Assembly: GCF_000620865.1 (NCBI RefSeq)
Contig: NZ_KK211190.1
Location: 2,121,971-2,185,970 of the forward strand
Source: Exiguobacterium sibiricum 7-3
GTDB taxonomy: Bacteria > Bacillota > Bacilli > Exiguobacteriales > Exiguobacteriaceae
Length of the DNA stretch: 64,000 bases
Reading direction: 5' to 3'
Part shown: positions 1 to 64,000 of the stretch, piece by piece
How positions within the stretch are numbered: position 1 is the first letter of the stretch
How the letters are laid out: each line of letters starts with the position of its first letter
Position numbers and translations under genes: made by a program
The notes under the pieces: generated by a model
What the model was told of the DNA's origin: nothing
What the model saw: only the letters and a program-made list of their open reading frames with translations
Databases searched by the model: none

Positions 1-297
1 TCCAGTCTTCGCATCATACGTATAGGTCTCCTGATCGCAAGCAAGCTCGTTTGGCTTTTCCGCTGTTCCGCGATTGATGGTTTGCAGTGATTCCGGATAT
101 TTTTTCTCTTTAGCGTAATAAAGATTTACCTCGGAACGGATGACACGGATGTTCGCTTCGCAACTGACTCCTTTCGCCTGATCTTTCCCGCTCGTCATCG
201 TCGGAATCAATACGAGTAAAAGCAAGGAAATGATCAGCAGGACGGCTGCCATTTCGAGCAAAGTAAATCCGCGTTGATTTTGAATAAATCGTTTCAT
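1..297 (-). CDS. comGC: Competence pseudopilin ComGC (3' end cut by window)
   Basis: Major pseudopilin of the competence pilus that draws in transforming DNA. The 99 residues in the window begin with a short basic leader, then the type IV prepilin signal QRG|FTLLEM, with the conserved Glu five residues after the peptidase cut, and a hydrophobic helix to about residue 32. The C-terminal part carries Cys46 and Cys87, which could form the disulfide seen in ComGC proteins. The gene runs off the left edge without a stop, so it is partial. It follows comGB with about 20 bp between them, as the third gene of the comG operon. The leader peptidase ComC is not in the window. Confidence 0.9.
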   Translation of the reverse strand, partial: MKRFIQNQRGFTLLEMAAVLLIISLLLLVLIPTMTSGKDQAKGVSCEANIRVIRSEVNLYYAKEKKYPESLQTINRGTAEKPNELACDQETYTYDAKTG

Positions 298-317
298 TTG
301 ATCGACTCCTCGTCTCT

Positions 318-1319
318 TTAAAATGGAAGTTGCTGAATAGCAAGTTGGATCGGATAGTAGAGAATTAAGAATAGTGTGCCTGTCATCACGGTTAATCCTC
401 CGTACAACGCCGGTTCAATCAATAACAGCTTCTTTTCGACTTCTTCCTCAATCGATTCATGCAATAATGCAGCTTGCTCCAATAATAAAGGACCTAAGTC
501 GCCACTTTCCCGTGCAATATGAACCAACCCGACAGTTTCAACATCAATGATGTTTTCATCCTGCATCGCTTCCGATAACGGTTGACCACTTTTTTGACGG
601 TGATGCAACATTTGATACATCTGTTTCTTTTTACCGGTTTGTCCTTGTTCCAAAGCATGAAAAGCTTCTTCCAATGAAAATCCGGCATCAATGAAGGAGC
701 CGACCTCGATTGTAAACAAATAGCTGTAATACAAACGCAGCATTTTTTGAATCATCTTCATACGGAGCAGCCGTTTCATTGGGATATGTCGAATCAGGAG
801 CACAAGTCCCGTCACCATCGTGACAGGGGCAAACGCCATAACGTACTTTGCTGAAGGATGAAGGAAGGGGCGGACGAATGGCGGTAAGGTAGCCGGATTC
901 GACATCTCCAATAAGGAAGGAAACACATAAAGGGCATAAAACATGAACAGTAGCAACAGACTGGCTGCCAAGACAATCGGATAACGGGCCATCTTCCAAA
1001 ATTTCTTTTTCATCTGGCTTTCGAGTTCAAGTAACCGAATGACTTGTCGTAAAATCATCAACGGACGTTCCGTCTGATCTCCTACTGTAAGTAATTGTTG
1101 TAACGCTGTCGGCAATTTTAACGGTTCAAGGGAAAAAGAGAGTCGATTGCCTTGCTGCAGTCGGTCTTGAATCTCATGAATCACCGGAACGAGCAGCGGA
1201 TCTTCGAAGCGGACCAATATATCCAGTGCCTCTTTTGTCGAGATTCCTTTAGACAAGAGACGATGAAATCGATTTAAGAACCGACATTTACTAGCGCTTG
1301 TAAGTTTTCGACGATACAG
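318..1319 (-). CDS. comGB: Competence pilus assembly protein ComGB (type II secretion F family), probable CTG start
   Basis: Polytopic inner-membrane platform protein of the competence pseudopilus, working with the ATPase ComGA. Three hydrophobic segments fit the T2SF fold. The frame has no ATG or GTG near its expected N-terminus. A TTG at 1256 has no Shine-Dalgarno and would remove the first helix. A CTG at 1319, about 10 nt after a strong GGAGG inside comGA, gives an N-terminus containing RFLNRFHRLLSKGISTKEAL, which matches the family start, and a usual total of 333 aa. The CTG start overlaps the end of comGA by 46 bp. The family call is firm; the exact start is inferred. Confidence 0.85.
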   Translation of the reverse strand: MYRRKLTSASKCRFLNRFHRLLSKGISTKEALDILVRFEDPLLVPVIHEIQDRLQQGNRLSFSLEPLKLPTALQQLLTVGDQTERPLMILRQVIRLLELESQMKKKFWKMARYPIVLAASLLLLFMFYALYVFPSLLEMSNPATLPPFVRPFLHPSAKYVMAFAPVTMVTGLVLLIRHIPMKRLLRMKMIQKMLRLYYSYLFTIEVGSFIDAGFSLEEAFHALEQGQTGKKKQMYQMLHHRQKSGQPLSEAMQDENIIDVETVGLVHIARESGDLGPLLLEQAALLHESIEEEVEKKLLLIEPALYGGLTVMTGTLFLILYYPIQLAIQQLPF

Positions 1320-2116
1320 CGAACGTCACCCTCCTCCCGGTACAAGTGAATGATTTTTTTACACACTGCCAATTCTTCATTCGTTACTCCTAACGTTCTT
1401 AATCGCAACAAAGCCTCTTCAATTGATCCTGCATGCAACGTAAACAAAACGACATGACCACTCAGTGCCGCATTGATGGTCAAACGTGCCGCTTCGGCTG
1501 TTCTCACTTCGCCAAAAGCAATCCAGTCCGGATCGGCCCGGAGAATTTCTTCAAAGCACCTAGTTGCGTCAAAACCGGCCTTTGCATTTAACTCCAGCTG
1601 TAAAATCCCCGGTACGCTACATTCAATCGGATCCTCGACTGAGATGATTCGCTTCCCTTCCATCGAAGCCATTAACGAGTAAAGCATCGTTGTCTTGCCT
1701 GCCCCTGTCGTTCCGGAAATGATAATGCATCCATGTGTTTGTTGTTTCAGCCAGACCAAATCATGTTCGGGATCAAGCAAACGTGCCGCAACCGCATCAG
1801 AAACAACTGCCCGATAAAAACGCCAGGACATGGCATCGCCATATCGACTCGGTAAGATGGCGACACGCATCCCGCTCTCCTCAAGAGAGTAGAGACCACT
1901 TTGAGGGATTCGTTCATTTTGCTCCTTTAAATTGGCTTCATAACGGATGTGACTGACAATCGTCCGATACTGTTCAATCGATATCGAGGATTGTTCTTTT
2001 AACCCTCCATTCGCTCGACAAATGACTTGTGCCGACTGGTCACCCGGAATAAAGTGGACATCGGTCGCACCCACTTCTTCAAATTGATGAATCAACTGAC
2101 TGATCGCTTTTCTCAA
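1274..2116 (-). CDS. comGA: Competence traffic ATPase ComGA
   Basis: Cytoplasmic secretion ATPase that powers competence pilus assembly. Walker A SGTTGAGKT lies at residues 134-142, the Asp box around RADPDW (193-198) with GEVR following, and the His box around SGHVVLFTLHAG. It starts at TTG, 5' of which is a clear AAGGAGGTG ribosome site. At 280 aa it is shorter than many relatives (roughly 320-360 aa, from memory), ending soon after the ATPase core and lacking the Cys-containing tail known in B. subtilis. It is the first gene of the comG operon, only about 60 bp after mgsR. I saw no ComK-type AAAA-N5-TTTT box in that gap. Confidence 0.93.
   Translation of the reverse strand: MRKAISQLIHQFEEVGATDVHFIPGDQSAQVICRANGGLKEQSSISIEQYRTIVSHIRYEANLKEQNERIPQSGLYSLEESGMRVAILPSRYGDAMSWRFYRAVVSDAVAARLLDPEHDLVWLKQQTHGCIIISGTTGAGKTTMLYSLMASMEGKRIISVEDPIECSVPGILQLELNAKAGFDATRCFEEILRADPDWIAFGEVRTAEAARLTINAALSGHVVLFTLHAGSIEEALLRLRTLGVTNEELAVCKKIIHLYREEGDVRCIVENLQALVNVGS
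1330..1337 (-). promoter_or_regulatory. Internal Shine-Dalgarno that supports the comGB CTG start
   Basis: On the minus strand the 3' part of comGA reads GGGAGGAGGG just before TGACGTTCG and CTG. The closer GGAGG ends 10 nt before the CTG at 1319. The upstream in-frame stop is a TGA within the same stretch, so CTG is the only plausible start codon behind this site. Confidence 0.6.
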
Positions 2117-2142
2117 CCCAACACCTCCTTATTGAAAAAGTA

Positions 2143-2177
2143 CAAAAAAAAAGAAGCCGAAACAAATCGGCTTCTTT
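2143..2177 (-). terminator. Intrinsic terminator of mgsR
   Basis: On the minus strand an 11-bp stem AAAGAAGCCGA / TCGGCTTCTTT with a 6-nt loop is followed by an uninterrupted run of T. It starts at the mgsR stop codon and leaves under 30 bp before the ribosome site of comGA. Confidence 0.9.
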
Positions 2178-2562
2178 AAGATACTTGAGCAATAATTCGG
2201 TTTTTACGTTTCGCAAGTGTCTCGAGTCCTGGTTTATCGTATCCGATTACAAGTTGTTTGCCGTCAGTAATGATTGGGCGACGCAACAGTTTCGGATTGT
2301 CACTCATCAAACGAAGCAGTTCGCTTAATTTCATGTCATCAACATCAATTCCTAAATCTTTAAATGCCTGACTGCGTGTTGCCAGTAAACTTTCGATTCC
2401 ATCTGTTGAAAGTTTTAGCAATTCCATCAATTCGTCTACTGTTGGAGCATTTCTGAACAGATGACGTTCCTCTACATCAACATGTTCCTCTTTTAACCAT
2501 GATTTCGTTTTACGACAAGATGTACAGCTTGGATATGTGAAAAATATCAACTCATTCGCCAT
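2176..2562 (-). CDS. mgsR: Spx/MgsR-family RNA polymerase-binding regulator
   Basis: ArsC-like thioredoxin-fold regulator of 128 aa that binds the RNA polymerase alpha subunit. The redox switch motif CTSC lies near the N-terminus (FFTYPSCTSCRKTK) and the conserved RRPI follows at about residue 100. The start MANELIF is chosen because AGGAGG lies 7 nt upstream; an earlier ATG has no such site. Position next to comG and yqgY matches B. subtilis yqgZ (mgsR), which is controlled by the general stress factor there, so mgsR is preferred over spx itself. The promoter carries three phased TTGTACAA repeats. Confidence 0.88.
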   Translation of the reverse strand: MANELIFFTYPSCTSCRKTKSWLKEEHVDVEERHLFRNAPTVDELMELLKLSTDGIESLLATRSQAFKDLGIDVDDMKLSELLRLMSDNPKLLRRPIITDGKQLVIGYDKPGLETLAKRKNRIIAQVS

Positions 2563-2603
2563 TATTGCTCCTCCTCTCAAAATCTACGCTTCTCATTACA
2601 GAA

Positions 2604-2655
2604 ACTATACCATGCCTTTTTTGTTTTGTACACCTTTTGTACAACTATTGTACAA
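2604..2655 (-). promoter_or_regulatory. mgsR promoter with three 11-bp-phased TTGTACAA repeats
   Basis: A sigma-A type promoter reads -35 TGTACA (2627-2632), 17-bp spacer, -10 TATAGT (2604-2609). TTGTACA-type palindromes begin at 2626, 2637 and 2648, exactly 11 bp apart, one DNA turn. The promoter-proximal copy is the -35 element itself. Phased 11-bp hexamers with N5 spacers are the pattern bound by OmpR/PhoB-family regulators such as WalR or PhoP, although TGTACA is not an exact match to either consensus. The regulator is not identified. Confidence 0.65.
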
Positions 2656-2787
2656 GTTTTTTTCAAACTTCATCTTTTGTTCACAGTTATTCCTTAACAA
2701 ACACTAGAACATGATGGACGGATGATTGTTTGCTTGGTAAAATAAGTACGTATATTGACTATCTGTCGGATTTAGGGGGTTATATGA

Positions 2788-3051
2788 ATGGGGAGAATGT
2801 ACCGCGTACTCGGATTTTGGACTGGAATCATTGCAGTCATGGCATTTATCGGCGCTCTAGGTGGAGATGCTAGCTCAAGTGAACATACGGATTCATTTTT
2901 AGTTATGGGCTTTGTCTTCTTGGCACAAACAGTATTCTTTGCAGCATTAGGCTATCTTCGCCTAACTGAAAAAACGTATGTCTACATTTTTGCAGCGTAC
3001 TTAACAGTATTCTTTATCGTCTTCACGTATTGGTCCAACTTCCAAATGTGA
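2788..3051 (+). CDS. yqgY: DUF2626 small membrane protein, YqgY-like
   Basis: 87-residue integral membrane protein with three hydrophobic segments (about residues 7-24, 39-56 and 65-82). The product matches the YqgY/DUF2626 family known from Bacillales, whose function is unknown. The ATG follows a TTAGGGGG ribosome site. The gene is divergent from mgsR and ends in a terminator shared with the convergent yqgX-like gene. Its place between mgsR and yqgX is the same as in B. subtilis. Confidence 0.85.
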   Translation: MGRMYRVLGFWTGIIAVMAFIGALGGDASSSEHTDSFLVMGFVFLAQTVFFAALGYLRLTEKTYVYIFAAYLTVFFIVFTYWSNFQM

Positions 3052-3053
3052 AC

Positions 3054-3096
3054 AAAAAAGTCCCTCGCCTTCAAATGAAGACGAGGGACTTTTTTA
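3054..3096. terminator. Bidirectional terminator between yqgY and yqgX
   Basis: An inverted repeat AAAAAAGTCCCTCG...CGAGGGACTTTTTT has A and T runs on both flanks, so it can terminate both convergent genes. Confidence 0.9.
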
Positions 3097-3103
3097 TATT
3101 TCC

Positions 3104-3721
3104 TTAAAAAAATGGATTATGCTTGATTTCCTGACGTAACGTCGTTTCCGGTCCATGTCCCGGATAAAACGTCGTATCGTGCGGAATCTCTGCAATGACA
3201 CGATCAATGGACCGCGTCAGCACTTCTTGATCGCCGCCTTCAAGATCGGTTCGACCGACACTGCGCTTGAAAATCAAATCACCTGCAAAGGCGACCTGCT
3301 CTTTTTTAAAATAAAACGTGACACTCCCCGGTGAATGCCCCGGTGTTTCCATTACATGAAACTGGAATGGTCCAACTTCTAACGGACCACTTGTCAGCAA
3401 TTGTTCCGCAGGTTTCACCTTTAAGGGAGGCATATTGAACTTGATGGATCCGTTCAGATTCGGATTCGACAACCATTTCATTTCTTTCGGATGAATATAG
3501 GCAGGTGCAGACGTAAAACGTCGTAACATATCCACACCACCAATATGATCAAAATGGGCATGAGTCAAAAGGATTGCTTCGACCTTTGCTCCGCGCTTTT
3601 CAATTTCGTCGAAAAAACGCATATCTTCGGTTCCCGGATCAATCACTAAACATTTTCCTTCTTTAAAAAGAAGGTAGCCGTTTTCTGAAGCCATACCTGA
3701 AGTAATACTTACGATTTCCAT
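3104..3721 (-). CDS. yqgX: Metallo-beta-lactamase-fold hydrolase, YqgX-like
   Basis: 205-residue cytosolic metallo-hydrolase of the glyoxalase II type. The dinuclear metal motif THAHFDHIGG is complete, and later ligands appear in ETPGHSPGS, FAGDLIF and YPGHGPET. YqgX of B. subtilis acts in bacillithiol-dependent methylglyoxal detoxification; the same role is plausible here, but the substrate cannot be read from sequence. The ATG is preceded by AGGAG. Neighbours and order match B. subtilis. Confidence 0.88.
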   Translation of the reverse strand: MEIVSITSGMASENGYLLFKEGKCLVIDPGTEDMRFFDEIEKRGAKVEAILLTHAHFDHIGGVDMLRRFTSAPAYIHPKEMKWLSNPNLNGSIKFNMPPLKVKPAEQLLTSGPLEVGPFQFHVMETPGHSPGSVTFYFKKEQVAFAGDLIFKRSVGRTDLEGGDQEVLTRSIDRVIAEIPHDTTFYPGHGPETTLRQEIKHNPFF

Positions 3722-3886
3722 CTCATCAAACTCCTTTGTTGATATTCTTCTCTACTATACACGAAATTGTCGAAAGTTCGTCGTCCCCCCTCTCGACTTT
3801 ATTCGCTCAGTCGGCTAAACTAAAAAGTGAGATTTAAGTGAAATCTTCGTGAACTTCATAACGTGATTTTTAAGGGGGAGTACGTC

Positions 3887-4066
3887 ATGCATTTGGATCA
3901 ACCAATCGGTTGGCTTTTCTTTATCGTTGCACTCGTCGGTGTTTGGGCCGTCTTGCGTTCACTTAAGAAACGTCAAATGTTTCCACTCGTATTTGCCGGA
4001 CTGACTGTAATCTTATTCGGTTGGTTTGGTATTGCGACATTGATTTTCGGCGGAATTCCGTCATAA
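3887..4066 (+). CDS. yqgW: DUF2759 small membrane protein, YqgW-like
   Basis: 59-residue membrane protein with two hydrophobic helices separated by a short basic loop (LKKRQ). The family is DUF2759, function unknown. I start it at MHLDQPIGW because GGGGGAG lies just upstream; an earlier in-frame ATG would need no ribosome site. It sits beside the yqgX-like gene as in B. subtilis and has its own strong terminator. Confidence 0.8.
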   Translation: MHLDQPIGWLFFIVALVGVWAVLRSLKKRQMFPLVFAGLTVILFGWFGIATLIFGGIPS

Positions 4067-4080
4067 TCATGTGTTACAGA

Positions 4081-4119
4081 CAAAAGGTCAGCTTTCCACA
4101 TCGGAAAGCTGACCTTTTG
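4081..4119 (+). terminator. Hairpin terminator after yqgW
   Basis: A perfect 17-bp stem, beginning CAAAAGGTCAG, with a 5-nt loop ACATC, directly follows the gene. The 3' arm ends in CTTTTG, so a short U run is provided by the stem itself. Confidence 0.8.
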
Positions 4120-4152
4120 TCTGCTGCTCACTGTCTTAAAATCGAGCCACTA

Positions 4153-4196
4153 TCGAAAAAAGACGGGAACGATTAAATATCGTTTCCGTCTTTTCG
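4153..4196 (-). terminator. Intrinsic terminator of ltaS
   Basis: On the minus strand GAAAAGACGGAAACGAT pairs with ATCGTTCCCGTCTTTTTTC, ending in a T run right after the ltaS stop. Confidence 0.88.
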
Positions 4197-4197
4197 A

Positions 4198-6123
4198 TTA
4201 TTTAGAAGTTTGTAAGAAACGTAACAGATCACCATAGATGACTTTGTCCGATAAACCTAATTCTTTCTCAGATTGTTTGACGGACTCTTTACAGATCGCG
4301 CCGTCTTTCTCATCTGTGACTTCTTCACCGGTTTTACGGTCATAACATGTCTCTTGTGTGTAGACTGTCTTATCCGTTACAACAGAACCGTCTCGGAACA
4401 ACGCATAATCTTTGTGTTCTTTCGAGAACAGATCCGTTCCGAACAATACTTCATCCTTGAAATTGTAACCAAGCAGATTTAACAACGTCGGCTTGATGTC
4501 AATTTGACTTGCGACATCATCATGTTTGACACCCTTGTCTTGTCCAGGTAAGTGGATGACAAACGGTACACGTTGCAATTGAGCAACATCATACGGTGTT
4601 AATTCGTCTTTTTTCAACAATTCCGCCATCGCAGCATTGTGATTCGTCGAGATTCCGTAATGATCGCCGTACAGCATGAAGATTGTATCATCCCATGTGC
4701 CGTCTTTCTTTAATCCTTCGATGAACTTACCGAGTGCCATGTCTTGATATGCGAGTGCTTGAACATAATGATTCAATGTCGTCGAACTCGTTTCAAGTGG
4801 TGGTACGAGTTCATCTTCCGGTTTCGGCATTTCGAATGGATAATGGTTCGTCAACGTAATGAATTTCGAGTAGAATGGGCGCGGAAGATCTTTCAGCATC
4901 GGTAACGATTGCTCAAAGAACTTGTCGTCCAGTAATCCCCACTCCGTTAAATCTTCCGGATTACCTAAGTCGTAATCTGTTTCAGAGAAGAAACGGTCGA
5001 CTCCGAAACTGTTGTAAACGATATCCCGGTTCCAGAATGACTTATTGTTTGCATGGAAAACAGCTGAATAGTAGCCGTCTTCTTTTAACATTTCAGGTGT
5101 CGCACGGAATTCATTTTCTCCGTTTGTGAAGAACGCTGATCCACGACCCAGTGGATAAATTGAGTTTTCCAAGATAAACTCGGCGTCTGACGTTTTACCT
5201 TGTCCTGTATTGTGATAGAAATTATCCCAATAGTGCGAGTCTTTAATCAGTTTATTAAGGTTCGGTGTGATTTCTTGACCATTCGGTGCTTTTAAACCGA
5301 CAGCAAACGATTGAGCCGACTCAAACGAGACGACAATCACGTTTTTACCTTTGTATTTACCGAACATCGCCGGATTTGGTGTAGCGTACTTCGAATCTGC
5401 AAAGTTTTGAACTTCAGAAAGTTCTGAGCTGTCTGCCAATGCTTTTTGTGCTGACGTTTTAGATTGGATCAACGCATCATACATGTGGAAGTTAAACGTT
5501 CCGATATTTTTGACGAGCAATTCGCGGTCAAACGCACGTGTCAGTAATTCCGGACGTTCTGTTTCGGCAAGTGTCAAGTTCCCTAGGAAAACTGCCGTCG
5601 CAGCGACGAAAGCGAGAATCGCACGTCCACGCGAAGCAATATTTTTCGACATATCCATTTTCCGTAAGAAAAACGGAAGAATCAATAAGTCACCGACAAT
5701 CAGAAGATCCGCCCATGATAAAAGTGAACCGAGCGACGCTGAAACCGTCTCTGCATTTGATGTTTGGAACAGAACCGGTAGTGTCAGGTAATCATTGAAG
5801 AAACGGAAGAAAATGATATCTGCATACAGGACGAGTGTCGCGACAACAAGCGTCCCGTAGATGAACCATTTTTGAACGTTCCCACGGAAGAAGAAACTGA
5901 ATCCAAACATAAACAGTGCCGAACTGATTGGATTAATCAGTAGGATGAATGCTTGTGCCGAATTGGTGACCGGCACGTTGAAAAAGAGCGTATACGCTAA
6001 ATATGTTTTTAACCAAATCAAAAGTGTCGCAATCCAAAAGAGCTTATGCTCCTTATACGTGCTACGCACACCTTGACCCACCTTTAGCCGCATACGCGAC
6101 CAGATGCTTGAGTCTTGCTGCAT
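4198..6123 (-). CDS. ltaS: Lipoteichoic acid synthase (LtaS family)
   Basis: Polymerises the glycerol-phosphate chain of lipoteichoic acid on the outer membrane face, using phosphatidylglycerol. The 641-aa protein has about five N-terminal transmembrane helices (to about residue 185) and an extracellular sulfatase-type domain from about residue 255. Metal/catalytic residues are visible: Glu268 in SFES, the catalytic Thr311 in GQGKTSD, and YGDHYG and HNAAM further on. In B. subtilis this position holds yqgS, an LtaS paralogue, so the gene may be the yqgS counterpart rather than the only LTA synthase. It is monocistronic between two terminators. Confidence 0.9.
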   Translation of the reverse strand: MQQDSSIWSRMRLKVGQGVRSTYKEHKLFWIATLLIWLKTYLAYTLFFNVPVTNSAQAFILLINPISSALFMFGFSFFFRGNVQKWFIYGTLVVATLVLYADIIFFRFFNDYLTLPVLFQTSNAETVSASLGSLLSWADLLIVGDLLILPFFLRKMDMSKNIASRGRAILAFVAATAVFLGNLTLAETERPELLTRAFDRELLVKNIGTFNFHMYDALIQSKTSAQKALADSSELSEVQNFADSKYATPNPAMFGKYKGKNVIVVSFESAQSFAVGLKAPNGQEITPNLNKLIKDSHYWDNFYHNTGQGKTSDAEFILENSIYPLGRGSAFFTNGENEFRATPEMLKEDGYYSAVFHANNKSFWNRDIVYNSFGVDRFFSETDYDLGNPEDLTEWGLLDDKFFEQSLPMLKDLPRPFYSKFITLTNHYPFEMPKPEDELVPPLETSSTTLNHYVQALAYQDMALGKFIEGLKKDGTWDDTIFMLYGDHYGISTNHNAAMAELLKKDELTPYDVAQLQRVPFVIHLPGQDKGVKHDDVASQIDIKPTLLNLLGYNFKDEVLFGTDLFSKEHKDYALFRDGSVVTDKTVYTQETCYDRKTGEEVTDEKDGAICKESVKQSEKELGLSDKVIYGDLLRFLQTSK

Positions 6124-6343
6124 AAAAACCTGCCTCCTAATATACGTGTGCTCTTTTTAATCGAACTTTTACACGACTTACATATCTTATCTATTTATAC
6201 CCGTATCACGTGAAAATTTTACGCTTACTTTTACAAAAATGCAACCGGAATCCGGTCGATACTTAACAATCACATACTTTTATTACGTTTGTAAACAAAA
6301 AAAAGATTCGATAATTCGAACCTTTTTTAAAAACTTCTGTTAT
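6124..6343. other. Intergenic region between ltaS and glcK
   Basis: 220 bp with the glcK terminator (6296-6328) at one end and an AGGAGG site for ltaS at the other. A 13-bp symmetric ACCGGAATCCGGT lies at 6244-6256. I could not assign a convincing promoter for ltaS. Confidence 0.5.
6296..6328 (-). terminator. Intrinsic terminator of glcK
   Basis: On the minus strand AAAAAAGGTTCGA pairs with TCGAATCTTTTTTTT around a short ATTA loop. The stem is short with one G-T pair, but the T run is long. Confidence 0.8.
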
Positions 6344-7294
6344 TTATTTTTTTAAAAACATTTGTTTTGCTAGCCAAGCACAACCAATGACGCCGGCATC
6401 GTTACCCAGTTCCGCGATTTTGAAGGTCGTTGATCCGAAAACCCGTGGCAGAGCGAATCGTTCAAAGGACTCCTTTAACGGAGCCATCAGCGCATCGCCC
6501 GCTTTTGAAACACCACCACCGATCACGATAATTTCAGGATTAAAACTGTTCGCCAAGTTCGAAATAGCAAGTCCAAGATGGAAAGTCACTTCTTCCACAA
6601 CTTGCGTTGCCACGGCGTCCCCTTGCGAATAAGCTTCAAACACATCTTTTGCCGTAACAGCTTTGATGTCGTTCAGAGAAGTAACCTGTCCTTTTCGTTT
6701 TTCAAGACCAAGACGAGCGACACCGGTTGCGGAAGCAATTGTTTCCAAACAACCTTTACGGCCACAACCACACAATACGCCACCTTCCGGCAACATCGTG
6801 ATATGCCCGATTTCACCGGCCATACCGACCGTTCCGTGAACGATTTGTCCATTTGTGATCAAACCACCACCAACACCTGTACCTAGTGTAACGGCAAGCA
6901 GTTCCGTCGCTCCACTTCCGGCACCTTTCCACATTTCACCGATCGCTGCCGCATTCGCATCGTTCTCAATTACAGCCGGCAATCCTGTTAAACGTTCAAA
7001 CTCTCCGACGAGTTCAAAATTGTTCCAACCGATATTGACCGCTTTTTCGACGACACCTGTGTTGAAGTCGATGAATCCCGGTGCACCGATTCCAGCCCCG
7101 ACAAAGTCTTCGACTCGTTTGTTGCTTTGCTGACATTTTTCAAAGAAAGAACGGGCAATGTCTCCCGGAATTTGTGCACCATCATTTAAGATGACCGTTT
7201 CGATTTCCCATTTTTCTACGATAATTCCTTGTAAATCTAGAATCGCCATCTTGACCGTCGTTCCACCGATATCTACACCCAGTAACCACTTCAT
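6344..7294 (-). CDS. glcK: ROK-family glucokinase
   Basis: Phosphorylates glucose to glucose-6-phosphate with ATP. The 316-aa protein begins with the ATP-binding DIGGTTVK and has the ROK zinc motif CGCGRKGCLE (with the preceding GEIGH) and the sugar-binding END at about residues 103-105. The start MKWLLGVDIGG is preferred over an ATG two codons earlier because GAGGGAG then lies 8 nt away. It is next to yqgQ, as in B. subtilis, where the two form an operon. Confidence 0.93.
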   Translation of the reverse strand: MKWLLGVDIGGTTVKMAILDLQGIIVEKWEIETVILNDGAQIPGDIARSFFEKCQQSNKRVEDFVGAGIGAPGFIDFNTGVVEKAVNIGWNNFELVGEFERLTGLPAVIENDANAAAIGEMWKGAGSGATELLAVTLGTGVGGGLITNGQIVHGTVGMAGEIGHITMLPEGGVLCGCGRKGCLETIASATGVARLGLEKRKGQVTSLNDIKAVTAKDVFEAYSQGDAVATQVVEEVTFHLGLAISNLANSFNPEIIVIGGGVSKAGDALMAPLKESFERFALPRVFGSTTFKIAELGNDAGVIGCAWLAKQMFLKK

Positions 7295-7377
7295 CGTCAT
7301 AGCTCCCTCATGATAAAAGATTCTTCCTTTTTATTTTAGCTGATTCATCTGTTTGTGCAAAGGGTTGCACAAACTTT

Positions 7378-7575
7378 TCATGATTTTCTTGATTGCTGTA
7401 ACTCGTATGCTAAAATCACTTTTGCAGAATCATACTGTTTTTTCTCCAGTACACCTGCCTGCTCCAGTTCATCCAGTTCAAGCATCATCATCGCAATATC
7501 AGATTCCCGGTCACCGAGGTAAACAATCGTTCCGTAAGATTTGAGCAATTGCTGGACATCATAAAGTGTTTTCAT
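7378..7575 (-). CDS. yqgQ: YqgQ/DUF910 small protein
   Basis: 65-residue cytosolic helical protein of the YqgQ family, function unknown; it commonly sits directly upstream of glucokinase, as here. Its ATG overlaps the 3' end of the M42 peptidase gene by 17 bp, and the ribosome site lies inside that gene, so translation is probably coupled. The sequence is acidic in the middle (DIAMMMLELDELEQAG) and basic at the end. Confidence 0.85.
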   Translation of the reverse strand: MKTLYDVQQLLKSYGTIVYLGDRESDIAMMMLELDELEQAGVLEKKQYDSAKVILAYELQQSRKS

Positions 7576-8596
7576 CGTTCATCGGCTCCTTTACAAACGC
7601 ATCGAGTAAATCGTATGTGGCTTGAAGTGATGTCTCGTGTGTCCGTTCGTAAGAATGACTCGATTCAATCCCGGGACCGAGTAATCCGTGTCGGACGTCA
7701 TGCCCGGCATGGACGGCAGCTGAAGCATCCGAGCTGTAATATGGATAGATATCCACTTTGTATGGAATCGTATGCTGTTGAGCTAAACGTGTGAACTGAT
7801 GGCGCAACGCAAGATCATACGGACCTGAACCATCTTTTGCGCAAATCGAGACCGTATACTCATCCGAATGTTGCCCTTCTCCGAGTGCTCCCATGTCGAC
7901 TGCAATATATTCCGCAACCTCTTCTGAAAAACCGGCATTCCCTCCAAAGCCCACTTCTTCATAATTGGAGATAAGGATATGAACAGGATGTGGTAACATG
8001 AGGGTTTTCCATTTTTTGACGAGCTCTAACAATAACGCAACGGATGCTTTGTCATCGAGGTGACGTGATTTTACGAATCCCGTTTCCGTATGAACGAACC
8101 GCGGATCAAACGTCACGACGTCACCTACTTCAATTCCGGCAACACGTGTTTCTTCTGCCGTCGTTGACCGAATGTCGAGTCGGACCTCGATATTCGCCGC
8201 ACTCCGTTCTTCCGTATTCGTCACACGCGACGTGTGGACACTTGAATGATGAAAGACAATGGTTCCGGAAATGGTTTGTCCGTCCATTTTATGGACTAAA
8301 CAGTTTTCTCCCTCGATTGCTGTCCATGCATAGCCGCCAAGCTGCGATAAACTGAGACGACCGGTTGGTAAGATTTCCTTGACCATCGCTCCTAACGTGT
8401 CGACATGTGCTGTCAGTAGTCGAATCCGCGACGACTCACCCGGCAACATGGCAAGCAAAGCCCCTTTTTCTAATTTTTTATACGTAATCCCTTCTTCTTT
8501 AAACCGGTTTTCTACATATGTAAGTGCTTGAACGGTAAATCCCGTCGGACTAGGAATCTCCACTAAGTCACGAATCGTCTGAACAACTGCCTGCAT
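7559..8596 (-). CDS. M42-family metallopeptidase (glutamyl aminopeptidase/TET-like)
   Basis: 345-aa zinc aminopeptidase of the M42 family, which forms dodecameric shells that trim peptides. Metal ligands and the catalytic base are visible as TAHVDT, HLDDKAS, EEVGFGG, VDMG and a C-terminal GIESSHSYERTH. The start is MQAVVQTIRDL, with AAGGAG 8 nt upstream. It heads an operon with yqgQ and probably glcK. In B. subtilis the rhomboid YqgP lies at about this place, so this gene is a local replacement in the block. The exact peptide preference cannot be read. Confidence 0.85.
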   Translation of the reverse strand: MQAVVQTIRDLVEIPSPTGFTVQALTYVENRFKEEGITYKKLEKGALLAMLPGESSRIRLLTAHVDTLGAMVKEILPTGRLSLSQLGGYAWTAIEGENCLVHKMDGQTISGTIVFHHSSVHTSRVTNTEERSAANIEVRLDIRSTTAEETRVAGIEVGDVVTFDPRFVHTETGFVKSRHLDDKASVALLLELVKKWKTLMLPHPVHILISNYEEVGFGGNAGFSEEVAEYIAVDMGALGEGQHSDEYTVSICAKDGSGPYDLALRHQFTRLAQQHTIPYKVDIYPYYSSDASAAVHAGHDVRHGLLGPGIESSHSYERTHETSLQATYDLLDAFVKEPMNDENTL

Positions 8597-8697
8597 TTGT
8601 TTCACTCCTTTTTTCGAATGCTTTTTCCTCTATATGATACCAAAAGATGGAACAGCCGGGTAATCATTCACTGCTTCGATTGCCTTTCTGCCGAATA

Positions 8698-8738
8698 AAA
8701 AAAGTCGTAGATTCAATTTACATTGATTCTACGACTTT
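8698..8738 (-). terminator. Intrinsic terminator after the GNAT gene
   Basis: A 16-bp inverted repeat AAAGTCGTAGATTCAA / TTGATTCTACGACTTT with a 6-nt loop ends in a T run on the minus strand, downstream of the acetyltransferase gene. Confidence 0.85.
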
Positions 8739-8795
8739 TCACACGTCAATTCTTGCATTCGAATCTACAACACAGATGAGGTAATCCATCATCCA

Positions 8796-9305
8796 TTAGA
8801 CGTATTTCTTCATCCAAATATCATCGCGATATGTTCCGTCTTCCAATTTAACGGAATCCGGATCTTCGCCATATACTTCAAAGCCTAGTGACTCATAAAG
8901 GTTCTGGGCGGCCTCATTGCCGGAAAGCACCGCCAGGATGACTTGTTCGACATCCGGAAGTTGTTTTGCTTCTTCGATCAGTGCTTCCATTAGGGCGCGA
9001 CCTGTCCCGCCACGGTAATCCGGCGACACATACACACCAGAAATCATCGCTTTATGCGACTCGCGCGATAATTCGTACGGCTTGACTTGTCCAAACCCAA
9101 ATAACTTTTCGCCGTCAAATATTCCGAGCCACACTTCATCAGAGTCCGGATCGCCTTCGAGTCCTTCTTTAACATCTTGAATTGGTGTTTGTTGTTCATC
9201 ATCAAACGAATGACCAAACGCATCTGGATGATTTTTTAATCCTTCCAGCCGAAGACTCCAATACTGTTCTGCATCTTCTTTCGTTAACTTCCGAAATGTA
9301 TACAT
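8796..9305 (-). CDS. GNAT-family N-acetyltransferase
   Basis: 169-aa GCN5-related acetyltransferase. The acetyl-CoA binding region appears as VYVSPDYRGGTGRALMEAL, and the C-terminal NEAAQNLYESLGFEVYGEDPD matches motif B. The acceptor cannot be inferred. The ATG has a GGGGAGA ribosome site. It is a single gene with its own terminator, placed between ldh and the M42 peptidase gene, where B. subtilis has other genes. Confidence 0.88.
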   Translation of the reverse strand: MYTFRKLTKEDAEQYWSLRLEGLKNHPDAFGHSFDDEQQTPIQDVKEGLEGDPDSDEVWLGIFDGEKLFGFGQVKPYELSRESHKAMISGVYVSPDYRGGTGRALMEALIEEAKQLPDVEQVILAVLSGNEAAQNLYESLGFEVYGEDPDSVKLEDGTYRDDIWMKKYV

Positions 9306-9427
9306 GACTGTCTTTCTCCCCTTTATGCGTTTTTCCTATTAGACAATATGATATGAAAAACTCTTCTACCCTTTACATAACCTTTTTCTAGTAAAATAAA
9401 ACCTAGTTTAATCGAGATTTTTTCCAC

Positions 9428-9477
9428 GCAAAAAGATCACTCCTTTTCGACTTACCAAAAAAGAGTGACCTTTTTGC
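9428..9477 (-). terminator. Intrinsic terminator of ldh
   Basis: GCAAAAAGATCACTC pairs with GAGTGACCTTTTTGC; on the minus strand it ends in T-rich sequence downstream of ldh. Confidence 0.82.
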
Positions 9478-9520
9478 TTTAAGCACATCCAGAATCGAAG
9501 AGGACGCTATCAACTCAAAA

Positions 9521-10474
9521 TTAACGGAGGACAGGTTCCATTGTTTGACGCAATACTTCTGCTGAATGATGAAATTTTTTGAGTTCTTCTTCCGTTAAAG
9601 AAACTTCGATGATTTCCCGAACACCTTGCCGGTTGATGATTGCGGGTACGCCGATGTGGATACCGGACATTCCATATTGTCCGTCGACATGTGCCCCGAC
9701 CGTCAATAAGCAGTTCTCGTTCCCAAGAATCGCCCGGACGATTCGAACAAGCCCAAGACCAATCGCATAATACGTCGCACCTTTTCGTTCGATGATGTGA
9801 TACGCTGCATCCCGGACATTGATATAAATTTGATCAAGGTCGGCTTGAGAGTATCGATCATCTTCCGCTAACAATTCATCGATCGTTTTACCATATATCC
9901 GTGAATTGCTCCAGGCTGCAAATTCGGTGTCTCCGTGCTCCCCTAGAATGTAAGCATGTGCGTTACGGGAATCGATATGGAAGTATTCACCGAGCATTTG
10001 GCGTAAACGTGCCGTATCAAGGACCGTACCTGATCCAAAAACACGGGATTTTGGAAGACCGGAATATTTCCATGCCAGATGGGCCATGATGTCAACCGGA
10101 TTAGAGGCAACGACGATGATGCCGTCAAAACCGGATTCCATGATTTGACGCACCATTTCTTTCATGATCAACGCATTTTTAGCGACAAGATCGAGTCGGG
10201 TTTCACCCGGTTTTTGTGGCGCGCCCGCCGTGATGACAATCACTTCCGCATCTTTACAGTCTGCGTAATCCCCTGCCCAGATACGCATCGGGGAAGAACT
10301 GAACGGTGTCCCGTGATTTAAATCCATCGCCTCTCCCTCTGCTTTGGCTTTATTGACGTCGATGATGACCAATTCTTCACACAATCCCGCTGTTGACATC
10401 TGATACGCAAAGCTTGAACCGACAGCCCCCGCACCAATTAACGCTACACGTGTCACTTTCGCATGTAATTCCAT
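9521..10474 (-). CDS. ldh: L-lactate dehydrogenase
   Basis: Reduces pyruvate to L-lactate and restores NAD+ during fermentation. The 317-aa cytosolic protein has the NAD-binding [13 protein letters not shown] near the N-terminus, the active-site loop motif [15 protein letters not shown] with its substrate-binding Arg, ASNPVDI, and the catalytic GEHGDTEF. These residues favour lactate over malate dehydrogenase. The gene stands alone, with two Rex-like operators and a CcpA site upstream, which fits control by NADH level and glucose. Confidence 0.93.
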
Positions 10475-10511
10475 CCTTTATATCCACCCTTCTGATAGGT
10501 AATTTAAAAGT

Positions 10512-10529
10512 TTGTTAAATATCTCACAA
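10512..10529 (-). promoter_or_regulatory. Rex operator upstream of ldh (proximal)
   Basis: TTGTGAGATATTTAACAA differs at two positions from the Rex consensus TTGTGAAATATTTCACAA. Rex is an NADH-sensing repressor of fermentation genes, and ldh is a classical target. Confidence 0.75.
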
Positions 10530-10534
10530 ATAGA

Positions 10535-10552
10535 TTGTAACATCTTTCACAA
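10535..10552 (-). promoter_or_regulatory. Second, weaker Rex-like operator upstream of ldh
   Basis: TTGTGAAAGATGTTACAA keeps the left arm TTGTGAA and the outer ACAA of the right arm, with mismatches in between. It begins 23 bp from the first site, about two helical turns. Confidence 0.55.
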
Positions 10553-10566
10553 AGTATGAGTGTTCA

Positions 10567-10580
10567 TGAAACCGTTCACA
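10567..10580 (+). promoter_or_regulatory. CcpA cre site upstream of ldh
   Basis: TGAAACCGTTCACA matches the cre consensus TGWAANCGNTNWCA at every defined position. CcpA activates ldh in B. subtilis. The site lies upstream of both Rex-like sites relative to ldh. I could not place the -35 and -10 elements with confidence, so activation versus repression is not decided. Confidence 0.65.
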
Positions 10581-10642
10581 TCTTGTCTAATTTGTGTCAA
10601 TAATATCCTAACATAAGGAAAAGTGACATCTTCCATTTCCAC

Positions 10643-11422
10643 TTACCACATTCGATGCACAATAAAACCAATCATTCCGGCTAACATACTCGATAAAAAG
10701 TTCACTCCGTCATTCCCGAGCCATTTCCACCCTTTTACATAAAGGGTCGGTTGATTATGATGGCTACGTTTTTCCGTTTCTTTAAGACAAACGACACATC
10801 GAAATTTCCGCTGGATCGTCCCGCCGAACAATGTATCGAACAAACTCCCGAGGATGCCGCCTGTCGTCACTAACAGCCAAGTGTTCGTCGACAAATCGAA
10901 CAATAAATCCCCCGCTGTCGCAATGAACAGCGCCCCGACGATCGTCGCTGATGTCCCGAGTATTGAAATTGCGCCGCTCGTTCCAGCCGGTACACGACGT
11001 CCCGTCAAGAGAAAGGGATCCTTTTTAGACAAGGGACCAATTTCAGAAGCCCATGTGTCGGCATTTGACGCAGCGAGCAAAATCAAAAATAAAATGAGGA
11101 AAGACGTTTGTTCTGTCCAAACGAATCCCACGGAAGCCACCGCTGCGACACCGCCGTTCGCAAGAACCTGCCAACCGTCACGCGGTCCGTCTTTTTCGAC
11201 GATTTGATTCACCGACTGTTTTCTACGTTTCCCAAGTTTCGACAACAAACTGGAACTGCCAAAAAAGAGCAACAACATCAGAAGTCCGGAGTAACCGAAG
11301 CCGGAAAGAACAAGTGCCCCGACGACAACCGTCCAGATACTCCCGCTGATTGTCAGCAAACGCATCCGGTATCCGATGTAGCCGAGCAAAAAACAAAATA
11401 GAATACCGTAGATTACTGACAT
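10643..11422 (-). CDS. DUF92-family membrane protein
   Basis: 259-aa polytopic membrane protein of the DUF92 (TMEM19-like) family. Hydrophobic helices cover most of the chain, with the family motif NADTWASEIGPLSKKDPFLLTG in the middle (conserved start NADTWASEIG) and GGILGSLFDTLFG after it. Some members act as phytyl-phosphate kinases, but there is no basis for that function here. Its ATG overlaps the end of the 5-formyl-THF cyclo-ligase gene by 10 bp, so the two are translated from one message. Confidence 0.85.
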   Translation of the reverse strand: MSVIYGILFCFLLGYIGYRMRLLTISGSIWTVVVGALVLSGFGYSGLLMLLLFFGSSSLLSKLGKRRKQSVNQIVEKDGPRDGWQVLANGGVAAVASVGFVWTEQTSFLILFLILLAASNADTWASEIGPLSKKDPFLLTGRRVPAGTSGAISILGTSATIVGALFIATAGDLLFDLSTNTWLLVTTGGILGSLFDTLFGGTIQRKFRCVVCLKETEKRSHHNQPTLYVKGWKWLGNDGVNFLSSMLAGMIGFIVHRMW

Positions 11423-11961
11423 ACAACGACCCCAGACTCGGTTACGATTCGCTGGACCGGTTGATCGAATGGTTCCACTTCGAAAGCAGGGACCAGCTGA
11501 CGGTTAAAAGCAATCGCTACGGTATGCCCATGGTAATCAGCTAATACCCGATCATAAAAACCGCCTCCCCATCCTACACGGTAACCTTGACGTGTGAAAG
11601 CTCTTCCCGGAACAAGACAAAGATCAACTGAACTCAAAGATTGCTCTTTCGCCTGATCATCCGGTTCCCGAATACCCATCTTTGTTTCTATCAATGGACT
11701 GGTCGGTAAATATTCAAAAAATCGCATATCCTGTTGAATGACTTTCGGAATGACAACCTGTTTCCCAAGTTGCCAAGCTTTTAAAATAATCGGCTCTGTC
11801 GCACATTCGTTCCGAAATGAAAGTGTGATGGCAATGGATTGAGCATTTTTCCACTCCGGTAATGCAAACAGATGATCATAAATCTGTTGTTCTTTTTGTT
11901 CACGATGTTCTAACTGATTTAACTGATCGGTAATAAATTGCCGGATTTCCTGTTTTCCCAT
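11413..11961 (-). CDS. yqgN: 5-formyltetrahydrofolate cyclo-ligase
   Basis: Converts 5-formyl-THF to 5,10-methenyl-THF with ATP, returning a storage folate to one-carbon metabolism. The 182-aa protein has the family signature as VGWGGGFYDRVLAD (ATP/substrate loop) plus LVPGRAFTRQGYRVG just before. The length is typical. The ATG follows AAGGGGG. It corresponds to B. subtilis YqgN and follows rpmG at the same place, being upstream of the DUF92 gene in a two-gene operon. Confidence 0.92.
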   Translation of the reverse strand: MGKQEIRQFITDQLNQLEHREQKEQQIYDHLFALPEWKNAQSIAITLSFRNECATEPIILKAWQLGKQVVIPKVIQQDMRFFEYLPTSPLIETKMGIREPDDQAKEQSLSSVDLCLVPGRAFTRQGYRVGWGGGFYDRVLADYHGHTVAIAFNRQLVPAFEVEPFDQPVQRIVTESGVVVCQ

Positions 11962-11983
11962 CTTGCGAAGCCCCCTTATTCAA

Positions 11984-12013
11984 CAAAAAAGCCATCACAC
12001 AAGGTGACGGCTT
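11984..12013 (-). terminator. Intrinsic terminator of rpmG
   Basis: On the minus strand AAGCCGTCAC and GTGATGGCTT pair (one G-T) around a short loop and run into TTTTTTG, directly after rpmG and before the cyclo-ligase gene. Confidence 0.85.
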
Positions 12014-12022
12014 CCATCTCAA

Positions 12023-12172
12023 TTATTTTACTTCACGGTGAAGTGTGTGCTTACGGAGACGTGGGTTGTATTTCTTCAACTCAAGACGCTCTGGGTTGTT
12101 ACGCTTGTTCTTCTTAGTGATATAAGTACGGTCACCAGTTTCAGTGCAAGCCAAAGTAATTTTAACGCGCAT
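12023..12172 (-). CDS. rpmG: 50S ribosomal protein L33, zinc-free type
   Basis: 49-residue ribosomal protein of the large subunit. The sequence starts [19 protein letters not shown] and ends [11 protein letters not shown], typical of L33. It has one Cys only (Cys9), so the two CxxC zinc pairs of C+ paralogues are absent and this is the zinc-independent form. A GGAGGGA ribosome site precedes the ATG. No Zur-type CGTAAT-N-ATTACG site is visible upstream. A zinc-binding copy may be elsewhere in the genome. Confidence 0.95.
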
Positions 12173-12276
12173 GGGATTCCCTCCTATCTAGCTCTCGATG
12201 TATCAAGTGTTTTTGCTTTACATAAGGTTAAGCATACTCAAGTATCGTACCAAGAAAGGAAGTGAATTGCAACTGT

Positions 12277-14460
12277 TCATCCGTTCTTTTTCGGATTCGT
12301 TACATGCTGGTATGGATTTTCAAGGTCCACCTGGAATGCACGCAGTTCTTTTGCAACATGATAATCATGTTCAATCCCGTTTCTTGCTTCTTCTCGCTCG
12401 AGATAAATGACGTCCGAATGACGTAATGCTTCTCCTTCGAGTCGCTTAATCGCTACGACAAGTCCACCTGTTCCCGATGGAGAACGTTCACTTTCTAAGT
12501 CATACACATTGCTCACAAGTGGTAATCCGTTCATTTCAGCAAAGGATTGGGCCGCTGAAGCCGTCTCCATATTAAAATTATGAACAAGTCGGAACTCGAC
12601 GATTTTGTTCAATGCCTGTGCTTGACGCAAGACTGCCAGATTTAAGCCGGCCAATTGATTATACGTCTGAACGAGCGGTAAACCATTGACCCCGACCTGA
12701 TAGACATGAACGCCGTCTTGCTGCTGATAACCAGCCGTTCCTGATGTGATGACGTAAACATTTTCACCAGATGCAGCTAATCGTTTCGCATATTCCGCAA
12801 CTGGACGGTTTGGATCATCGTATTGAGTCGTCACAAGTAAAATGGCTTCACTGTTCCACGATGCCTCACGTTGAACCGCTACATAGTAATCATGCGGAGT
12901 CAGGAAGACATCCGGTTCAATATCTGTATCAGCGAGGAACGGATATTCTGCATACCGCTCTTCTAGCCAATCAAGCGTCAGTTCTTGTGCATCGAGACGA
13001 CGTTCCGTTTCTTCAAATCGTTTAATATGTTCACGGAACCGGTTCGCTGCATACTGTGCCGTCGTCTGTCCATCAAGAATAAACGGCCAGTCACTCGAGA
13101 CGGCCAGCAGATATTCGCGAATCAACTGACGTTTGGCTTTCACCGTCAATTCATCCTGATGACGATTACGGGCAACGACGCCTGCCAATCGTTTTTCAAG
13201 CTGATGCAGGTGACGGATCATCCAATCGTTCCGTTCATTGATCCAGACATCGGCATAACCTTTGCGTCCCCATGTTCCCATCGAAACGTGAACGGTCTCG
13301 ATGTCCTGGAAGTGACGTTCTAAAAACATCGCCGGAGAAATCGACTCGATTCCGTAATCTCCGAATCGTTCCATCGTTTTCCCGAGGAAGTCCGGACCTT
13401 CGAACCACCAATGTCCAAATAACTCAGCATCGAATGGTGCCGTGACGAGAAACGGCGGAAAATCTTGTCCGCTCTGCTCATCTAAATGGTTGGCCAGCGC
13501 TTCCGCAAAATCGGTTGCATGGACATCTGTCCGTTTCCAAGCCCAATCACGGACATAATATTCTTTTTGATCCGACTCGCCCGTCACCCGGTGAAGTTTT
13601 AAGCCTGTATCGTAACGAAGCCCTTCCGGATGCATGAATTCAGCAATTTGATCCCATTCGCGGTCATATGCAAGGTCGCGATAAAACTCACGGTAATCCG
13701 GATGACCCGGGTAACCGATGACTGAACTCCAAATCCGGCCCGAGATGATTTGATCACGCGGGAACAAGGCAACACCATGCGGCGAATAAACAGGTGCACC
13801 AATCCCGTGTTTTGGAGCAGGATCAGCATTCAGGATGGAATGTTCGTCAACGAACGTATACCGGATTCCTTCTTCGTACATGATTTTATCAAGTCCTGGC
13901 GTATAGGCACATTCCGGCATCCAAAGACCGGTCGGACGATAGCCGTAATGGCGTTCGAAACAGTTTAATCCTGTTTGGATTTCAGATCGTGCTGCTTGTT
14001 CCGACAACATGTGCGGACTGAACCCGTGGGTAGCGGTACACGTCATCAACTCAAGATACCCTTGTTCTTTATAATGACGGAAGGCACTGTTTAAGTTCCG
14101 TCCCCAGTGCTCAAATGTCACTTTTAAGTCGTGGTAACGTTCTTTATAAAAGAGCAAGGCATCACGTTCTTCGTTCACCAAATCGCGTTGTAACTCCTGT
14201 TCAATCAATCGTAACGTATCTTCCAGGTGCTCCACATAACGATCTTGGATGAGTGAGTCTGCTAACATCTCAATGACAGGTGGCGAGATACTGATTGTCC
14301 AACCAAGCGGACGCTCCAAACGGTCGATTTCCCACAATAGCGGAATATACGTTTCGGAGATGGCTTCGTACATCCATCTCTCTTCTAGACGATGGGCTTC
14401 CTGATGTCGGATATATGGTAAATGGGCATGTAAAACTAATGAAAAATAACCTTTGCGCAT
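12277..14460 (-). CDS. GH57 1,4-alpha-glucan branching enzyme with C-terminal half of a GT-B glycosyltransferase
   Basis: 727-aa protein. Residues 1-535 form a GH57 (DUF1957-type) branching enzyme: HAHLPYIRH at 11-19, nucleophile Glu183 in WMPECAY, and acid/base Asp344 in PFDAELFGHWWFEGPDFL. This family forms alpha-1,6 branches in alpha-glucans. Residues 536-727 resemble the N-terminal Rossmann domain of GT4 transferases (ILLVTTQYDDPNRPVAEYAK..., then VYQVGVNGLP and LVHNFNMETASAA), but the donor-binding C-terminal domain is missing, so this part is probably not a transferase by itself. The gene follows a DUF4912 gene 39 bp upstream, a partner often found beside GH57 proteins. No other glycogen gene is in the window. 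Confidence 0.85.
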   Translation of the reverse strand: MRKGYFSLVLHAHLPYIRHQEAHRLEERWMYEAISETYIPLLWEIDRLERPLGWTISISPPVIEMLADSLIQDRYVEHLEDTLRLIEQELQRDLVNEERDALLFYKERYHDLKVTFEHWGRNLNSAFRHYKEQGYLELMTCTATHGFSPHMLSEQAARSEIQTGLNCFERHYGYRPTGLWMPECAYTPGLDKIMYEEGIRYTFVDEHSILNADPAPKHGIGAPVYSPHGVALFPRDQIISGRIWSSVIGYPGHPDYREFYRDLAYDREWDQIAEFMHPEGLRYDTGLKLHRVTGESDQKEYYVRDWAWKRTDVHATDFAEALANHLDEQSGQDFPPFLVTAPFDAELFGHWWFEGPDFLGKTMERFGDYGIESISPAMFLERHFQDIETVHVSMGTWGRKGYADVWINERNDWMIRHLHQLEKRLAGVVARNRHQDELTVKAKRQLIREYLLAVSSDWPFILDGQTTAQYAANRFREHIKRFEETERRLDAQELTLDWLEERYAEYPFLADTDIEPDVFLTPHDYYVAVQREASWNSEAILLVTTQYDDPNRPVAEYAKRLAASGENVYVITSGTAGYQQQDGVHVYQVGVNGLPLVQTYNQLAGLNLAVLRQAQALNKIVEFRLVHNFNMETASAAQSFAEMNGLPLVSNVYDLESERSPSGTGGLVVAIKRLEGEALRHSDVIYLEREEARNGIEHDYHVAKELRAFQVDLENPYQHVTNPKKNG

Positions 14461-14499
14461 GTCTGTTCTTCCTCTCCTTCTGCTTTCTATCTGTTATCT

Positions 14500-15237
14500 T
14501 TAGCGAACCCGATCAAAATAGGAGTACGGACGTAATACCTCGACCCATTCGGGTTGCTCTAGTTCTCCGTATTGCCAATGAGCGACGACCTCTGCAAAAC
14601 GTCCGTCGACGACAGGCTCGTCTCGTGGTGTCTCGATTGGTTTTGAACGGAGGACAGGAAGAAAATCTCCGTCGATTGTTTGAATACCCCATTCGATGAT
14701 GTATGTAGTGTTCGGCATCAACGGACGGACAAACCATGTATTCGTCATTTCCGGCAATTCAAATTGATACGAACGATTCGCTTCACCTTTTTCATAATCG
14801 CGTAACGTCACATCAATGATCCGCATTTCTTTTCGGAATGAATCAAATGATGCGTGGTAGTGTGTCTCAAGCATCTTTCGAGACAATTCAGACAATTCCC
14901 AATAGACATAGACAGATGTCGGGGATTGGACGATCGCATGGATGATGTCGTCTTCATAATGAGTCGCCATTCCAAACGCATCTCGTTCCAATGAAGGAAT
15001 TGCTGTCAACGCAGGTACGATTTCATTTTGTTTCGAAGCACTCACGGTTACGCCCGCCTTCTTCTTTTTAGGTTTAGTGACTGCAGTCGTTTCCGTTGAA
15101 ACTGCTTTATTTTCCGTTAGTGACTTCCGGTATTTACTCCAGGCATATTTCACCTTACCTTCTGTCGATTCCACTTTTTCTGCAATTTGTTTAATGGTCA
15201 GCCCTTGTTCTTTTAATTTTATGATTTTCTCAAGCAT
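14500..15237 (-). CDS. DUF4912 protein with N-terminal helix-turn-helix-like segment
   Basis: 245 aa. The first 40 residues (LKEQGLTIKQIAEKVESTEGKVKYAWSKY) look like a small DNA-binding-type HTH, followed by a Lys-rich linker (KPKKKKAGV) and a DUF4912 domain at about 80-245, with PTSVYVYWELS as its typical core. DUF4912 is of unknown function and is frequently encoded near GH57/DUF1957 branching enzymes; a beta-sandwich, carbohydrate-linked role is a guess. It is cotranscribed with the branching enzyme gene. Whether the HTH truly binds DNA is not known. Confidence 0.75.
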   Translation of the reverse strand: MLEKIIKLKEQGLTIKQIAEKVESTEGKVKYAWSKYRKSLTENKAVSTETTAVTKPKKKKAGVTVSASKQNEIVPALTAIPSLERDAFGMATHYEDDIIHAIVQSPTSVYVYWELSELSRKMLETHYHASFDSFRKEMRIIDVTLRDYEKGEANRSYQFELPEMTNTWFVRPLMPNTTYIIEWGIQTIDGDFLPVLRSKPIETPRDEPVVDGRFAEVVAHWQYGELEQPEWVEVLRPYSYFDRVR

Positions 15238-15303
15238 TACCTATCACCTCTTTCTCTTTATTCACTTCTTTCTTATTCTACAAACTTGTTTCAAAATCCT
15301 TTA

Positions 15304-15341
15304 CAAAAAAAAGTAGGCTGAGGATCTCCCTCTAGCCTACT
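15304..15341 (-). terminator. Intrinsic terminator of the pst-phoU operon
   Basis: On the minus strand AGTAGGCT(A)GAGG pairs with CCTCAGCCTACT, one bulged A, then a run of T. It lies just after the phoU stop. Confidence 0.88.
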
Positions 15342-15345
15342 GTAC

Positions 15346-16008
15346 TTAGCTATTCAAATCATAGTGTTTTCCTTTTTCTAAATAAATCAAATGCTCACCG
15401 ACATTCGTCAAATGGTCTCCCATCCGTTCGATATAACGGCAAATATTTGTGAATTGCATGATTTCATCAACGACAATCGGCTGTAAGGACATATGCCGCA
15501 TATATTGGCGCAATGCTTTATACGTCGTGTCATCAATGATGTTATCGAGATCCGATAATGCCTTTGCTTTTTCAATATCGCCATCTCGATACGCGACAAT
15601 CGCCGTTTCCGTCATATCGAGTAATGTTTCGAACGCTTCTTTTAACAACGAGATATCAATCACGTAAGGGAACGTTTCGACACGTAAAACGGCTTTCGAG
15701 ATATTTCCCGCGTAATCGGCAATCCGCTCAAGGTCGGTTGCAATCTTGATTGCTGTGATCAAACGACGTAAGTCCGTAGCAACCGGCTGTTGTTTCGCAA
15801 TCAGTAAAATCGCATCATCGTTGATTTCGAGTTCCAGTGCATCGAGTTCACTGTCGTTTTCGATGACTTTAAGCGCAATCTCACGGTCATACTTTTCGAG
15901 TGCTTCCGCTGTCGTCGCAATCTGTTGCATCGTCTTCCTTGCTAACAAAAATACTTTTTGATCGAGTACTGCCAGGTTTTCACCAAAAATCGTCCGATTT
16001 GCTGCCAT
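15346..16008 (-). CDS. phoU: Phosphate uptake regulator PhoU
   Basis: 220-aa cytosolic protein made of two PhoU helical repeats, with the metal-binding patterns ERIADYAGNI and ERMGDHLTNV in the two halves. PhoU links the Pst transporter to the phosphate two-component system and restrains Pst uptake. The ATG follows AGGAGG. It is the last gene of pstSCAB-phoU, 17 bp after pstB. Confidence 0.93.
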   Translation of the reverse strand: MAANRTIFGENLAVLDQKVFLLARKTMQQIATTAEALEKYDREIALKVIENDSELDALELEINDDAILLIAKQQPVATDLRRLITAIKIATDLERIADYAGNISKAVLRVETFPYVIDISLLKEAFETLLDMTETAIVAYRDGDIEKAKALSDLDNIIDDTTYKALRQYMRHMSLQPIVVDEIMQFTNICRYIERMGDHLTNVGEHLIYLEKGKHYDLNS

Positions 16009-16025
16009 TGAAAAGTTCCTCCTCG

Positions 16026-16853
16026 TTATCCGAATCGTCCTGAGATATAGTCTTCTGTCCGTTTGTCACTCGGATTTGAGAAAATTCGATCCGTTTGGTC
16101 AAATTCAACGACTTCACCGTTCAAGAAGAAAGCTGTTTTATCAGAGACACGTGCTGCTTGTTGCATGTTATGCGTTACGATGATGATTGAGTAATCTTTT
16201 TTTAATTCCTGTACCAATTCTTCAACTTTTAACGTCGAAATCGGGTCGAGGGCTGATGTCGGTTCGTCCATCAAGATGACGTCCGGCTCGATTGCCAGGC
16301 AACGGGCGATACAGAGACGTTGTTGTTGTCCACCTGATAGTCCATAAGCGTTTTCGTTCAGACGATCCTTGACCTCTTCCCAAATCGCTGCTCCACGTAA
16401 GCTTCGTTCAACGATTTCATCCAAGATTTTTTTGTTCTTAACCCCATGAACACGTGGTCCATAAGCGATATTGTCATAAATCGATTTTGGGAATGGGTTT
16501 GGTTGCTGAAAGACCATTCCAACCGATGTGCGTAATTCTTCGACTTCATAATCCTTATCGAAAATATTGCGACCATGGTATTCAATGACACCATTCGTCC
16601 GCACGATCGGAACGAGTTCGACCATTCGGTTCAATGTCTTGATGAATGTCGATTTCCCGCATCCTGACGGTCCGATGATGGCCGTCACTTCATTTTGTTT
16701 GATATCAAGATTTACATCTTTTAAGGCATGATCATCGCCGTACCATAGATTCAAATCATTTACACGGTATACACTTTGTCGCGCAGCTACTGGTTGATTC
16801 ATTGTTTTTGCCCCTTCTTTGGCTGGTTTCGTCGTCAGCTTCGTATCCATCAT
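16026..16853 (-). CDS. pstB: Phosphate ABC transporter ATP-binding protein PstB
   Basis: 275-aa ATPase that powers high-affinity phosphate import. Walker [10 protein letters not shown], signature LSGGQQQRL, Walker [14 protein letters not shown] and the H-loop VTHNM are intact. The start at the first of two ATGs has AGGAGG 7 nt upstream. An N-terminal extension of about 25 residues precedes the ABC domain. Only one pstB copy is present, unlike the pair in B. subtilis. Confidence 0.95.
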
Positions 16854-16902
16854 CTGTGTTCCTCCTTAGTGATTCAGAACGTAATTCGTTATATCTAGTT
16901 GA

Positions 16903-17811
16903 TTAGTATCGTTTTGAAAAACGGTTTCGAATCCAAATCGCAAGTGAGTTCATCGTTAAGAGGATGACCATCAGGACGATGATTCCGGCTGCCGCAAGAC
17001 CTTGGAAGTCAGCTTGCGGACGGCTTGTCCAGTTGTAGATTTGAATCGGTAAGGCCGTAAACTCTGAGAAAATCCCTTCCGGCGCCCGTGCGATGAAGAT
17101 GGCTGCTCCGACCATGATGAGCGGTGCTGTCTCTCCAATTGCCCGTGAAACGGCAAGGATGATTCCTGTGATGACCCCTGGAAGGGATGCGGGTAAGACA
17201 ACTTTGAATGTCGTCTGCCATTTCGAAGCACCCAGTGCAAGCGATGCATGACGCATTGCTTGCGGCACCGCACGAATCGCTTCTTGCGATGACACGATGA
17301 CAACCGGCAAACTCATCAGAGCAAGCGTTAAAGCTCCTGCAATCAATGTTGAGCCGAAGCCCATGTTACGGACAAAAAATGTGAGTCCGAGTAATCCGAA
17401 AACGATTGACGGAACACCCGCTAAGTTTGAGATATTGACTTCAATGAAAGACGTCATCCGACTTTTTTTAGCGTATTCCTCTAAATAAATCGCCGCTCCG
17501 ACACCCAGGATGAAGATCATCGGAATAATCAAAAGCATCAGGAAGATTGATCCCATTAACGCTGGGTATACACCCGCATTTGCCGGTCGACGGGACGGTG
17601 AATTTTGCAGGAAATCGAGTGATAACCAGGCAGCTCCGTCACGAATGACACCAAAGAGAAGAATACCAAGCACAACTAAACCAAATAACAATCCAATCAG
17701 GAAAACGACTTTCGTGACATTATTGACGACAAGGCGTTGGCTGATTGATTTTTTCACAGCAACAGGATCAATAAACTTTTTTTGTACAGGTTGTTTTTCT
17801 GGTAAGGCCAT
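16903..17811 (-). CDS. pstA: Phosphate ABC transporter permease PstA
   Basis: 302-aa permease with six predicted helices and the EAA loop at ASLALGASKWQTTFKVVLPASLPG, which contacts PstB. It begins 1 bp after the pstC stop, and its ribosome site is the GAGGAG in the last pstC codons, so the two are coupled. Motifs GETAPL and PSIVFGLLG are typical of PstA. Confidence 0.94.
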   Translation of the reverse strand: MALPEKQPVQKKFIDPVAVKKSISQRLVVNNVTKVVFLIGLLFGLVVLGILLFGVIRDGAAWLSLDFLQNSPSRRPANAGVYPALMGSIFLMLLIIPMIFILGVGAAIYLEEYAKKSRMTSFIEVNISNLAGVPSIVFGLLGLTFFVRNMGFGSTLIAGALTLALMSLPVVIVSSQEAIRAVPQAMRHASLALGASKWQTTFKVVLPASLPGVITGIILAVSRAIGETAPLIMVGAAIFIARAPEGIFSEFTALPIQIYNWTSRPQADFQGLAAAGIIVLMVILLTMNSLAIWIRNRFSKRY

Positions 17812-17812
17812 C

Positions 17813-18754
17813 TTAATACTCCTCTCTGAAACGACGCGTGATCCAGTTCGCGAGTAAGTTCATCAAAAGAGTAAAGACGAACAACAACGTACCGACAGCG
17901 TAGATACTGTAATATTCAATCGTTCCATATCCTGCGTCACCAAGGGCAACCTGAACGATATAAGCCGTCATCGTCTGAACCGGCTCCAACGGATTAACTG
18001 CAGCCGTCGGGTTTGATCCCCCGGCAATCGTCACGATCATTGTTTCACCGATTGCGCGTGACATACCAAGAACGATGGAAGCGATGATTCCTGAAAGTGC
18101 AGCCGGGACAACCACTTTTAAAGCTACTTCAAGACGTGTTGAACCCAGTGCCAATGCGCCGTCCCGAATTTTTTTCGGAACTGAGCTCATCGCATCCTCT
18201 GAAATCGAGGCAATCATCGGAATAATCATGATTCCGACAACAATCCCCGGACTTAACGCATTATAAATCGCAAGACCCGGAATTAATTTAACAAGTAACG
18301 GTGTAACAAACGTTAAGGCGAAAAATCCGAAAACGATGGTCGGAACGCCTGCTAATACTTCAAGAATCGGTTTGAGAACACGACGGGCGCGTTCTGATGC
18401 ATACTCACTTAAGTAAATCGCAGAAGTGAGTCCGATCGGCACGGCAACTAGCATCGCAATCACGGTAATTTCAAGGGTTCCGACGACAAGCGGCCAAATT
18501 CCATACTCCGGTTGAGAGTTCAGCGGGTACCAGCTTGTACTGCCGAAGAATTCTTTGAACGAGACGACTTCAAAGAAGTGTTCTGTTTCAATAACTAACG
18601 TGAGAATGATGCCGATGGTCGTAACGACTGAAACGAACGCACAGAGAAATAGTACGATCGGCATAAAACGTTCCATGATGTTTTTCATACTGAATTTTTG
18701 TTGTCGGTTCTTTTGGATCAGCTCACGAACCGATTTGTTTGATGATTGATTCAC
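17813..18754 (-). CDS. pstC: Phosphate ABC transporter permease PstC
   Basis: 313-aa permease with about six helices. [10 protein letters not shown], the EAA-like loop [18 protein letters not shown] and [10 protein letters not shown] are family signatures. It partners PstA and PstB at the membrane. A terminator-like hairpin separates it from pstS, so its expression is probably lower than that of the binding protein. Confidence 0.94.
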
Positions 18755-18801
18755 CCTTCTTCGCTCCCTACTTCATCATACCTACATAAGAACGGGACCC
18801 C

Positions 18802-18825
18802 AAAAAAGGGAAATCCCCCTTTTTT
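18802..18825 (-). terminator. Attenuator-like hairpin between pstS and pstC
   Basis: On the minus strand AAAAAAGGG and CCCTTTTTT pair around GGATTT. Outer AAGGACGG...CCCGTTCTT can extend the stem imperfectly. It lies inside the operon, so it probably stops part of the transcripts after pstS. Confidence 0.75.
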
Positions 18826-18849
18826 CGGGCCGTCCTTGTGTAATGATGG

Positions 18850-19794
18850 TTATTTCATTGCATCTTCGATGGCTTTTGTATTTTCATCGTAACGATCTTG
18901 CGGCATTTTGATATAACCGACTTCTTCCGATAAGTCACCTGCATTTTCATTTGTGAATTTAACGAAGTCCGCCACTTGTTTTTTGTCTTTTAATGATTTG
19001 TTGTTGACGTACGTGTAGATCTCACGTGAAAGTGGATAAGAAAGATCTTTGATTGTTTCCGGTGTCGGATCAACTGCGTCTTTTCCTTCAGCTGCAAGCG
19101 GTACTTCTTTTAACTTATCTTTGTTTTCCGCGTAGTAGGCATAACCGAAGTAACCAATCGCACCTTTTGTTCCTTCGACCCCTTTAACGAGGACGTTATC
19201 ATCTTCTGAAAGTTGAACATCTTTACGCATATCTTTTTTCTCAAGAACTTTTTCTGAGAAGAAATCAAATGTTCCGGAATCTTTACCCGGGCTGAAGAAT
19301 TTGATTGGTTCTGCTGGATAAGAAGCATCCACGTCTTTCCATGTCTTCACATTCGGGTCTAACCAAATTTTTTCTAACTGGTCGAGTGTCATTTCTTTGA
19401 CCCATGTGTTCTCTTTGCTGATTGCGACTGTTAATCCGTCGTAAGCAAGCGCTAATTTCGTATATTCCACACTATTTTTTTCAGCTTCCGCTGCTTCTTC
19501 TTCTTTAATTTCACGTGATGCATTTGAAAGGTCTGTTTCACCAACAACAAAACGTTTGAATCCGCCGCCTGTACCTGATACTCCGACCGTGACATCGACG
19601 TCTGGTTGTTCGATTGAATACTCTTCACCGACTGCTTCCATGATTGGGAAGACTGTTGAAGATCCATCAATTGCGATCTTTCCTGAAAGATCTGAAGAAC
19701 TTGAAGAGCCGCCTTTGTCATTTCCGCATGCCGCACCGACTACTGCGATTGACGCTACCGTTGTGATAAGAGCTGTTTTTTTCATCCAAGACAT
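18850..19794 (-). CDS. pstS: Phosphate-binding lipoprotein PstS
   Basis: 314-aa phosphate receptor on the outer membrane face. A lipoprotein signal ends in the lipobox VGAAC with Cys23 as the lipid site, followed by a Gly/Ser linker. Phosphate ligands are visible in DGSSTVFP and SGTGGGFKRF, and SPGKDSGTFDFF. The ATG is 10 nt after AGGAGG. It heads pstSCAB-phoU behind a Pho box. Confidence 0.95.
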   Translation of the reverse strand: MSWMKKTALITTVASIAVVGAACGNDKGGSSSSSDLSGKIAIDGSSTVFPIMEAVGEEYSIEQPDVDVTVGVSGTGGGFKRFVVGETDLSNASREIKEEEAAEAEKNSVEYTKLALAYDGLTVAISKENTWVKEMTLDQLEKIWLDPNVKTWKDVDASYPAEPIKFFSPGKDSGTFDFFSEKVLEKKDMRKDVQLSEDDNVLVKGVEGTKGAIGYFGYAYYAENKDKLKEVPLAAEGKDAVDPTPETIKDLSYPLSREIYTYVNNKSLKDKKQVADFVKFTNENAGDLSEEVGYIKMPQDRYDENTKAIEDAMK

Positions 19795-19865
19795 GATTAA
19801 TTTTCCTCCTCGAAGTATGTCGCTGGTAACGCTACGACTTTATATCCGTTTTCCTTACAAGACTT

Positions 19866-19919
19866 ATACTACCGATGAACTATTAAACCAAAATGAATCC
19901 AACGTAAAAGAATTGTAAA
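19866..19919 (-). promoter_or_regulatory. Pho box and promoter of pstS
   Basis: Four direct repeats, TTTACA, TTTACG, TTCATT and TTAATA, start at positions exactly 11 bp apart (19919, 19908, 19897, 19886 reading down the minus strand). This is the TT(A/T/C)ACA-N5 array bound by PhoP dimers. A -10 TAGTAT (19866-19871) follows after 9 bp, and the box replaces a -35, as in PhoP-activated promoters. Confidence 0.85.
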
Positions 19920-19977
19920 GGCGTGTGTTTCTGCGTTTACAAACTCAACTTCATTAGAAAAACAGGTCAATCCATAC

Positions 19978-20012
19978 AAAAAAAAGCGAAGATGAGTTTC
20001 CTCATCTTCGCT
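19978..20012 (-). terminator. Intrinsic terminator of the PBP gene
   Basis: On the minus strand AGCGAAGATGAG pairs perfectly with CTCATCTTCGCT around GAAA, followed by eight T. Confidence 0.93.
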
Positions 20013-20019
20013 TCACTAG

Positions 20020-22092
20020 TTAATTTGGCTTAGTTTGCCATGGAACATCTTTCACATTAAAGTATGCCTTCACTAAATCATGACCAATTTTCGAGTTGAC
20101 GGTTTCCTGCTCCATATATGGAAGGAACACGGCCCATGCCATCTCTGGATTGTCGTATGGCGCCCAGCCGACTAAGTTCGAGTTCAACGAGCGAACCGGT
20201 TGTCCACTTCCATCCCGAAGTGCAATTCCGTCTTCGCCGTAGACGCTGACCTGAGCCGTTCCGGTTTTCGCCGCCGCATCGATGCCGGTTTGGGCAATGA
20301 TTTTCGCTGTCCCGCGTTCCCCTTTGACAACACGGTGGAATCCTTCACGGACATGATCAATATTCGCTTGACTGACTTCGATCCGGTTTAAATAGTTCGT
20401 TTTAAAACTGTAATCGACTTGCTTCGTTCCGTCTTCAATTGAATTCGATGCTAAGACTTCTTTTAAGAAGTGTGGCTGTACACGGTACCCGCCATTTGCC
20501 AGTGTCGAAACGTACTGCGCAACTTGGAGTGGTGTAAAGGCATCGTATTGACCAATTACTCGGTCCATTAGGAGCGTGACGCGGTCCGGCGTCCCTTGTA
20601 CCCCTTTTGCTTCATACGGAAGATCGATTCCCGTTGTCACACCGAGACCAAACTGACTGTAATAGTTCTGCATGATGGCCGCTGCCGCATCGACGCTCGC
20701 ACCAGCGACACCGTTAGTCGGATAGTTTGCCATCCGCATCGCGATGTTAAACATGTAGACGTTTGACGAACGTTCGAGTGCCGTTAAGTCCGTAATCGGT
20801 CCCATATTGACGTACGATCCTTTTTTCGTCCCACCGATTGTAATCGGCGCATCATTGATGACTTCGTTTTGACGGATGACGCCTTCTTGAAGTCCCATTG
20901 CGACCGTTGCCCCTTTAATCGTCGAACCGATTTGCAGGGAAGTCAACACGTTATTGATCGCAACATCACTGAATTTATTCGTTGCCGTATCGAGCTTTTG
21001 ACCAGACATGGCCAAAATCTCACCGGTTTTCGGATTCATGACAACGGCATATCCTTCTTTCAGATAACCGCTTCCCATGCCGCGACCCATTCTGATCGCC
21101 TGTTGTAGAATTTGATCGACTTGTTTATTGTATTCCGCATCAACCGTCAGGACGAGATCTTTCCCGGATTCGCCTTCTTCACGATTCGGTTCACCGACCG
21201 GTTCACCGTTAAACGTTTCATACACATCGTAAGCCGGTTTTCCACGTAACAGATCTTCATACTGTTGCTCGAGGAATGATGTTCCGACCCGGTCGTTCAG
21301 GCTGTATCCTTTTGCCTTGAATTCCGCTTGTTGTTCTGCCGGAATTTTCGAGTACTTCCCGAAGATATTTCGTAACGTTCCTTCATATGGATATGAGCGT
21401 TCATAAAACGGCTCAACCGATACTCCTTTTAGATCTTCAAGGTTCTCATCGATAATCGCCATTTCTTTAGCATTCGCTCCTAATTTAACGAGCTGCGGAT
21501 CAAGGGCATAACCGACTTCCATGTTGTGTTTGATGGCGATGATTTCCATCGTCTTATCATCAAAGTCGATATCTTTTTTCGTAATCGTATCGAGACGGAT
21601 TTGATCCTGCTCCGAAATCGATAATTTATTTTGTTCTTCCGCATCCGGATAACGTTTTGCTACTGCTTCTTTATACCGGCGATCCGATTCTTCACTGTTA
21701 ACGGCTACCCAGTAATCTTTCATGTCACGTTCCGTTACTTTCCAATCGTTTTTCGGAAGATTGATGATTGCTGCAAGACGCGAAGCGATTTCAATCCGTT
21801 CGTCGACTTTCGTATTTTGGGAACGACGATAGACAATCGAGTATTTCGAGATCGTATCAACTAAAAGCCTTCCGTCCCGGTCATAAATCTTACCACGAGG
21901 AACTTCGTATTTCGAAGCAATCATTTCCGTTTTTTGAACTTCCCGTGAAATCTTTTCACCATTTACAATTTGGACAACACCTAAGCGAAAAATTAAAATC
22001 GCAAACAATAAAAATACTACAAAAAACATTAAGTTAAGGCGAAGCGGCAGATGATTCCGCCGTTTTCCCTTCACCGTGATTCGTTTCGCCAT
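20020..22092 (-). CDS. pbpA: Class B penicillin-binding protein (PbpA/PBP2a-like transpeptidase)
   Basis: 690-aa cell-wall transpeptidase. A basic N-terminus and one membrane helix (about 20-40) precede a dimerisation domain and the transpeptidase domain. Catalytic motifs are complete: STIK with Ser390 and Lys393, SSN at 442-444, and KTG at 608-610. Its place between sodA and pstS matches B. subtilis pbpA, which works in rod-shape sidewall growth. It could equally be called PbpH-like; the two are redundant in B. subtilis. Confidence 0.92.
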   Translation of the reverse strand: MAKRITVKGKRRNHLPLRLNLMFFVVFLLFAILIFRLGVVQIVNGEKISREVQKTEMIASKYEVPRGKIYDRDGRLLVDTISKYSIVYRRSQNTKVDERIEIASRLAAIINLPKNDWKVTERDMKDYWVAVNSEESDRRYKEAVAKRYPDAEEQNKLSISEQDQIRLDTITKKDIDFDDKTMEIIAIKHNMEVGYALDPQLVKLGANAKEMAIIDENLEDLKGVSVEPFYERSYPYEGTLRNIFGKYSKIPAEQQAEFKAKGYSLNDRVGTSFLEQQYEDLLRGKPAYDVYETFNGEPVGEPNREEGESGKDLVLTVDAEYNKQVDQILQQAIRMGRGMGSGYLKEGYAVVMNPKTGEILAMSGQKLDTATNKFSDVAINNVLTSLQIGSTIKGATVAMGLQEGVIRQNEVINDAPITIGGTKKGSYVNMGPITDLTALERSSNVYMFNIAMRMANYPTNGVAGASVDAAAAIMQNYYSQFGLGVTTGIDLPYEAKGVQGTPDRVTLLMDRVIGQYDAFTPLQVAQYVSTLANGGYRVQPHFLKEVLASNSIEDGTKQVDYSFKTNYLNRIEVSQANIDHVREGFHRVVKGERGTAKIIAQTGIDAAAKTGTAQVSVYGEDGIALRDGSGQPVRSLNSNLVGWAPYDNPEMAWAVFLPYMEQETVNSKIGHDLVKAYFNVKDVPWQTKPN

Positions 22093-22181
22093 GGCGTACT
22101 CCCCTATCGTTCAAAAAGTCATCTTGTTTCATTATATAGAAGGAAACTTTCCATAACAACCTATCCCATCATTTTCCGCAT

Positions 22182-22219
22182 TAAAAAAACATCGATTCCC
22201 GAAATGGAAATCGATGTTT
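22182..22219 (-). terminator. Intrinsic terminator of sodA
   Basis: On the minus strand AAACATCGATTTCC pairs with GGGAATCGATGTTT (one T-G), then seven T. Confidence 0.9.
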
Positions 22220-22230
22220 GGATATAACAA

Positions 22231-22839
22231 TTATTTTGCGTCAGCGTAAAGTTTTGCCACGTGATCCCAGTCAACGACGTTAAAGAACGCGTTGATGTAA
22301 TCAGGGCGACGGTTTTGATAGTTAAGATAATACGCATGTTCCCAAACGTCAAGTCCAAGAATCGGCGTTTTGCCTTCCATGACTGGCGTATCTTGGTTTG
22401 GTGTTGAAACGACTGCTAATTTGCCACCGTCAACGATGAGCCATGCCCAACCTGAACCAAAACGTGTTGTAGCTGCTTTTGCAAACTCATCTTTGAAAGC
22501 ATCAAACGAACCAAATGACTCGTCGATTGCCGAAGAAAGTTCACCAGTTGGTGTTGCACCATCGTTCTTTTTCAAGAGTTTCCAGAAAAACGAGTGGTTC
22601 CAATGACCGCCACCGTTGTTACGGACAGCTGTTTGAATGTTTGCAGGAAGTGAATCGAGGTTTTGAAGTAATTCTTCAAGTGATTTTCCTTCGTGCTCTG
22701 ACCCTTCAAGTGCTGCATTGACGTTCGTGACATACGTATTGTGGTGTTTTGAGTGGTGAATCTCCATCGTACGAGCATCGATATGTGGCTCTAGCGCATC
22801 ATAAGCGTAGCCGAGTTCTGGTAATTCAAATTTTGACAT
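22231..22839 (-). CDS. sodA: Superoxide dismutase (Mn/Fe type)
   Basis: 202-aa cytosolic enzyme that converts superoxide to peroxide and oxygen. Metal ligands are seen in [18 protein letters not shown] and [19 protein letters not shown] and the length favour manganese, as in B. subtilis SodA. The start [11 protein letters not shown] is chosen because AAAGGGGGA is 7 nt away; the ATG two codons earlier is too close to it. It is monocistronic, upstream of pbpA in the B. subtilis order. Confidence 0.93.
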
Positions 22840-22932
22840 TTTCATGTCCCCCTTTATCCTATTTTCGGAATTTCAGTACTCTTTAAGACTAGCAAAAATA
22901 GTTGGTCAGGCGCAAGCAATGACCCTCAGAAA

Positions 22933-24393
22933 TTACTGTTCGTCACGCGGGGCAAATACAGAGACACCGCCGCCTGGAACTGGGAAGACTCCGAATCCTT
23001 CTTCATCAATTACAACCGGTTCTTCCTGGTGGTTCGTATAATCGAACCATTCTTCTCCGGCACGCGTTTCGCCAACGAACATCCGCTTTTCGCACATGTC
23101 AGCGTTCGAAAGCAGGACCGCACATCCCGAGTTCGGGAATTCTTCCACACCACGACGGACCCAGCCGACACAATGCGCATCATCCAGATAATCTTCCTGT
23201 TCGCCGTATGCTTTATGATAACGCGTATACAACAAGGCATCGATCATCTCTTTTTTACCTTCTACCGGATGTGGTCCTTGGACACCATAGTAGTCTCCGT
23301 AGAAGACACATGGATAACCATCTTTGCGTAATAAAACAGAAGCATATGCATGCTGTTTGAACCAGTCATCAATCCATGACTCAAGCGATTCGCCCGGTTG
23401 GGAATCATGATTATCAACAAACGTCACGGCATTCGTCGGGTGGGATTCAACAAGTGTATCAGCAAACAACGTCGTTAAATCAAAGTCCTGTCCTTGTTGC
23501 GATGCTTCGTGGAATTTATAGTGAAGCGGCACATCAAACAAATCAATTGTATAATCAACGCTGTCTAAGAATTGGCGGCAATCATCCAAATCCGATTTCC
23601 AGAACTCACCGACCATATAGAAACCGTCCGGATTGTCTCCAATCATCGATTTGGCGAACTCATTGACGAATTCGTAGTTGATATGTTTGATGGCATCCAA
23701 ACGGAAACCTTGGCAGTTGATTGTCTCTTTAAACCAATTTCCCCAGTTAATCATCTCTTCACGCACTTCTGGGTGGTTGTAATCGATGTTGGCGAACATC
23801 AAATAGTCATAGTTTCCGAATTCATTGTCTACTTGATCGTTCCAATCTTTATTTTTTCCGGAGATCTTAAAGACACCCGTTTTTTCTTCCCGTGCATCAA
23901 AATCTGTTCCGTTGAAGAATTCATGTGTCCAAATGAAATCTGAGTACTTACCGTTTCGACCTGGGAACGTAAATTTCGTCCAAGCATCGATTTCAAATTC
24001 TTCTGAAATTTCTTGCGAACGGTCTTCCGGATGGACTTCAACAACTTTAATTGTCTCAAGTTCATCTGCCGCTGCCTTATGGTTCATGACGACATCGGCA
24101 TAAATCGCGATATCATTTTCATGTGCGACTTGAATGGCTTCGATCAGCTCGTCTTTTGTTCCGTACTTCGTGCGGACCGTTCCTTTTTGGTCAAACTCTC
24201 CTAAATCATAGACATCGTAAATGCCATACCCTGTATCTTCATCTGATTGTCCCTTTGAAGCGGGCGGAATCCAAACAGATGTGATGCCTGCAGCACGCAG
24301 TTCCGGCGCTCTCTCTTTTAAGCGCTGCCAATGCTTCCCATCATTCTCTACATGCCACTCAAAAAACTGCATCATTGTATGGTTACGTTCCAT
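22933..24393 (-). CDS. Cytosolic alpha-amylase (GH13)
   Basis: 486-aa alpha-amylase with no signal peptide, so it acts inside the cell on maltodextrins or storage glucan. The GH13 residues are Asp233 in GFRLDAIKH, Glu263 in MVGEFW and Asp330 in FVDNHDSQ, with the first conserved region ADVVMNHK at 99-106. The sequence beginning MMQFFEWH and the length match the cytoplasmic GH13_5 subfamily. It lies alone between sodA and the tRNA pair and has no counterpart there in B. subtilis. It could work with the GH57 branching enzyme about 8 kb away, but that link is inference. Confidence 0.9.
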   Translation of the reverse strand: MERNHTMMQFFEWHVENDGKHWQRLKERAPELRAAGITSVWIPPASKGQSDEDTGYGIYDVYDLGEFDQKGTVRTKYGTKDELIEAIQVAHENDIAIYADVVMNHKAAADELETIKVVEVHPEDRSQEISEEFEIDAWTKFTFPGRNGKYSDFIWTHEFFNGTDFDAREEKTGVFKISGKNKDWNDQVDNEFGNYDYLMFANIDYNHPEVREEMINWGNWFKETINCQGFRLDAIKHINYEFVNEFAKSMIGDNPDGFYMVGEFWKSDLDDCRQFLDSVDYTIDLFDVPLHYKFHEASQQGQDFDLTTLFADTLVESHPTNAVTFVDNHDSQPGESLESWIDDWFKQHAYASVLLRKDGYPCVFYGDYYGVQGPHPVEGKKEMIDALLYTRYHKAYGEQEDYLDDAHCVGWVRRGVEEFPNSGCAVLLSNADMCEKRMFVGETRAGEEWFDYTNHQEEPVVIDEEGFGVFPVPGGGVSVFAPRDEQ

Positions 24394-24488
24394 CTCTCTT
24401 CGCTCTCCCTTAAATTGCCATAGTATGAATATTATTGTATGAACATTATTACAATATCTTTAATATTCCCCAAGCAACCAAAAATAAA

Positions 24489-24514
24489 CGCACACCCTAA
24501 AAAAAGAGTGTACG
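24489..24514 (-). terminator. Terminator of the tRNA-Met/tRNA-Ile transcript
   Basis: On the minus strand CGTACACTC pairs with GGGTGTGCG (wobble pairs included) around a T/A-rich loop, followed by TTTATTTTT. Confidence 0.7.
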
Positions 24515-24523
24515 TTTATACAA

Positions 24524-24597
24524 TGGACCCTGCAGGACTCGAACCTGCGACCGGACGGTTATGAGCCGTCAGCTCTAACCAGCTGAGCTAAGGGTCC
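24524..24597 (-). tRNA. tRNA-Ile(CAU), C34 expected to be lysidine
   Basis: 74-nt cloverleaf, GGACCCT acceptor, anticodon loop CTCATAA with CAT. The body GGACC-TTAGCTCAG-TGGTTAGAGC and GACGG anticodon stem match the tRNA-Ile whose CAU is converted to lysidine-AU by TilS so that it reads AUA, rather than either tRNA-Met. CCA is not encoded. Confidence 0.88.
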
Positions 24598-24608
24598 TTA
24601 AGTAATAG

Positions 24609-24682
24609 TAGCGGCGGAGGGAGTCGAACCCACGACCTCACGGGTATGAACCGTACGCTCTAGCCAGCTGAGCTACACCGCC
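24609..24682 (-). tRNA. tRNA-Met(CAU), elongator
   Basis: 74-nt cloverleaf starting GGCGGTG, with anticodon loop TTCATAC (CAU). The A-box GTAGCTCAGCTGGCTAGAGC and acceptor differ from initiator tRNA, so this is the elongator. It lies 11 bp upstream of tRNA-Ile in the same transcript. The T stem GTGGG/CCCTC has a T-T mismatch at 50-64. CCA is not encoded. Confidence 0.92.
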
Positions 24683-24707
24683 ATGATGTTTAAAAACGAC
24701 TAACATT

Positions 24708-24736
24708 AGATTACTAAAACCAATCTAAAATGTCAA
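24708..24736 (-). promoter_or_regulatory. Promoter of the tRNA-Met/tRNA-Ile operon
   Basis: -35 TTGACA (24731-24736), 17-bp spacer, -10 TAATCT (24708-24713). The expected start is about 18 nt before tRNA-Met. Confidence 0.85.
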
Positions 24737-24749
24737 TAAATTATCTTAA

Positions 24750-24783
24750 AAAAGCAAAAAGGAATTTCTATTCAGAAATTCCT
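24750..24783 (-). terminator. Intrinsic terminator of the Na/Pi cotransporter gene
   Basis: On the minus strand AGGAATTTCT and AGAAATTCCT pair around GAAT, then a T-rich run interrupted by GC. Confidence 0.85.
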
Positions 24784-24801
24784 CTTCTTTCATGATTTTG
24801 T

Positions 24802-26442
24802 TCACGCTGTTCCAGAACGTTGTTCGAGTACTAAATCCGTAATATTGACGGCATGGTCACCAATCCGTTCTAAATTCGACAGCAAATCTACAAAAATCAT
24901 GCCGGCTTGACCTGTACATTCGCCTGCGTTGACCCGTAAGACATGATGTTTCCGGAATGATCGTTCGAGTGAATCGAGCTTCCCTTCCAGTTCAAGTACT
25001 TGACGCGCCAGCGAAACATCGTCCGTTTCAACGGCTTTAATGGCTGTCCCAACGATTTTTTGGGTCAAGATGTACATTTCATCCAGTTCTTTTTTCGCCT
25101 TCTCAGTAAATGTAATCCGATTGACGATTTGGAAATCAACCAGTTCGATGACGTTTTCGACATGGTCACCAATTCGTTCAAAATCGTTGACCGCATGCAT
25201 GAGAAGTGAGTGACCGTTTGATTCCCGTTCGGACAAGTCATGTGCTGCAACTTTAACAAGATAACTGGTCACTTCTGTGTTCAGATGATTGATGGCATAC
25301 TCGATTTGACCTGCATCCGAGACATCTTTTTTATCATGCGATTGTGTATAACGATGTGCTTTCCCGAGTGCGTCTTTTGAGAATTCTCCCATTCGCAAGA
25401 CTTCCAGTTTCGCCTGACTTAAAGCAAGTGACGATGACTGATTCAAGATGTTTTGATCGAGGTGCCGCGGTTTTGAATCGACGGTCGTATCCGTTCCCGG
25501 TACGACTTTTTGGACGAGCCAAGCAATTTGCGCGATGAACCAGCACTGAATCAACGTATTGACGACGTTAAATGTTCCGTGGGCAAAGGCAATCTGCATT
25601 TTTGGTTCAAGATTAAGCGCTCCTGTAATCCACGTGATAAAACTTGAGAACAGCGGTAAGGCAATCAAGAATAAAATCGTTCCGACAATATTGAAGATCA
25701 CGTGTGCCGCCGCTGTACGTTTTGCAGCGATTGAAGCACCGAGTGCTGCCAGTACTGCAGTGATCGTTGTTCCGATGTTATCCCCAAACAAGACCGGTAA
25801 TGCGGCTTTAATATCAATCATTCCACCATCGTATAATTCCTGCAGAATACCGATTGTCGCAGAGGATGACTGAACCAATATAGTAAAGACTGTTCCGACG
25901 AACACACCGAGCAACGGACTATCTGACATCGAGACCGTCAAATCACGGAACCATTCACTCGATTCAAGAGGTGCCATTCCGTCACCCATTAATGTCAATC
26001 CATAAAAGAGAGCTCCAAATCCAAAGAAGATTTGGCCAATGTATTGAATCCTTTCTTTATTGAAGAAGAAAATCAAGAATGCTCCGATTGCAATCGCAGG
26101 GAGTGCCGCTTCCTTCACGTTAAAGCCGATGATAAAAGCAGTGATTGTCGTTCCAATGTTCGCCCCCATGACGACACCAATGGCTTGACGTAAATTCATC
26201 AAGCCCGCACTCACTAAACCGACGACAATGACGGTTGTTCCGGATGACGACTGGATCAAGACCGTGACGACAATACCAGCCAAAATCCCGAGAAACGGGT
26301 TGGAGGTATATTTATCTAAAATGTACCGCAGACGGTCTCCCGCTGTTTTTTGAAGACCATCTCCCATATACTTAATACCGAATAGGAAAATACCCAGTCC
26401 ACCGATAAAGGTGAAAATCATTTCCTGTAAATCATAGTTCAT
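24802..26442 (-). CDS. Na+/phosphate cotransporter with C-terminal PhoU-like domain
   Basis: 546-aa NptA-type transporter. Two Na/Pi repeats carry the QSSS motifs (LIQSSSGTT and LVQSSSATIG), each followed by GANIGTT or GDNIGTT, within eight or so helices over residues 1-310. The remaining 200 residues are cytosolic PhoU-like helical repeats with two ERIGDHVENVIE/ERIGDHAVNITD signatures. It imports phosphate using the sodium gradient, complementing Pst. AGGAGATG precedes the ATG. One TTCACT-N5-TTTACA pair upstream hints at PhoP control. Confidence 0.9.
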   Translation of the reverse strand: MNYDLQEMIFTFIGGLGIFLFGIKYMGDGLQKTAGDRLRYILDKYTSNPFLGILAGIVVTVLIQSSSGTTVIVVGLVSAGLMNLRQAIGVVMGANIGTTITAFIIGFNVKEAALPAIAIGAFLIFFFNKERIQYIGQIFFGFGALFYGLTLMGDGMAPLESSEWFRDLTVSMSDSPLLGVFVGTVFTILVQSSSATIGILQELYDGGMIDIKAALPVLFGDNIGTTITAVLAALGASIAAKRTAAAHVIFNIVGTILFLIALPLFSSFITWITGALNLEPKMQIAFAHGTFNVVNTLIQCWFIAQIAWLVQKVVPGTDTTVDSKPRHLDQNILNQSSSLALSQAKLEVLRMGEFSKDALGKAHRYTQSHDKKDVSDAGQIEYAINHLNTEVTSYLVKVAAHDLSERESNGHSLLMHAVNDFERIGDHVENVIELVDFQIVNRITFTEKAKKELDEMYILTQKIVGTAIKAVETDDVSLARQVLELEGKLDSLERSFRKHHVLRVNAGECTGQAGMIFVDLLSNLERIGDHAVNITDLVLEQRSGTA

Positions 26443-26662
26443 CTTGTCATCTCCTCATATACAAAGTGGAATTGATTTGTTCTTAAGAATTCATTATTTC
26501 AACCTCCCCTATTATGTAAAGGTCTAGTGAACTTGTAAATAGTTTTTCAGACATTCGATTGTTAAGGTTTTATTAATCTGTACCGATACAGATTAACCCT
26601 TTGAATAAAAGGTTTTTCATCAAATTAAATCTTGTTATAAAACAGAAGAAAGAGTGATTTAA
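26443..26662. promoter_or_regulatory. Divergent control region with 24-bp palindrome
   Basis: 220 bp between the Na/Pi transporter gene and a divergent membrane protein gene. A perfect inverted repeat TTAATCTGTA-CCGA-TACAGATTAA (26573-26596) lies in the centre and lacks a T run, so it looks like an operator. TTCACT-N5-TTTACA on the minus strand (26515-26531) is a partial Pho box nearer to the transporter gene. Confidence 0.5.
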
Positions 26663-27136
26663 TTGCATTTTTTAAGTCAACTGATTAATTACTTACAAAC
26701 TACCCTAATTCCAAACCGAGGATTTTTAAAGACCCGCCTTGCCGATGTATCCCTTTATTTTCGTGGATTAGCATGGATTTCCCTGTGGTCAACAATCATC
26801 GATAGTATTTTTCTTCAGCAATCGATTCCGTTCATCATTTGGTTCATCCTGCATTTCATCTTCATTGCAATCGCCATTTTGTTATACCTGTTATTTTTCT
26901 CTTATCTAAATCGCTGGTTCATTCAGTGGATTTTGCCAAGACCCTGGGCGTATCGCCAAGTGTTTCCTTATACTGTCGCTGCAAACATCTGGACTTTCCC
27001 GATTGGAGTTTTCCTTTACCAATTCGGATATCCGACTTTAGGAGCTGCATTCATTATCATCGGCCATCTCGTTTATTCGCTGACACCACTTCTGCTTGTT
27101 CGAAAAAAGAAAAAATCGTCCCGTCCGTCTTCTTGA
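26663..27136 (+). CDS. Unknown integral membrane protein
   Basis: 157-aa protein that I do not recognise. About four hydrophobic helices (roughly 32-50, 56-80, 100-122 and 126-145) are joined by short loops, and the C-terminus is basic (RKKKKSSRPSS), predicted to be cytosolic. The overall look is that of small Yip1-like or DUF1189-like membrane proteins, but this is only an impression. It starts at TTG behind GAAGAAAGAGTG, a weak site. It is divergent from the Na/Pi transporter gene and upstream of ispG. Confidence 0.6.
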   Translation: MHFLSQLINYLQTTLIPNRGFLKTRLADVSLYFRGLAWISLWSTIIDSIFLQQSIPFIIWFILHFIFIAIAILLYLLFFSYLNRWFIQWILPRPWAYRQVFPYTVAANIWTFPIGVFLYQFGYPTLGAAFIIIGHLVYSLTPLLLVRKKKKSSRPSS

Positions 27137-27327
27137 AATCAGATGAATCACTGGATTTAAGAAAAAAGCGTCCGCCCGGCGACGGATTGACTTTCCACCA
27201 TTCGTGTTAAACAATTGTAAATGTTCAATTTTCGTTCTTGTTTCTCGATTTTTAGGGAATAGTTCGATATGATAGTACAAGTAGTCATAAACAATCTGGC
27301 GTTATGCCACAAAAGGAGATTTTCGAT

Positions 27328-28431
27328 ATGCCGAAAATGGTCCATCGCTCTAAGACTCGTCCCGTTCGTGTTGGGGACCTTGTCATTGGTGGAAGTAATG
27401 AAGTCATCATTCAAAGTATGACGACAACAAAAACACACGACGTCGAAGCGACTGTCGCTGAAATTTTACGTCTAGAAGAAGCAGGATGCCAAATCGTCCG
27501 CGTTGCTTGTCCGGAAGAACGTGATGCGCTCGCACTTGCTGAAATCAAAAGCCGGATCAATATCCCGCTTGTCGTAGATATTCATTTCAACTATAAACTT
27601 GCTCTCATGGCGATCGAAGCGGGTGTCGATAAAATCCGAATCAACCCGGGTAACATCGGACGCCGCGAGAAAGTCGAAGCGGTCGTTACGGCAGCAAAAG
27701 CGAAAAACATTCCGATCCGGATTGGCGTCAATGCCGGTTCGCTCGAGAAACACATTCTTGAGAAATACGGTTATCCGACAGCTCGCGGGATGGTCGAAAG
27801 TGCTTTGCACCACATTAAGATTCTCGAGGATCTTGATTTCCACGATATCATCGTTTCCTTGAAAGCATCTGACGTTCAATTGGCGCTTGAAGCGTATCAG
27901 CTCGCTTCTGAATCATTTGATTACCCGCTGCACGTTGGAATCACGGAATCGGGTCCTTTACGGACAGGTTCATTAAAATCAGCTGCCGGTCTCGGTGCGA
28001 TTCTATCACGTGGTATCGGTAACACAGTCCGTGTCTCCCTTTCTGCCGATCCGGTTGAAGAAGTCAAAGTCGCAAAAGAAGTCTTGAAATCATTTGGTCT
28101 TGCTGCAAACGCTGCAACGTTGATTTCTTGCCCAACATGCGGACGGATTGAAATCGACTTAATGGCAATTGCTGCAGAAATCGAAGACTATATCGATAAA
28201 ATTCAAGTCAACATCAAAGTTGCCGTTCTCGGTTGTGCCGTCAACGGTCCTGGGGAAGCACGCGAAGCCGATATCGGAATTGCCGGCGCGCGTAACGAAG
28301 GATTATTGTTCCGTCACGGAGAAATCATCCGAAAAGTTCCAGAAGCAACGATGGTCGAAGAATTGAAAAAAGAAATCGATGCGATCGTTCTCGAAAAAGA
28401 AGCGGAAAAAGAAGCCGCAAAAACAAACTAA
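27328..28431 (+). CDS. ispG: 4-hydroxy-3-methylbut-2-enyl diphosphate synthase (flavodoxin type) IspG
   Basis: Penultimate enzyme of the MEP isoprenoid pathway; the [4Fe-4S] enzyme makes HMBPP from MEcPP. 367 aa. The N-terminal barrel begins [17 protein letters not shown]; the cluster cysteines are visible in ISCPTCGR and [12 protein letters not shown]. The start MPKMVHRSK is chosen because AGGAG is 9 nt upstream, unlike the ATG eight codons before it. ispH, the last enzyme of the pathway, lies 20 kb downstream in this window. Confidence 0.95.
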
Positions 28432-28440
28432 GCTTAAGTC

Positions 28441-28474
28441 AAAAGAGCCCTCTTCCTAGAGTGGCTCTTTTTTT
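28441..28474 (+). terminator. Intrinsic terminator of ispG
   Basis: AAAAGAGCC and GGCTCTTTT pair, with inner CTCT/AGAG, and a T run follows. Confidence 0.92.
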
Positions 28475-28493
28475 CGTCTCCGCTTTTCGATTG

Positions 28494-28502
28494 TGTTATA
28501 CT
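28494..28502 (+). promoter_or_regulatory. Extended -10 promoter of the yqfW-like gene
   Basis: TGTTATACT is an extended -10 (TGn plus TATACT) without a good -35. It lies about 35 bp upstream of the GTG start and just after the ispG terminator. Confidence 0.6.
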
Positions 28503-28537
28503 AGTGGCAGAAAATTTATAGAATGTTGGTGATGTAA

Positions 28538-29107
28538 GTGAAAATCGGAATTGATATTGATGGAACAATCACTCATCCTTCTTCGTGCTTTAACTATATG
28601 AATAAATACCTCGGGACATCGATTGATTTTGAGATGGCCTCTGAATACGAACTTCATACCTATACGGATATGGAGCAAATCGAGTTTTGGGAATTCATGG
28701 TCAAATCAGGTCATGAACTTGGCATCTATCGTGAATCCATCCCACAAGAACTCGTCAAACAACATCTATGGGCGTTACGTAAACAGTATGATCTTCACTA
28801 TGTGACGGCACGGTCGGAAATTGTCCGCCCCGTAACCGAAGAATGGATCAAACAGCACGAGTTGCCACTTGATTCGTTAATCATGACCGGCTCACATGAT
28901 AAAGTACAAGTCGTGCGTGATTTGTCACTCGATCTCTTCATGGAGGACCGACTTGAAAATGCGATTCAAATTGCGGAAGATACGTCGATTCCCGTTATTT
29001 TGTTTGATGCTCCTTATAATCGTCGTCCCGTCCCTGAAAATATCGTCCGTGTCTCGTCTTGGAATGAGGCCGTTCAACAAATTCATAAGTTTGCTCCAAT
29101 TCGCTAA
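28538..29107 (+). CDS. yqfW: HAD-fold putative nucleotidase, YqfW-like
   Basis: 189-aa protein of the NT5C/YqfW family (HAD superfamily). The nucleophile and acid/base Asp lie in IDIDGTIT (motif I); motif II is YVTARSE, and motif III/IV is DLFMEDRLENA. This suggests dephosphorylation of a 5'-nucleotide, substrate unknown. It starts at GTG. Neighbourhood (after ispG, before zur) matches B. subtilis yqfW. Confidence 0.82.
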   Translation: MKIGIDIDGTITHPSSCFNYMNKYLGTSIDFEMASEYELHTYTDMEQIEFWEFMVKSGHELGIYRESIPQELVKQHLWALRKQYDLHYVTARSEIVRPVTEEWIKQHELPLDSLIMTGSHDKVQVVRDLSLDLFMEDRLENAIQIAEDTSIPVILFDAPYNRRPVPENIVRVSSWNEAVQQIHKFAPIR

Positions 29108-29131
29108 AACAGCCTTTATTGGCTGTTTTTT
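29106..29131 (+). terminator. Intrinsic terminator of the yqfW-like gene
   Basis: AAAACAGCC and GGCTGTTTT pair around TTTATT and end in T, directly after the stop. Confidence 0.9.
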
Positions 29132-29221
29132 CTGTATGTTGTAGTTCAAATATCGTACAATGGTGGCAGATTCCAAATTATCTCATTTTATACATAGCGC
29201 TAAACATGAAAGGATTTTTTT

Positions 29222-30298
29222 ATGCTATCGACCCTTAATATCTTTTTTCTGAATATCTGTATCATTTTTTTAGTTCTGTCCGTGACATTCTACCTCATGC
29301 GAAACCGGCTCCCCATTCAACGTGATTCAAAATTATCGACCCGTTTTTACTTTGGTTTAGCCAATGGTTTGACAGGCATCTTACTGATTCATAACTCGAT
29401 TTTCCTTAATGGCGCTTTTATTGACTTACGGTTATTGCCACTCGCCTTATCCGCTTTATACGGTGGACCGATCAGTATCCTGACGACGGGTTTCCTGTTA
29501 ATCACCTACCGGTTCCTACTCGATACGGGCGACTCTATGATTGCTTTGCAAAATTCCATCATTACGTTAGTCAGTTTCATCGGTCTTGTTTTGCTCTGTA
29601 CACGGTTCATCAAACAAAAGGCGGCTTTATTTACGGTCATCGTCACGATTGGCTCTCTCCTCGTTTTGATTCGGATGTTTTTCAGTGCAGCAGAAAACAA
29701 TGCATGGCAATCGATTTATGTCCCGTATTTTTTGATTACCACTTTTGCTTCCCTTCTGTTTTACCGGTTGTCCGGTATGTTGCAAGAGCATTTTGTCCTG
29801 TACTCATACCAATCCTACTTGGCTTCGACCGATCAATTGACACGACTTGCCAATCGTCATGTCATCATGGATAAAGTAGCGGTTTTTGAACAGGAGCAAG
29901 CTCCTTGGGGCGTCATCCTGTTTGATTTAGATTACTTCAAAGCCGTGAATGACGAATACGGACACGCCGTCGGAGATGCCGTGTTACGCCACTTTTCTGT
30001 TTTGCTGACCCAAGAATGTCCGGAAGACGTGACAGTCGGTCGATATGGCGGCGAGGAATTCATCGCCATCCTCCCGAACACATTCAAGGTTTCTCCTGTT
30101 CAATTGGCACAACAGATTGTTTCGACTGTAACGAAAACCCCTTTCGTTATGCAAGATCACGCACTTCCAATCACCGTCTCAGCCGGTGTTGCCTTTGCTC
30201 GACGTCAATCCGCAAGCACCGTTTTTAAACAGGCCGATGCTGCATTATATAAGGCAAAGAAAAACGGTCGAAATCAATCCCATCTGTATTCAAACTAA
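29222..30298 (+). CDS. Membrane diguanylate cyclase (5TM LytS-type sensor plus GGDEF)
   Basis: 358 aa. Residues 1-190 hold about six helices of the 5TMR-LYT type, with NGLTGILLI and LPLALSALYGGP as typical features of this sensor. Residues 200-358 form a GGDEF domain with RYGGEEF and substrate residues FDLDYFKAVND, so it is predicted to make cyclic di-GMP. No RxxD inhibitory site is seen upstream of GGEEF. It is convergent with an EAL-domain gene, with the terminator shared. The signal sensed is unknown. Confidence 0.9.
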   Translation: MLSTLNIFFLNICIIFLVLSVTFYLMRNRLPIQRDSKLSTRFYFGLANGLTGILLIHNSIFLNGAFIDLRLLPLALSALYGGPISILTTGFLLITYRFLLDTGDSMIALQNSIITLVSFIGLVLLCTRFIKQKAALFTVIVTIGSLLVLIRMFFSAAENNAWQSIYVPYFLITTFASLLFYRLSGMLQEHFVLYSYQSYLASTDQLTRLANRHVIMDKVAVFEQEQAPWGVILFDLDYFKAVNDEYGHAVGDAVLRHFSVLLTQECPEDVTVGRYGGEEFIAILPNTFKVSPVQLAQQIVSTVTKTPFVMQDHALPITVSAGVAFARRQSASTVFKQADAALYKAKKNGRNQSHLYSN

Positions 30299-30331
30299 AA
30301 CGGAAGTGACGTCAATCCGTCACTTCCGTTT
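30298..30331. terminator. Shared terminator of the GGDEF and EAL genes
   Basis: A perfect 14-bp stem AAACGGAAGTGACG / CGTCACTTCCGTTT with a 6-nt loop lies between the convergent genes. The loop holds the TGA of the EAL gene and the arm encodes its last residues TEVTD. T-rich sequence follows on the + side, and TTTTAG on the minus side. Confidence 0.88.
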
Positions 30332-32156
30332 GTTTCATTTGCAACAAGCAAATAATTTCCTCGAGGACAACAGGTTTTGCAAAAAAGTAACCTTGGAATA
30401 GATGAATGCCGATATTTTTGGCAATCCGAACCTCTTCGCCCGTCTCGACACCTTCTACGATACATTCAACGTGCATCGATTGACTGAGTTGGAAAATCGA
30501 TTCTAAGATCGATCGCCGCTTTTCCGACTCTTCGACTTGTTCGATAAATTGTTTCGGTACTTTTAACTGACGAAGCGGTAAGAGCCTTTCGAGGACATGA
30601 TACGAAGCATGCCCTGTACCGAAATCATCCAGCGATACCGGAAAGTCGAGTGTTTTGATTCGCCGTAACGCCCGCAGAATCGGCTGGCTCTCAAAATCAA
30701 GCGCCTGACTTTCCGTAATCTCGATTTTAATTTGTTTCGGCTGCAAGGAATACTTCAGTAACATCCGTTCGATGAACGGCATGAATGAATCATGTGTCAG
30801 TTGGCGTGGAGAAACATTCACGGACAAACTGAAGTCATCCGGAACAAGTCCGATCAGTCGCTTCCTCGTTTTACAGCCCTCCTCAAAAATCCATTCTCCG
30901 AGACGAATGATCAAGTCGCTTTTTTCTGCAATCGGAATGAAAACCGTGGGACGTCCTGCACCCGGGATGGGGCTGTTCCAACGCACTAGTGCTTCAAGAC
31001 CAATAAATCGGTCCTGATCGGAATCATACTGTAATTGATATACGAGATAAAAATCTTGATTGATATCTGCTTGCGATAACGCTTGAGCCGCCTCGACCCG
31101 AAGTGCCTGTTCGTCTCTCCACTCTTCATTCAGGCACATGACTTTTTCTGAATTCCGGATGCTTTCGGGAAGTGCGGATGTAATCTGTTGAATCCGTTTT
31201 GTCATGCTGGATGGATGGACCGCCCCATCATCGATGACGATGTATAAATTGACGTAAATCTGATGCCGGTCGACTTGATAAGGAGCCGACATCTGTTGGC
31301 TGAGTCGCTCCATCTCTTCCTGACAAGACACGCCGGGAGGCTTTTCCATCACGACGACGAGGGTTCCACCCTCGACACGAACCATCCCTAAATGCGGTGG
31401 TAACAAGGTTTTAAGGCGTTCGATACAATCAAATAACACCTGTTCTTGAATCTCATCGCCGAAATAACGAGCCAACTCATAATAATTTTCAAGATGAACA
31501 CCAACTAACAACAGTTGTTGATGATGCGGCCGGGCAAAACGTTCTTCCAATCCACGCATATTCAGGAGTTGTGTTTGTAAATCATGACGCGCTGCGTCAT
31601 GTAATTGATTTGCCAGCACTTGAAGACGATCGAGATGGCGAAGGTGAAGATGATTAATGATAAAGGCAATACAAATCGCAATCCCGATCATTCCAAGTCT
31701 GGCATAGTGATCAGTTGGATCAATTTCGACTGAAACCGTCTCCGATCGGAGCATGACATATGCATTGGTCGCAACGATGATGACGACGGCATACCACATC
31801 ATGATCCGGTCATACGCAATCAAGGCAATCATTAAAAATAAAAAGCAACTTGCCCATACCGTAACCGCCGCGTACGGCAACAAACTAATGGACGTAACCG
31901 GAATGATCAGAAACATGACAGATAACAAATGCGATTGATAACGGTTCGATAATCGACTGCGGCTGATTAAAAAGGTCATCAGACCAACGAGCACCAGTAC
32001 GCTGACAATCGTTGATCGATTTAAGTACGCATTTTGAATCGTTTCATCCGTCGTGATCCAAAAAATAAGTGCTCCTGCACTCATCAAAAAAAAGGCAAAG
32101 TTGCCAATCCACCGTTGCTGATTCTGAACGATTTTATCCACTGTCTTGATGGGCAT
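30312..32156 (-). CDS. Membrane cyclic-di-GMP phosphodiesterase (degenerate GGDEF plus EAL)
   Basis: 614 aa. An N-terminal half with about six helices (to residue 190) is followed by a degenerate GGDEF domain, where the signature is replaced by VEGGTLVV, and by an EAL domain. The EAL catalytic set is intact: GLEALVRW, VNVSPRQL, IEITESQAL, LDDFGTGH, LKVPK, EGVET and FQGY, so it is predicted to hydrolyse cyclic di-GMP. The start MPIKTVDK is chosen because AGGAGG precedes it closely; an earlier ATG would add 28 residues without such a site. It faces the diguanylate cyclase gene tail to tail. Confidence 0.9.
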   Translation of the reverse strand: MPIKTVDKIVQNQQRWIGNFAFFLMSAGALIFWITTDETIQNAYLNRSTIVSVLVLVGLMTFLISRSRLSNRYQSHLLSVMFLIIPVTSISLLPYAAVTVWASCFLFLMIALIAYDRIMMWYAVVIIVATNAYVMLRSETVSVEIDPTDHYARLGMIGIAICIAFIINHLHLRHLDRLQVLANQLHDAARHDLQTQLLNMRGLEERFARPHHQQLLLVGVHLENYYELARYFGDEIQEQVLFDCIERLKTLLPPHLGMVRVEGGTLVVVMEKPPGVSCQEEMERLSQQMSAPYQVDRHQIYVNLYIVIDDGAVHPSSMTKRIQQITSALPESIRNSEKVMCLNEEWRDEQALRVEAAQALSQADINQDFYLVYQLQYDSDQDRFIGLEALVRWNSPIPGAGRPTVFIPIAEKSDLIIRLGEWIFEEGCKTRKRLIGLVPDDFSLSVNVSPRQLTHDSFMPFIERMLLKYSLQPKQIKIEITESQALDFESQPILRALRRIKTLDFPVSLDDFGTGHASYHVLERLLPLRQLKVPKQFIEQVEESEKRRSILESIFQLSQSMHVECIVEGVETGEEVRIAKNIGIHLFQGYFFAKPVVLEEIICLLQMKQTEVTD

Positions 32157-32255
32157 CGGTCTCCTCCTTTCTGAATTGGATAATTGTCTTAAACTTTTCG
32201 ACATCACTTCATGATACTCCTGCACTCCCATTCCTAGCAATTATTTCCTAAAAAA

Positions 32256-32292
32256 AGACATGCCCCTTCATTTGTTCAAAGGAAACATGTCT
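32256..32292 (-). terminator. Intrinsic terminator of nnr
   Basis: On the minus strand AGACATG(TTT)CCTT pairs with AAGGGGCATGTCT, then seven T. Confidence 0.8.
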
Positions 32293-32306
32293 GTTCATAT
32301 TTTTCG

Positions 32307-33758
32307 CTAGTTAATAAGATCATCGTTTTCGACTTGACCTAGTTGTTCAATGACGTCTGTAGCGGTAATGCTGCTCGGATGAATTCGTTGTTCTACGTGT
32401 TTGGACGCTTGCGCATACCAAGATACCCCCATTGCAATCAGTCGTTCAAGCGATAACTGCTTGTAGTGTTTACGTTGCCCGAGCAAACTTGTAATCAGAC
32501 CGAACAATGTATCGCCACTGCCGCCTTTTGCCAATCCGCTTGACGCCCCGGCAACCACGTAACCGCCGCCGTCTGGTTTTGCGATTAAGATCACATGCGC
32601 TTTTAAAACAACAGTCACTTGATGCAACATCGCATAATCACTTGCCTGTTCAAATAAATCGTCTTGGACGGTTTGAACGGATTGATTCGTCATCCGTGCA
32701 AATTCACCGATGTGCGGCGTGACGACAATTGCCGCTTTACGTTCCGGATAACGATCCCGGATCAATGCGCTCGCATCCAGGACGACCGGGATGTCTTGAT
32801 CAAACAAAAGATCCAGCCAGTCCGAGACGGATTCCGAAGCTAAACCGGGTCCGATTCCAGCGACATCCACTTCTGTAACCATCTCTTGAATTGCTTCTGT
32901 CGTCTGATCGAGGACCATCGCTTCCGGAGCATTGACGATTAATCCGACTTGCGCCGTCGGAACAGTTGCGACCTGAAGCTTCCCGACGCCGGTTCGAAGA
33001 GCAGCACGTGCCGCCAGTTGAATCGAACCCGGCATGTTTTCGCTACCGCCAATCAATAACGCCGTGCCGTATGTTCCTTTATGACCGTATGCGTCACGGG
33101 TCAACAACGGTGCAATCGACTCAGAAAATAACTGCCATCCACCAAAGGCCGGTAACCCTAAATCAATCTTCTCCAGTCGCCCAAAAAACGGAGCGGTCTT
33201 CAACAAGAAAGCAGACCGTTTAAAGGCATGGAGCGAGAACGTCAAATCCGCTTTTATTCCCTGACCGGAAAACCCGATGGAATGATCGGTTGGAATGCCG
33301 CTCGGAACGTCAACGGCATACAGTGTTGCCCGTTGTTGCTGCTCACGCACCCAGTCAAACAAATCAGTCAGCGGTTTCGTCAGGCGGGATTGATCAAACC
33401 CCGTCCCAAACACAGCATCGACCATCACATCGTATTGGCCACACACTTCCTCTGCCACCAGACCAAATTTTTCGGCATAACGTTGGTGCAACAAAGCAGT
33501 CGGTGTTTTCGCCTCTCCAAACGGCGCATGAACCGTGACATCATAGCCGTCGCGTATCAGTTCACGCCCAATCACATACCCGTCTCCCCCATTATTACCT
33601 GTCCCACAGAGGATTAAGATCCGTTCTTTCCTGCCGTGGTTTTTCATGATGCGTTTAGCGATTTCGCTCCCCGCCCGTTCCATCAACACTTCAAGCGGCA
33701 AGCCGGATGTTTTTGCCCACTCATCGATTTGCCTTGCTTCCTGTGCCTCATAAATCAT
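32307..33758 (-). CDS. nnr: Bifunctional NAD(P)H-hydrate epimerase/dehydratase
   Basis: Repairs hydrated NADH and NADPH. The 483-aa protein has an N-terminal epimerase (YjeF) domain, with GTGNNGGDGYVIGR and AVFGTGFDQSR, and a C-terminal ADP-dependent dehydratase domain with AGIGPGL, VVTPHIGEF and GSGDTLFG. The start MIYEAQEARQ has GAGG 8 nt upstream; the two codons before it are an alternative. The gene is monocistronic between two terminators. Confidence 0.92.
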   Translation of the reverse strand: MIYEAQEARQIDEWAKTSGLPLEVLMERAGSEIAKRIMKNHGRKERILILCGTGNNGGDGYVIGRELIRDGYDVTVHAPFGEAKTPTALLHQRYAEKFGLVAEEVCGQYDVMVDAVFGTGFDQSRLTKPLTDLFDWVREQQQRATLYAVDVPSGIPTDHSIGFSGQGIKADLTFSLHAFKRSAFLLKTAPFFGRLEKIDLGLPAFGGWQLFSESIAPLLTRDAYGHKGTYGTALLIGGSENMPGSIQLAARAALRTGVGKLQVATVPTAQVGLIVNAPEAMVLDQTTEAIQEMVTEVDVAGIGPGLASESVSDWLDLLFDQDIPVVLDASALIRDRYPERKAAIVVTPHIGEFARMTNQSVQTVQDDLFEQASDYAMLHQVTVVLKAHVILIAKPDGGGYVVAGASSGLAKGGSGDTLFGLITSLLGQRKHYKQLSLERLIAMGVSWYAQASKHVEQRIHPSSITATDVIEQLGQVENDDLIN

Positions 33759-33805
33759 CTTCATCACCTCTGTTCGTCTTATTCCCCTTTTAGCTCATTT
33801 CAAGC

Positions 33806-33837
33806 AAAAAAAGCCCTTTGAACCATCAAAGGACTTT
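33806..33837 (-). terminator. Intrinsic terminator of the znuCB-zur operon
   Basis: On the minus strand AAAGTCCTTTGA pairs with TCAAAGGGCTTT (one T-G) around TGGT, followed by seven T. Confidence 0.9.
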
Positions 33838-33852
33838 CCGGTATCCATTTAC

Positions 33853-34275
33853 TTATTTTTGACAGGCTGCACAGCGGCCGTAGATTTCGAATTTATGGTC
33901 TTCGACTTCGAAGCCCGAATCTTTAATCGGAGCCACCCATTGCATCGGACAGACGTCCAATGTTTCTGTTTTTCCACATGTCCGGCAAATCAGATGGTGA
34001 TGATGATGTCCCGATTGGCACGCAGCCCGGTACTTCATTTCTCCATCCAACTCCGTTGTCTCTAAAATCTCGATTTCCGCAAAATCATTTAAGTTCCGGT
34101 AAATCGTATCGTAGCTGAGTGACGGATGTGACAATCGCAATTCCTCTGCCACTTCCCGTGCACTGACATAGCGGTTGGCTTCAAAGAGATAAGCCAATAA
34201 ATCAAGACGCTTAGGCGTCATTTTGAATCCGGATGCTTTCATCCGTTCACGCGCTTGTTCGATGTTTTTTTTCAT
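33853..34275 (-). CDS. zur: Zinc-responsive Fur-family repressor Zur
   Basis: 140-aa Fur-family regulator. A winged helix (KMTPKRLDLLAYLFEANRY..., SYDTIYRNLNDF) precedes the zinc region, with HHHHH-ICRTC and a C-terminal RCAAC structural site. Context identifies Zur rather than Fur or PerR: it overlaps the end of znuB and shares its operon, as in B. subtilis. The start MKKNIEQAR has GGAGGG 7 nt upstream, inside znuB. The operon is under a Zur-like operator, so zur is likely autoregulated. Confidence 0.9.
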   Translation of the reverse strand: MKKNIEQARERMKASGFKMTPKRLDLLAYLFEANRYVSAREVAEELRLSHPSLSYDTIYRNLNDFAEIEILETTELDGEMKYRAACQSGHHHHHLICRTCGKTETLDVCPMQWVAPIKDSGFEVEDHKFEIYGRCAACQK

Positions 34276-35116
34276 GCAATTTCCCTCCGATCCAAAACCG
34301 TTCAATTATCATGACGAGAATAAGTTCTGCGACGGCGAGCATGACAATCATGCCACCCGGCGCTAAATCAAATTGATAAGCCAGAATCAAACCGGTAATC
34401 GTCGCGACTTCTCCAAACACGATGGCATAAAAAATCGTCGCTTTAAAACTTTTCGCAAGTCGAAGTGCGGCTGCGACCGGCAAGGTGATTAAGCTTGATA
34501 CCAACAAAATCCCGACAACCCGCATACTGATTGCAATCACCAAGGCAACAACGATCATAAATAGAATGTGCACGAGCCGAAGACGAATGCCGGAAACCCG
34601 TGCCTGTTCCTCGTCAAACGACAAGAATAATAACTCCTTATAGAACGCAATCACAAATAAGATGACGACGCCTGTGACAATCAAAATCGTATAGACATCC
34701 GTCAAGGTGACAGCTGAAACCGTTCCGAATAAAAAGGACACAAGATCCATCGAAAAGCCGTTCGCCAAGCTGATGAAAATGGCGCCAAGTCCCATTCCCG
34801 TCGCCATGATAATCGGGATGGCAAGCTCTTGAAAATGTTTATATTTCGCACGAAGCCAATCAATCGTCAACGCCGCCATGACCGATGTCACGATTCCGAG
34901 ATAGAGCGGATTCAAATCGGCAAGACTCGCAACCATACCGGATATCAATAGACTAAGGGCAATTCCTGCCAGTGTGACGTGTGATAACGCATCCGCAATC
35001 AAACTCATTCGCCGGACGACGACGAATGACCCGATCAACGGAGCCGTAAAACCAATCAATACTGCTGCGACAAGCGCATACTGTAAGAACTTTAATGTCA
35101 TGAACGCTTCAATCAC
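34247..35116 (-). CDS. znuB: Zinc ABC transporter permease ZnuB
   Basis: 289-aa ABC-3 family permease with about eight helices. The LSHVTLAGIALS and ARVSGIRLRLVHILFMI stretches are characteristic. Its 3' end overlaps zur by 29 bp and its GTG start overlaps the znuC stop by 4 bp. The binding lipoprotein znuA is not in the window and must lie elsewhere. Confidence 0.9.
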   Translation of the reverse strand: MIEAFMTLKFLQYALVAAVLIGFTAPLIGSFVVVRRMSLIADALSHVTLAGIALSLLISGMVASLADLNPLYLGIVTSVMAALTIDWLRAKYKHFQELAIPIIMATGMGLGAIFISLANGFSMDLVSFLFGTVSAVTLTDVYTILIVTGVVILFVIAFYKELLFLSFDEEQARVSGIRLRLVHILFMIVVALVIAISMRVVGILLVSSLITLPVAAALRLAKSFKATIFYAIVFGEVATITGLILAYQFDLAPGGMIVMLAVAELILVMIIERFWIGGKLHEKKHRTSA

Positions 35117-35880
35117 TGGACGACCTCCCCTTCATGGATAAGAACACGTCCTGGAACGGGATACAAGGACCGAATCGTCTGCTCATCCAGTTCCCAGTAT
35201 TCTTTAATACCGCAATTACACCCAAGTCGTCCGTCGACGAGGTGAATTACATCCGTCACCAACTTGCTGACAAAGTGAATGTCATGTGTGACGAGAACAA
35301 AGGTCCGCTTTTTATCACGTCGTAGCTCTTCCAGGATTTCATAAAACTCTTTGACGTATCGTTGATCGACTCCGACTGTCGGCTCGTCTAAAATCATCAA
35401 ATCAGGATCATTGACGAGGGCCCGTGCGATAAAGACCCGCTGTTGTTGTCCACCCGACAGGTCACCAACCTTTGAATCGCGCCGATCCCACATGCCGACT
35501 GTTTCAAGCGCCGTCTTTACTTTTTGACGGTCCAGTTTCGTCACCCGCCGAAATAATCCTTTTTTTGCATACAGCCCCATCTCAACGACTTCAGCGACTG
35601 TGACCGGAAATCCTGAATTGAACGCTGCTGCTTTTTGCGATACGTAACTGATCCGCCACCAGTCACTAAAAGCTGCTTGATCCTGTCCAAATAAACGAAT
35701 CGACCCTTTGGGCTTTAGTAAACCAAGCATACATTTGATTAATGTCGATTTCCCGGATCCATTCTCTCCGACGATTGCCAGGAACTGTCCCTGTTGGACA
35801 TTAAACGTCACTTCGTTTAAGACACGTCGATCCGGATAATCATATGTTAATTGTTTAATTTCAATAATAGGTTCTGTCAT
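35113..35880 (-). CDS. znuC: Zinc ABC transporter ATP-binding protein ZnuC
   Basis: 255-aa ATPase for zinc import. Walker A GENGSGKST, signature [10 protein letters not shown], Walker B LMILDEPTVGVD and H-loop VTHDI are intact, and it ends in a Cys-containing tail (LGCNCGIKEY) that could bind metal. The start MTEPIIEIKQ has GGAGAGA upstream; the ATG eight codons earlier lies within the leader. It is first in the znuC-znuB-zur operon. Confidence 0.92.
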   Translation of the reverse strand: MTEPIIEIKQLTYDYPDRRVLNEVTFNVQQGQFLAIVGENGSGKSTLIKCMLGLLKPKGSIRLFGQDQAAFSDWWRISYVSQKAAAFNSGFPVTVAEVVEMGLYAKKGLFRRVTKLDRQKVKTALETVGMWDRRDSKVGDLSGGQQQRVFIARALVNDPDLMILDEPTVGVDQRYVKEFYEILEELRRDKKRTFVLVTHDIHFVSKLVTDVIHLVDGRLGCNCGIKEYWELDEQTIRSLYPVPGRVLIHEGEVVQ

Positions 35881-35910
35881 GTCTATTCTCTCCTTCCGTC
35901 TCATGTTAAA

Positions 35911-35969
35911 ACGGAATAATTACGTCTTATCAACTGTCTTATTATAGCGCCAGCCTTCATTCGTTGCAA
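35911..35969 (-). promoter_or_regulatory. znuC promoter with Zur box
   Basis: -35 TTGCAA (35964-35969), 17-bp spacer, -10 TATAAT (35941-35946). About 16 bp downstream is CGTAATTATTCCG (35912-35924), close to the Bacillus Zur consensus TCGTAATNATTACGA with the inner CGTAAT-N-ATT kept. Binding there would block transcription when zinc is plentiful. Confidence 0.8.
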
Positions 35970-36102
35970 CCGATGTAACTTTTTTGTGAATAGACGCTTT
36001 TAGGCAGATACACAAGGTACAATAAAAGGATACAAGCTGTCGTTTTCAGAATCACTGATTCGGGAAAAGATGGATTGAGTACTCAAAGGGGGCGGATTTG
36101 TT

Positions 36103-37647
36103 TTGAAGAATGAATTAGCAGTCATCGATATCGGGTCCAACTCGATCCGGTATGTCATTTTCCATCCAATCGATTCCGGTCGATACATCGAAACAATCAA
36201 TGTTAAGGTCGTTGCTCGTCTCTCCGCTCATATTGATGCGAGCGGTGCACTCGATTCAATCGGAATCCGGTTACTGTGCGAAACGCTGCAGCGTTTTCAC
36301 GAAATCGGCATTACCCATCACGTCGAAGAAACGATTTGTGTGGCGACAGCCGCCATTCGAAATGCCAGTAACCGACAGGACATCGTCTATGCTGTCGAAC
36401 AGGAAACTCCATTTACGATGCGGGTTCTGTCTGATGAACAAGAAGCTTATTACGGCTACTTCGCGATCATCAATTCAACTTTCCTGACCGATGGCTACTC
36501 AGTCGATATCGGTGGTGGATCCATGGAAGTCACGTTGATTGAGAATCGGGAAATGGTTGCTTACCACAGCTTCCCTTTTGGTGCCGTCACGTTGACCCGT
36601 CAATTCCTCTCCGGAGAAACGATGACGTCAGGTGAACAAAAGAAACTGGTTAAGTTCTTACGTGAACAATTCGACGAAATTCCTTGGTTGAAAAACAAAA
36701 AGCTTCCACTGATTGGCGTTGGCGGATCGGCACGAAACTTCGTCCGCATTCATCAATCTACACTCGACTATCCTCTGCATGGTATCCATCAATATCAAGT
36801 CCGGTCAAAAGAGTTAGGAAAACTGATCGACGAATTAGAGGACAAAGCACCTAAACAATTGACCAAAGTCGAAGGATTATCCAAAGACCGGGTCGACATC
36901 TTCTTACCTGCGTTAATCGCGATTCATGAACTGGCACTACATATCGAGGCAGAGCAGTTCGTGATGAGTAATTACGGCTTACGGGAAGGTCTTGTCTACG
37001 AATATGATTTACGCGAGCAGGAACAACGGCGTATCGAGAATGTTCGCGAAGAAAGTCTTTATCAGCTGGAAAGTGATTACAAAGTCAATCGGGACCGGAT
37101 GAACTATCTCGGGACAATCGCCAAATCGATTTACCGTCAATTGGTGACACTCGATATCATTCCGGATCGGGCTGCTGATTTACGATTACTGGATTCTGCC
37201 AGCCGCTTACTTTACTGCGGACAGTACATCAATCCGGATACCCGGTCCAATCAAACATTTTATCTTTTGACAAATACCGATTTAAAAGGAATGACGCATA
37301 AAGATCGTTTAGCTCTGGCGCTGGTCAGTTCGTATTCGTCTTCCAAACGGATGCAACAACTCTTAAAACCGTTTAAAGATTGGTTCACGGATAAATCCAT
37401 CGAGCGTTTTGATTTACTCGGATCAATCCTTAAATTGACGGAGGCACTTGATGTGACAGAACGTCGTGCCGTCGACAGTCTCGAACTCGTCCTGGAAAAA
37501 GATAAAAAAGATATCCGCATCATTCTTGATACCGGTGATCACGATTACGGGTTTGAGGTCGAGAAGGCAGAAAAGCAAAAAAAACATCTGGAACGAATCA
37601 TTGATCGATCCATTCAGTTTGACAATAAAGGAGGCGGCCTTACGTGA
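36103..37647 (+). CDS. ppx: Exopolyphosphatase / guanosine pentaphosphate phosphatase family (Ppx/GppA)
   Basis: 514-aa protein. The N-terminal actin-like ATPase fold has DIGSNSIRYV, and VDIGGGSMEVT holds the phosphate-binding loop. A C-terminal HD-like helical part follows. It starts at TTG behind AAGGGGGCGG. ppx and ppk overlap by 4 bp, so synthesis and breakdown of polyphosphate are coupled. It may also act on pppGpp; that is family knowledge. Confidence 0.9.
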   Translation: MKNELAVIDIGSNSIRYVIFHPIDSGRYIETINVKVVARLSAHIDASGALDSIGIRLLCETLQRFHEIGITHHVEETICVATAAIRNASNRQDIVYAVEQETPFTMRVLSDEQEAYYGYFAIINSTFLTDGYSVDIGGGSMEVTLIENREMVAYHSFPFGAVTLTRQFLSGETMTSGEQKKLVKFLREQFDEIPWLKNKKLPLIGVGGSARNFVRIHQSTLDYPLHGIHQYQVRSKELGKLIDELEDKAPKQLTKVEGLSKDRVDIFLPALIAIHELALHIEAEQFVMSNYGLREGLVYEYDLREQEQRRIENVREESLYQLESDYKVNRDRMNYLGTIAKSIYRQLVTLDIIPDRAADLRLLDSASRLLYCGQYINPDTRSNQTFYLLTNTDLKGMTHKDRLALALVSSYSSSKRMQQLLKPFKDWFTDKSIERFDLLGSILKLTEALDVTERRAVDSLELVLEKDKKDIRIILDTGDHDYGFEVEKAEKQKKHLERIIDRSIQFDNKGGGLT

Positions 37648-39803
37648 AGATTGACTCCCCTGAGTTTTTTAACAACCGGGAAATCAGCTGGTTACAATTC
37701 AACGAACGTGTCCTAGGAGAAGTGACGGATACGCGAAATCCCTTAATGGAACGGTTCAAGTTTTTAGGCATCTTCAGTTCCAATTTAGATGAATTTTATA
37801 TGGTTCGAGTCGGTGGGTTGAAGGACGAAGTGCTGGCTGGATTCAATAAACCAGAAAATAAACAACAACTCACACCGAAACAACAGTTACGCGCCATCGC
37901 GACCAAAACAAAAGAACTTGTCGATCAACAATACGAAGCGTTTAAAGACGTCACCCAAGCGTTGAAGGCAGAGGGAATTTCTTTCCTGAAGCATGACGAG
38001 TTAAATGAAATGCAAGCAGAATATGTCAAAGCGTTCTTCAGAGAACAAGTCTTTCCGGTTTTGACGCCTGTTGCGGTCGATGCATACCGCCCGTTCCCGA
38101 TGCTGTCGTCTAAATCGCTGAACATCGCGACGGCGCTTGAAGCGGAAGACGGATCAAAACGGAATCTGGCACTTGTTCAGGTCCCGGCCGTCCTGCCTCG
38201 TTTCGTTGATTTACCGGTGGATGATGAGGAAACGACAGCTGTAATTTTACTCGAAGATGTCATCATTTCCTTCATTGACTCTTTGTTTAAAGGCTATCGT
38301 GTCTTGTCAGCCATGCCGTTTCGGATTACACGAAACGCAGACTTACCGTTCCATGAAGAAGGAACCCATGACTTATTGAAGTTGATTGAAAAAGAACTGA
38401 AGAAACGACGTTGGGGAGTCGGGATTCGCCTGGAAATTCAGAAGAATGCCATTAATACAAACTTACTCAATATGTTACGCGATGTCCTCGACTTACAGGA
38501 CCGGGATATCTATGCTGTCGATGGTCCGATTGATTTAACATTTGCCTTTGCATTTTACAGCCAAATTGGTGTGGAATACGATCATTTGATTTATCAGACT
38601 ATCATGCCCGTCGAACCCCCGGCGCTTGAAAAATCAAAAAATTTATTTGATCAAATTCTGCAACAGGATTACTTGTTGCATCACCCGTATCATACGTTCG
38701 ATCCCATCGTCCGGTTGATTGTGCAAGCCGCTAATGACCCAAACGTCTTGGCGATTAAACAAACGTTGTACAGGGTATCCGGAGACTCTCCGATCATCAA
38801 AGCATTGAAGACTGCTGCAGAGAATGGCAAACAGGTCACAGTGCTCGTCGAATTGAAAGCACGCTTTGACGAAGCGAAAAATATCGAGTGGGCCAAACAA
38901 TTGGAAAAAGTAGGCGCTCACGTCATTTACGGTTACAGCGATTTAAAGACACACTCGAAAATTACATTGATCGTCCGGCTGCAGGAAGGTCGCATTCAAC
39001 GGTTTGTCCATCTCGGAACAGGGAACTATAATGATTCCACGGCTAAACTATATACTGATATCGGTCTTTTGACGGCACGGGAACAAATTGCCGAAGATGC
39101 GACAAATTTCTTCAATTGGTTGTCCGGGTATGGCGAGCAACCTCAATGGAATGCCCTACACACCTCACCGAACTCGATGCTCGAGAAATTTTTATCATTG
39201 ATTGATGAAGAAATCAAATATCATAAAAAACATGGCAATGGTCGAATCGTTGCCAAAATGAACAGTTTGACGGAAAAAGATATCATTCTGAAATTGTATC
39301 AAGCATCACGCGCCGGCGTCAGAATCGAATTGATTGTCCGCGGTGTCTGTTGTCTCCGCCCACAAATCAAAGGGGTCTCGGAAAATATTCGTGTCACGTC
39401 CGTCGTCGATCGCTATTTGGAACATTCCCGTATCTTTTACTTCCGCCATAATGGGGACGATTTGATTTACTGTTCCAGTGCCGATTGGATGACCCGTAAT
39501 ATGCGAAAACGGATTGAAATTCTTTTCCCAATCATTGACGAAGAACAGAAAAACTATATCAAGGATTGTTTGGCTTTGACGATGGCCGATAACGTAAAAG
39601 CACGTGAACAGGATGAATCCGGAAACTATCATTATGTGACGAAAGGCAAACAATCCTGTGAATCACAAATTCTCATTCAGCTCTATACGAACGGTAAACT
39701 AAAAGCAAAACCGTCTTTTGACAACCCACTCGAACAAAAATGGACACCGGTCGAGCGCACTGAAGAAAAGATTACCTTTGATCCAACCGCCGCTAAAAAA
39801 TAA
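37644..39803 (+). CDS. ppk: Polyphosphate kinase 1
   Basis: 719-aa enzyme that makes polyphosphate from ATP. The N-domain begins NREISWLQFNERVL. The catalytic histidines are seen in the two PLD-like repeats, KTHSKI and LEHSRIF, with HLGTGNYN next to the first. It starts at GTG, overlapping ppx by 4 bp, with AAGGAGG inside ppx. Length is typical. Confidence 0.95.
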   Translation: MKIDSPEFFNNREISWLQFNERVLGEVTDTRNPLMERFKFLGIFSSNLDEFYMVRVGGLKDEVLAGFNKPENKQQLTPKQQLRAIATKTKELVDQQYEAFKDVTQALKAEGISFLKHDELNEMQAEYVKAFFREQVFPVLTPVAVDAYRPFPMLSSKSLNIATALEAEDGSKRNLALVQVPAVLPRFVDLPVDDEETTAVILLEDVIISFIDSLFKGYRVLSAMPFRITRNADLPFHEEGTHDLLKLIEKELKKRRWGVGIRLEIQKNAINTNLLNMLRDVLDLQDRDIYAVDGPIDLTFAFAFYSQIGVEYDHLIYQTIMPVEPPALEKSKNLFDQILQQDYLLHHPYHTFDPIVRLIVQAANDPNVLAIKQTLYRVSGDSPIIKALKTAAENGKQVTVLVELKARFDEAKNIEWAKQLEKVGAHVIYGYSDLKTHSKITLIVRLQEGRIQRFVHLGTGNYNDSTAKLYTDIGLLTAREQIAEDATNFFNWLSGYGEQPQWNALHTSPNSMLEKFLSLIDEEIKYHKKHGNGRIVAKMNSLTEKDIILKLYQASRAGVRIELIVRGVCCLRPQIKGVSENIRVTSVVDRYLEHSRIFYFRHNGDDLIYCSSADWMTRNMRKRIEILFPIIDEEQKNYIKDCLALTMADNVKAREQDESGNYHYVTKGKQSCESQILIQLYTNGKLKAKPSFDNPLEQKWTPVERTEEKITFDPTAAKK

Positions 39804-39878
39804 TCGTTGTTTAACGTCAGACATCTTCATATAATAAGCATGTAAGCGGTTTTTTATATGAAGAAAGGACTGGACCTC

Positions 39879-40052
39879 ATGCTTCAACAAATTTTATTAT
39901 CTTTGCTAGCCGGTATCATCTGCGGTGTCGTCTTTACTGCTCTTAAATTACCAATCCCTGCTCCCCCCGTCTTTCCAGCTATCGTTGGGATTTTCGGTGT
40001 ATTCCTTGGGATGAAAGTATTTTTATTCCTTGCCGATCGTTGGCCGTTTTGA
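39879..40052 (+). CDS. XapX-domain small membrane protein
   Basis: 57-residue protein with two hydrophobic helices and the XapX core LKLPIPAPPVFPAIVGIFGVFLG (conserved LPIPAPP...GIFG). Function unknown. The start MLQQILLS has GAAAGGA 8 nt upstream; an ATG seven codons earlier is the alternative. It is monocistronic and ends in a strong terminator shared with the feo side. Confidence 0.82.
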   Translation: MLQQILLSLLAGIICGVVFTALKLPIPAPPVFPAIVGIFGVFLGMKVFLFLADRWPF

Positions 40053-40076
40053 CGACGGATGAATCTGCATTCCACA

Positions 40077-40121
40077 TAAAAAGCGTTTTTCTTCTCGTCG
40101 ATAGAAGAAAAACGCTTTTTG
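40077..40121. terminator. Bidirectional terminator between XapX and feo genes
   Basis: AAAAGCGTTTTTCTTCT and AGAAGAAAAACGCTTTT form a perfect 17-bp stem with a 7-nt loop, with A and T runs at the ends. Confidence 0.9.
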
Positions 40122-40304
40122 TTATTTCTTTAATGCTTCCGCAATGACTCTGTCCCAATTGACGTCATCACATGCTGTTTGACATGTCGGCTCTACTTCA
40201 CACGTCGCACATTTTCCTTTTTTCGCTTTTTTTGTAAAACGGATTAATGAAAAACCGGCATATCCAAAGACAAGCAGACCAATCAAAATATCAATCACAT
40301 GCAT
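40122..40304 (-). CDS. FeoB-associated Cys-rich membrane protein
   Basis: 60-residue protein with one N-terminal helix (VIDILIGLLVFGYAGFSLI), a basic stretch, and four cysteines in CATCEVEPTCQTAC. Such proteins are commonly encoded downstream of feoB in Bacillota and may help Fe2+ passage; the role is not proven. It is 15 bp after feoB and shares the Fur-controlled operon. Confidence 0.88.
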   Translation of the reverse strand: MHVIDILIGLLVFGYAGFSLIRFTKKAKKGKCATCEVEPTCQTACDDVNWDRVIAEALKK

Positions 40305-40319
40305 CCTGCTTTCCTCCCT

Positions 40320-42302
40320 TTATGAAAATCCGAGTGCGTGCCCCGTTTGATAAATCAAGAATGAAATACCATAAGCAACAAACAATCCATACAAACTGGC
40401 AATCCACGTCCATTTCGCACTACCGACTTCACGTCGGATTACTGCCACAGTCGCAAGACACGGCACATATAGCAAGACGAACGCCATGAAGCTATAGGCA
40501 CTGAGTGGTGTGAACTGGCCGGATAATTGCCGTCCGAGTTCTGATTCATTGACGGCGTAAATGATTGCCATCGTCGAAACAACGACTTCCTTTGCCAGGA
40601 AACCTGTAATTAAAGCGGCTCCTGCCTGCCATGTTCCAAATCCCAGTGGAATCAGCAACATCGCAATCAGACCACCAATCATCGCAAGAAAACTGTCATT
40701 CATATTGACATCAAAACCACCTGGTCCCGTATAAGCAAGCAACCAAATCACGACTGATCCTCCGAAAATGAATGTTCCTGCCTTACGGACAAAACCTTTT
40801 CCTTTTTGCCATGTGCTACGCCATAACGTCAATCCTTGAGGCACACGGTATGGTGGTTGTTCAACCAGGAACAGGCTCGTTGCTTCTTCAGCCGCCAAAA
40901 CTTTTGAAAATACTTTTGCAGCAAGTAATGCCATCACTATACCCAGAATATACAACGATAAGACGACCGATGCCTGATTACTTGCAAAAAAACTTCCTGC
41001 GAACACAGCGTAAATCGGTAAACGAGCTGAACACGACATGAACGGTGAGATGAAAATCGTCACGAGGCGTTCGCGTTCTTCTTCTACCGACCGTGCCGCC
41101 ATGATGCCTGGAACGTTACAACCAAATCCAATGATCATCGGAATAAAACTTTTTCCGTTCAGTCCTACCATCTGCATGAAACGGTCCATGACGATCGCGA
41201 CACGTGCCATGTATCCGGAATCTTCAAGAAACGAGATGAAGAAAAACAAGACGAAGATTTGTGGAACGAAGACGAGGACACCACCAACACCTGCGATGAC
41301 ACCATCAATCAATAAGTCCTGAATGAATCCGGATGCACCGAGTTGAGTCAGCACAAAGACCACTCCCGACGAAATCGGGCCTTCGATAAATGCACCTAAT
41401 AAATCAGAGAGAGGTGCACCTATCCAGTTAAAGGTGACATGGAACAGAACGTATAAAACAGCGAAGAAAATAGGCAACCCAAGAACCGGATGCGTGACGA
41501 CCGCGTCAATCCGGTCCGTCCATGTCTTCCGATCTGATTTTTCTTCGACGACCGATCCGGCACGAATCGCAATCGCCCAGTTACGCCGACACTCTGTAAT
41601 GTGCGCATGAATAAACCGCCCAAGCTGATGTTCCAACTGCTTTCGGACTTCAATGATACGTGGTGACTTTGTTTCCAGGTATTCAACGAAGACACGATTC
41701 CCAGCTAAATACTGAACAGCCATCCAACGTTCATGTTCTTGTAAATCAGCTAACTCGATGATGGTCGTAATCGCCTGTTCCGTTTTTTGTCCATAATCGA
41801 TTCGTAAGGGCGTGTGTTTTTTTGCCGCTTCAGGAATGGATGACAACAACACTTCACAGCCGTCTCCCGTCCGGGCGACAATCGGAAACACATCGACACC
41901 CAGTTCCCGTGCTAATGCTTCTGCATCAATCGTCGTGCCACGATTCCGGGCGACGTCCATCATATTTAATCCGATTTGAATCGGTTTTCCGATTTCCAAG
42001 AGTTGAGCTGTCAATTGTAAGTTTCGTTCCAACTGTGAAGCATCGATGATGTTGATCATACCATCAAACGACTCTTCCATCAGGAAACGTGCCACGACGG
42101 CTTCATCTGCAGATAATGGATCTAAATCGTAGACACCCGGTAAATCAATCAGTTGTCCACGATTTCCGTGCAATTTCCCGACTTTTTTATCGACCGTCAC
42201 GCCGGACCAGTTTCCGACATGGGCGTAGGACCCCGTCAAACGATTAAACAAAGAAGTTTTTCCGGTATTCGGATTTCCAAGTAACGCAATTTTTTGTGTC
42301 AT
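40320..42302 (-). CDS. feoB: Ferrous iron transporter FeoB
   Basis: 660-aa Fe2+ importer. The N-terminal GTPase domain has GNPNTGKTS, LIDLPGVYDLDP and NMMD; the C-terminal half has two gate modules with NVPGIMAARSVE and SCSARLPIYAV, and about eight to ten helices. FeoA overlaps its start by 4 bp. Length is somewhat short of E. coli FeoB but usual for Bacillota. Confidence 0.95.
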   Translation of the reverse strand: MTQKIALLGNPNTGKTSLFNRLTGSYAHVGNWSGVTVDKKVGKLHGNRGQLIDLPGVYDLDPLSADEAVVARFLMEESFDGMINIIDASQLERNLQLTAQLLEIGKPIQIGLNMMDVARNRGTTIDAEALARELGVDVFPIVARTGDGCEVLLSSIPEAAKKHTPLRIDYGQKTEQAITTIIELADLQEHERWMAVQYLAGNRVFVEYLETKSPRIIEVRKQLEHQLGRFIHAHITECRRNWAIAIRAGSVVEEKSDRKTWTDRIDAVVTHPVLGLPIFFAVLYVLFHVTFNWIGAPLSDLLGAFIEGPISSGVVFVLTQLGASGFIQDLLIDGVIAGVGGVLVFVPQIFVLFFFISFLEDSGYMARVAIVMDRFMQMVGLNGKSFIPMIIGFGCNVPGIMAARSVEEERERLVTIFISPFMSCSARLPIYAVFAGSFFASNQASVVLSLYILGIVMALLAAKVFSKVLAAEEATSLFLVEQPPYRVPQGLTLWRSTWQKGKGFVRKAGTFIFGGSVVIWLLAYTGPGGFDVNMNDSFLAMIGGLIAMLLIPLGFGTWQAGAALITGFLAKEVVVSTMAIIYAVNESELGRQLSGQFTPLSAYSFMAFVLLYVPCLATVAVIRREVGSAKWTWIASLYGLFVAYGISFLIYQTGHALGFS

Positions 42303-42535
42303 GGTAAGAACACCCCGATGTTTTTTGCATCACTTTTGCGAATGGCAATCATTTGATGGTGGTCACGTTGTTCTATCGTCAAAGGACCTTGAAAGCTCGC
42401 TCGTCTCCTGACAACGACCGGACATCCTTCATAAAACCCAAGAGCAAGCAGGCGTCTCCGGAGTCGATCTTCGATTTTATTTAAATCTGTCATCACTACA
42501 GGTTTACCAATCGGAATCATTGCTAAATCAGTCAT
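42299..42535 (-). CDS. feoA: Ferrous iron transport protein FeoA
   Basis: 78-residue SH3-like cytosolic partner of FeoB. The sequence RRRLLALGFYEGCPVVVRRRA is the family core. It overlaps feoB by 4 bp and has GGAGGAAAG in front of the ATG. It is the first gene of feoA-feoB-Cys-rich, directly behind a Fur box. Confidence 0.92.
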   Translation of the reverse strand: MTDLAMIPIGKPVVMTDLNKIEDRLRRRLLALGFYEGCPVVVRRRASFQGPLTIEQRDHHQMIAIRKSDAKNIGVFLP

Positions 42536-42564
42536 GCGCTTTCCTCCAGTTACTCCATTTTCAC

Positions 42565-42591
42565 TGATAATAATTATCAGTCTTGATTATA
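42565..42591 (-). promoter_or_regulatory. Fur box and -10 of feoAB
   Basis: TGATAATAATTATCA (42565-42579) matches the 7-1-7 Fur consensus TGATAATNATTATCA at every position. A -10 TATAAT (42586-42591) lies 6 bp upstream; no good -35 is seen. Fur with Fe2+ would cover the transcription start. Confidence 0.9.
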
Positions 42592-42608
42592 TCATGGAGA
42601 CGCCATCT

Positions 42609-42657
42609 AAAAAACAGTAAGCGACTCAGGAATAACCCACTGAGGCACTTACTGTTT
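42609..42657 (-). terminator. Terminator of the HNH-like gene
   Basis: On the minus strand AAACAGTAAG...CTCAG pairs with CTGAG...CTTACTGTTT, mismatches inside, then T. Its 5' arm contains the stop codon of the gene. Confidence 0.78.
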
Positions 42658-43275
42658 GGGAGAAGCTTGATCCGACGTGGCAGCAACGTCTTCCATTTTT
42701 TCGATACTTTGATGTGCCAATCGATGACAAGTCGGACAAAGTGTCTGAAAGTGACCGTGATGTTCGTGCCATTCTAGAATTGATTGCTGTGCGTTTCCAC
42801 ACATCTCGCAAAATTCTTTTAGCAGTGCAGGATGATTCCGTTCACGAAAACGTTCCATCCGACGATTTTTTGCTTGATCGATTGTCGTCACATCCGATTC
42901 AAAATGACCGGCTTGCCAGGCTTCCACCAACCACTGTCTGACTTTCAAATCCGTTTGTCCCGGTTTCACCTGTAATCCTGATAACGGTGACCCTAACAAC
43001 GGATGCCGTAAATCCACGCTGATCAAATCCAGGCAGGCATACGTACGTTCTTGTTCATCCGCTTCCGTCAACCAGTGAGGATCTGCTGGTCGTGTCGTGT
43101 ACTCGCTGAACAAAACTTCGGCATACGCAACGATTCCATCTTTCGTCGCCAAAAATACTTCTTCCCCTTCGGCTAGCTCCGCCGGTAAATAAAACGGTTC
43201 TTTCGTTTCATAATATAAGACGACTGCTTGCCTTAAGGCAAATTCTGATTCTTCAACGACTAGTAGATGGCACAC
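42649..43275 (-). CDS. Unrecognised protein with C-terminal HNH-like zinc domain
   Basis: 208 aa. No named family can be assigned. The last 60 residues (CEMC..., LEWHEHHGHFQT, LCPTCHRLAH) resemble an HNH nuclease with two CxxC zinc pairs; His replaces the usual Asn in HFQTLCPTCH. The middle (EEVFLATKDGIVAYAEVLFSEYT) could be a PUA/EVE-like fold, seen in some modification-dependent restriction enzymes, but this is only a resemblance. The start is uncertain: GTG at 43275 has GAGAGAGGTG upstream; a GTG at 43329 would overlap nfo. It follows nfo by about 20 bp. Confidence 0.55.
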   Translation of the reverse strand: MCHLLVVEESEFALRQAVVLYYETKEPFYLPAELAEGEEVFLATKDGIVAYAEVLFSEYTTRPADPHWLTEADEQERTYACLDLISVDLRHPLLGSPLSGLQVKPGQTDLKVRQWLVEAWQAGHFESDVTTIDQAKNRRMERFRERNHPALLKEFCEMCGNAQQSILEWHEHHGHFQTLCPTCHRLAHQSIEKMEDVAATSDQASPKQ

Positions 43276-43295
43276 GCGACAGACACCTCTCTCAT

Positions 43296-44195
43296 TTAAA
43301 TGGATGTACCGATCAGTGGCAAACGCCACTCGGCGTCAAAATTTCCCGAACGTAACATGGCAATTTCTTCACGATAAGGTGCAACCTTCTTTTTTGGATC
43401 CAGTCCGATATAGGGTGTTTCAAGAATTTTTGGTAAATGGGCCAAATCCTGATGATGAACGATTCGATGTAACGGGTCAAAACCGATTTCCCCAAATCCG
43501 ATATTTTCGTGACGGTCTTTTTTGGCACCGCGAATATTCTTCGAATCATTGACATGAATCACGCCAATACGGTCAATCCCGACGATACGATCGAATGATT
43601 CCAATACTCCGTCCAGATCATGAATGAGATCATAACCGGCATCATGGACGTGACACGTATCGAGACAGACGGACAGGCGGTCATTGTGCGTCACACCAGC
43701 AATGATTTCTGCAATTTCTTCGAACGTCTTACCAATTTCTGACCCCTTTCCGGCCATCGTTTCGAGAGCGATTTTTACTTTTTCATCTCCCGTTAACACT
43801 TCATTGAGCCCTTCAATGATTCGTTTGATTCCGATTTCTTCCCCGGCACCGACATGTGCGCCTGGGTGCAGGACGATATGTTTTGCTTTTTCGAGAGCTT
43901 CCGCCCGCCGGATTTCTTCCCCTAAAAACGACACGGCTAATTCAAACGTTTCCGGTTTCGTCGTATTGCCTAAATTGATGATATAAGGTGCATGGACGAC
44001 GATTTCTTCAATTCCGTTTGCTTCCATATGCAACAATGCTTCTGGAATTCGCAAATCGGAGATCGGTTTTCGTCTTGTATTTTGGGGTGCTCCTGTATAG
44101 ACCATCATGGTCGTTGCACCATAAGAGGCCGCTTCTTCACTCGCACCAAGTAACATTTTTTTGCCTGAAAGAGACACATGTGAACCGATTTTCAT
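43296..44195 (-). CDS. nfo: Deoxyribonuclease IV (AP endonuclease)
   Basis: Cuts DNA at abasic sites in base excision repair, with a trinuclear zinc centre. 299 aa, TIM barrel. [13 protein letters not shown] starts it, with [33 protein letters not shown] and [10 protein letters not shown] as family signatures. The start has AAGGGTGG upstream; an earlier ATG would add 29 unlikely residues. nfo then cshB is the B. subtilis order. Confidence 0.95.
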
Positions 44196-44265
44196 TAAAA
44201 ATTCCACCCTTCTTCTGCTTCTAGTGTACCAAATGTCGAAAAAAACAAGAACCTTTAGCGATACT

Positions 44266-44306
44266 AAAAAAACAAAGTCCACGAATTCTATCGTAGACTT
44301 TGTTTA
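44266..44306 (-). terminator. Intrinsic terminator of cshB
   Basis: On the minus strand AAACAAAGTCTACGA pairs with TCGTGGACTTTGTTT (one T-G), followed by T. Confidence 0.9.
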
Positions 44307-44341
44307 AACCGTTCGACTTCGGCTTGAATGCCGAGGACTGA

Positions 44342-45694
44342 TTATTTTGTTTTACTTGCGTTCGCTTTACGTTCAGCACGTCCGATTCCACGTTGTTCTT
44401 TGATTCGTTCGCGTTTTGCTGTTTCTTTCAGTTTATACTGGTGTTTCTTTTTATAACCTGGTTTGACACGTTTTTTCGCTTTTGCAGCTTCACCTGATAA
44501 ACGACTGTGCGCGGTTTTCGAAACTGCTGTTTTCATGTGTGGTTTCGCACGACGGCGTTCCTTCACTTCGCTGACTTGACCACTCTTGACATCGACGTTG
44601 ATGAATTCAATACCACGGTCTTCAAGACGGTTGATCGAACCATTTTCGTGATCTTCAAACAATGTGTAAGCCAATCCGTCTTGGTCAACACGACCCGTCC
44701 GACCGACACGGTGAACATAGAAGTCGAGATCTTTCGGAATCCCGTGGTTGATGACGTGCGAGACACCTGAAATATCGATGCCGCGTGCAGCAAGATCCGT
44801 TACGATAACGTACTGGTATTTCGCTTCGTTAATTTCCTTGATGGCTTGTTTCCGACGACGGGCCGGCAAGTCACCGTGAAGCGAACCGACGTTGAGTCCC
44901 GCTTCAAGGAAGAGAGCTTCGAGTTCGATCGCTTCTGTTTTCGTATTCGTAAAGACGAGACAGATATACGGGTTGAGGGCTTTCGCCAGTTTCAACGTCA
45001 AATCAGAACGATCACGGTGTTTGACCGGAACCGTATGGTGCACGATTTTTTTCGCTGTCTGTTGTTTTGGGTCCACATGCGCATAACGTGGATTGTTCAT
45101 ATATTTTTTCAAGAACGGTTGCAGTTTTTCAGGAATCGTTGCCGAGAAGACCATCATCTGTAACTTCTCCGGTAATGCTTGGGCAATCCGGTCGACTTCC
45201 GGCAAGAATCCCATGTCGAGCATCTGATCCGCTTCATCGATGATGTAATGTTTCACGAAATGCGGTTTCAATGCTTGTTCTTTAAAGAGGTCCAGGATGC
45301 GGCCCGGCGTTCCGATCACGATTTGCGGTGAGACTTTGACACGTCCGATTTGACGTTCGCGATCCATTCCACCTGTGATAAGGCTTGTCTTGATGTAATC
45401 AGGTTGTTTGACGAGGATCGATTTCAATTCCTCGTGAATCTGCCAAGCGAGCTCGCGCGTCGGTGCGACGATGATAGCTTGCATTTCTTGAAGTTCCGGA
45501 TTGACATTTTGAACGATCGGCAAGAGGAACGACAACGTTTTTCCTGTTCCTGTCTGTGATTGTCCAATGATATCCCGCCCTTTGAGCGCTGCTGGAATGA
45601 TCCGGGATTGAATATCGGTTGGTTTTTTAATACGTGCGTCTTCGAGTGCTTCGACGACGAACGGGTGCAAATCGAAATGGGTAAATCCATTCAT
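44342..45694 (-). CDS. cshB: DEAD-box RNA helicase CshB
   Basis: 450-aa RNA helicase that remodels RNA, important in the cold and for ribosome assembly. SQTGTGKT (motif I), PTRELAWQ, GTPGR, DEAD, SAT and HRVGRTGR are intact. The C-terminal 80 residues are Lys/Arg rich, as in CshB. The start MNGFTHFDLHPF has AAAGGAT upstream, with a longer form 20 residues upstream possible. It follows nfo in B. subtilis order. Confidence 0.92.
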   Translation of the reverse strand: MNGFTHFDLHPFVVEALEDARIKKPTDIQSRIIPAALKGRDIIGQSQTGTGKTLSFLLPIVQNVNPELQEMQAIIVAPTRELAWQIHEELKSILVKQPDYIKTSLITGGMDRERQIGRVKVSPQIVIGTPGRILDLFKEQALKPHFVKHYIIDEADQMLDMGFLPEVDRIAQALPEKLQMMVFSATIPEKLQPFLKKYMNNPRYAHVDPKQQTAKKIVHHTVPVKHRDRSDLTLKLAKALNPYICLVFTNTKTEAIELEALFLEAGLNVGSLHGDLPARRRKQAIKEINEAKYQYVIVTDLAARGIDISGVSHVINHGIPKDLDFYVHRVGRTGRVDQDGLAYTLFEDHENGSINRLEDRGIEFINVDVKSGQVSEVKERRRAKPHMKTAVSKTAHSRLSGEAAKAKKRVKPGYKKKHQYKLKETAKRERIKEQRGIGRAERKANASKTK

Positions 45695-45762
45695 ATTTGT
45701 CACCATCCTTTCTCTTTCTTTAACAATTAAAGGCGAATCGTCCGCCTTCACCATCTATTTCT

Positions 45763-46716
45763 TTAGTTCAACATGGGTATTGGTCTACTACCGTCATACA
45801 AATATGAATACGTATAGAAACGATCGGGAATTTTTTTGTTTTTCGTATGAAGCTTCAACGCGCTGAAGGCGACTTTCATCATCTCTTCAGCGGACTGGAC
45901 GACTGTCGCGTCCATCGATTTCATGTCAACAGCTTCTAATATAGCACGATTCCCATCAATTCCGACAACTATTTTTCCGGAAATGTTTGCTTTTTTCAAT
46001 GCTTCGAGTACTCCCATCGCAATATCGTCATTGTGACAGTAGACCGCATCAAACGGAATTCCGGACTCGATTACCTGCCGCATGACACGTTCGGATGTGA
46101 CCGGATCGTAGTTTCCGCTTGCAGAATCGACAATGGAAAGCGCCGGCTCATTTTCGATTCCTTTTAAGAATCCCCGGTGCCGTTCATTTGTCGTATAAAC
46201 GTTTGCCGTACCCGTGATTTCGACGATCCGTCCCTTTGATTGACCGGTACTTTTGATTAACTCATTCTTAATATAGGAAGCCAATTGTTCCCCAATCATT
46301 TGATTATTAGATGTTATCGAGCTCACGACAGCATCTGAACGAATCATGCGATCGATCGCAAATACAGGGATTCCTGCTTTTTTGGCTTCTTCGATGGCAC
46401 TTCCGATATAGACATCATCCAGTGTCGTGATGAAGATGGCATCAACTTTCAATTGAACGAATTCCAAAATCTGTTCGCGTTCACTTATTCGGGAATTTTG
46501 CGACGTCGCTACCAACGCTTCGTATTTATTGGTTTTCGCCTCTGCCTTAAAGGCATTGATTAACCGTTGCGCAAATTCATGTTTGTCATTCACGATTGTA
46601 AATCCTACGACATTCCGTTTAGGACTTGTTTCCTTTTGGACAAACATGTTGGAAATGACAAGGACGGATGCAATCCAAATGATTAAAACAAACAACCAGG
46701 ACTTGTTGAATCTCAT
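45763..46716 (-). CDS. Sugar-type substrate-binding protein with N-terminal membrane anchor
   Basis: 317-aa protein with the periplasmic-binding I fold of the RbsB class: VVGFTIVNDKHEFAQRLI, VDAIFITTLD, AGIPVFAIDR, AVYCHNDDIAMGVLEAL and VVGIDGN. The N-terminus has one hydrophobic helix (about 7-26) without a lipobox, so the protein is probably tethered outside. It overlaps the upstream sensor kinase gene by 4 bp, and no ABC permease or ATPase is near. This suggests a co-sensor for the kinase rather than a transporter subunit; ligand unknown. Confidence 0.82.
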   Translation of the reverse strand: MRFNKSWLFVLIIWIASVLVISNMFVQKETSPKRNVVGFTIVNDKHEFAQRLINAFKAEAKTNKYEALVATSQNSRISEREQILEFVQLKVDAIFITTLDDVYIGSAIEEAKKAGIPVFAIDRMIRSDAVVSSITSNNQMIGEQLASYIKNELIKSTGQSKGRIVEITGTANVYTTNERHRGFLKGIENEPALSIVDSASGNYDPVTSERVMRQVIESGIPFDAVYCHNDDIAMGVLEALKKANISGKIVVGIDGNRAILEAVDMKSMDATVVQSAEEMMKVAFSALKLHTKNKKIPDRFYTYSYLYDGSRPIPMLN

Positions 46717-48476
46717 GCCTGCTCCTCCCGTCTTGGGAAAAAGAGTTGTACTGTCGTCCCGACACCGACCTTACTGTCGACTTCGATTCGTCCATTATGC
46801 TGACGAACGATCTGATTAGACATGAACAATCCTAAACCATTGCCGTTGATTTTAGACGTATTAAATGCCTGTCCAATCATGAGAATCTGTTCCTCCGTCA
46901 TTCCAACACCATTATCCTGGACGATAAATACAAACTGATCAGGATATACATGGAGGTGGACATGACAAATCCCGTCTGGCCCTTTCGATTCGACGGCATC
47001 CAGTGCGTTTCCGATACAGTTCGACAACACTTGTAACAAGCCATTTTCCGAAGCATACAGCGGCGGCATATGTGCCGGTGTGTAAATCTTGCAGTCCGCT
47101 TCGTAGGGATGTGATTTCGATTCGAGAATGAACGTTAATTTCTCCATCATTTTTTTCATATCAATCTGTTCCATTGCCAGCGTTGTTTTATCATTTTTGG
47201 ATAAATCGAGCATCGTCTGAATTAACTGGTTGGCCCGGTCCAGTTCGGATAAGGCAATTTGCATCATATCCGGATTGTTTTGTTTTTCTTCTGACAGCAG
47301 TTGCAGTGCCATCTTAACCGGTGTCAACGGATTTCGGATTTCATGGGCAATTCCTGCCGCCAGTTGTCCGAGAGATGCCAGTTTTTCCTGATGTAAAATC
47401 ACCTGTTGCTGACTCAACTGTTCGACCCGTGCATGTTCCATCCTTTGCGCATATTCATTGTAGGCGGAGACTAAGGTCTTGACTTCATTCGAGCCAGAAC
47501 GTTCCAGAGTAATCGGTTGAGGTGTCGTACTTTTTTCGATTTTTTGAACAAGTTCCAGTAAGGGTGCTGTCAATTGCCGCGACATCAAATAACCGACAAT
47601 CAGACTGAGCACCAACGTAAGTGCCGCAATGACCAAATATTGCTGACGTGTCGTATAGACCGGTTCGTAAAATACACTCCGCGGTGTGCGCACTAGGATT
47701 TTCCAATCCGTCACCTTCAAATCGCGTGCGAAATAGTACATATCTTTATTTGTACTAAAGATTTCGTACGGTTTGCTGCTTTTGAAAGCCCGATTGACAA
47801 CACTTTGACTCAAGAGGCGTTCTTGATCGGTCACAAGATTTTTAGATGTTGCCAGCGGCTCACCCTGGCTGTTAAATAAATAGGCCATCGTATCATCATC
47901 AAACGATTCCAGTGAATTTCGAAAAACGACGGAATTCATAAGACTGAGCCCTCCACCAAATACGCCGACCCGCTCATTGCCATTTCGAACCGAGACATAC
48001 ATATAGGTCAAAGAATCATTCGCTATATCATAACGTGGACTCATATGAAAATCCGTACTCGTCAGAGCTTGTACAAAAGAGTCATCGCGACGAATCTTGG
48101 AATCCGAAATACGGCGATCTTCACTCGAAAACCAGGTGATTTTATCGGTTTTACGATCATAATAAAAGAAGCTTTTAAATCCGGTATCGATATCCAGCAA
48201 ATTCGAATCCCGAATCGCTCGATCGAGATTGTTCATATTTGTGACATTCAATTGAAGACTCATGATTTTTTCGTGTAAGTTCCCGACGCTGTCGCGTAAC
48301 GCATTACTCGAGACTTCGACACTTTTTTCACTCTGTTTCTCCGTCTGCTGTTCGACTCGTGAAATCGTGACACGGTCTGCGGTAAAGGCAAGTGCCGAGA
48401 TGACAAGACAAATAAGAATGAACAAAACAGCCGTGATTTGGAAAAAATAGGACCGCATCATCTTTTTCGTCTCCAT
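46713..48476 (-). CDS. Orphan sensor histidine kinase with extracellular Cache-type domain
   Basis: 587 aa. TM1 is about residues 10-32, an extracellular Cache-type sensor 35-275, TM2 280-298, HAMP 300-350, HisKA with His378 in AGIAHEIRNPLTP, and a HATPase with NCIGNALDA (N box), DNGVGM and GNGLGLF. The Cache part has FFYYDRKTDKITWFSS. AHEIRNPLT is of the type seen in NtrB/AtoS and sporulation kinases. No response regulator is adjacent. GGAGGGG precedes the ATG. It is cotranscribed with a binding protein; in B. subtilis this position between cshB and ispH has no kinase. Confidence 0.88.
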   Translation of the reverse strand: METKKMMRSYFFQITAVLFILICLVISALAFTADRVTISRVEQQTEKQSEKSVEVSSNALRDSVGNLHEKIMSLQLNVTNMNNLDRAIRDSNLLDIDTGFKSFFYYDRKTDKITWFSSEDRRISDSKIRRDDSFVQALTSTDFHMSPRYDIANDSLTYMYVSVRNGNERVGVFGGGLSLMNSVVFRNSLESFDDDTMAYLFNSQGEPLATSKNLVTDQERLLSQSVVNRAFKSSKPYEIFSTNKDMYYFARDLKVTDWKILVRTPRSVFYEPVYTTRQQYLVIAALTLVLSLIVGYLMSRQLTAPLLELVQKIEKSTTPQPITLERSGSNEVKTLVSAYNEYAQRMEHARVEQLSQQQVILHQEKLASLGQLAAGIAHEIRNPLTPVKMALQLLSEEKQNNPDMMQIALSELDRANQLIQTMLDLSKNDKTTLAMEQIDMKKMMEKLTFILESKSHPYEADCKIYTPAHMPPLYASENGLLQVLSNCIGNALDAVESKGPDGICHVHLHVYPDQFVFIVQDNGVGMTEEQILMIGQAFNTSKINGNGLGLFMSNQIVRQHNGRIEVDSKVGVGTTVQLFFPRREEQA

Positions 48477-48620
48477 CTTTTCACCCCTCCCTCATTTCTA
48501 GACAACTCAATTAGTATATCATGATATTCTCTTTCGGCAGACTCCTCTATTTTCATTCAACTTGAATCAATGGTACACTCTAAATAATCATTCTTTCCAT
48601 ACAAAAGGAGAATTTAGACT

Positions 48621-49568
48621 ATGCTTGTTAAAAAAATCAGTCCCCGTGGTTATTGTTACGGTGTTGTTGATGCGATGAAACTTGCTCAACAAGCTGCACT
48701 AAACGAAAACTTGCCACGTCCTATCCATATCCTTGGCATGATTGTCCATAATGCCCACGTCACGCGTGAATTCGAACGGATGGGGGTCTTGACCGTAGAT
48801 GGTCCCGACCGCCTGGAAGCACTTGAGACGATTAAAGAAGGAACCGTCATTTTTACAGCACACGGAATCTCCCCTGCTGTCTATGCCCGTGCAGCCGAGA
48901 AAAAATTGACTGTCGTTGATGCGACGTGTCCGGACGTCACCCGGACACACGACTTGATCCGAACTGTCGTCGCAGATGATTATGAAGTCATTTATGTCGG
49001 TAAACACGGTCATCCGGAACCTGAAGGAGCCGTAGGTGTGGCACCAGAACACGTTCATTTGATCGAAAAAGTTGAAGATATCGAAGCGTTACCTGCTCAT
49101 CTCGCCAATAAAAAAATCATCGTCACGAATCAAACGACGATGAGCCAATGGGATGTCCAGGCGTTAATGGGGCATGTCCGCGAAAAATATCCGCATGTCG
49201 AAGTGCATAACGAAATTTGTAATGCAACGCAAGTGCGCCAGGAAGCTGTTGCAGAACAAGCCGGTGATTGCGACTTAGTGATTGTCGTCGGCGATCCACG
49301 TTCAAACAACTCCAATCGCCTGGCACAGGTTTCATTTGATATTGCCGCAACACCGGCTCACCGGATCGGTGATTTAACGGAACTGGATTTATCATGGCTC
49401 GAGGGTGTAAACCAAGTGGGCGTAACATCTGGTGCATCGACGCCAACACCGATTACTAAAAAAGTCATCGATTTCTTACAACAGTACGATCCGGCTGATA
49501 TCAGCACCCATGACAAGACGCCGTTCCTCGAATTGCGCCGAATCTTACCAAAAGTTAAAATTCTTTAA
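48621..49568 (+). CDS. ispH: 4-hydroxy-3-methylbut-2-enyl diphosphate reductase IspH
   Basis: Last MEP-pathway enzyme; makes IPP and DMAPP from HMBPP. 315 aa. The three cluster cysteines are in [18 protein letters not shown] and [13 protein letters not shown] motifs include HGHPEPEG and TSGASTP. AAAAGGAG precedes the ATG. It is divergent from the kinase gene. Confidence 0.95.
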
Positions 49569-49610
49569 AAAAAAAGATTTCCGTCCGTCGAATGCGGTCG
49601 GGAATTTTTT
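49569..49610. terminator. Terminator between convergent ispH and nif3-like genes
   Basis: TTCCGTCCG and CGGTCGGGAA form an imperfect stem, with an A run before and a T run after it, so both strands can be terminated. Confidence 0.7.
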
Positions 49611-50726
49611 TTAAAGAAATCGAAAAGGATTCGTATTGGTTTCTGACACAAACAATTCGACACCTTTGATGTTCTGTTTTTCAAACCGTTCTGTCAGAAG
49701 GTCGACGACTCCCTGCTTCATGACCGACTCGACATGGTGTCCGGGATCAATCACAGCAAGTCCGAGTGCCATCGCATCATGCGCGACATGGAAATATAAA
49801 TCACCTGTCACTAATACATCTGCCCCTGCAAAGGCTGCTGTCGAAACATATTTATTCCCGTCCCCGCCCAACACAGCTACTTTTTGAATCAAGCGATTCT
49901 CATCTCCGACAAACCGTAAGTTTTCAACTCCAAAGGCGGACCGCACCTGTTCCGCAAAAACTTTTAAGGGAACGGCTTCTTTTAATCGGCCAATCCGCCC
50001 GAGACCAAGTGATGGCGCTACAATTTCTTGACGGATCATGTCATACGCGACTTCTTCATACGGATGTGCTTGTTTCATTGCCCGAATGACTTGTTTTTGG
50101 TTCAATTCCGTGACAATCGTCTCGATTCGCACTTCTTTTACCTGCTCTAGTTGTCCCGGTTGTCCTACGTACGGATTCGCCTCCGCCGTCGCTTTGAATT
50201 GTCCGATCCCCGTCGTATGGAACTGACAGTCACTGTATGCTCCGATATGCCCCGCTCCTGCTTTCCCTAACGCTTCCGAGACCTGTCGTACGGCAGATTC
50301 AGGAACAAAGACAACGAGTTTATAGAGCGTGTTTTCGAAAGACGGCACCAGGACCTTTGTATCCGTGAGACCTAATGCCGTTGCCATCAGGTCATTGACG
50401 CCGCCTTCCGCGACATCTAAGTTCGTGTGGGCGGCATAGACGGCAATATCATGTTTGATGCATTTCATGACGATACGTCCCGCTGCCGATTGATCCGTCA
50501 CTTTTGGCAGTTTGCTGAAAATCGGCGGGTGATGGGCAATGATCAAATCGATTTTTTTTTCAATCGCTTCATCCACGACGGTTTCCAACACATCTAGCGT
50601 GACAAGGACCCGTTTGACCTCTTTATGGAGTGTCCCGATTTGCAAGCCGATCGGATCTCCTTCAAAGGCAAATTTTTTCGGCGCAAATGTCTCAAACTGT
50701 TCGATGACTTGTTGACCGTTTGCCAT
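49611..50726 (-). CDS. yqfO: Nif3-like dinuclear metal centre protein, YqfO-like
   Basis: 371-aa YqfO-type Nif3 protein with the PII-like insert in the middle. Metal ligands are seen in DLIIAHHPPIF, AAHTNLDVAEGGVND and DPGHHVESV. Some members act as GTP cyclohydrolase-like or nuclease proteins, but the function is unsettled. It starts 1 nt into the trmK stop (TGATG), as in B. subtilis. Confidence 0.9.
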   Translation of the reverse strand: MANGQQVIEQFETFAPKKFAFEGDPIGLQIGTLHKEVKRVLVTLDVLETVVDEAIEKKIDLIIAHHPPIFSKLPKVTDQSAAGRIVMKCIKHDIAVYAAHTNLDVAEGGVNDLMATALGLTDTKVLVPSFENTLYKLVVFVPESAVRQVSEALGKAGAGHIGAYSDCQFHTTGIGQFKATAEANPYVGQPGQLEQVKEVRIETIVTELNQKQVIRAMKQAHPYEEVAYDMIRQEIVAPSLGLGRIGRLKEAVPLKVFAEQVRSAFGVENLRFVGDENRLIQKVAVLGGDGNKYVSTAAFAGADVLVTGDLYFHVAHDAMALGLAVIDPGHHVESVMKQGVVDLLTERFEKQNIKGVELFVSETNTNPFRFL

Positions 50727-51442
50727 CAGTTCGTCACCTCTTCCATTTTTTGAATCAACCGTTCAATGTTCGCGATTTTCCCTTGCAAGACATCCGAATC
50801 GTTTCCGTGATGCATTTGTTTCAGGATATATTGTCGTTTTTGTTTTTCAGTCTGCCATTTTTCAATGAATGCCGGTGCCTTTTCCCGTGACAATTGCGGA
50901 CCAAAATACAATTCCCAATCCCGTTGTTCGACATCGTCCGAATATAACGATTCTTCTCCTTTTTCCGCAACAAGAATTTCATAAATCTTCTCATTTTCTT
51001 TGACAATCGCTTCTGATAATAAGGCATAGCCGTTAGCGAGCAGCCACTTCCGCACATCAACGGCATCGACGTTTGGTTGTAAAATCAATCTTTCTTCTCC
51101 GGATAAGTGATTTTTGCCTTCTTCTAAAATCGAAGCAATCAACGTTCCGCCCATTCCAGCAATCGTTACTGCCGTCACTTCACCCGGTGTTAAGACGGTC
51201 AGGCCACTCCCGAGCCGGACATCAACTTTATCTTCTAATTGAACAAGCGCAACCTGTCCTTGTGCCGCTTCCATTGGTCCCACGTTGACTTCACCGGCAA
51301 TCGCGCGTTCAATCAAGTTTTGCTGGATACAGTAACAAGGCACAAAAGCGTGATCGGATCCGATATCTGCGAGTACGGCTCCTTGTGGAATATAAGACAC
51401 GACTTTTTGTAGTCGTTGATCAAGTATGACGTTCGTTTGCAT
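50726..51442 (-). CDS. trmK: tRNA (adenine(22)-N1)-methyltransferase TrmK
   Basis: 238-aa SAM methyltransferase that makes m1A22 in tRNA. SAM motif I is LADIGSDHAFVP, with GEVNVGPMEAA and TIAGMGGTLI following. The C-terminal coiled-coil (KQKRQYILKQMHH) is typical. The start MQTNVILDQRL has AGGAAGG 9 nt away; the ATG three codons earlier is too close. trmK-yqfO overlap as in B. subtilis (yqfN-yqfO). Confidence 0.93.
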   Translation of the reverse strand: MQTNVILDQRLQKVVSYIPQGAVLADIGSDHAFVPCYCIQQNLIERAIAGEVNVGPMEAAQGQVALVQLEDKVDVRLGSGLTVLTPGEVTAVTIAGMGGTLIASILEEGKNHLSGEERLILQPNVDAVDVRKWLLANGYALLSEAIVKENEKIYEILVAEKGEESLYSDDVEQRDWELYFGPQLSREKAPAFIEKWQTEKQKRQYILKQMHHGNDSDVLQGKIANIERLIQKMEEVTN

Positions 51443-51530
51443 GTATTTCATCCTTCCTGATTCATGTTCTCATTTAAAAATAGCGGACTTGGCGTAAAAA
51501 AGAAACAGTCGTTTCCCTAAAATTCATCAC

Positions 51531-51566
51531 AAAAAAACATCCATCTCGGAGAAGAGACGGATGTTG
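51531..51566 (-). terminator. Intrinsic terminator of the cytochrome c gene
   Basis: On the minus strand AACATCCGTCTC pairs with GAGATGGATGTT (one G-T) around a 6-nt loop, followed by T. Confidence 0.9.
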
Positions 51567-51572
51567 ATTGAC

Positions 51573-51914
51573 TTATTTCTTTGCAGCGAGCCATTTTGCT
51601 AAAGCAGCGGCTTCTTCGTCATTCGCAAGACCGCCAGGCATTTGCCCTTTACCGTTCATAGCGATTTCTTTAATTTCTTCTTCTTTCAGCTTCGCGCCGA
51701 TCTTTGTTAAGTTCGGACCGACTCCACCTTCAAGATTTCCACCGTGGCATCCTGTACATCCTTTAGATGCAAACAGATCTTCCGGCTTCATTTCAGCTGT
51801 TGATGGACCTTTTTCTGCTTGTTTTACCTGATCGACCCCAAAGTATGACAATGAAATCATGGCGATGATGGCGATGATCGCAATCGATGCGAACGGTACT
51901 AACGGATTACGCAT
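51573..51914 (-). CDS. cccA: Membrane-anchored cytochrome c550
   Basis: 113-aa cytochrome c with one N-terminal helix (about 7-26) as membrane anchor, then a haem domain on the outside. The haem site is CTGCH at about residues 53-57, and the axial Met is in KGQMPGG. It carries electrons to a terminal oxidase. Position between rpoD and trmK matches B. subtilis cccA. GGGGGGGAA precedes the ATG. Confidence 0.9.
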   Translation of the reverse strand: MRNPLVPFASIAIIAIIAMISLSYFGVDQVKQAEKGPSTAEMKPEDLFASKGCTGCHGGNLEGGVGPNLTKIGAKLKEEEIKEIAMNGKGQMPGGLANDEEAAALAKWLAAKK

Positions 51915-51988
51915 TTGGATTCCCCCCCATATTCTCTACCCAACCAAGTTGGTGACTGAATGGTATTCCCCGTTACTATTCTACTGTA

Positions 51989-52040
51989 AAAAAAACAGAG
52001 AAGGAAGAAAAAAACAAAACTTTTTCTCCCTTCTCACTAA
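51989..52040 (-). terminator. Intrinsic terminator of rpoD
   Basis: On the minus strand GAGAAGGGAGAAAAA pairs with TTTTTTTCTTCCTTCTC, with small mismatches; a T run comes after. Confidence 0.75.
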
Positions 52041-52067
52041 AATTTCATATTTTCTTCACACTTTGAA

Positions 52068-53153
52068 TTAATCGAGGAAATCTTTTAGACGTTTTGAACG
52101 ACTTGGATGACGTAATTTCCGTAACGCTTTCGCCTCAATCTGACGAATCCGTTCACGTGTGACACCAAATACTTTCCCGACTTCTTCAAGTGTGCGTGTC
52201 CGACCGTCGTCTAGACCAAAACGAAGACGTAAGACATTTTCTTCGCGGTCCGTCAACGTATCGAGGACATCTTCGAGCTGTTCTTTCAATAACTCGTAGG
52301 CCGCTGCATCTTGAGGGGCTGTCGCATCTTGGTCTTCGATGAAGTCTCCGAGATGTGAATCGTCCTCTTCCCCGATCGGTGTTTCCAGCGATACCGGTTC
52401 TTGTGCAATCTTCAGAATCTCACGTACTTTTTCCGGTGTGATTTCCATTTCTTTCGAAATTTCTTCCGGAGTCGGTTCACGTCCTAAATCCTGAAGTAAT
52501 TGACGTTGGACCCGAATCAATTTATTGATCGTTTCGACCATATGAACCGGAATCCGGATCGTCCGTGCCTGGTCGGCAATCGCACGTGTGATGGCCTGAC
52601 GAATCCACCAGGTAGCATACGTCGAGAATTTATATCCTTTTGTATAATCAAATTTTTCAACCGCTTTGATGAGTCCCATGTTTCCTTCTTGAATCAAATC
52701 AAGGAACAGCATCCCGCGACCGACGTAACGCTTCGCAATCGAAACGACCAAACGTAAATTGGCTTCCGCTAAACGTTTCTTAGCTTCTTCGTCATTCTGT
52801 TCAATCCGTTTTGCGAGTTCGACTTCGTCTTCTGCGTTCAATAGATCAACGCGACCAATTTCTTTCAGGTACATCCGGACAGGGTCATTGATTTTGACGC
52901 CTGGTGGGACCGAAAGATCGTTTAAATCCGCTTCTTCCTTGTCGTCACCCGTTCCGTCGTTATTGACCTTGATGCCTTCTGTTTCGAGCAGTTGAAGGAA
53001 TTCTTCGAATTGTTGCGCATCCATTGATTCAAACGAACTGAGTTTATCCTCGATTTTTTGATGCGATAGTTCACCATTCTTGTGTCCGAGCGCGATTAGT
53101 TCATCCTTCGCGAGACGTAGTATTTCTGCTTCCGATCTTGCTTTTTCTGCCAT
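52068..53153 (-). CDS. rpoD: Primary sigma factor SigA
   Basis: 361-aa main sigma factor. Regions 1.2-2.4 are recognisable in [47 protein letters not shown] and [20 protein letters not shown]; region 4.2 ends [31 protein letters not shown]. The start [10 protein letters not shown] has AAGGAG 11 nt away; a GTG seven codons earlier is an alternative. It follows dnaG by about 35 bp in the dnaG-rpoD macromolecular operon. Confidence 0.96.
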
Positions 53154-53187
53154 CGAACCATACACTCCTTCCACATCATGCAGCAGG

Positions 53188-54981
53188 TCATCGATCTTTC
53201 AAACGCCGTTTCCGTTCGATGATCGCCTGCATTAGCTCCGCTTGAGCACGGATATCTGTTTGTTGACTCAACTGCGACTTTTCCTCATCCAGTGTCCGCC
53301 GTTGTCGTTCATTTTGAACGGCACGAATATAATGACTCAATAAATCCGGATCATATTCCGGCATTAACATAAACTCTAGATCCGCTACGATTCGCTGAAG
53401 CGATGCATCGTGGAGCATCGTCAGAAAGCGATCGGGATCCGCTGGGGTGTTTGTTCCGTAAAATTCATATAGTTTCCCTGCAATCAGTTGATGGGCAGGA
53501 TCGTTAAATGCCACACCAAGTTGATCACGTACCTCAAGACCTACTTCCTCTGAACGGATCATATAGGCGAGCAGAAACCGTTCGGCTCGTTTCCAATTCG
53601 AGAAGGTACGGTCTTGAGGAGAAGATGTCACGACTTGTGTCTGTTGCCGCCGCTCTTGTTTCGGTTTAGCCTGTTGCGGTTGCAACGGCTTAACTTGCGA
53701 CAGCAGTGATTCTTTCGACAAGTGGAACTCTTCAGCCAGTTTCCCTAAATAGATGTCGCGTAACAATGGATTGGCCGTTCGGCCAATCTCCTCAAGCATA
53801 GTTTCAATATAACGGACCCGTTCTCCTTCTAATCGAAGGTTTTTTCCTTGCCGAAAATAAAAAGATTTGAATTCAAGGCTTGAAATCCGTTCCTGCTCGA
53901 TTAAACGAAGAAATATCTCTTCCGATTGGGCACCGATGAAAGAATCGGGGTCCTCTCCATCCGGAAGACGAATTACAGAACAATCGACCGCAACATCTTC
54001 TAATAAACGTAATGCTTTAAGTGTCGCGGCACGTCCCGCTTTGTCTCCGTCATAACAAACTATGACTTCATCGACGATTCTTGCTAAATTTTGAGCATGG
54101 ACCGGAGTCAATGCTGTCCCGAGAGAAGCTACCGTATAGGGTATACCCGCTTGAGCGACACGTACAACATCTAAATTCCCTTCCACAAGTACAACTTGCT
54201 TATTTTTTCGCATTGCACCACGTGCCTGTGCGAAACCAAACAGCAATTCGCTTTTATTAAAAAGAGGAGTTTCCGCTGTGTTGACATATTTCGGGTCCCT
54301 TCCGTCAATGGAGCGACCACTGAATCCAACAATCGTGCCATCACGATCTGAAATTGGAAATACGACCCGTCCATTGAATCGATCGCGATAATCGCCATCT
54401 CTGCCTATTGAAATCAACCCTGCTTCTACCATCTCATCCAAATCAAAGTTACGCCGTGCCAATGAATCCACCGTGAACCGGTCCTGGTCCGGTGCGTAAC
54501 CGAGTTTAAACTCCCGCATCGCCGGTTCTTGGATTCCGCGTTGTTCGAGATATTCTCTTCCGGCGTCACCGGCAGCTGTCTGCAACATGACTTCATGATA
54601 CAAATCTGCCACGATCCGGTGTGCTTCCCGCATTCGATATTTTTTTTCTTGATCGGGTGTGGACTCCGTTTGATCAGACCGTTCAAATTCCGGTAATTTG
54701 ATGTCTGTTCGGTCCGCCAGCTTGACGACGGCTTCCGGAAAACTCATTCCTTCCGTTTCCATGACAAAAGTAATGGCGTTTCCCCCTGCCCCACATCCGA
54801 AACAATAATACATGCCTTTATCCGGAGAAACAGAAAAAGAAGGGGATTTTTCAGAGTGAAAAGGACATAACCCTGAATAACGATTCCCTTGTTTTTTTAA
54901 TTCTACACGTTCTGATATCAATTCAACGATATCCGTTGCTTGTCGGACTTGGTCAACCAATTCGTCAGGAAGCCGTTTCAA
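53188..54981 (-). CDS. dnaG: DNA primase
   Basis: 597-aa primase that makes RNA primers at the fork. The CHC2 zinc finger has [11 protein letters not shown] and [10 protein letters not shown]; the TOPRIM has [16 protein letters not shown], and [10 protein letters not shown]-like [13 protein letters not shown]. The helicase-binding C-terminal domain follows. It starts at TTG behind GGAGAGGTGA. dnaG-rpoD order is that of B. subtilis. Confidence 0.96.
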
Positions 54982-55024
54982 TTGGTCACCTCTCCTTTCG
55001 AACGTTTATATACATATACCCGCA

Positions 55025-55056
55025 ATGAAACGGAACGAATACTCGTTCCGTTTCAT
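55025..55056. repeat. Strong inverted repeat without T run upstream of dnaG
   Basis: ATGAAACGGAACGA-ATAC-TCGTTCCGTTTCAT is a perfect 14-bp stem with a 4-nt loop between the PSRP gene and dnaG. Neither strand continues with a T run, so it may be a weak terminator, an RNA-stability hairpin or an operator. Confidence 0.7.
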
Positions 55057-55118
55057 TAGAAAATTTACATCATCTCATTAAGCAGCTAGATTAGTATACT
55101 ACGTGAAACCATTCTTTA

Positions 55119-55928
55119 CTAGTCATGTGATTTGCCCGAAATCCCTGTCAAGATGAGATTCGCCGTTTCCTCGACCGCTTTATTCGTCACATCGATGACT
55201 TGGCAACCGATTCGGTCATACAGATTTTTCGCATAATCGAGTTCACGATTGATTCGGTCCATTTGGGCATAAGCCGCTTCCGGTTTCAGTCCAAGCGACC
55301 GTAAACGTTCCATCCGGATATCAATCAGCTTCTCTGGAGAAATCAATAGTCCAAAACATTTTTCTTTTGGAATATCAAACAGTTCTTCCGGCGGTATCGA
55401 TTCCGGAACGAGCGGTACATTCGCAACTTTATAACGTTTTAACGCCAAATACTGTGACAACGGAGTCTTCGAGGTACGGGAGACCCCGATCAACACGATA
55501 TCTGCCCGTTTGATACCGCGCGGATCGCGACCGTCATCATATTTCACTGCAAATTCAACAGCTTCAATTTTCCGGAAATACTCTTCGTCCAACCGGTAAA
55601 TCAGTCCCGGTTCTTCTTTCGGCTGCATCCCAAGACGCCCTTCCATCGTATCCAGTAACGGACCCAACAGATCAATCGCCTTGACTTCATGCGCATGTGC
55701 CGTTTCAGCAAGAAGCCGGCGGTGTGTAGCATGGACGATGGTATAGACGATTGTCGCTTGCTCTTCTTTTGCATGTAACACTAAATCATAAATGACTTGA
55801 TCGTCATCGACGAATGGTATCCGGACCGTTTCAATTGCTTGCTCCGGAAACTGGATCGCCGCTGCCCGCACGACCAATTCACATGTTTCACCGACCGAGT
55901 CACTTACTACATAAATGCGTTGTCTCAT
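55119..55928 (-). CDS. yqfL: Pyruvate, phosphate dikinase regulatory protein (DUF299)
   Basis: 269-aa kinase/pyrophosphorylase of the PSRP family, which switches PPDK off and on by phosphorylation. The P-loop-like GVSRTSKTPLS is at about 148-158; the family core YVVSDSVGETCELVVRA is at the N-terminus. In B. subtilis YqfL acts with CcpN, whose gene lies 14 bp upstream here, so a role in gluconeogenic control is likely. No PPDK gene is in the window. AGGAGG precedes the ATG. Confidence 0.9.
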   Translation of the reverse strand: MRQRIYVVSDSVGETCELVVRAAAIQFPEQAIETVRIPFVDDDQVIYDLVLHAKEEQATIVYTIVHATHRRLLAETAHAHEVKAIDLLGPLLDTMEGRLGMQPKEEPGLIYRLDEEYFRKIEAVEFAVKYDDGRDPRGIKRADIVLIGVSRTSKTPLSQYLALKRYKVANVPLVPESIPPEELFDIPKEKCFGLLISPEKLIDIRMERLRSLGLKPEAAYAQMDRINRELDYAKNLYDRIGCQVIDVTNKAVEETANLILTGISGKSHD

Positions 55929-55942
55929 CTGTGAACCTCCTC

Positions 55943-56572
55943 TTAAAGTTCTTCATCTCGTGCCAGCGCGACCAACACTTTCGTCATGTTTGTCTTCGTC
56001 ATGCGTCCGACGACTTTTAAGATTCCGTCCACCTGTTCAACGACGGGCATGGAATCGATCTGTTTTTCGATGAGTTTCATCCCTGCCCCGATCAATGTCT
56101 CTGATTTCTCACAAACCGTCAGATTCGGCATCCGTGTCATGATGATGTTAACAGGTAACGAGTCCAGTTCCTGATTCCCGATCGCCGCCCGTAAAAAGTC
56201 TTTCCGTGACAAGACACCGACTAGCGCATGATCTTTTCCGACGACGAACAGAGAGCCGACGTCTTCGAGGAACAGATGGACGATTGCATCGTAAACAGTC
56301 ATCCCTTCATGAATGACTTTCGCTGAAGACATGAATTCGCCAACGGTCAACGTATCCAATTTTTCATGCAACATGGAGGTGTTTTTTTTACCGACATACA
56401 TATAACCGACGCGTGGACGTGCTTCCAGCATTCCAGTCATCGTCAAAATCGATAAGTCCGGACGTAAGGTCGCCCGTGTCAAGGAGAGTTCAGATGCAAT
56501 CTGCTCTCCTGTGATCGGACCGTTTTCTTTGACGATTTGGAGTATTTTTTTCTGCCGTTCATTTAACTTCAT
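55943..56572 (-). CDS. ccpN: Transcriptional regulator with CBS domains, CcpN-like
   Basis: 209 aa. An N-terminal winged helix (QKKILQIVKENGPITGEQIASELSLTRATLRPDLSIL) precedes two CBS domains (about 70-135 and 140-205), which bind nucleotides. In B. subtilis CcpN represses gapB and pckA on glucose independently of CcpA. Length and context (glyS-ccpN-yqfL) match B. subtilis yqzB. Confidence 0.92.
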   Translation of the reverse strand: MKLNERQKKILQIVKENGPITGEQIASELSLTRATLRPDLSILTMTGMLEARPRVGYMYVGKKNTSMLHEKLDTLTVGEFMSSAKVIHEGMTVYDAIVHLFLEDVGSLFVVGKDHALVGVLSRKDFLRAAIGNQELDSLPVNIIMTRMPNLTVCEKSETLIGAGMKLIEKQIDSMPVVEQVDGILKVVGRMTKTNMTKVLVALARDEEL

Positions 56573-56591
56573 CGGCTCATCCGTCCTTTAT

Positions 56592-58652
56592 TCACACTAA
56601 AGTGAGTGCATTGAATCGTGCGACTTGTTCAATCGCCGTCGCAAATCGTTTCATCTCGCTAAGACGATTCGTCCGAACTGCTTCGTCATCCGCCATGATC
56701 ATCGTTCCATCAAAATAAGCAGTAATGGCCGGAACACTCGATTCGAGCACTTGAATCGCTTGACTATAGTCAGAGGCTTGAACTGCCGCTTCCACTTTTG
56801 GAATCAGTTGCTCGATTTGTTCATGCAAGGCACGTTCGGCTTCATTTTCAAAGAGCGCTGGATTTACCGCAACAACCGTCTCTGCTTTTTTCGAGATGTT
56901 CAAGACACGGCTGAGTTGCTCCACTGTCTTCTTAAAGGTCGGTTGTTGTGTGGCCTGTTCAAGCATTGATGCGCGTTTTTCGTTTGCTTCGACCGTCAAC
57001 TTCGGATCAAGTGCCGCTTCGATGACATCATGACGATATCCTTTTTCCGACAAGCGGAACTTCAGACGCTGATTGAAGAAGTCTTCCATTGCTGCTTTAA
57101 CTGTTTCTGCATCCGCTTGATAAAGACCTGCTTTTAATTGAGCAGACACAACGAAATCGATTAGCTCTGACAACGTCATGTCAATCTGACGGTCTGAAAG
57201 AATCTGAACAATTCCTTGTGCTTGGCGTCGTAACGCATATGGATCGGCCGAACCGCTTGGGATCATCCCGACACCGAAGAAACCAGCCACGCTGTCCATC
57301 TTATCGAGAACAGCTAACACTGTACCTGTTGGTGTGCTCGGACTTTCATCCCCAGCAAAACGCGGTAAGTAGTGTTCCCGGATCGCCGCTGCGACTTCGG
57401 CGTTTTCACCTTTCATATTGGCGTAACGTTCGCCCATCATACCTTGCAGTTCTGTAAATTCATAAACCATTTGGCTGACAAGATCGAATTTATAAATCGT
57501 TCCCGCACGTTCGACTTTCACTTTATCCGCACTGAATCGTTCCGCCAATTGCAGAGCCATCTCGCGCACACGACGGACTTTTTCGCCTGTCGTTCCGAGT
57601 TTTTCATGGAAGACGATTTTATCAAGTCGCGTTGCCTGGGCATCGATATCGGCTTTTTTATCTTCCTCATAGAAAAACTGTGCATCCGCAAGACGTGCCC
57701 GAATGACTTTCTCGTTTCCGCGGGCTACGTTCTCGAGATGCGTCGCATTCCCATTACGGACAGTGACGAAGTAGTGAAGCAACGTCCCGTCTTTTTTTAC
57801 CGGGAAATAACGTTGGTGTTCCTTCATCGTCGTGATCAGTACTTCTTCCGGCAGTTCGAGATAGGCTTCGTCAAACGCCCCGAATAATGCCGTAGGGTAT
57901 TCCACTAAGTTCGTAACTTCCTCAAGCAATGTCGGATCAATCGGTACTTCAAATCCTTCTTGTTCGCTGAGTTTTTGAATCTGATCTTCAATCAGCTGAC
58001 GACGCTGTTCGTAACTGACAATGACATGTTCTCCGGCAAGTGCCTCAACATAAGCATTCGGTCGTAAAATCGTAATGTCCTGTCCAAGGAAACGGTGTCC
58101 GCGTGACGTCCGTCCGGTCGCAACATTTGCCACTTCAAATGGAATCACTTGGTCATCCAGTAAGGCAATCATCCAACGAATCGGGCGCATGTAGCGTAAT
58201 GACTGAGTACTCCAACGCATATTTTTCGGGAACGACATCGCTTCAACGATTTGTTTGAGTCCCGGCAGAAGCGTTGCTGTTTCTTGTCCTGATTCTTTGC
58301 GCGTCGCAAAGATGTATTCGATTCCCTTCTCTTCTTGAAGGAACAGATCATCCGTCGTCAAACCTTTACCGCGTGCAAATCCTTGAGCGGCTTTTGTCCA
58401 ATTGCCGTCCGCGTCCACCGCAATCCGTTTCGCCGGGCCTTTAAGCGTCTCTTCTAAGTCAGCCTGACGTTCCGATATTCCGGTTACGAGTACTGCTAAA
58501 CGACGTGGCGTCGAAAATGATTCAATCGTGTCGAACGTAATACGTGCTTCACTTAAGAATGTCGTCACACGGTCTTTTAATTGTATCTCCGATTGTAAGA
58601 CGAAACGGGCAGGCATTTCTTCCAGACCGATTTCAAGTAATAACTCATGCAT
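56592..58652 (-). CDS. glyS: Glycyl-tRNA synthetase beta subunit
   Basis: 686-aa subunit of the alpha2-beta2 GlyRS. It begins [17 protein letters not shown], the family start, so ATG at 58652 is preferred over the GTG three codons before it. PMRWG-like [13 protein letters not shown] and [11 protein letters not shown] are seen. The C-terminal part resembles an anticodon-binding domain. It overlaps glyQ by 8 bp, and they share a T-box leader. Confidence 0.95.
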
Positions 58653-59535
58653 GCGATTCACCAGCTTTCGATTTAATCAATGGGAAACCTAAACGTTCCC
58701 GTTCTTCGATGAAACTTTGGGCACAGCGGCGCGACATGTTTCGGACACGGTGAATAAAGCCCGTTCGTTCCGTGACGGAAATCGCCCCTTTGGCATCCAA
58801 CAGGTTAAACGTATGTGAACATTTCAAGATATAGTCATAGGCCGGGAAGACCAGGTTCTCATCCAGTGCCCGGTTGGCTTCTTTTTCGTATTGATCGAAC
58901 AATGTGAACAAGAGATCGACATCAGATGTCTCAAACGTATATTTCGAATGTTCAAATTCCGGTTGGTAGAAGATATCTCCATATTTGAAACCGTCTGTCC
59001 AAACCAAATCAAATACACTTTCGACATCTTGGATGTACGATGCGAGACGTTCGATTCCGTACGTGATTTCAACTGCGATCGGATTACATTCAATTCCACC
59101 AACCTGTTGGAAGTACGTGAACTGTGTGATTTCCATACCGTTTAACCAGACTTCCCAACCGAGTCCGGCTGCACCAAACGTCGGGTTTTCCCAGTTATCT
59201 TCGACGAAACGAATGTCATGTTCAAGCGGATTGATGCCGAGCAATTCAAGACTTTGTAAATACAGTTCCTGAATATTGTCCGGCGACGGTTTCATGATGA
59301 CCTGGAACTGGTGATGTTGATACAAGCGGTTCGGATTTTCGCCGTAGCGTCCGTCCGCTGGCCGGCGTGATGGTTCTGTATAACAGACGTTCCATGGCTC
59401 TGGTCCAAGACTTCGTAAAAACGTCATCGGATTCATTGTTCCGGCGCCTTTTTCCACGTCATAGGCTTGCATCGTCAAGCACCCTTGTTCAGCCCAAAAT
59501 TTTTGCAGTGTTAAGATCATTTCCTGTACTGTCAT
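58645..59535 (-). CDS. glyQ: Glycyl-tRNA synthetase alpha subunit
   Basis: 296-aa catalytic subunit, class II synthetase. [19 protein letters not shown] starts it, and [38 protein letters not shown] and [17 protein letters not shown] are family stretches (conserved residues [12 protein letters not shown]). A longer frame reaches into the T-box but is not translated. GGAGGTGG lies upstream. Confidence 0.96.
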
Positions 59536-59789
59536 CTTCAAGACTTCCACCTCCAAATTTATGCGGGAACGCAAAAACGTCCCTATGTACAACAAGGTTG
59601 TACATAGGGACGAGACGAGCCCGCGGTTCCACCCTACTTGCATACATAAGCATGCCACTCTTTGACCAGGAACACTCAAAAATGCCGTTCACACCTGCTT
59701 CATTTTCGGCTCGCACTATCCCGAAATCGCTTGACTGAACATCAGGTATTACTCCTTTTTCTCATCGTGTTCGTTTAGTTAGTTCTTCC
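59536..59789 (-). ncRNA. Glycine T-box riboswitch leader of glyQS
   Basis: The T-box core AGGGTGGAACCGCG is exact (59622-59635). It precedes a strong terminator, GTCCCTATGTACAAC / GTTGTACATAGGGAC with a 3-nt loop and T run (59574-59611). Upstream, the stem I region holds GAACGGCATTTTT, where GGC would be the glycine specifier. Uncharged tRNA-Gly would favour the antiterminator and allow glyQS expression. Confidence 0.93.
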
Positions 59790-59795
59790 GCACTT

Positions 59796-59825
59796 ATTCT
59801 ACCGAACGTACGTCGCATCTGTCAA
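59796..59825 (-). promoter_or_regulatory. glyQS promoter overlapping the recO stop
   Basis: -35 TTGACA (59820-59825), 18-bp spacer, -10 TAGAAT (59796-59801). The TGA of recO lies inside the -35 hexamer. Confidence 0.82.
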
Positions 59826-60571
59826 TCGTCTCCGAGATTCAGTAATTGATCGAGAACCCGTTTTGAACGAAGACGGAGACCGCTGTAGCGTTCCATGTAA
59901 GCATCCATGATTTGACGCAACAATCGTTTCGTTTCCGGCTTCACATCGACGGTGCCGATCCGGGAAAAGTCATAAACAGAAAAGACATATAGCATCTTGG
60001 CCACGGATTCCGTCAAATAAACAGCATGTTCATCTTCATGACGATGTCGTCTGCAAAGTAAACCCCCGTGATTCAAGGAAAAAGCGAATGGTGCTTCTGC
60101 ACTGCCGCAAATCGTACAGCCGTTTAAGTGTGGTGCGATTCCCAAATGACGCAGTAATCGGAGTTCAACGATGAAGGATACAACATCTGGATCGAGCCCT
60201 TCGTCCATCGCTTCAAGACCATCGACAAACAAATCATACAGTGCCGGTTGCGGCACCCGTTCATCGAGCGCTTTGTCTGCCAATTCAAGAAGATACATCG
60301 CATAGGCCATCAAAAACACGTCTTGACGAATTTTCGAATATCCTGTGATGACGTCTGCTGATTTTAATTGACCGAGACCACGCGAACGTGGGTACACGTA
60401 AACGGCTCGGATAAATGGTTGGCTCGCCGCATTGAAACGGCTGCCGGGTTTTTTAGCACCACGGGCCATGACGGCGAGCTTGCCATATTCACGTGTCAAC
60501 AGTGTAATGATTTTATTCGATTCACCATACACGACCGTCCGTAAGACAAGCCCTTCCGCCTTATCAATCAT
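59822..60571 (-). CDS. recO: DNA repair protein RecO
   Basis: 249-aa mediator of RecF-pathway recombination; anneals DNA and loads RecA with RecR. An N-terminal OB fold (LVLRTVVYGESNKIITLLTREYGKL) precedes a helical and zinc part with CTICG and LCRRH. It follows era by 3 bp, with the ribosome site inside the era end. Confidence 0.93.
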   Translation of the reverse strand: MIDKAEGLVLRTVVYGESNKIITLLTREYGKLAVMARGAKKPGSRFNAASQPFIRAVYVYPRSRGLGQLKSADVITGYSKIRQDVFLMAYAMYLLELADKALDERVPQPALYDLFVDGLEAMDEGLDPDVVSFIVELRLLRHLGIAPHLNGCTICGSAEAPFAFSLNHGGLLCRRHRHEDEHAVYLTESVAKMLYVFSVYDFSRIGTVDVKPETKRLLRQIMDAYMERYSGLRLRSKRVLDQLLNLGDD

Positions 60572-60574
60572 CGA

Positions 60575-61889
<1,315 letters not shown>

Positions 61890-61924
61890 TTAGGAACGGT
61901 ATTGGCCAAAAAAAGGCCGGATTC

Positions 61925-62275
61925 TTATTGTACCAAATATGGAACGAAGATGCATAGTGCAATCGCAACCGATGTAAGCGCCAACACAAGAACAGCACCG
62001 CTCGCGATGTCTTTTGCTGCTTTTGCGAGTGGATGCCATTCTTCCGTAACGAGATCAACGGTCCGCTCAAAAGCGGTATTAAACATTTCCGCACTGAGGA
62101 CAACACCAATCGTTAAACATAAAATCGCCCGTTCCATCCATGTCAGCGGTAAATATAAGGCAACTGCCAAGACGATGAGTCCAATCGTAAAATGAACTTT
62201 CATATGCCGTTCTTCCTTCATCGCCTGACGGATTCCGTTCATTGCATGGGTGAAGGGTAACCACCACGTCTTCAC
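61925..62275 (-). CDS. dgkA: Undecaprenol/diacylglycerol kinase
   Basis: 116-aa membrane kinase of the DgkA family; Gram-positive members recycle undecaprenol. Three helices and the core EMFNTAFERTVDLVTEEWHPLAKAAKDIASGAVL (key residues E-x-x-NTA-E, D, KD-SGA). It starts at GTG, overlapping the ybeY stop by 4 bp. Confidence 0.92.
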   Translation of the reverse strand: MKTWWLPFTHAMNGIRQAMKEERHMKVHFTIGLIVLAVALYLPLTWMERAILCLTIGVVLSAEMFNTAFERTVDLVTEEWHPLAKAAKDIASGAVLVLALTSVAIALCIFVPYLVQ

Positions 62276-62748
62276 AATTTTCCTCGGTACAGTTCAAAGT
62301 GATGTAGGATTTCCTCCTGACGTTTTGTCATGATGTCTTCATCTGTTTTTTCGATATGATCGTATCCGAGCAGATGCAGGAAACCGTGAACAGCCAGGAA
62401 ACCAAGCTCACGTTCGAAATGATTGCCGTATTCCGCTGCCTGTTCCCGGCAACGTTCGACCGAAATGATTAAATCACCGAGAACAACCGGTTCGTCTTCG
62501 AGTAATTCAAAATCAATTTCATCTTCTCCCAGTTCGTCCATCGCAAAGGAAATGACATCCGTCGCTTGATCTTTCCCACGCCATTCCCGGTTGATTTGCT
62601 GGATCTCATCATTCGTTACGAACGTGACAGATAATTCACTGTTCGATTCAATTTTTTCTTCCGTTGCGGTATACACTAAAATCGCTTCGACTAATTTCAG
62701 TTGCTCTTCCGTCAACAAGGTTCCTTCATCGGTCATGTAAATATTCAT
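62272..62748 (-). CDS. ybeY: Endoribonuclease YbeY
   Basis: 158-aa zinc endoribonuclease for 16S rRNA 3' maturation and ribosome quality control. The metal motif HGFLHLLGYDH is complete. GAGGAG precedes the ATG, which overlaps the pgpH stop by 4 bp. The position corresponds to B. subtilis yqfG. Confidence 0.95.
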   Translation of the reverse strand: MNIYMTDEGTLLTEEQLKLVEAILVYTATEEKIESNSELSVTFVTNDEIQQINREWRGKDQATDVISFAMDELGEDEIDFELLEDEPVVLGDLIISVERCREQAAEYGNHFERELGFLAVHGFLHLLGYDHIEKTDEDIMTKRQEEILHHFELYRGKL

Positions 62749-64000
62749 GTAAGCTCCTCTTTCTTTAATTCAGGATATTCAATCCGTTCATGGAATAATC
62801 CGGATAACGTATGGCAGGCACTTTCACCGACCCGGTAAATGTCACGTGTCGTCATTTCACATTCTGAGAATTGATCGTCAAGCAGTTTTTCACGAATGAT
62901 TTTTTTAACCAGTTCTTGAATTCCAGTTTCCGTCGGGGACTTCATGGACCGAACCGCCGCCTCGATGGAATCGACAATCATGATGACCGCGGCTTCGCGT
63001 GTTTGTGGTTTCGGACCCGAATACCGGAAATCCGCTTCATTGATTTCACCCTGTTCCGTCGCTTTCACGTAAAAATAACGGAGTAACGACGTACCGTGAT
63101 GTTCCCGGCAGATGTCGACGATGACACCCGGCAACTTTGCATCTTCCAACAATTCCACCCCGTCATCCGTATGGGCAAGAATCACTTTGGCGGATTCTTC
63201 TGGTGTCAGACGGTCGTGTGGATTGAGTCCATGTTGATTTTCAATGAAATAGAGCGGACGACGTGTTTTCCCTAAATCATGATAATACGCACCGACACGG
63301 GCGAGCAAACCATCGGCGCCGATTGCTTCACAAGCCGTCTCGGCAAGATTCGCGACCATCATACTATGATGATACGTTCCGGGAGCCTCGACCAATAGTT
63401 TTTTCAACAGTGGATGGGTCGGATTTAATAATTCCAAAAGGCGCGTCGGGGCTAAAATACCGAATGTCATCTCAAGGAACGGTAATAATCCAATCGCCAG
63501 GATGGCACTGAAGACACCGCTGGCAACGGCAAATCCCAGTAAAATCGACATCTCTTTTACTTCCAACTGACCACTGCGCATGAGTACGAAAGCGACGAAA
63601 ACAGCTGCATTCGCTAAAGCAATCGTTAAACTGCTGATAAAAATCCGCCGGCGTGACAAGCTGGAGCGCAGGAAATAGGTCGCAACCAATCCGCCTACCA
63701 ATAAGTAAATCGCAATATTAAAGCTGAAGTTCTGATTCGTGCTGTAGAAAAAAGTACCTGCTAACGCCATGAACAAGGTACTGGATAAAGCAATCCGCTC
63801 ATTCAATAAATTGCGCAAGACTAACGCTGAAAATGCTGTTGGCGTGAGTAAATAAAGGGCTGGATTGATGTCGTCTGCCAAGAAAGCCATCCCGTATGTC
63901 ACGACAAGCTGCAAAATAACAACTAGATACACCAAACTGAACAATTTTACTTTGCCCATCTTTGCATAACGTAAGTTGGACCGACTGATGAATCCGAACA
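62745..64000 (-). CDS. pgpH: Cyclic-di-AMP phosphodiesterase PgpH, 7TM-HD (5' end cut by window)
   Basis: The frame stays open to the right edge, so the N-terminal extracellular 7TMR-HDED domain is outside. In the window are about seven helices followed by an HD domain, with HHSMMVANLAE, YYHDLGK, and HTDDGVELL/REHHGT as metal ligands. PgpH hydrolyses cyclic di-AMP. The last part has DSIEAAVRS. Its gene order with ybeY-dgkA-cdd is that of B. subtilis yqfF. Confidence 0.93.
   Translation of the reverse strand, partial: FGFISRSNLRYAKMGKVKLFSLVYLVVILQLVVTYGMAFLADDINPALYLLTPTAFSALVLRNLLNERIALSSTLFMALAGTFFYSTNQNFSFNIAIYLLVGGLVATYFLRSSLSRRRIFISSLTIALANAAVFVAFVLMRSGQLEVKEMSILLGFAVASGVFSAILAIGLLPFLEMTFGILAPTRLLELLNPTHPLLKKLLVEAPGTYHHSMMVANLAETACEAIGADGLLARVGAYYHDLGKTRRPLYFIENQHGLNPHDRLTPEESAKVILAHTDDGVELLEDAKLPGVIVDICREHHGTSLLRYFYVKATEQGEINEADFRYSGPKPQTREAAVIMIVDSIEAAVRSMKSPTETGIQELVKKIIREKLLDDQFSECEMTTRDIYRVGESACHTLSGLFHERIEYPELKKEELT

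Follow-up and report, generated by a model that had tools for sequence, protein, structure and literature searches.

A family-specific orphan sensor kinase and its probable tethered co-sensor in Exiguobacterium, a candidate input to a retained Spo0 relay

What does an orphan sensor histidine kinase perceive, and where does its phosphate go, when the gene overlapping its own encodes a sugar-type binding protein and neither a regulator nor a transporter adjoins the two? Such a pair lies in the window, the stretch of 64,000 nucleotides of Exiguobacterium sibiricum 7-3 that we analysed, on a chromosome of 3.08 Mb in 7 contigs. Upstream of the kinase gene lies ispH, which is divergent, and downstream, in the same direction as the pair, follow a cshB-type helicase gene and a gene that we take to be of endonuclease-IV type. 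The parts of the pair, in window coordinates, are as follows.

46713-48476, minus strand: orphan dCache sensor histidine kinase, 587 aa (open reading frame and domain profiles)
48378..48446, minus strand: putative membrane helix 1 of the kinase, about residues 11-33 (hydrophobic stretch in the sequence and a helix in the model)
47649..48374, minus strand: predicted extracellular dCache sensor of the kinase, residues 35-276 (ortholog profiles and predicted fold)
47577..47648, minus strand: membrane helix 2 of the kinase, about residues 277-300 (sequence)
Kinase residues 297-347: weak HAMP-like stretch that begins at the end of helix 2 (Pfam HAMP E 0.039, below the cut-off)
47190..47372, minus strand: HisKA dimerisation/phosphoacceptor domain (E 5e-16), specificity residues T-P-M-A-Q-L
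47343-47345, minus strand: phosphoacceptor His378, within AHEIRNPLTPVKMALQLL
46728..47048, minus strand: HATPase_c catalytic domain of the kinase (E 3e-23)
46713..46716, minus strand: ATGA stop/start overlap of the kinase and binding-protein genes, 4 bp
45763-46716, minus strand: RbsB-class binding protein, 317 aa (Peripla_BP_4 1e-47)
46639..46698, minus strand: N-terminal hydrophobic stretch of the binding protein, a putative signal-anchor without lipobox Cys (sequence)
45832..46608, minus strand: binding domain with invariant pocket residues H46, D122, R123, N229, D254 and Q274

The original prediction had correctly read the 4-bp overlap of the two genes; it also called them fused, and they overlap only. 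Its statement that no response regulator and no ABC permease or ATPase is near holds as well, in that no receiver was found in the window, and the pair has no ABC permease or ATPase beside it; about 70 and 110 kb separate the kinase from the nearest receivers (C7:2098023 and C7:2279726). A promoter and terminator scan of the pair region gave no excess over chance.

We propose that the kinase and the binding protein make one sensor. An uncleaved N-terminal helix would keep the binding protein in the membrane, where it would capture a small, sugar-like extracellular ligand and dock on the kinase's outward-facing dCache domain; ligand binding would alter kinase or phosphatase activity, and the phosphate would most likely pass to the stand-alone receiver Spo0F, from there to Spo0B and on to Spo0A. 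To this explanation as a whole, a membrane-anchored co-sensor and kinase feeding Spo0F-Spo0B-Spo0A, we give a probability of about 0.4. The step at its head, that the binding protein is a co-sensor of the kinase as originally predicted, is likely in view of co-conservation, the loss of transporter and lipobox, an invariant pocket and known precedents; contact between the two proteins and the class of the ligand are presumed. As in three-component kinases, the binding-protein gene adjoins, and is conserved with, that of the sensor kinase, the predicted extracellular dCache domain could receive a binding protein, and a ligand pocket is retained, while the usual third component, a cognate regulator beside the kinase, is absent in the window and in 20 relatives.

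Both genes of the pair are present in 19/19 genomes of the own genus, and profile searches found both the binding protein and the sensor of the kinase in 38/38 genomes of the Exiguobacterium family, which comprise two genera; at E 1e-4 the sensor profile matched all 38 and had 0 matches in 361 other Bacilli genomes. Gene-by-gene reading of 20 neighbourhoods, 19 from the sister genus and one from a deep member of the own genus, showed ispH, kinase-binding protein and cshB in unchanged order in every case; no regulator and no ABC permease or ATPase stood beside the pair, and the overlap measured 4 bp in 20/20 relatives. Between the genera the pair proteins share 37-46% identity, with ispH at about 76% and cshB at about 70%. 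A single locus throughout the family, together with the lack of sensor matches in the 361 other Bacilli genomes, marks an old family-specific unit; the earlier impression that the pair looks inserted was thus misleading, and a recent insertion was rejected on account of the constant locus. Judged from these comparisons, the pair is an ancestral, fast-evolving unit specific to the Exiguobacterium family. The comparison of neighbourhoods in relatives had been proposed with the original prediction and bore it out, co-occurrence being conserved, and independent loss of either gene, named there as a refuting outcome, was seen in no clean case, with one relative having a frameshifted kinase. The other such outcome, a regulator or permease adjacent in relatives, did not occur in the neighbourhoods read either.

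In that relative (L079 1462-3284; G008 C1 about 2472750-2474570) the frameshift, which falls close to membrane helix 2, splits the kinase gene and leaves the binding protein intact. A stop in the kinase of one relative is trivial because it falls 2 residues before the normal end, and broken kinases were rejected as a sign of pathway decay, only one real frameshift remaining.

To which regulator could such a kinase speak? A genome-wide search for unpaired receivers, again a check that the original prediction had proposed, covered 25 receivers and about 30 kinase-type ATPase domains and found Spo0A and a Spo0F-like receiver among the unpaired ones. Spo0A lies next to recN-ahrC and passes the TIGR02875 equivalog model (267.6 bits, cut-off 200), the Spo0F-like receiver lies between pyrG and fba, and a Spo0B-like gene, which has a premature stop, lies between rpmA and obg, so that all three members of the relay are encoded in this genome; each was also found in 38/38 family genomes (Spo0A through Spo0A_C). 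E. sibiricum has been reported to possess spo0A, spo0B and a Spo0F homolog, with the sporulation operons absent (PMC2615787), and Exiguobacterium is listed as a Spo0A-positive non-spore-former (PMC3533761). The pair kinase, an orphan with a HisKA domain, belongs to the HEIRNP class and is the only one of this type among those detected in the genome, the remaining unpaired HisKA kinases being eight with HELRTPL boxes and the specificity residues SSGFEL or ASGYEL. Among the solved relatives of the pair kinase, KinB comes second (93 bits, vs 62 for HK853); for an SSGFEL orphan kinase, KinB ranks 24. Because Spo0F, Spo0B and Spo0A are retained and the pair kinase is the only HEIRNP type detected, the Spo0 relay comes first among the candidates for its output, at slightly less than even odds; Spo0F as its direct partner we infer with less assurance.

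In strain 7-3 the spo0B gene (L132 2884-3368; G000 C7 about 957884-958368) has an in-frame stop seven residues after the phosphoacceptor histidine (RHEWLNRL-stop), a position that is read through in 29/29 other copies examined. The gene is either a real pseudogene or carries a sequencing error, and unless the latter applies, this strain has an interrupted relay together with an intact pair.

The six specificity positions of the HisKA domain were placed with a KinA sequence that we take to be accurate. They are those of PMC6136694 (H+7, 8, 11, 12, 14 and 15), deduced from its KinA string. At these positions Bacillus Spo0F kinases read TxGFQL (PMC6136694), a signature that the pair kinase lacks: it reads TPMAQL in the window, and TPMAQL, TPMTQL or TPVAQL across the own genus, whereas the sister genus and the deepest own-genus member have TPITQM (in one case TPITQL). 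Filing it with kinases of the KinA-KinE kind was rejected on these residues. The phosphorelay hint in the original prediction thus stands as regards Spo0A, Spo0F and Spo0B, all encoded elsewhere in the genome, and falls short at the specificity residues. Those of Spo0F read EGILQLD in the own genus, EGILQMD in the deep member and QGIMQVD in the sister genus (QGILEVD in B. subtilis); Spo0F and the pair kinase both drift between the genera, while a stand-alone CheY-like receiver, which adjoins one of the SSGFEL orphan kinases, reads EVLLDTS everywhere examined. The signature test thus failed. That kinase and Spo0F may drift together is suggestive at best, since the independent changes are tiny in number and Spo0A also shifts between the genera (NEMLQHS to NEILRQN), so that the drift does not single out Spo0F.

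The same co-sensor pair might send its output past Spo0F, to the CheY-like receiver, to Spo0A directly or to a regulator with a kinase of its own, an alternative that we regard as doubtful and yet as the most serious one. It is favoured by the departure of TPMAQL from TxGFQL, by an A-Q-L tail resembling that of C. acetobutylicum kinases that act directly on Spo0A (NISAQL; PMC6136694), and by the intact pair in a strain whose spo0B is broken. However, the EVLLDT interface of the CheY-like receiver is invariant in both genera and the adjoining SSGFEL kinase is nearly constant too, which suggests that these two pair with each other, and an output other than Spo0F would leave Spo0F without a clear kinase. 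Spo0F could be served instead by the eight SSGFEL/ASGYEL kinases, which have the G, F and L positions in common with TxGFQL. We retain the flow through Spo0F, Spo0B and Spo0A as the preferred reading.

The eight orphan kinases (G000 C7: 182785, 300787, 391935, 1864348, 1960164, 2043183, 2277148 and 2672197), whose specificity residues are near-identical, and the receiver with the invariant interface look like a many-kinases-to-one-receiver network. Elsewhere in the genome, a VanR/OmpR-like regulator of 159 aa, with most of its output domain gone and possibly broken, precedes a TSGFQW kinase (L018 2876-4921; G000 C7:2743375-2745420).

On the input side, the Cache domain named in the original prediction was a correct call, though it is undetectable in the window protein alone: Pfam dCache_1 has no match in the window kinase and matches 10/15 sensor orthologs (best 4e-11). 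The sensor was modelled separately because the full-length kinase model was too poor (pLDDT 69.5, pTM 0.43), its fold search being filled by kinase cores. The sensor-only model (pLDDT 84.7, pTM 0.81) matches chemoreceptor domains with Z 17 and the sensor of B. subtilis KinD with Z 15.2 over 198 residues, and is predicted to be a complete double Cache fold; a sequence search of the PDB with the sensor profile gave nothing useful. The shared dCache fold itself shows no ligand. Nor is the kinase a KinD ortholog, a candidate that was rejected since the NCBIfam KinD model reaches 108.9 bits against a cut-off of 775, over the kinase core only.

Amino-acid-binding dCache domains carry the pattern R-x-W-[YF]. 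This pattern is absent in 15/15 sensors examined, a weak hint against a further alternative, in which the dCache domain itself senses a small molecule, the binding protein modulates the kinase or does something else, and the overlap is a matter of operon packing. The complete dCache fold predicted for the sensor would suit direct sensing, and the dCache domain of KinD binds AI-2 directly (PMC7584622); but co-conservation of the two genes is unbroken, the 4-bp overlap is fixed in a fast-evolving pair, and the binding protein has no adjoining transporter, and we consider direct sensing improbable compared with a binding protein that serves as co-sensor.

What kind of binding protein would this co-sensor be? 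The binding proteins of the pair score 480-570 bits with their own profile inside the family, and outside it scores are 162 or less; examination of the 12 best relatives outside the family placed them in RbsB-type ABC operons, and they have a lipobox-like Cys near the N-terminus. The drop in score and the operons of the outside relatives indicate that the copy in the pair left transport. None of 33/33 aligned orthologs has a Cys in its first 40 residues, and the binding protein is presumably tethered to the membrane by an uncleaved N-terminal helix. In a tree the pair binding proteins form a single clade; this tree has long branches and one wrongly translated row (L051) and was used only for single-clade status. 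Taken together, the sequences describe an RbsB relative that has diverged, losing both transporter and lipobox. Filing it as an RbsB transport protein was rejected, given 106 bits against the curated RbsB cut-off of 337, the missing lipobox Cys and the lack of ABC neighbours. That it still works in uptake through an ABC transporter elsewhere, such as that of the rbs operon present in the genome (C7:679104-683773), with its place beside the kinase incidental, is very improbable, as this operon has an RbsB of its own (366 bits) and the pair protein has a putative signal-anchor without lipobox and adjoins the kinase in every relative read.

The pocket of the putative co-sensor was mapped through phmmer alignments to ribose and furanose binders. 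Six polar positions of RbsB type, H46, D122, R123, N229, D254 and Q274, are invariant in the 33 aligned orthologs (hypergeometric p 2e-4), and we take D122, R123, N229, D254, Q274 and H46 to correspond to RbsB D89, R90, N190, D215, Q235 and N13; the equivalents of RbsB F16 and R141 are lost. A sugar-like molecule other than ribose is a natural guess for the ligand. PDB entry 3L6U is nearly identical to the window protein over residues 29-310 and is presumably the E. sibiricum ortholog, which fits an E. sibiricum gene that is 96% identical. A literature search on 3L6U found no paper, and the existence of this crystal structure makes the binding protein practical to work on.

Several known systems share parts of this design. 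Med is a BMP/PnrA-type lipoprotein of B. subtilis, and KinD-Med is similar to the pair in joining an orphan dCache kinase to an extracellular membrane-associated protein, with output to Spo0A through the phosphorelay, as we propose here. The two differ in the class of the binding protein, which in the pair is RbsB-type with a signal anchor, in the specificity residues (TGGFQL in KinD, TPMAQL in the pair kinase) and in that no overlap between the genes of KinD and Med is known. That KinD needs Med is given in PMC11210211 as a citation of Banse 2011. In Vibrio, the RbsB-class LuxP controls LuxQ, a kinase with an extracellular tandem PAS/Cache domain, but LuxQ is a hybrid kinase of Gram-negative bacteria and LuxP is a soluble periplasmic protein. 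The clostridial CuaDSR and XylFII-LytSR systems similarly combine a sugar-binding protein with a Firmicutes sensor kinase, which it activates; their regulator adjoins the kinase and they control a sugar transport operon, whereas the pair has neither beside it. DctB-DctS and HptA-HptS, compared by description, follow the same logic of binding protein and kinase, with the difference that they have an adjacent regulator.

The kind of system is known from LuxPQ, CuaDSR and KinD-Med, and this variant, an orphan pair found throughout a family that forms no spores, seems to have no description in the literature searched. The pair offers a concrete candidate input for the sporulation relay that non-sporulating Exiguobacterium has kept, and may illustrate how a sugar-uptake binding protein becomes a dedicated signalling co-receptor. 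The fullest version, in which the non-sporulating family keeps Spo0F-Spo0B-Spo0A driven by a family-specific receptor with a tethered ex-transporter co-sensor, kinase and Spo0F specificity having shifted together from the Bacillus pattern, would unite these points and is on balance unlikely.

Two observations concern the surroundings of the pair. The genes for the kinase, the binding protein, the cshB-type helicase and the endonuclease-IV-type protein follow one another without interruption and in one direction in the relatives read (window 42649-48476), and a single transcript from the kinase to the endonuclease-IV-type gene, tying the sensor to a cold-shock helicase, is possible. The gene downstream of the latter (window 42649-43329) has 25-29% identity to its counterpart in the sister genus, with 70-80% for its neighbours, and by this measure evolves very fast.
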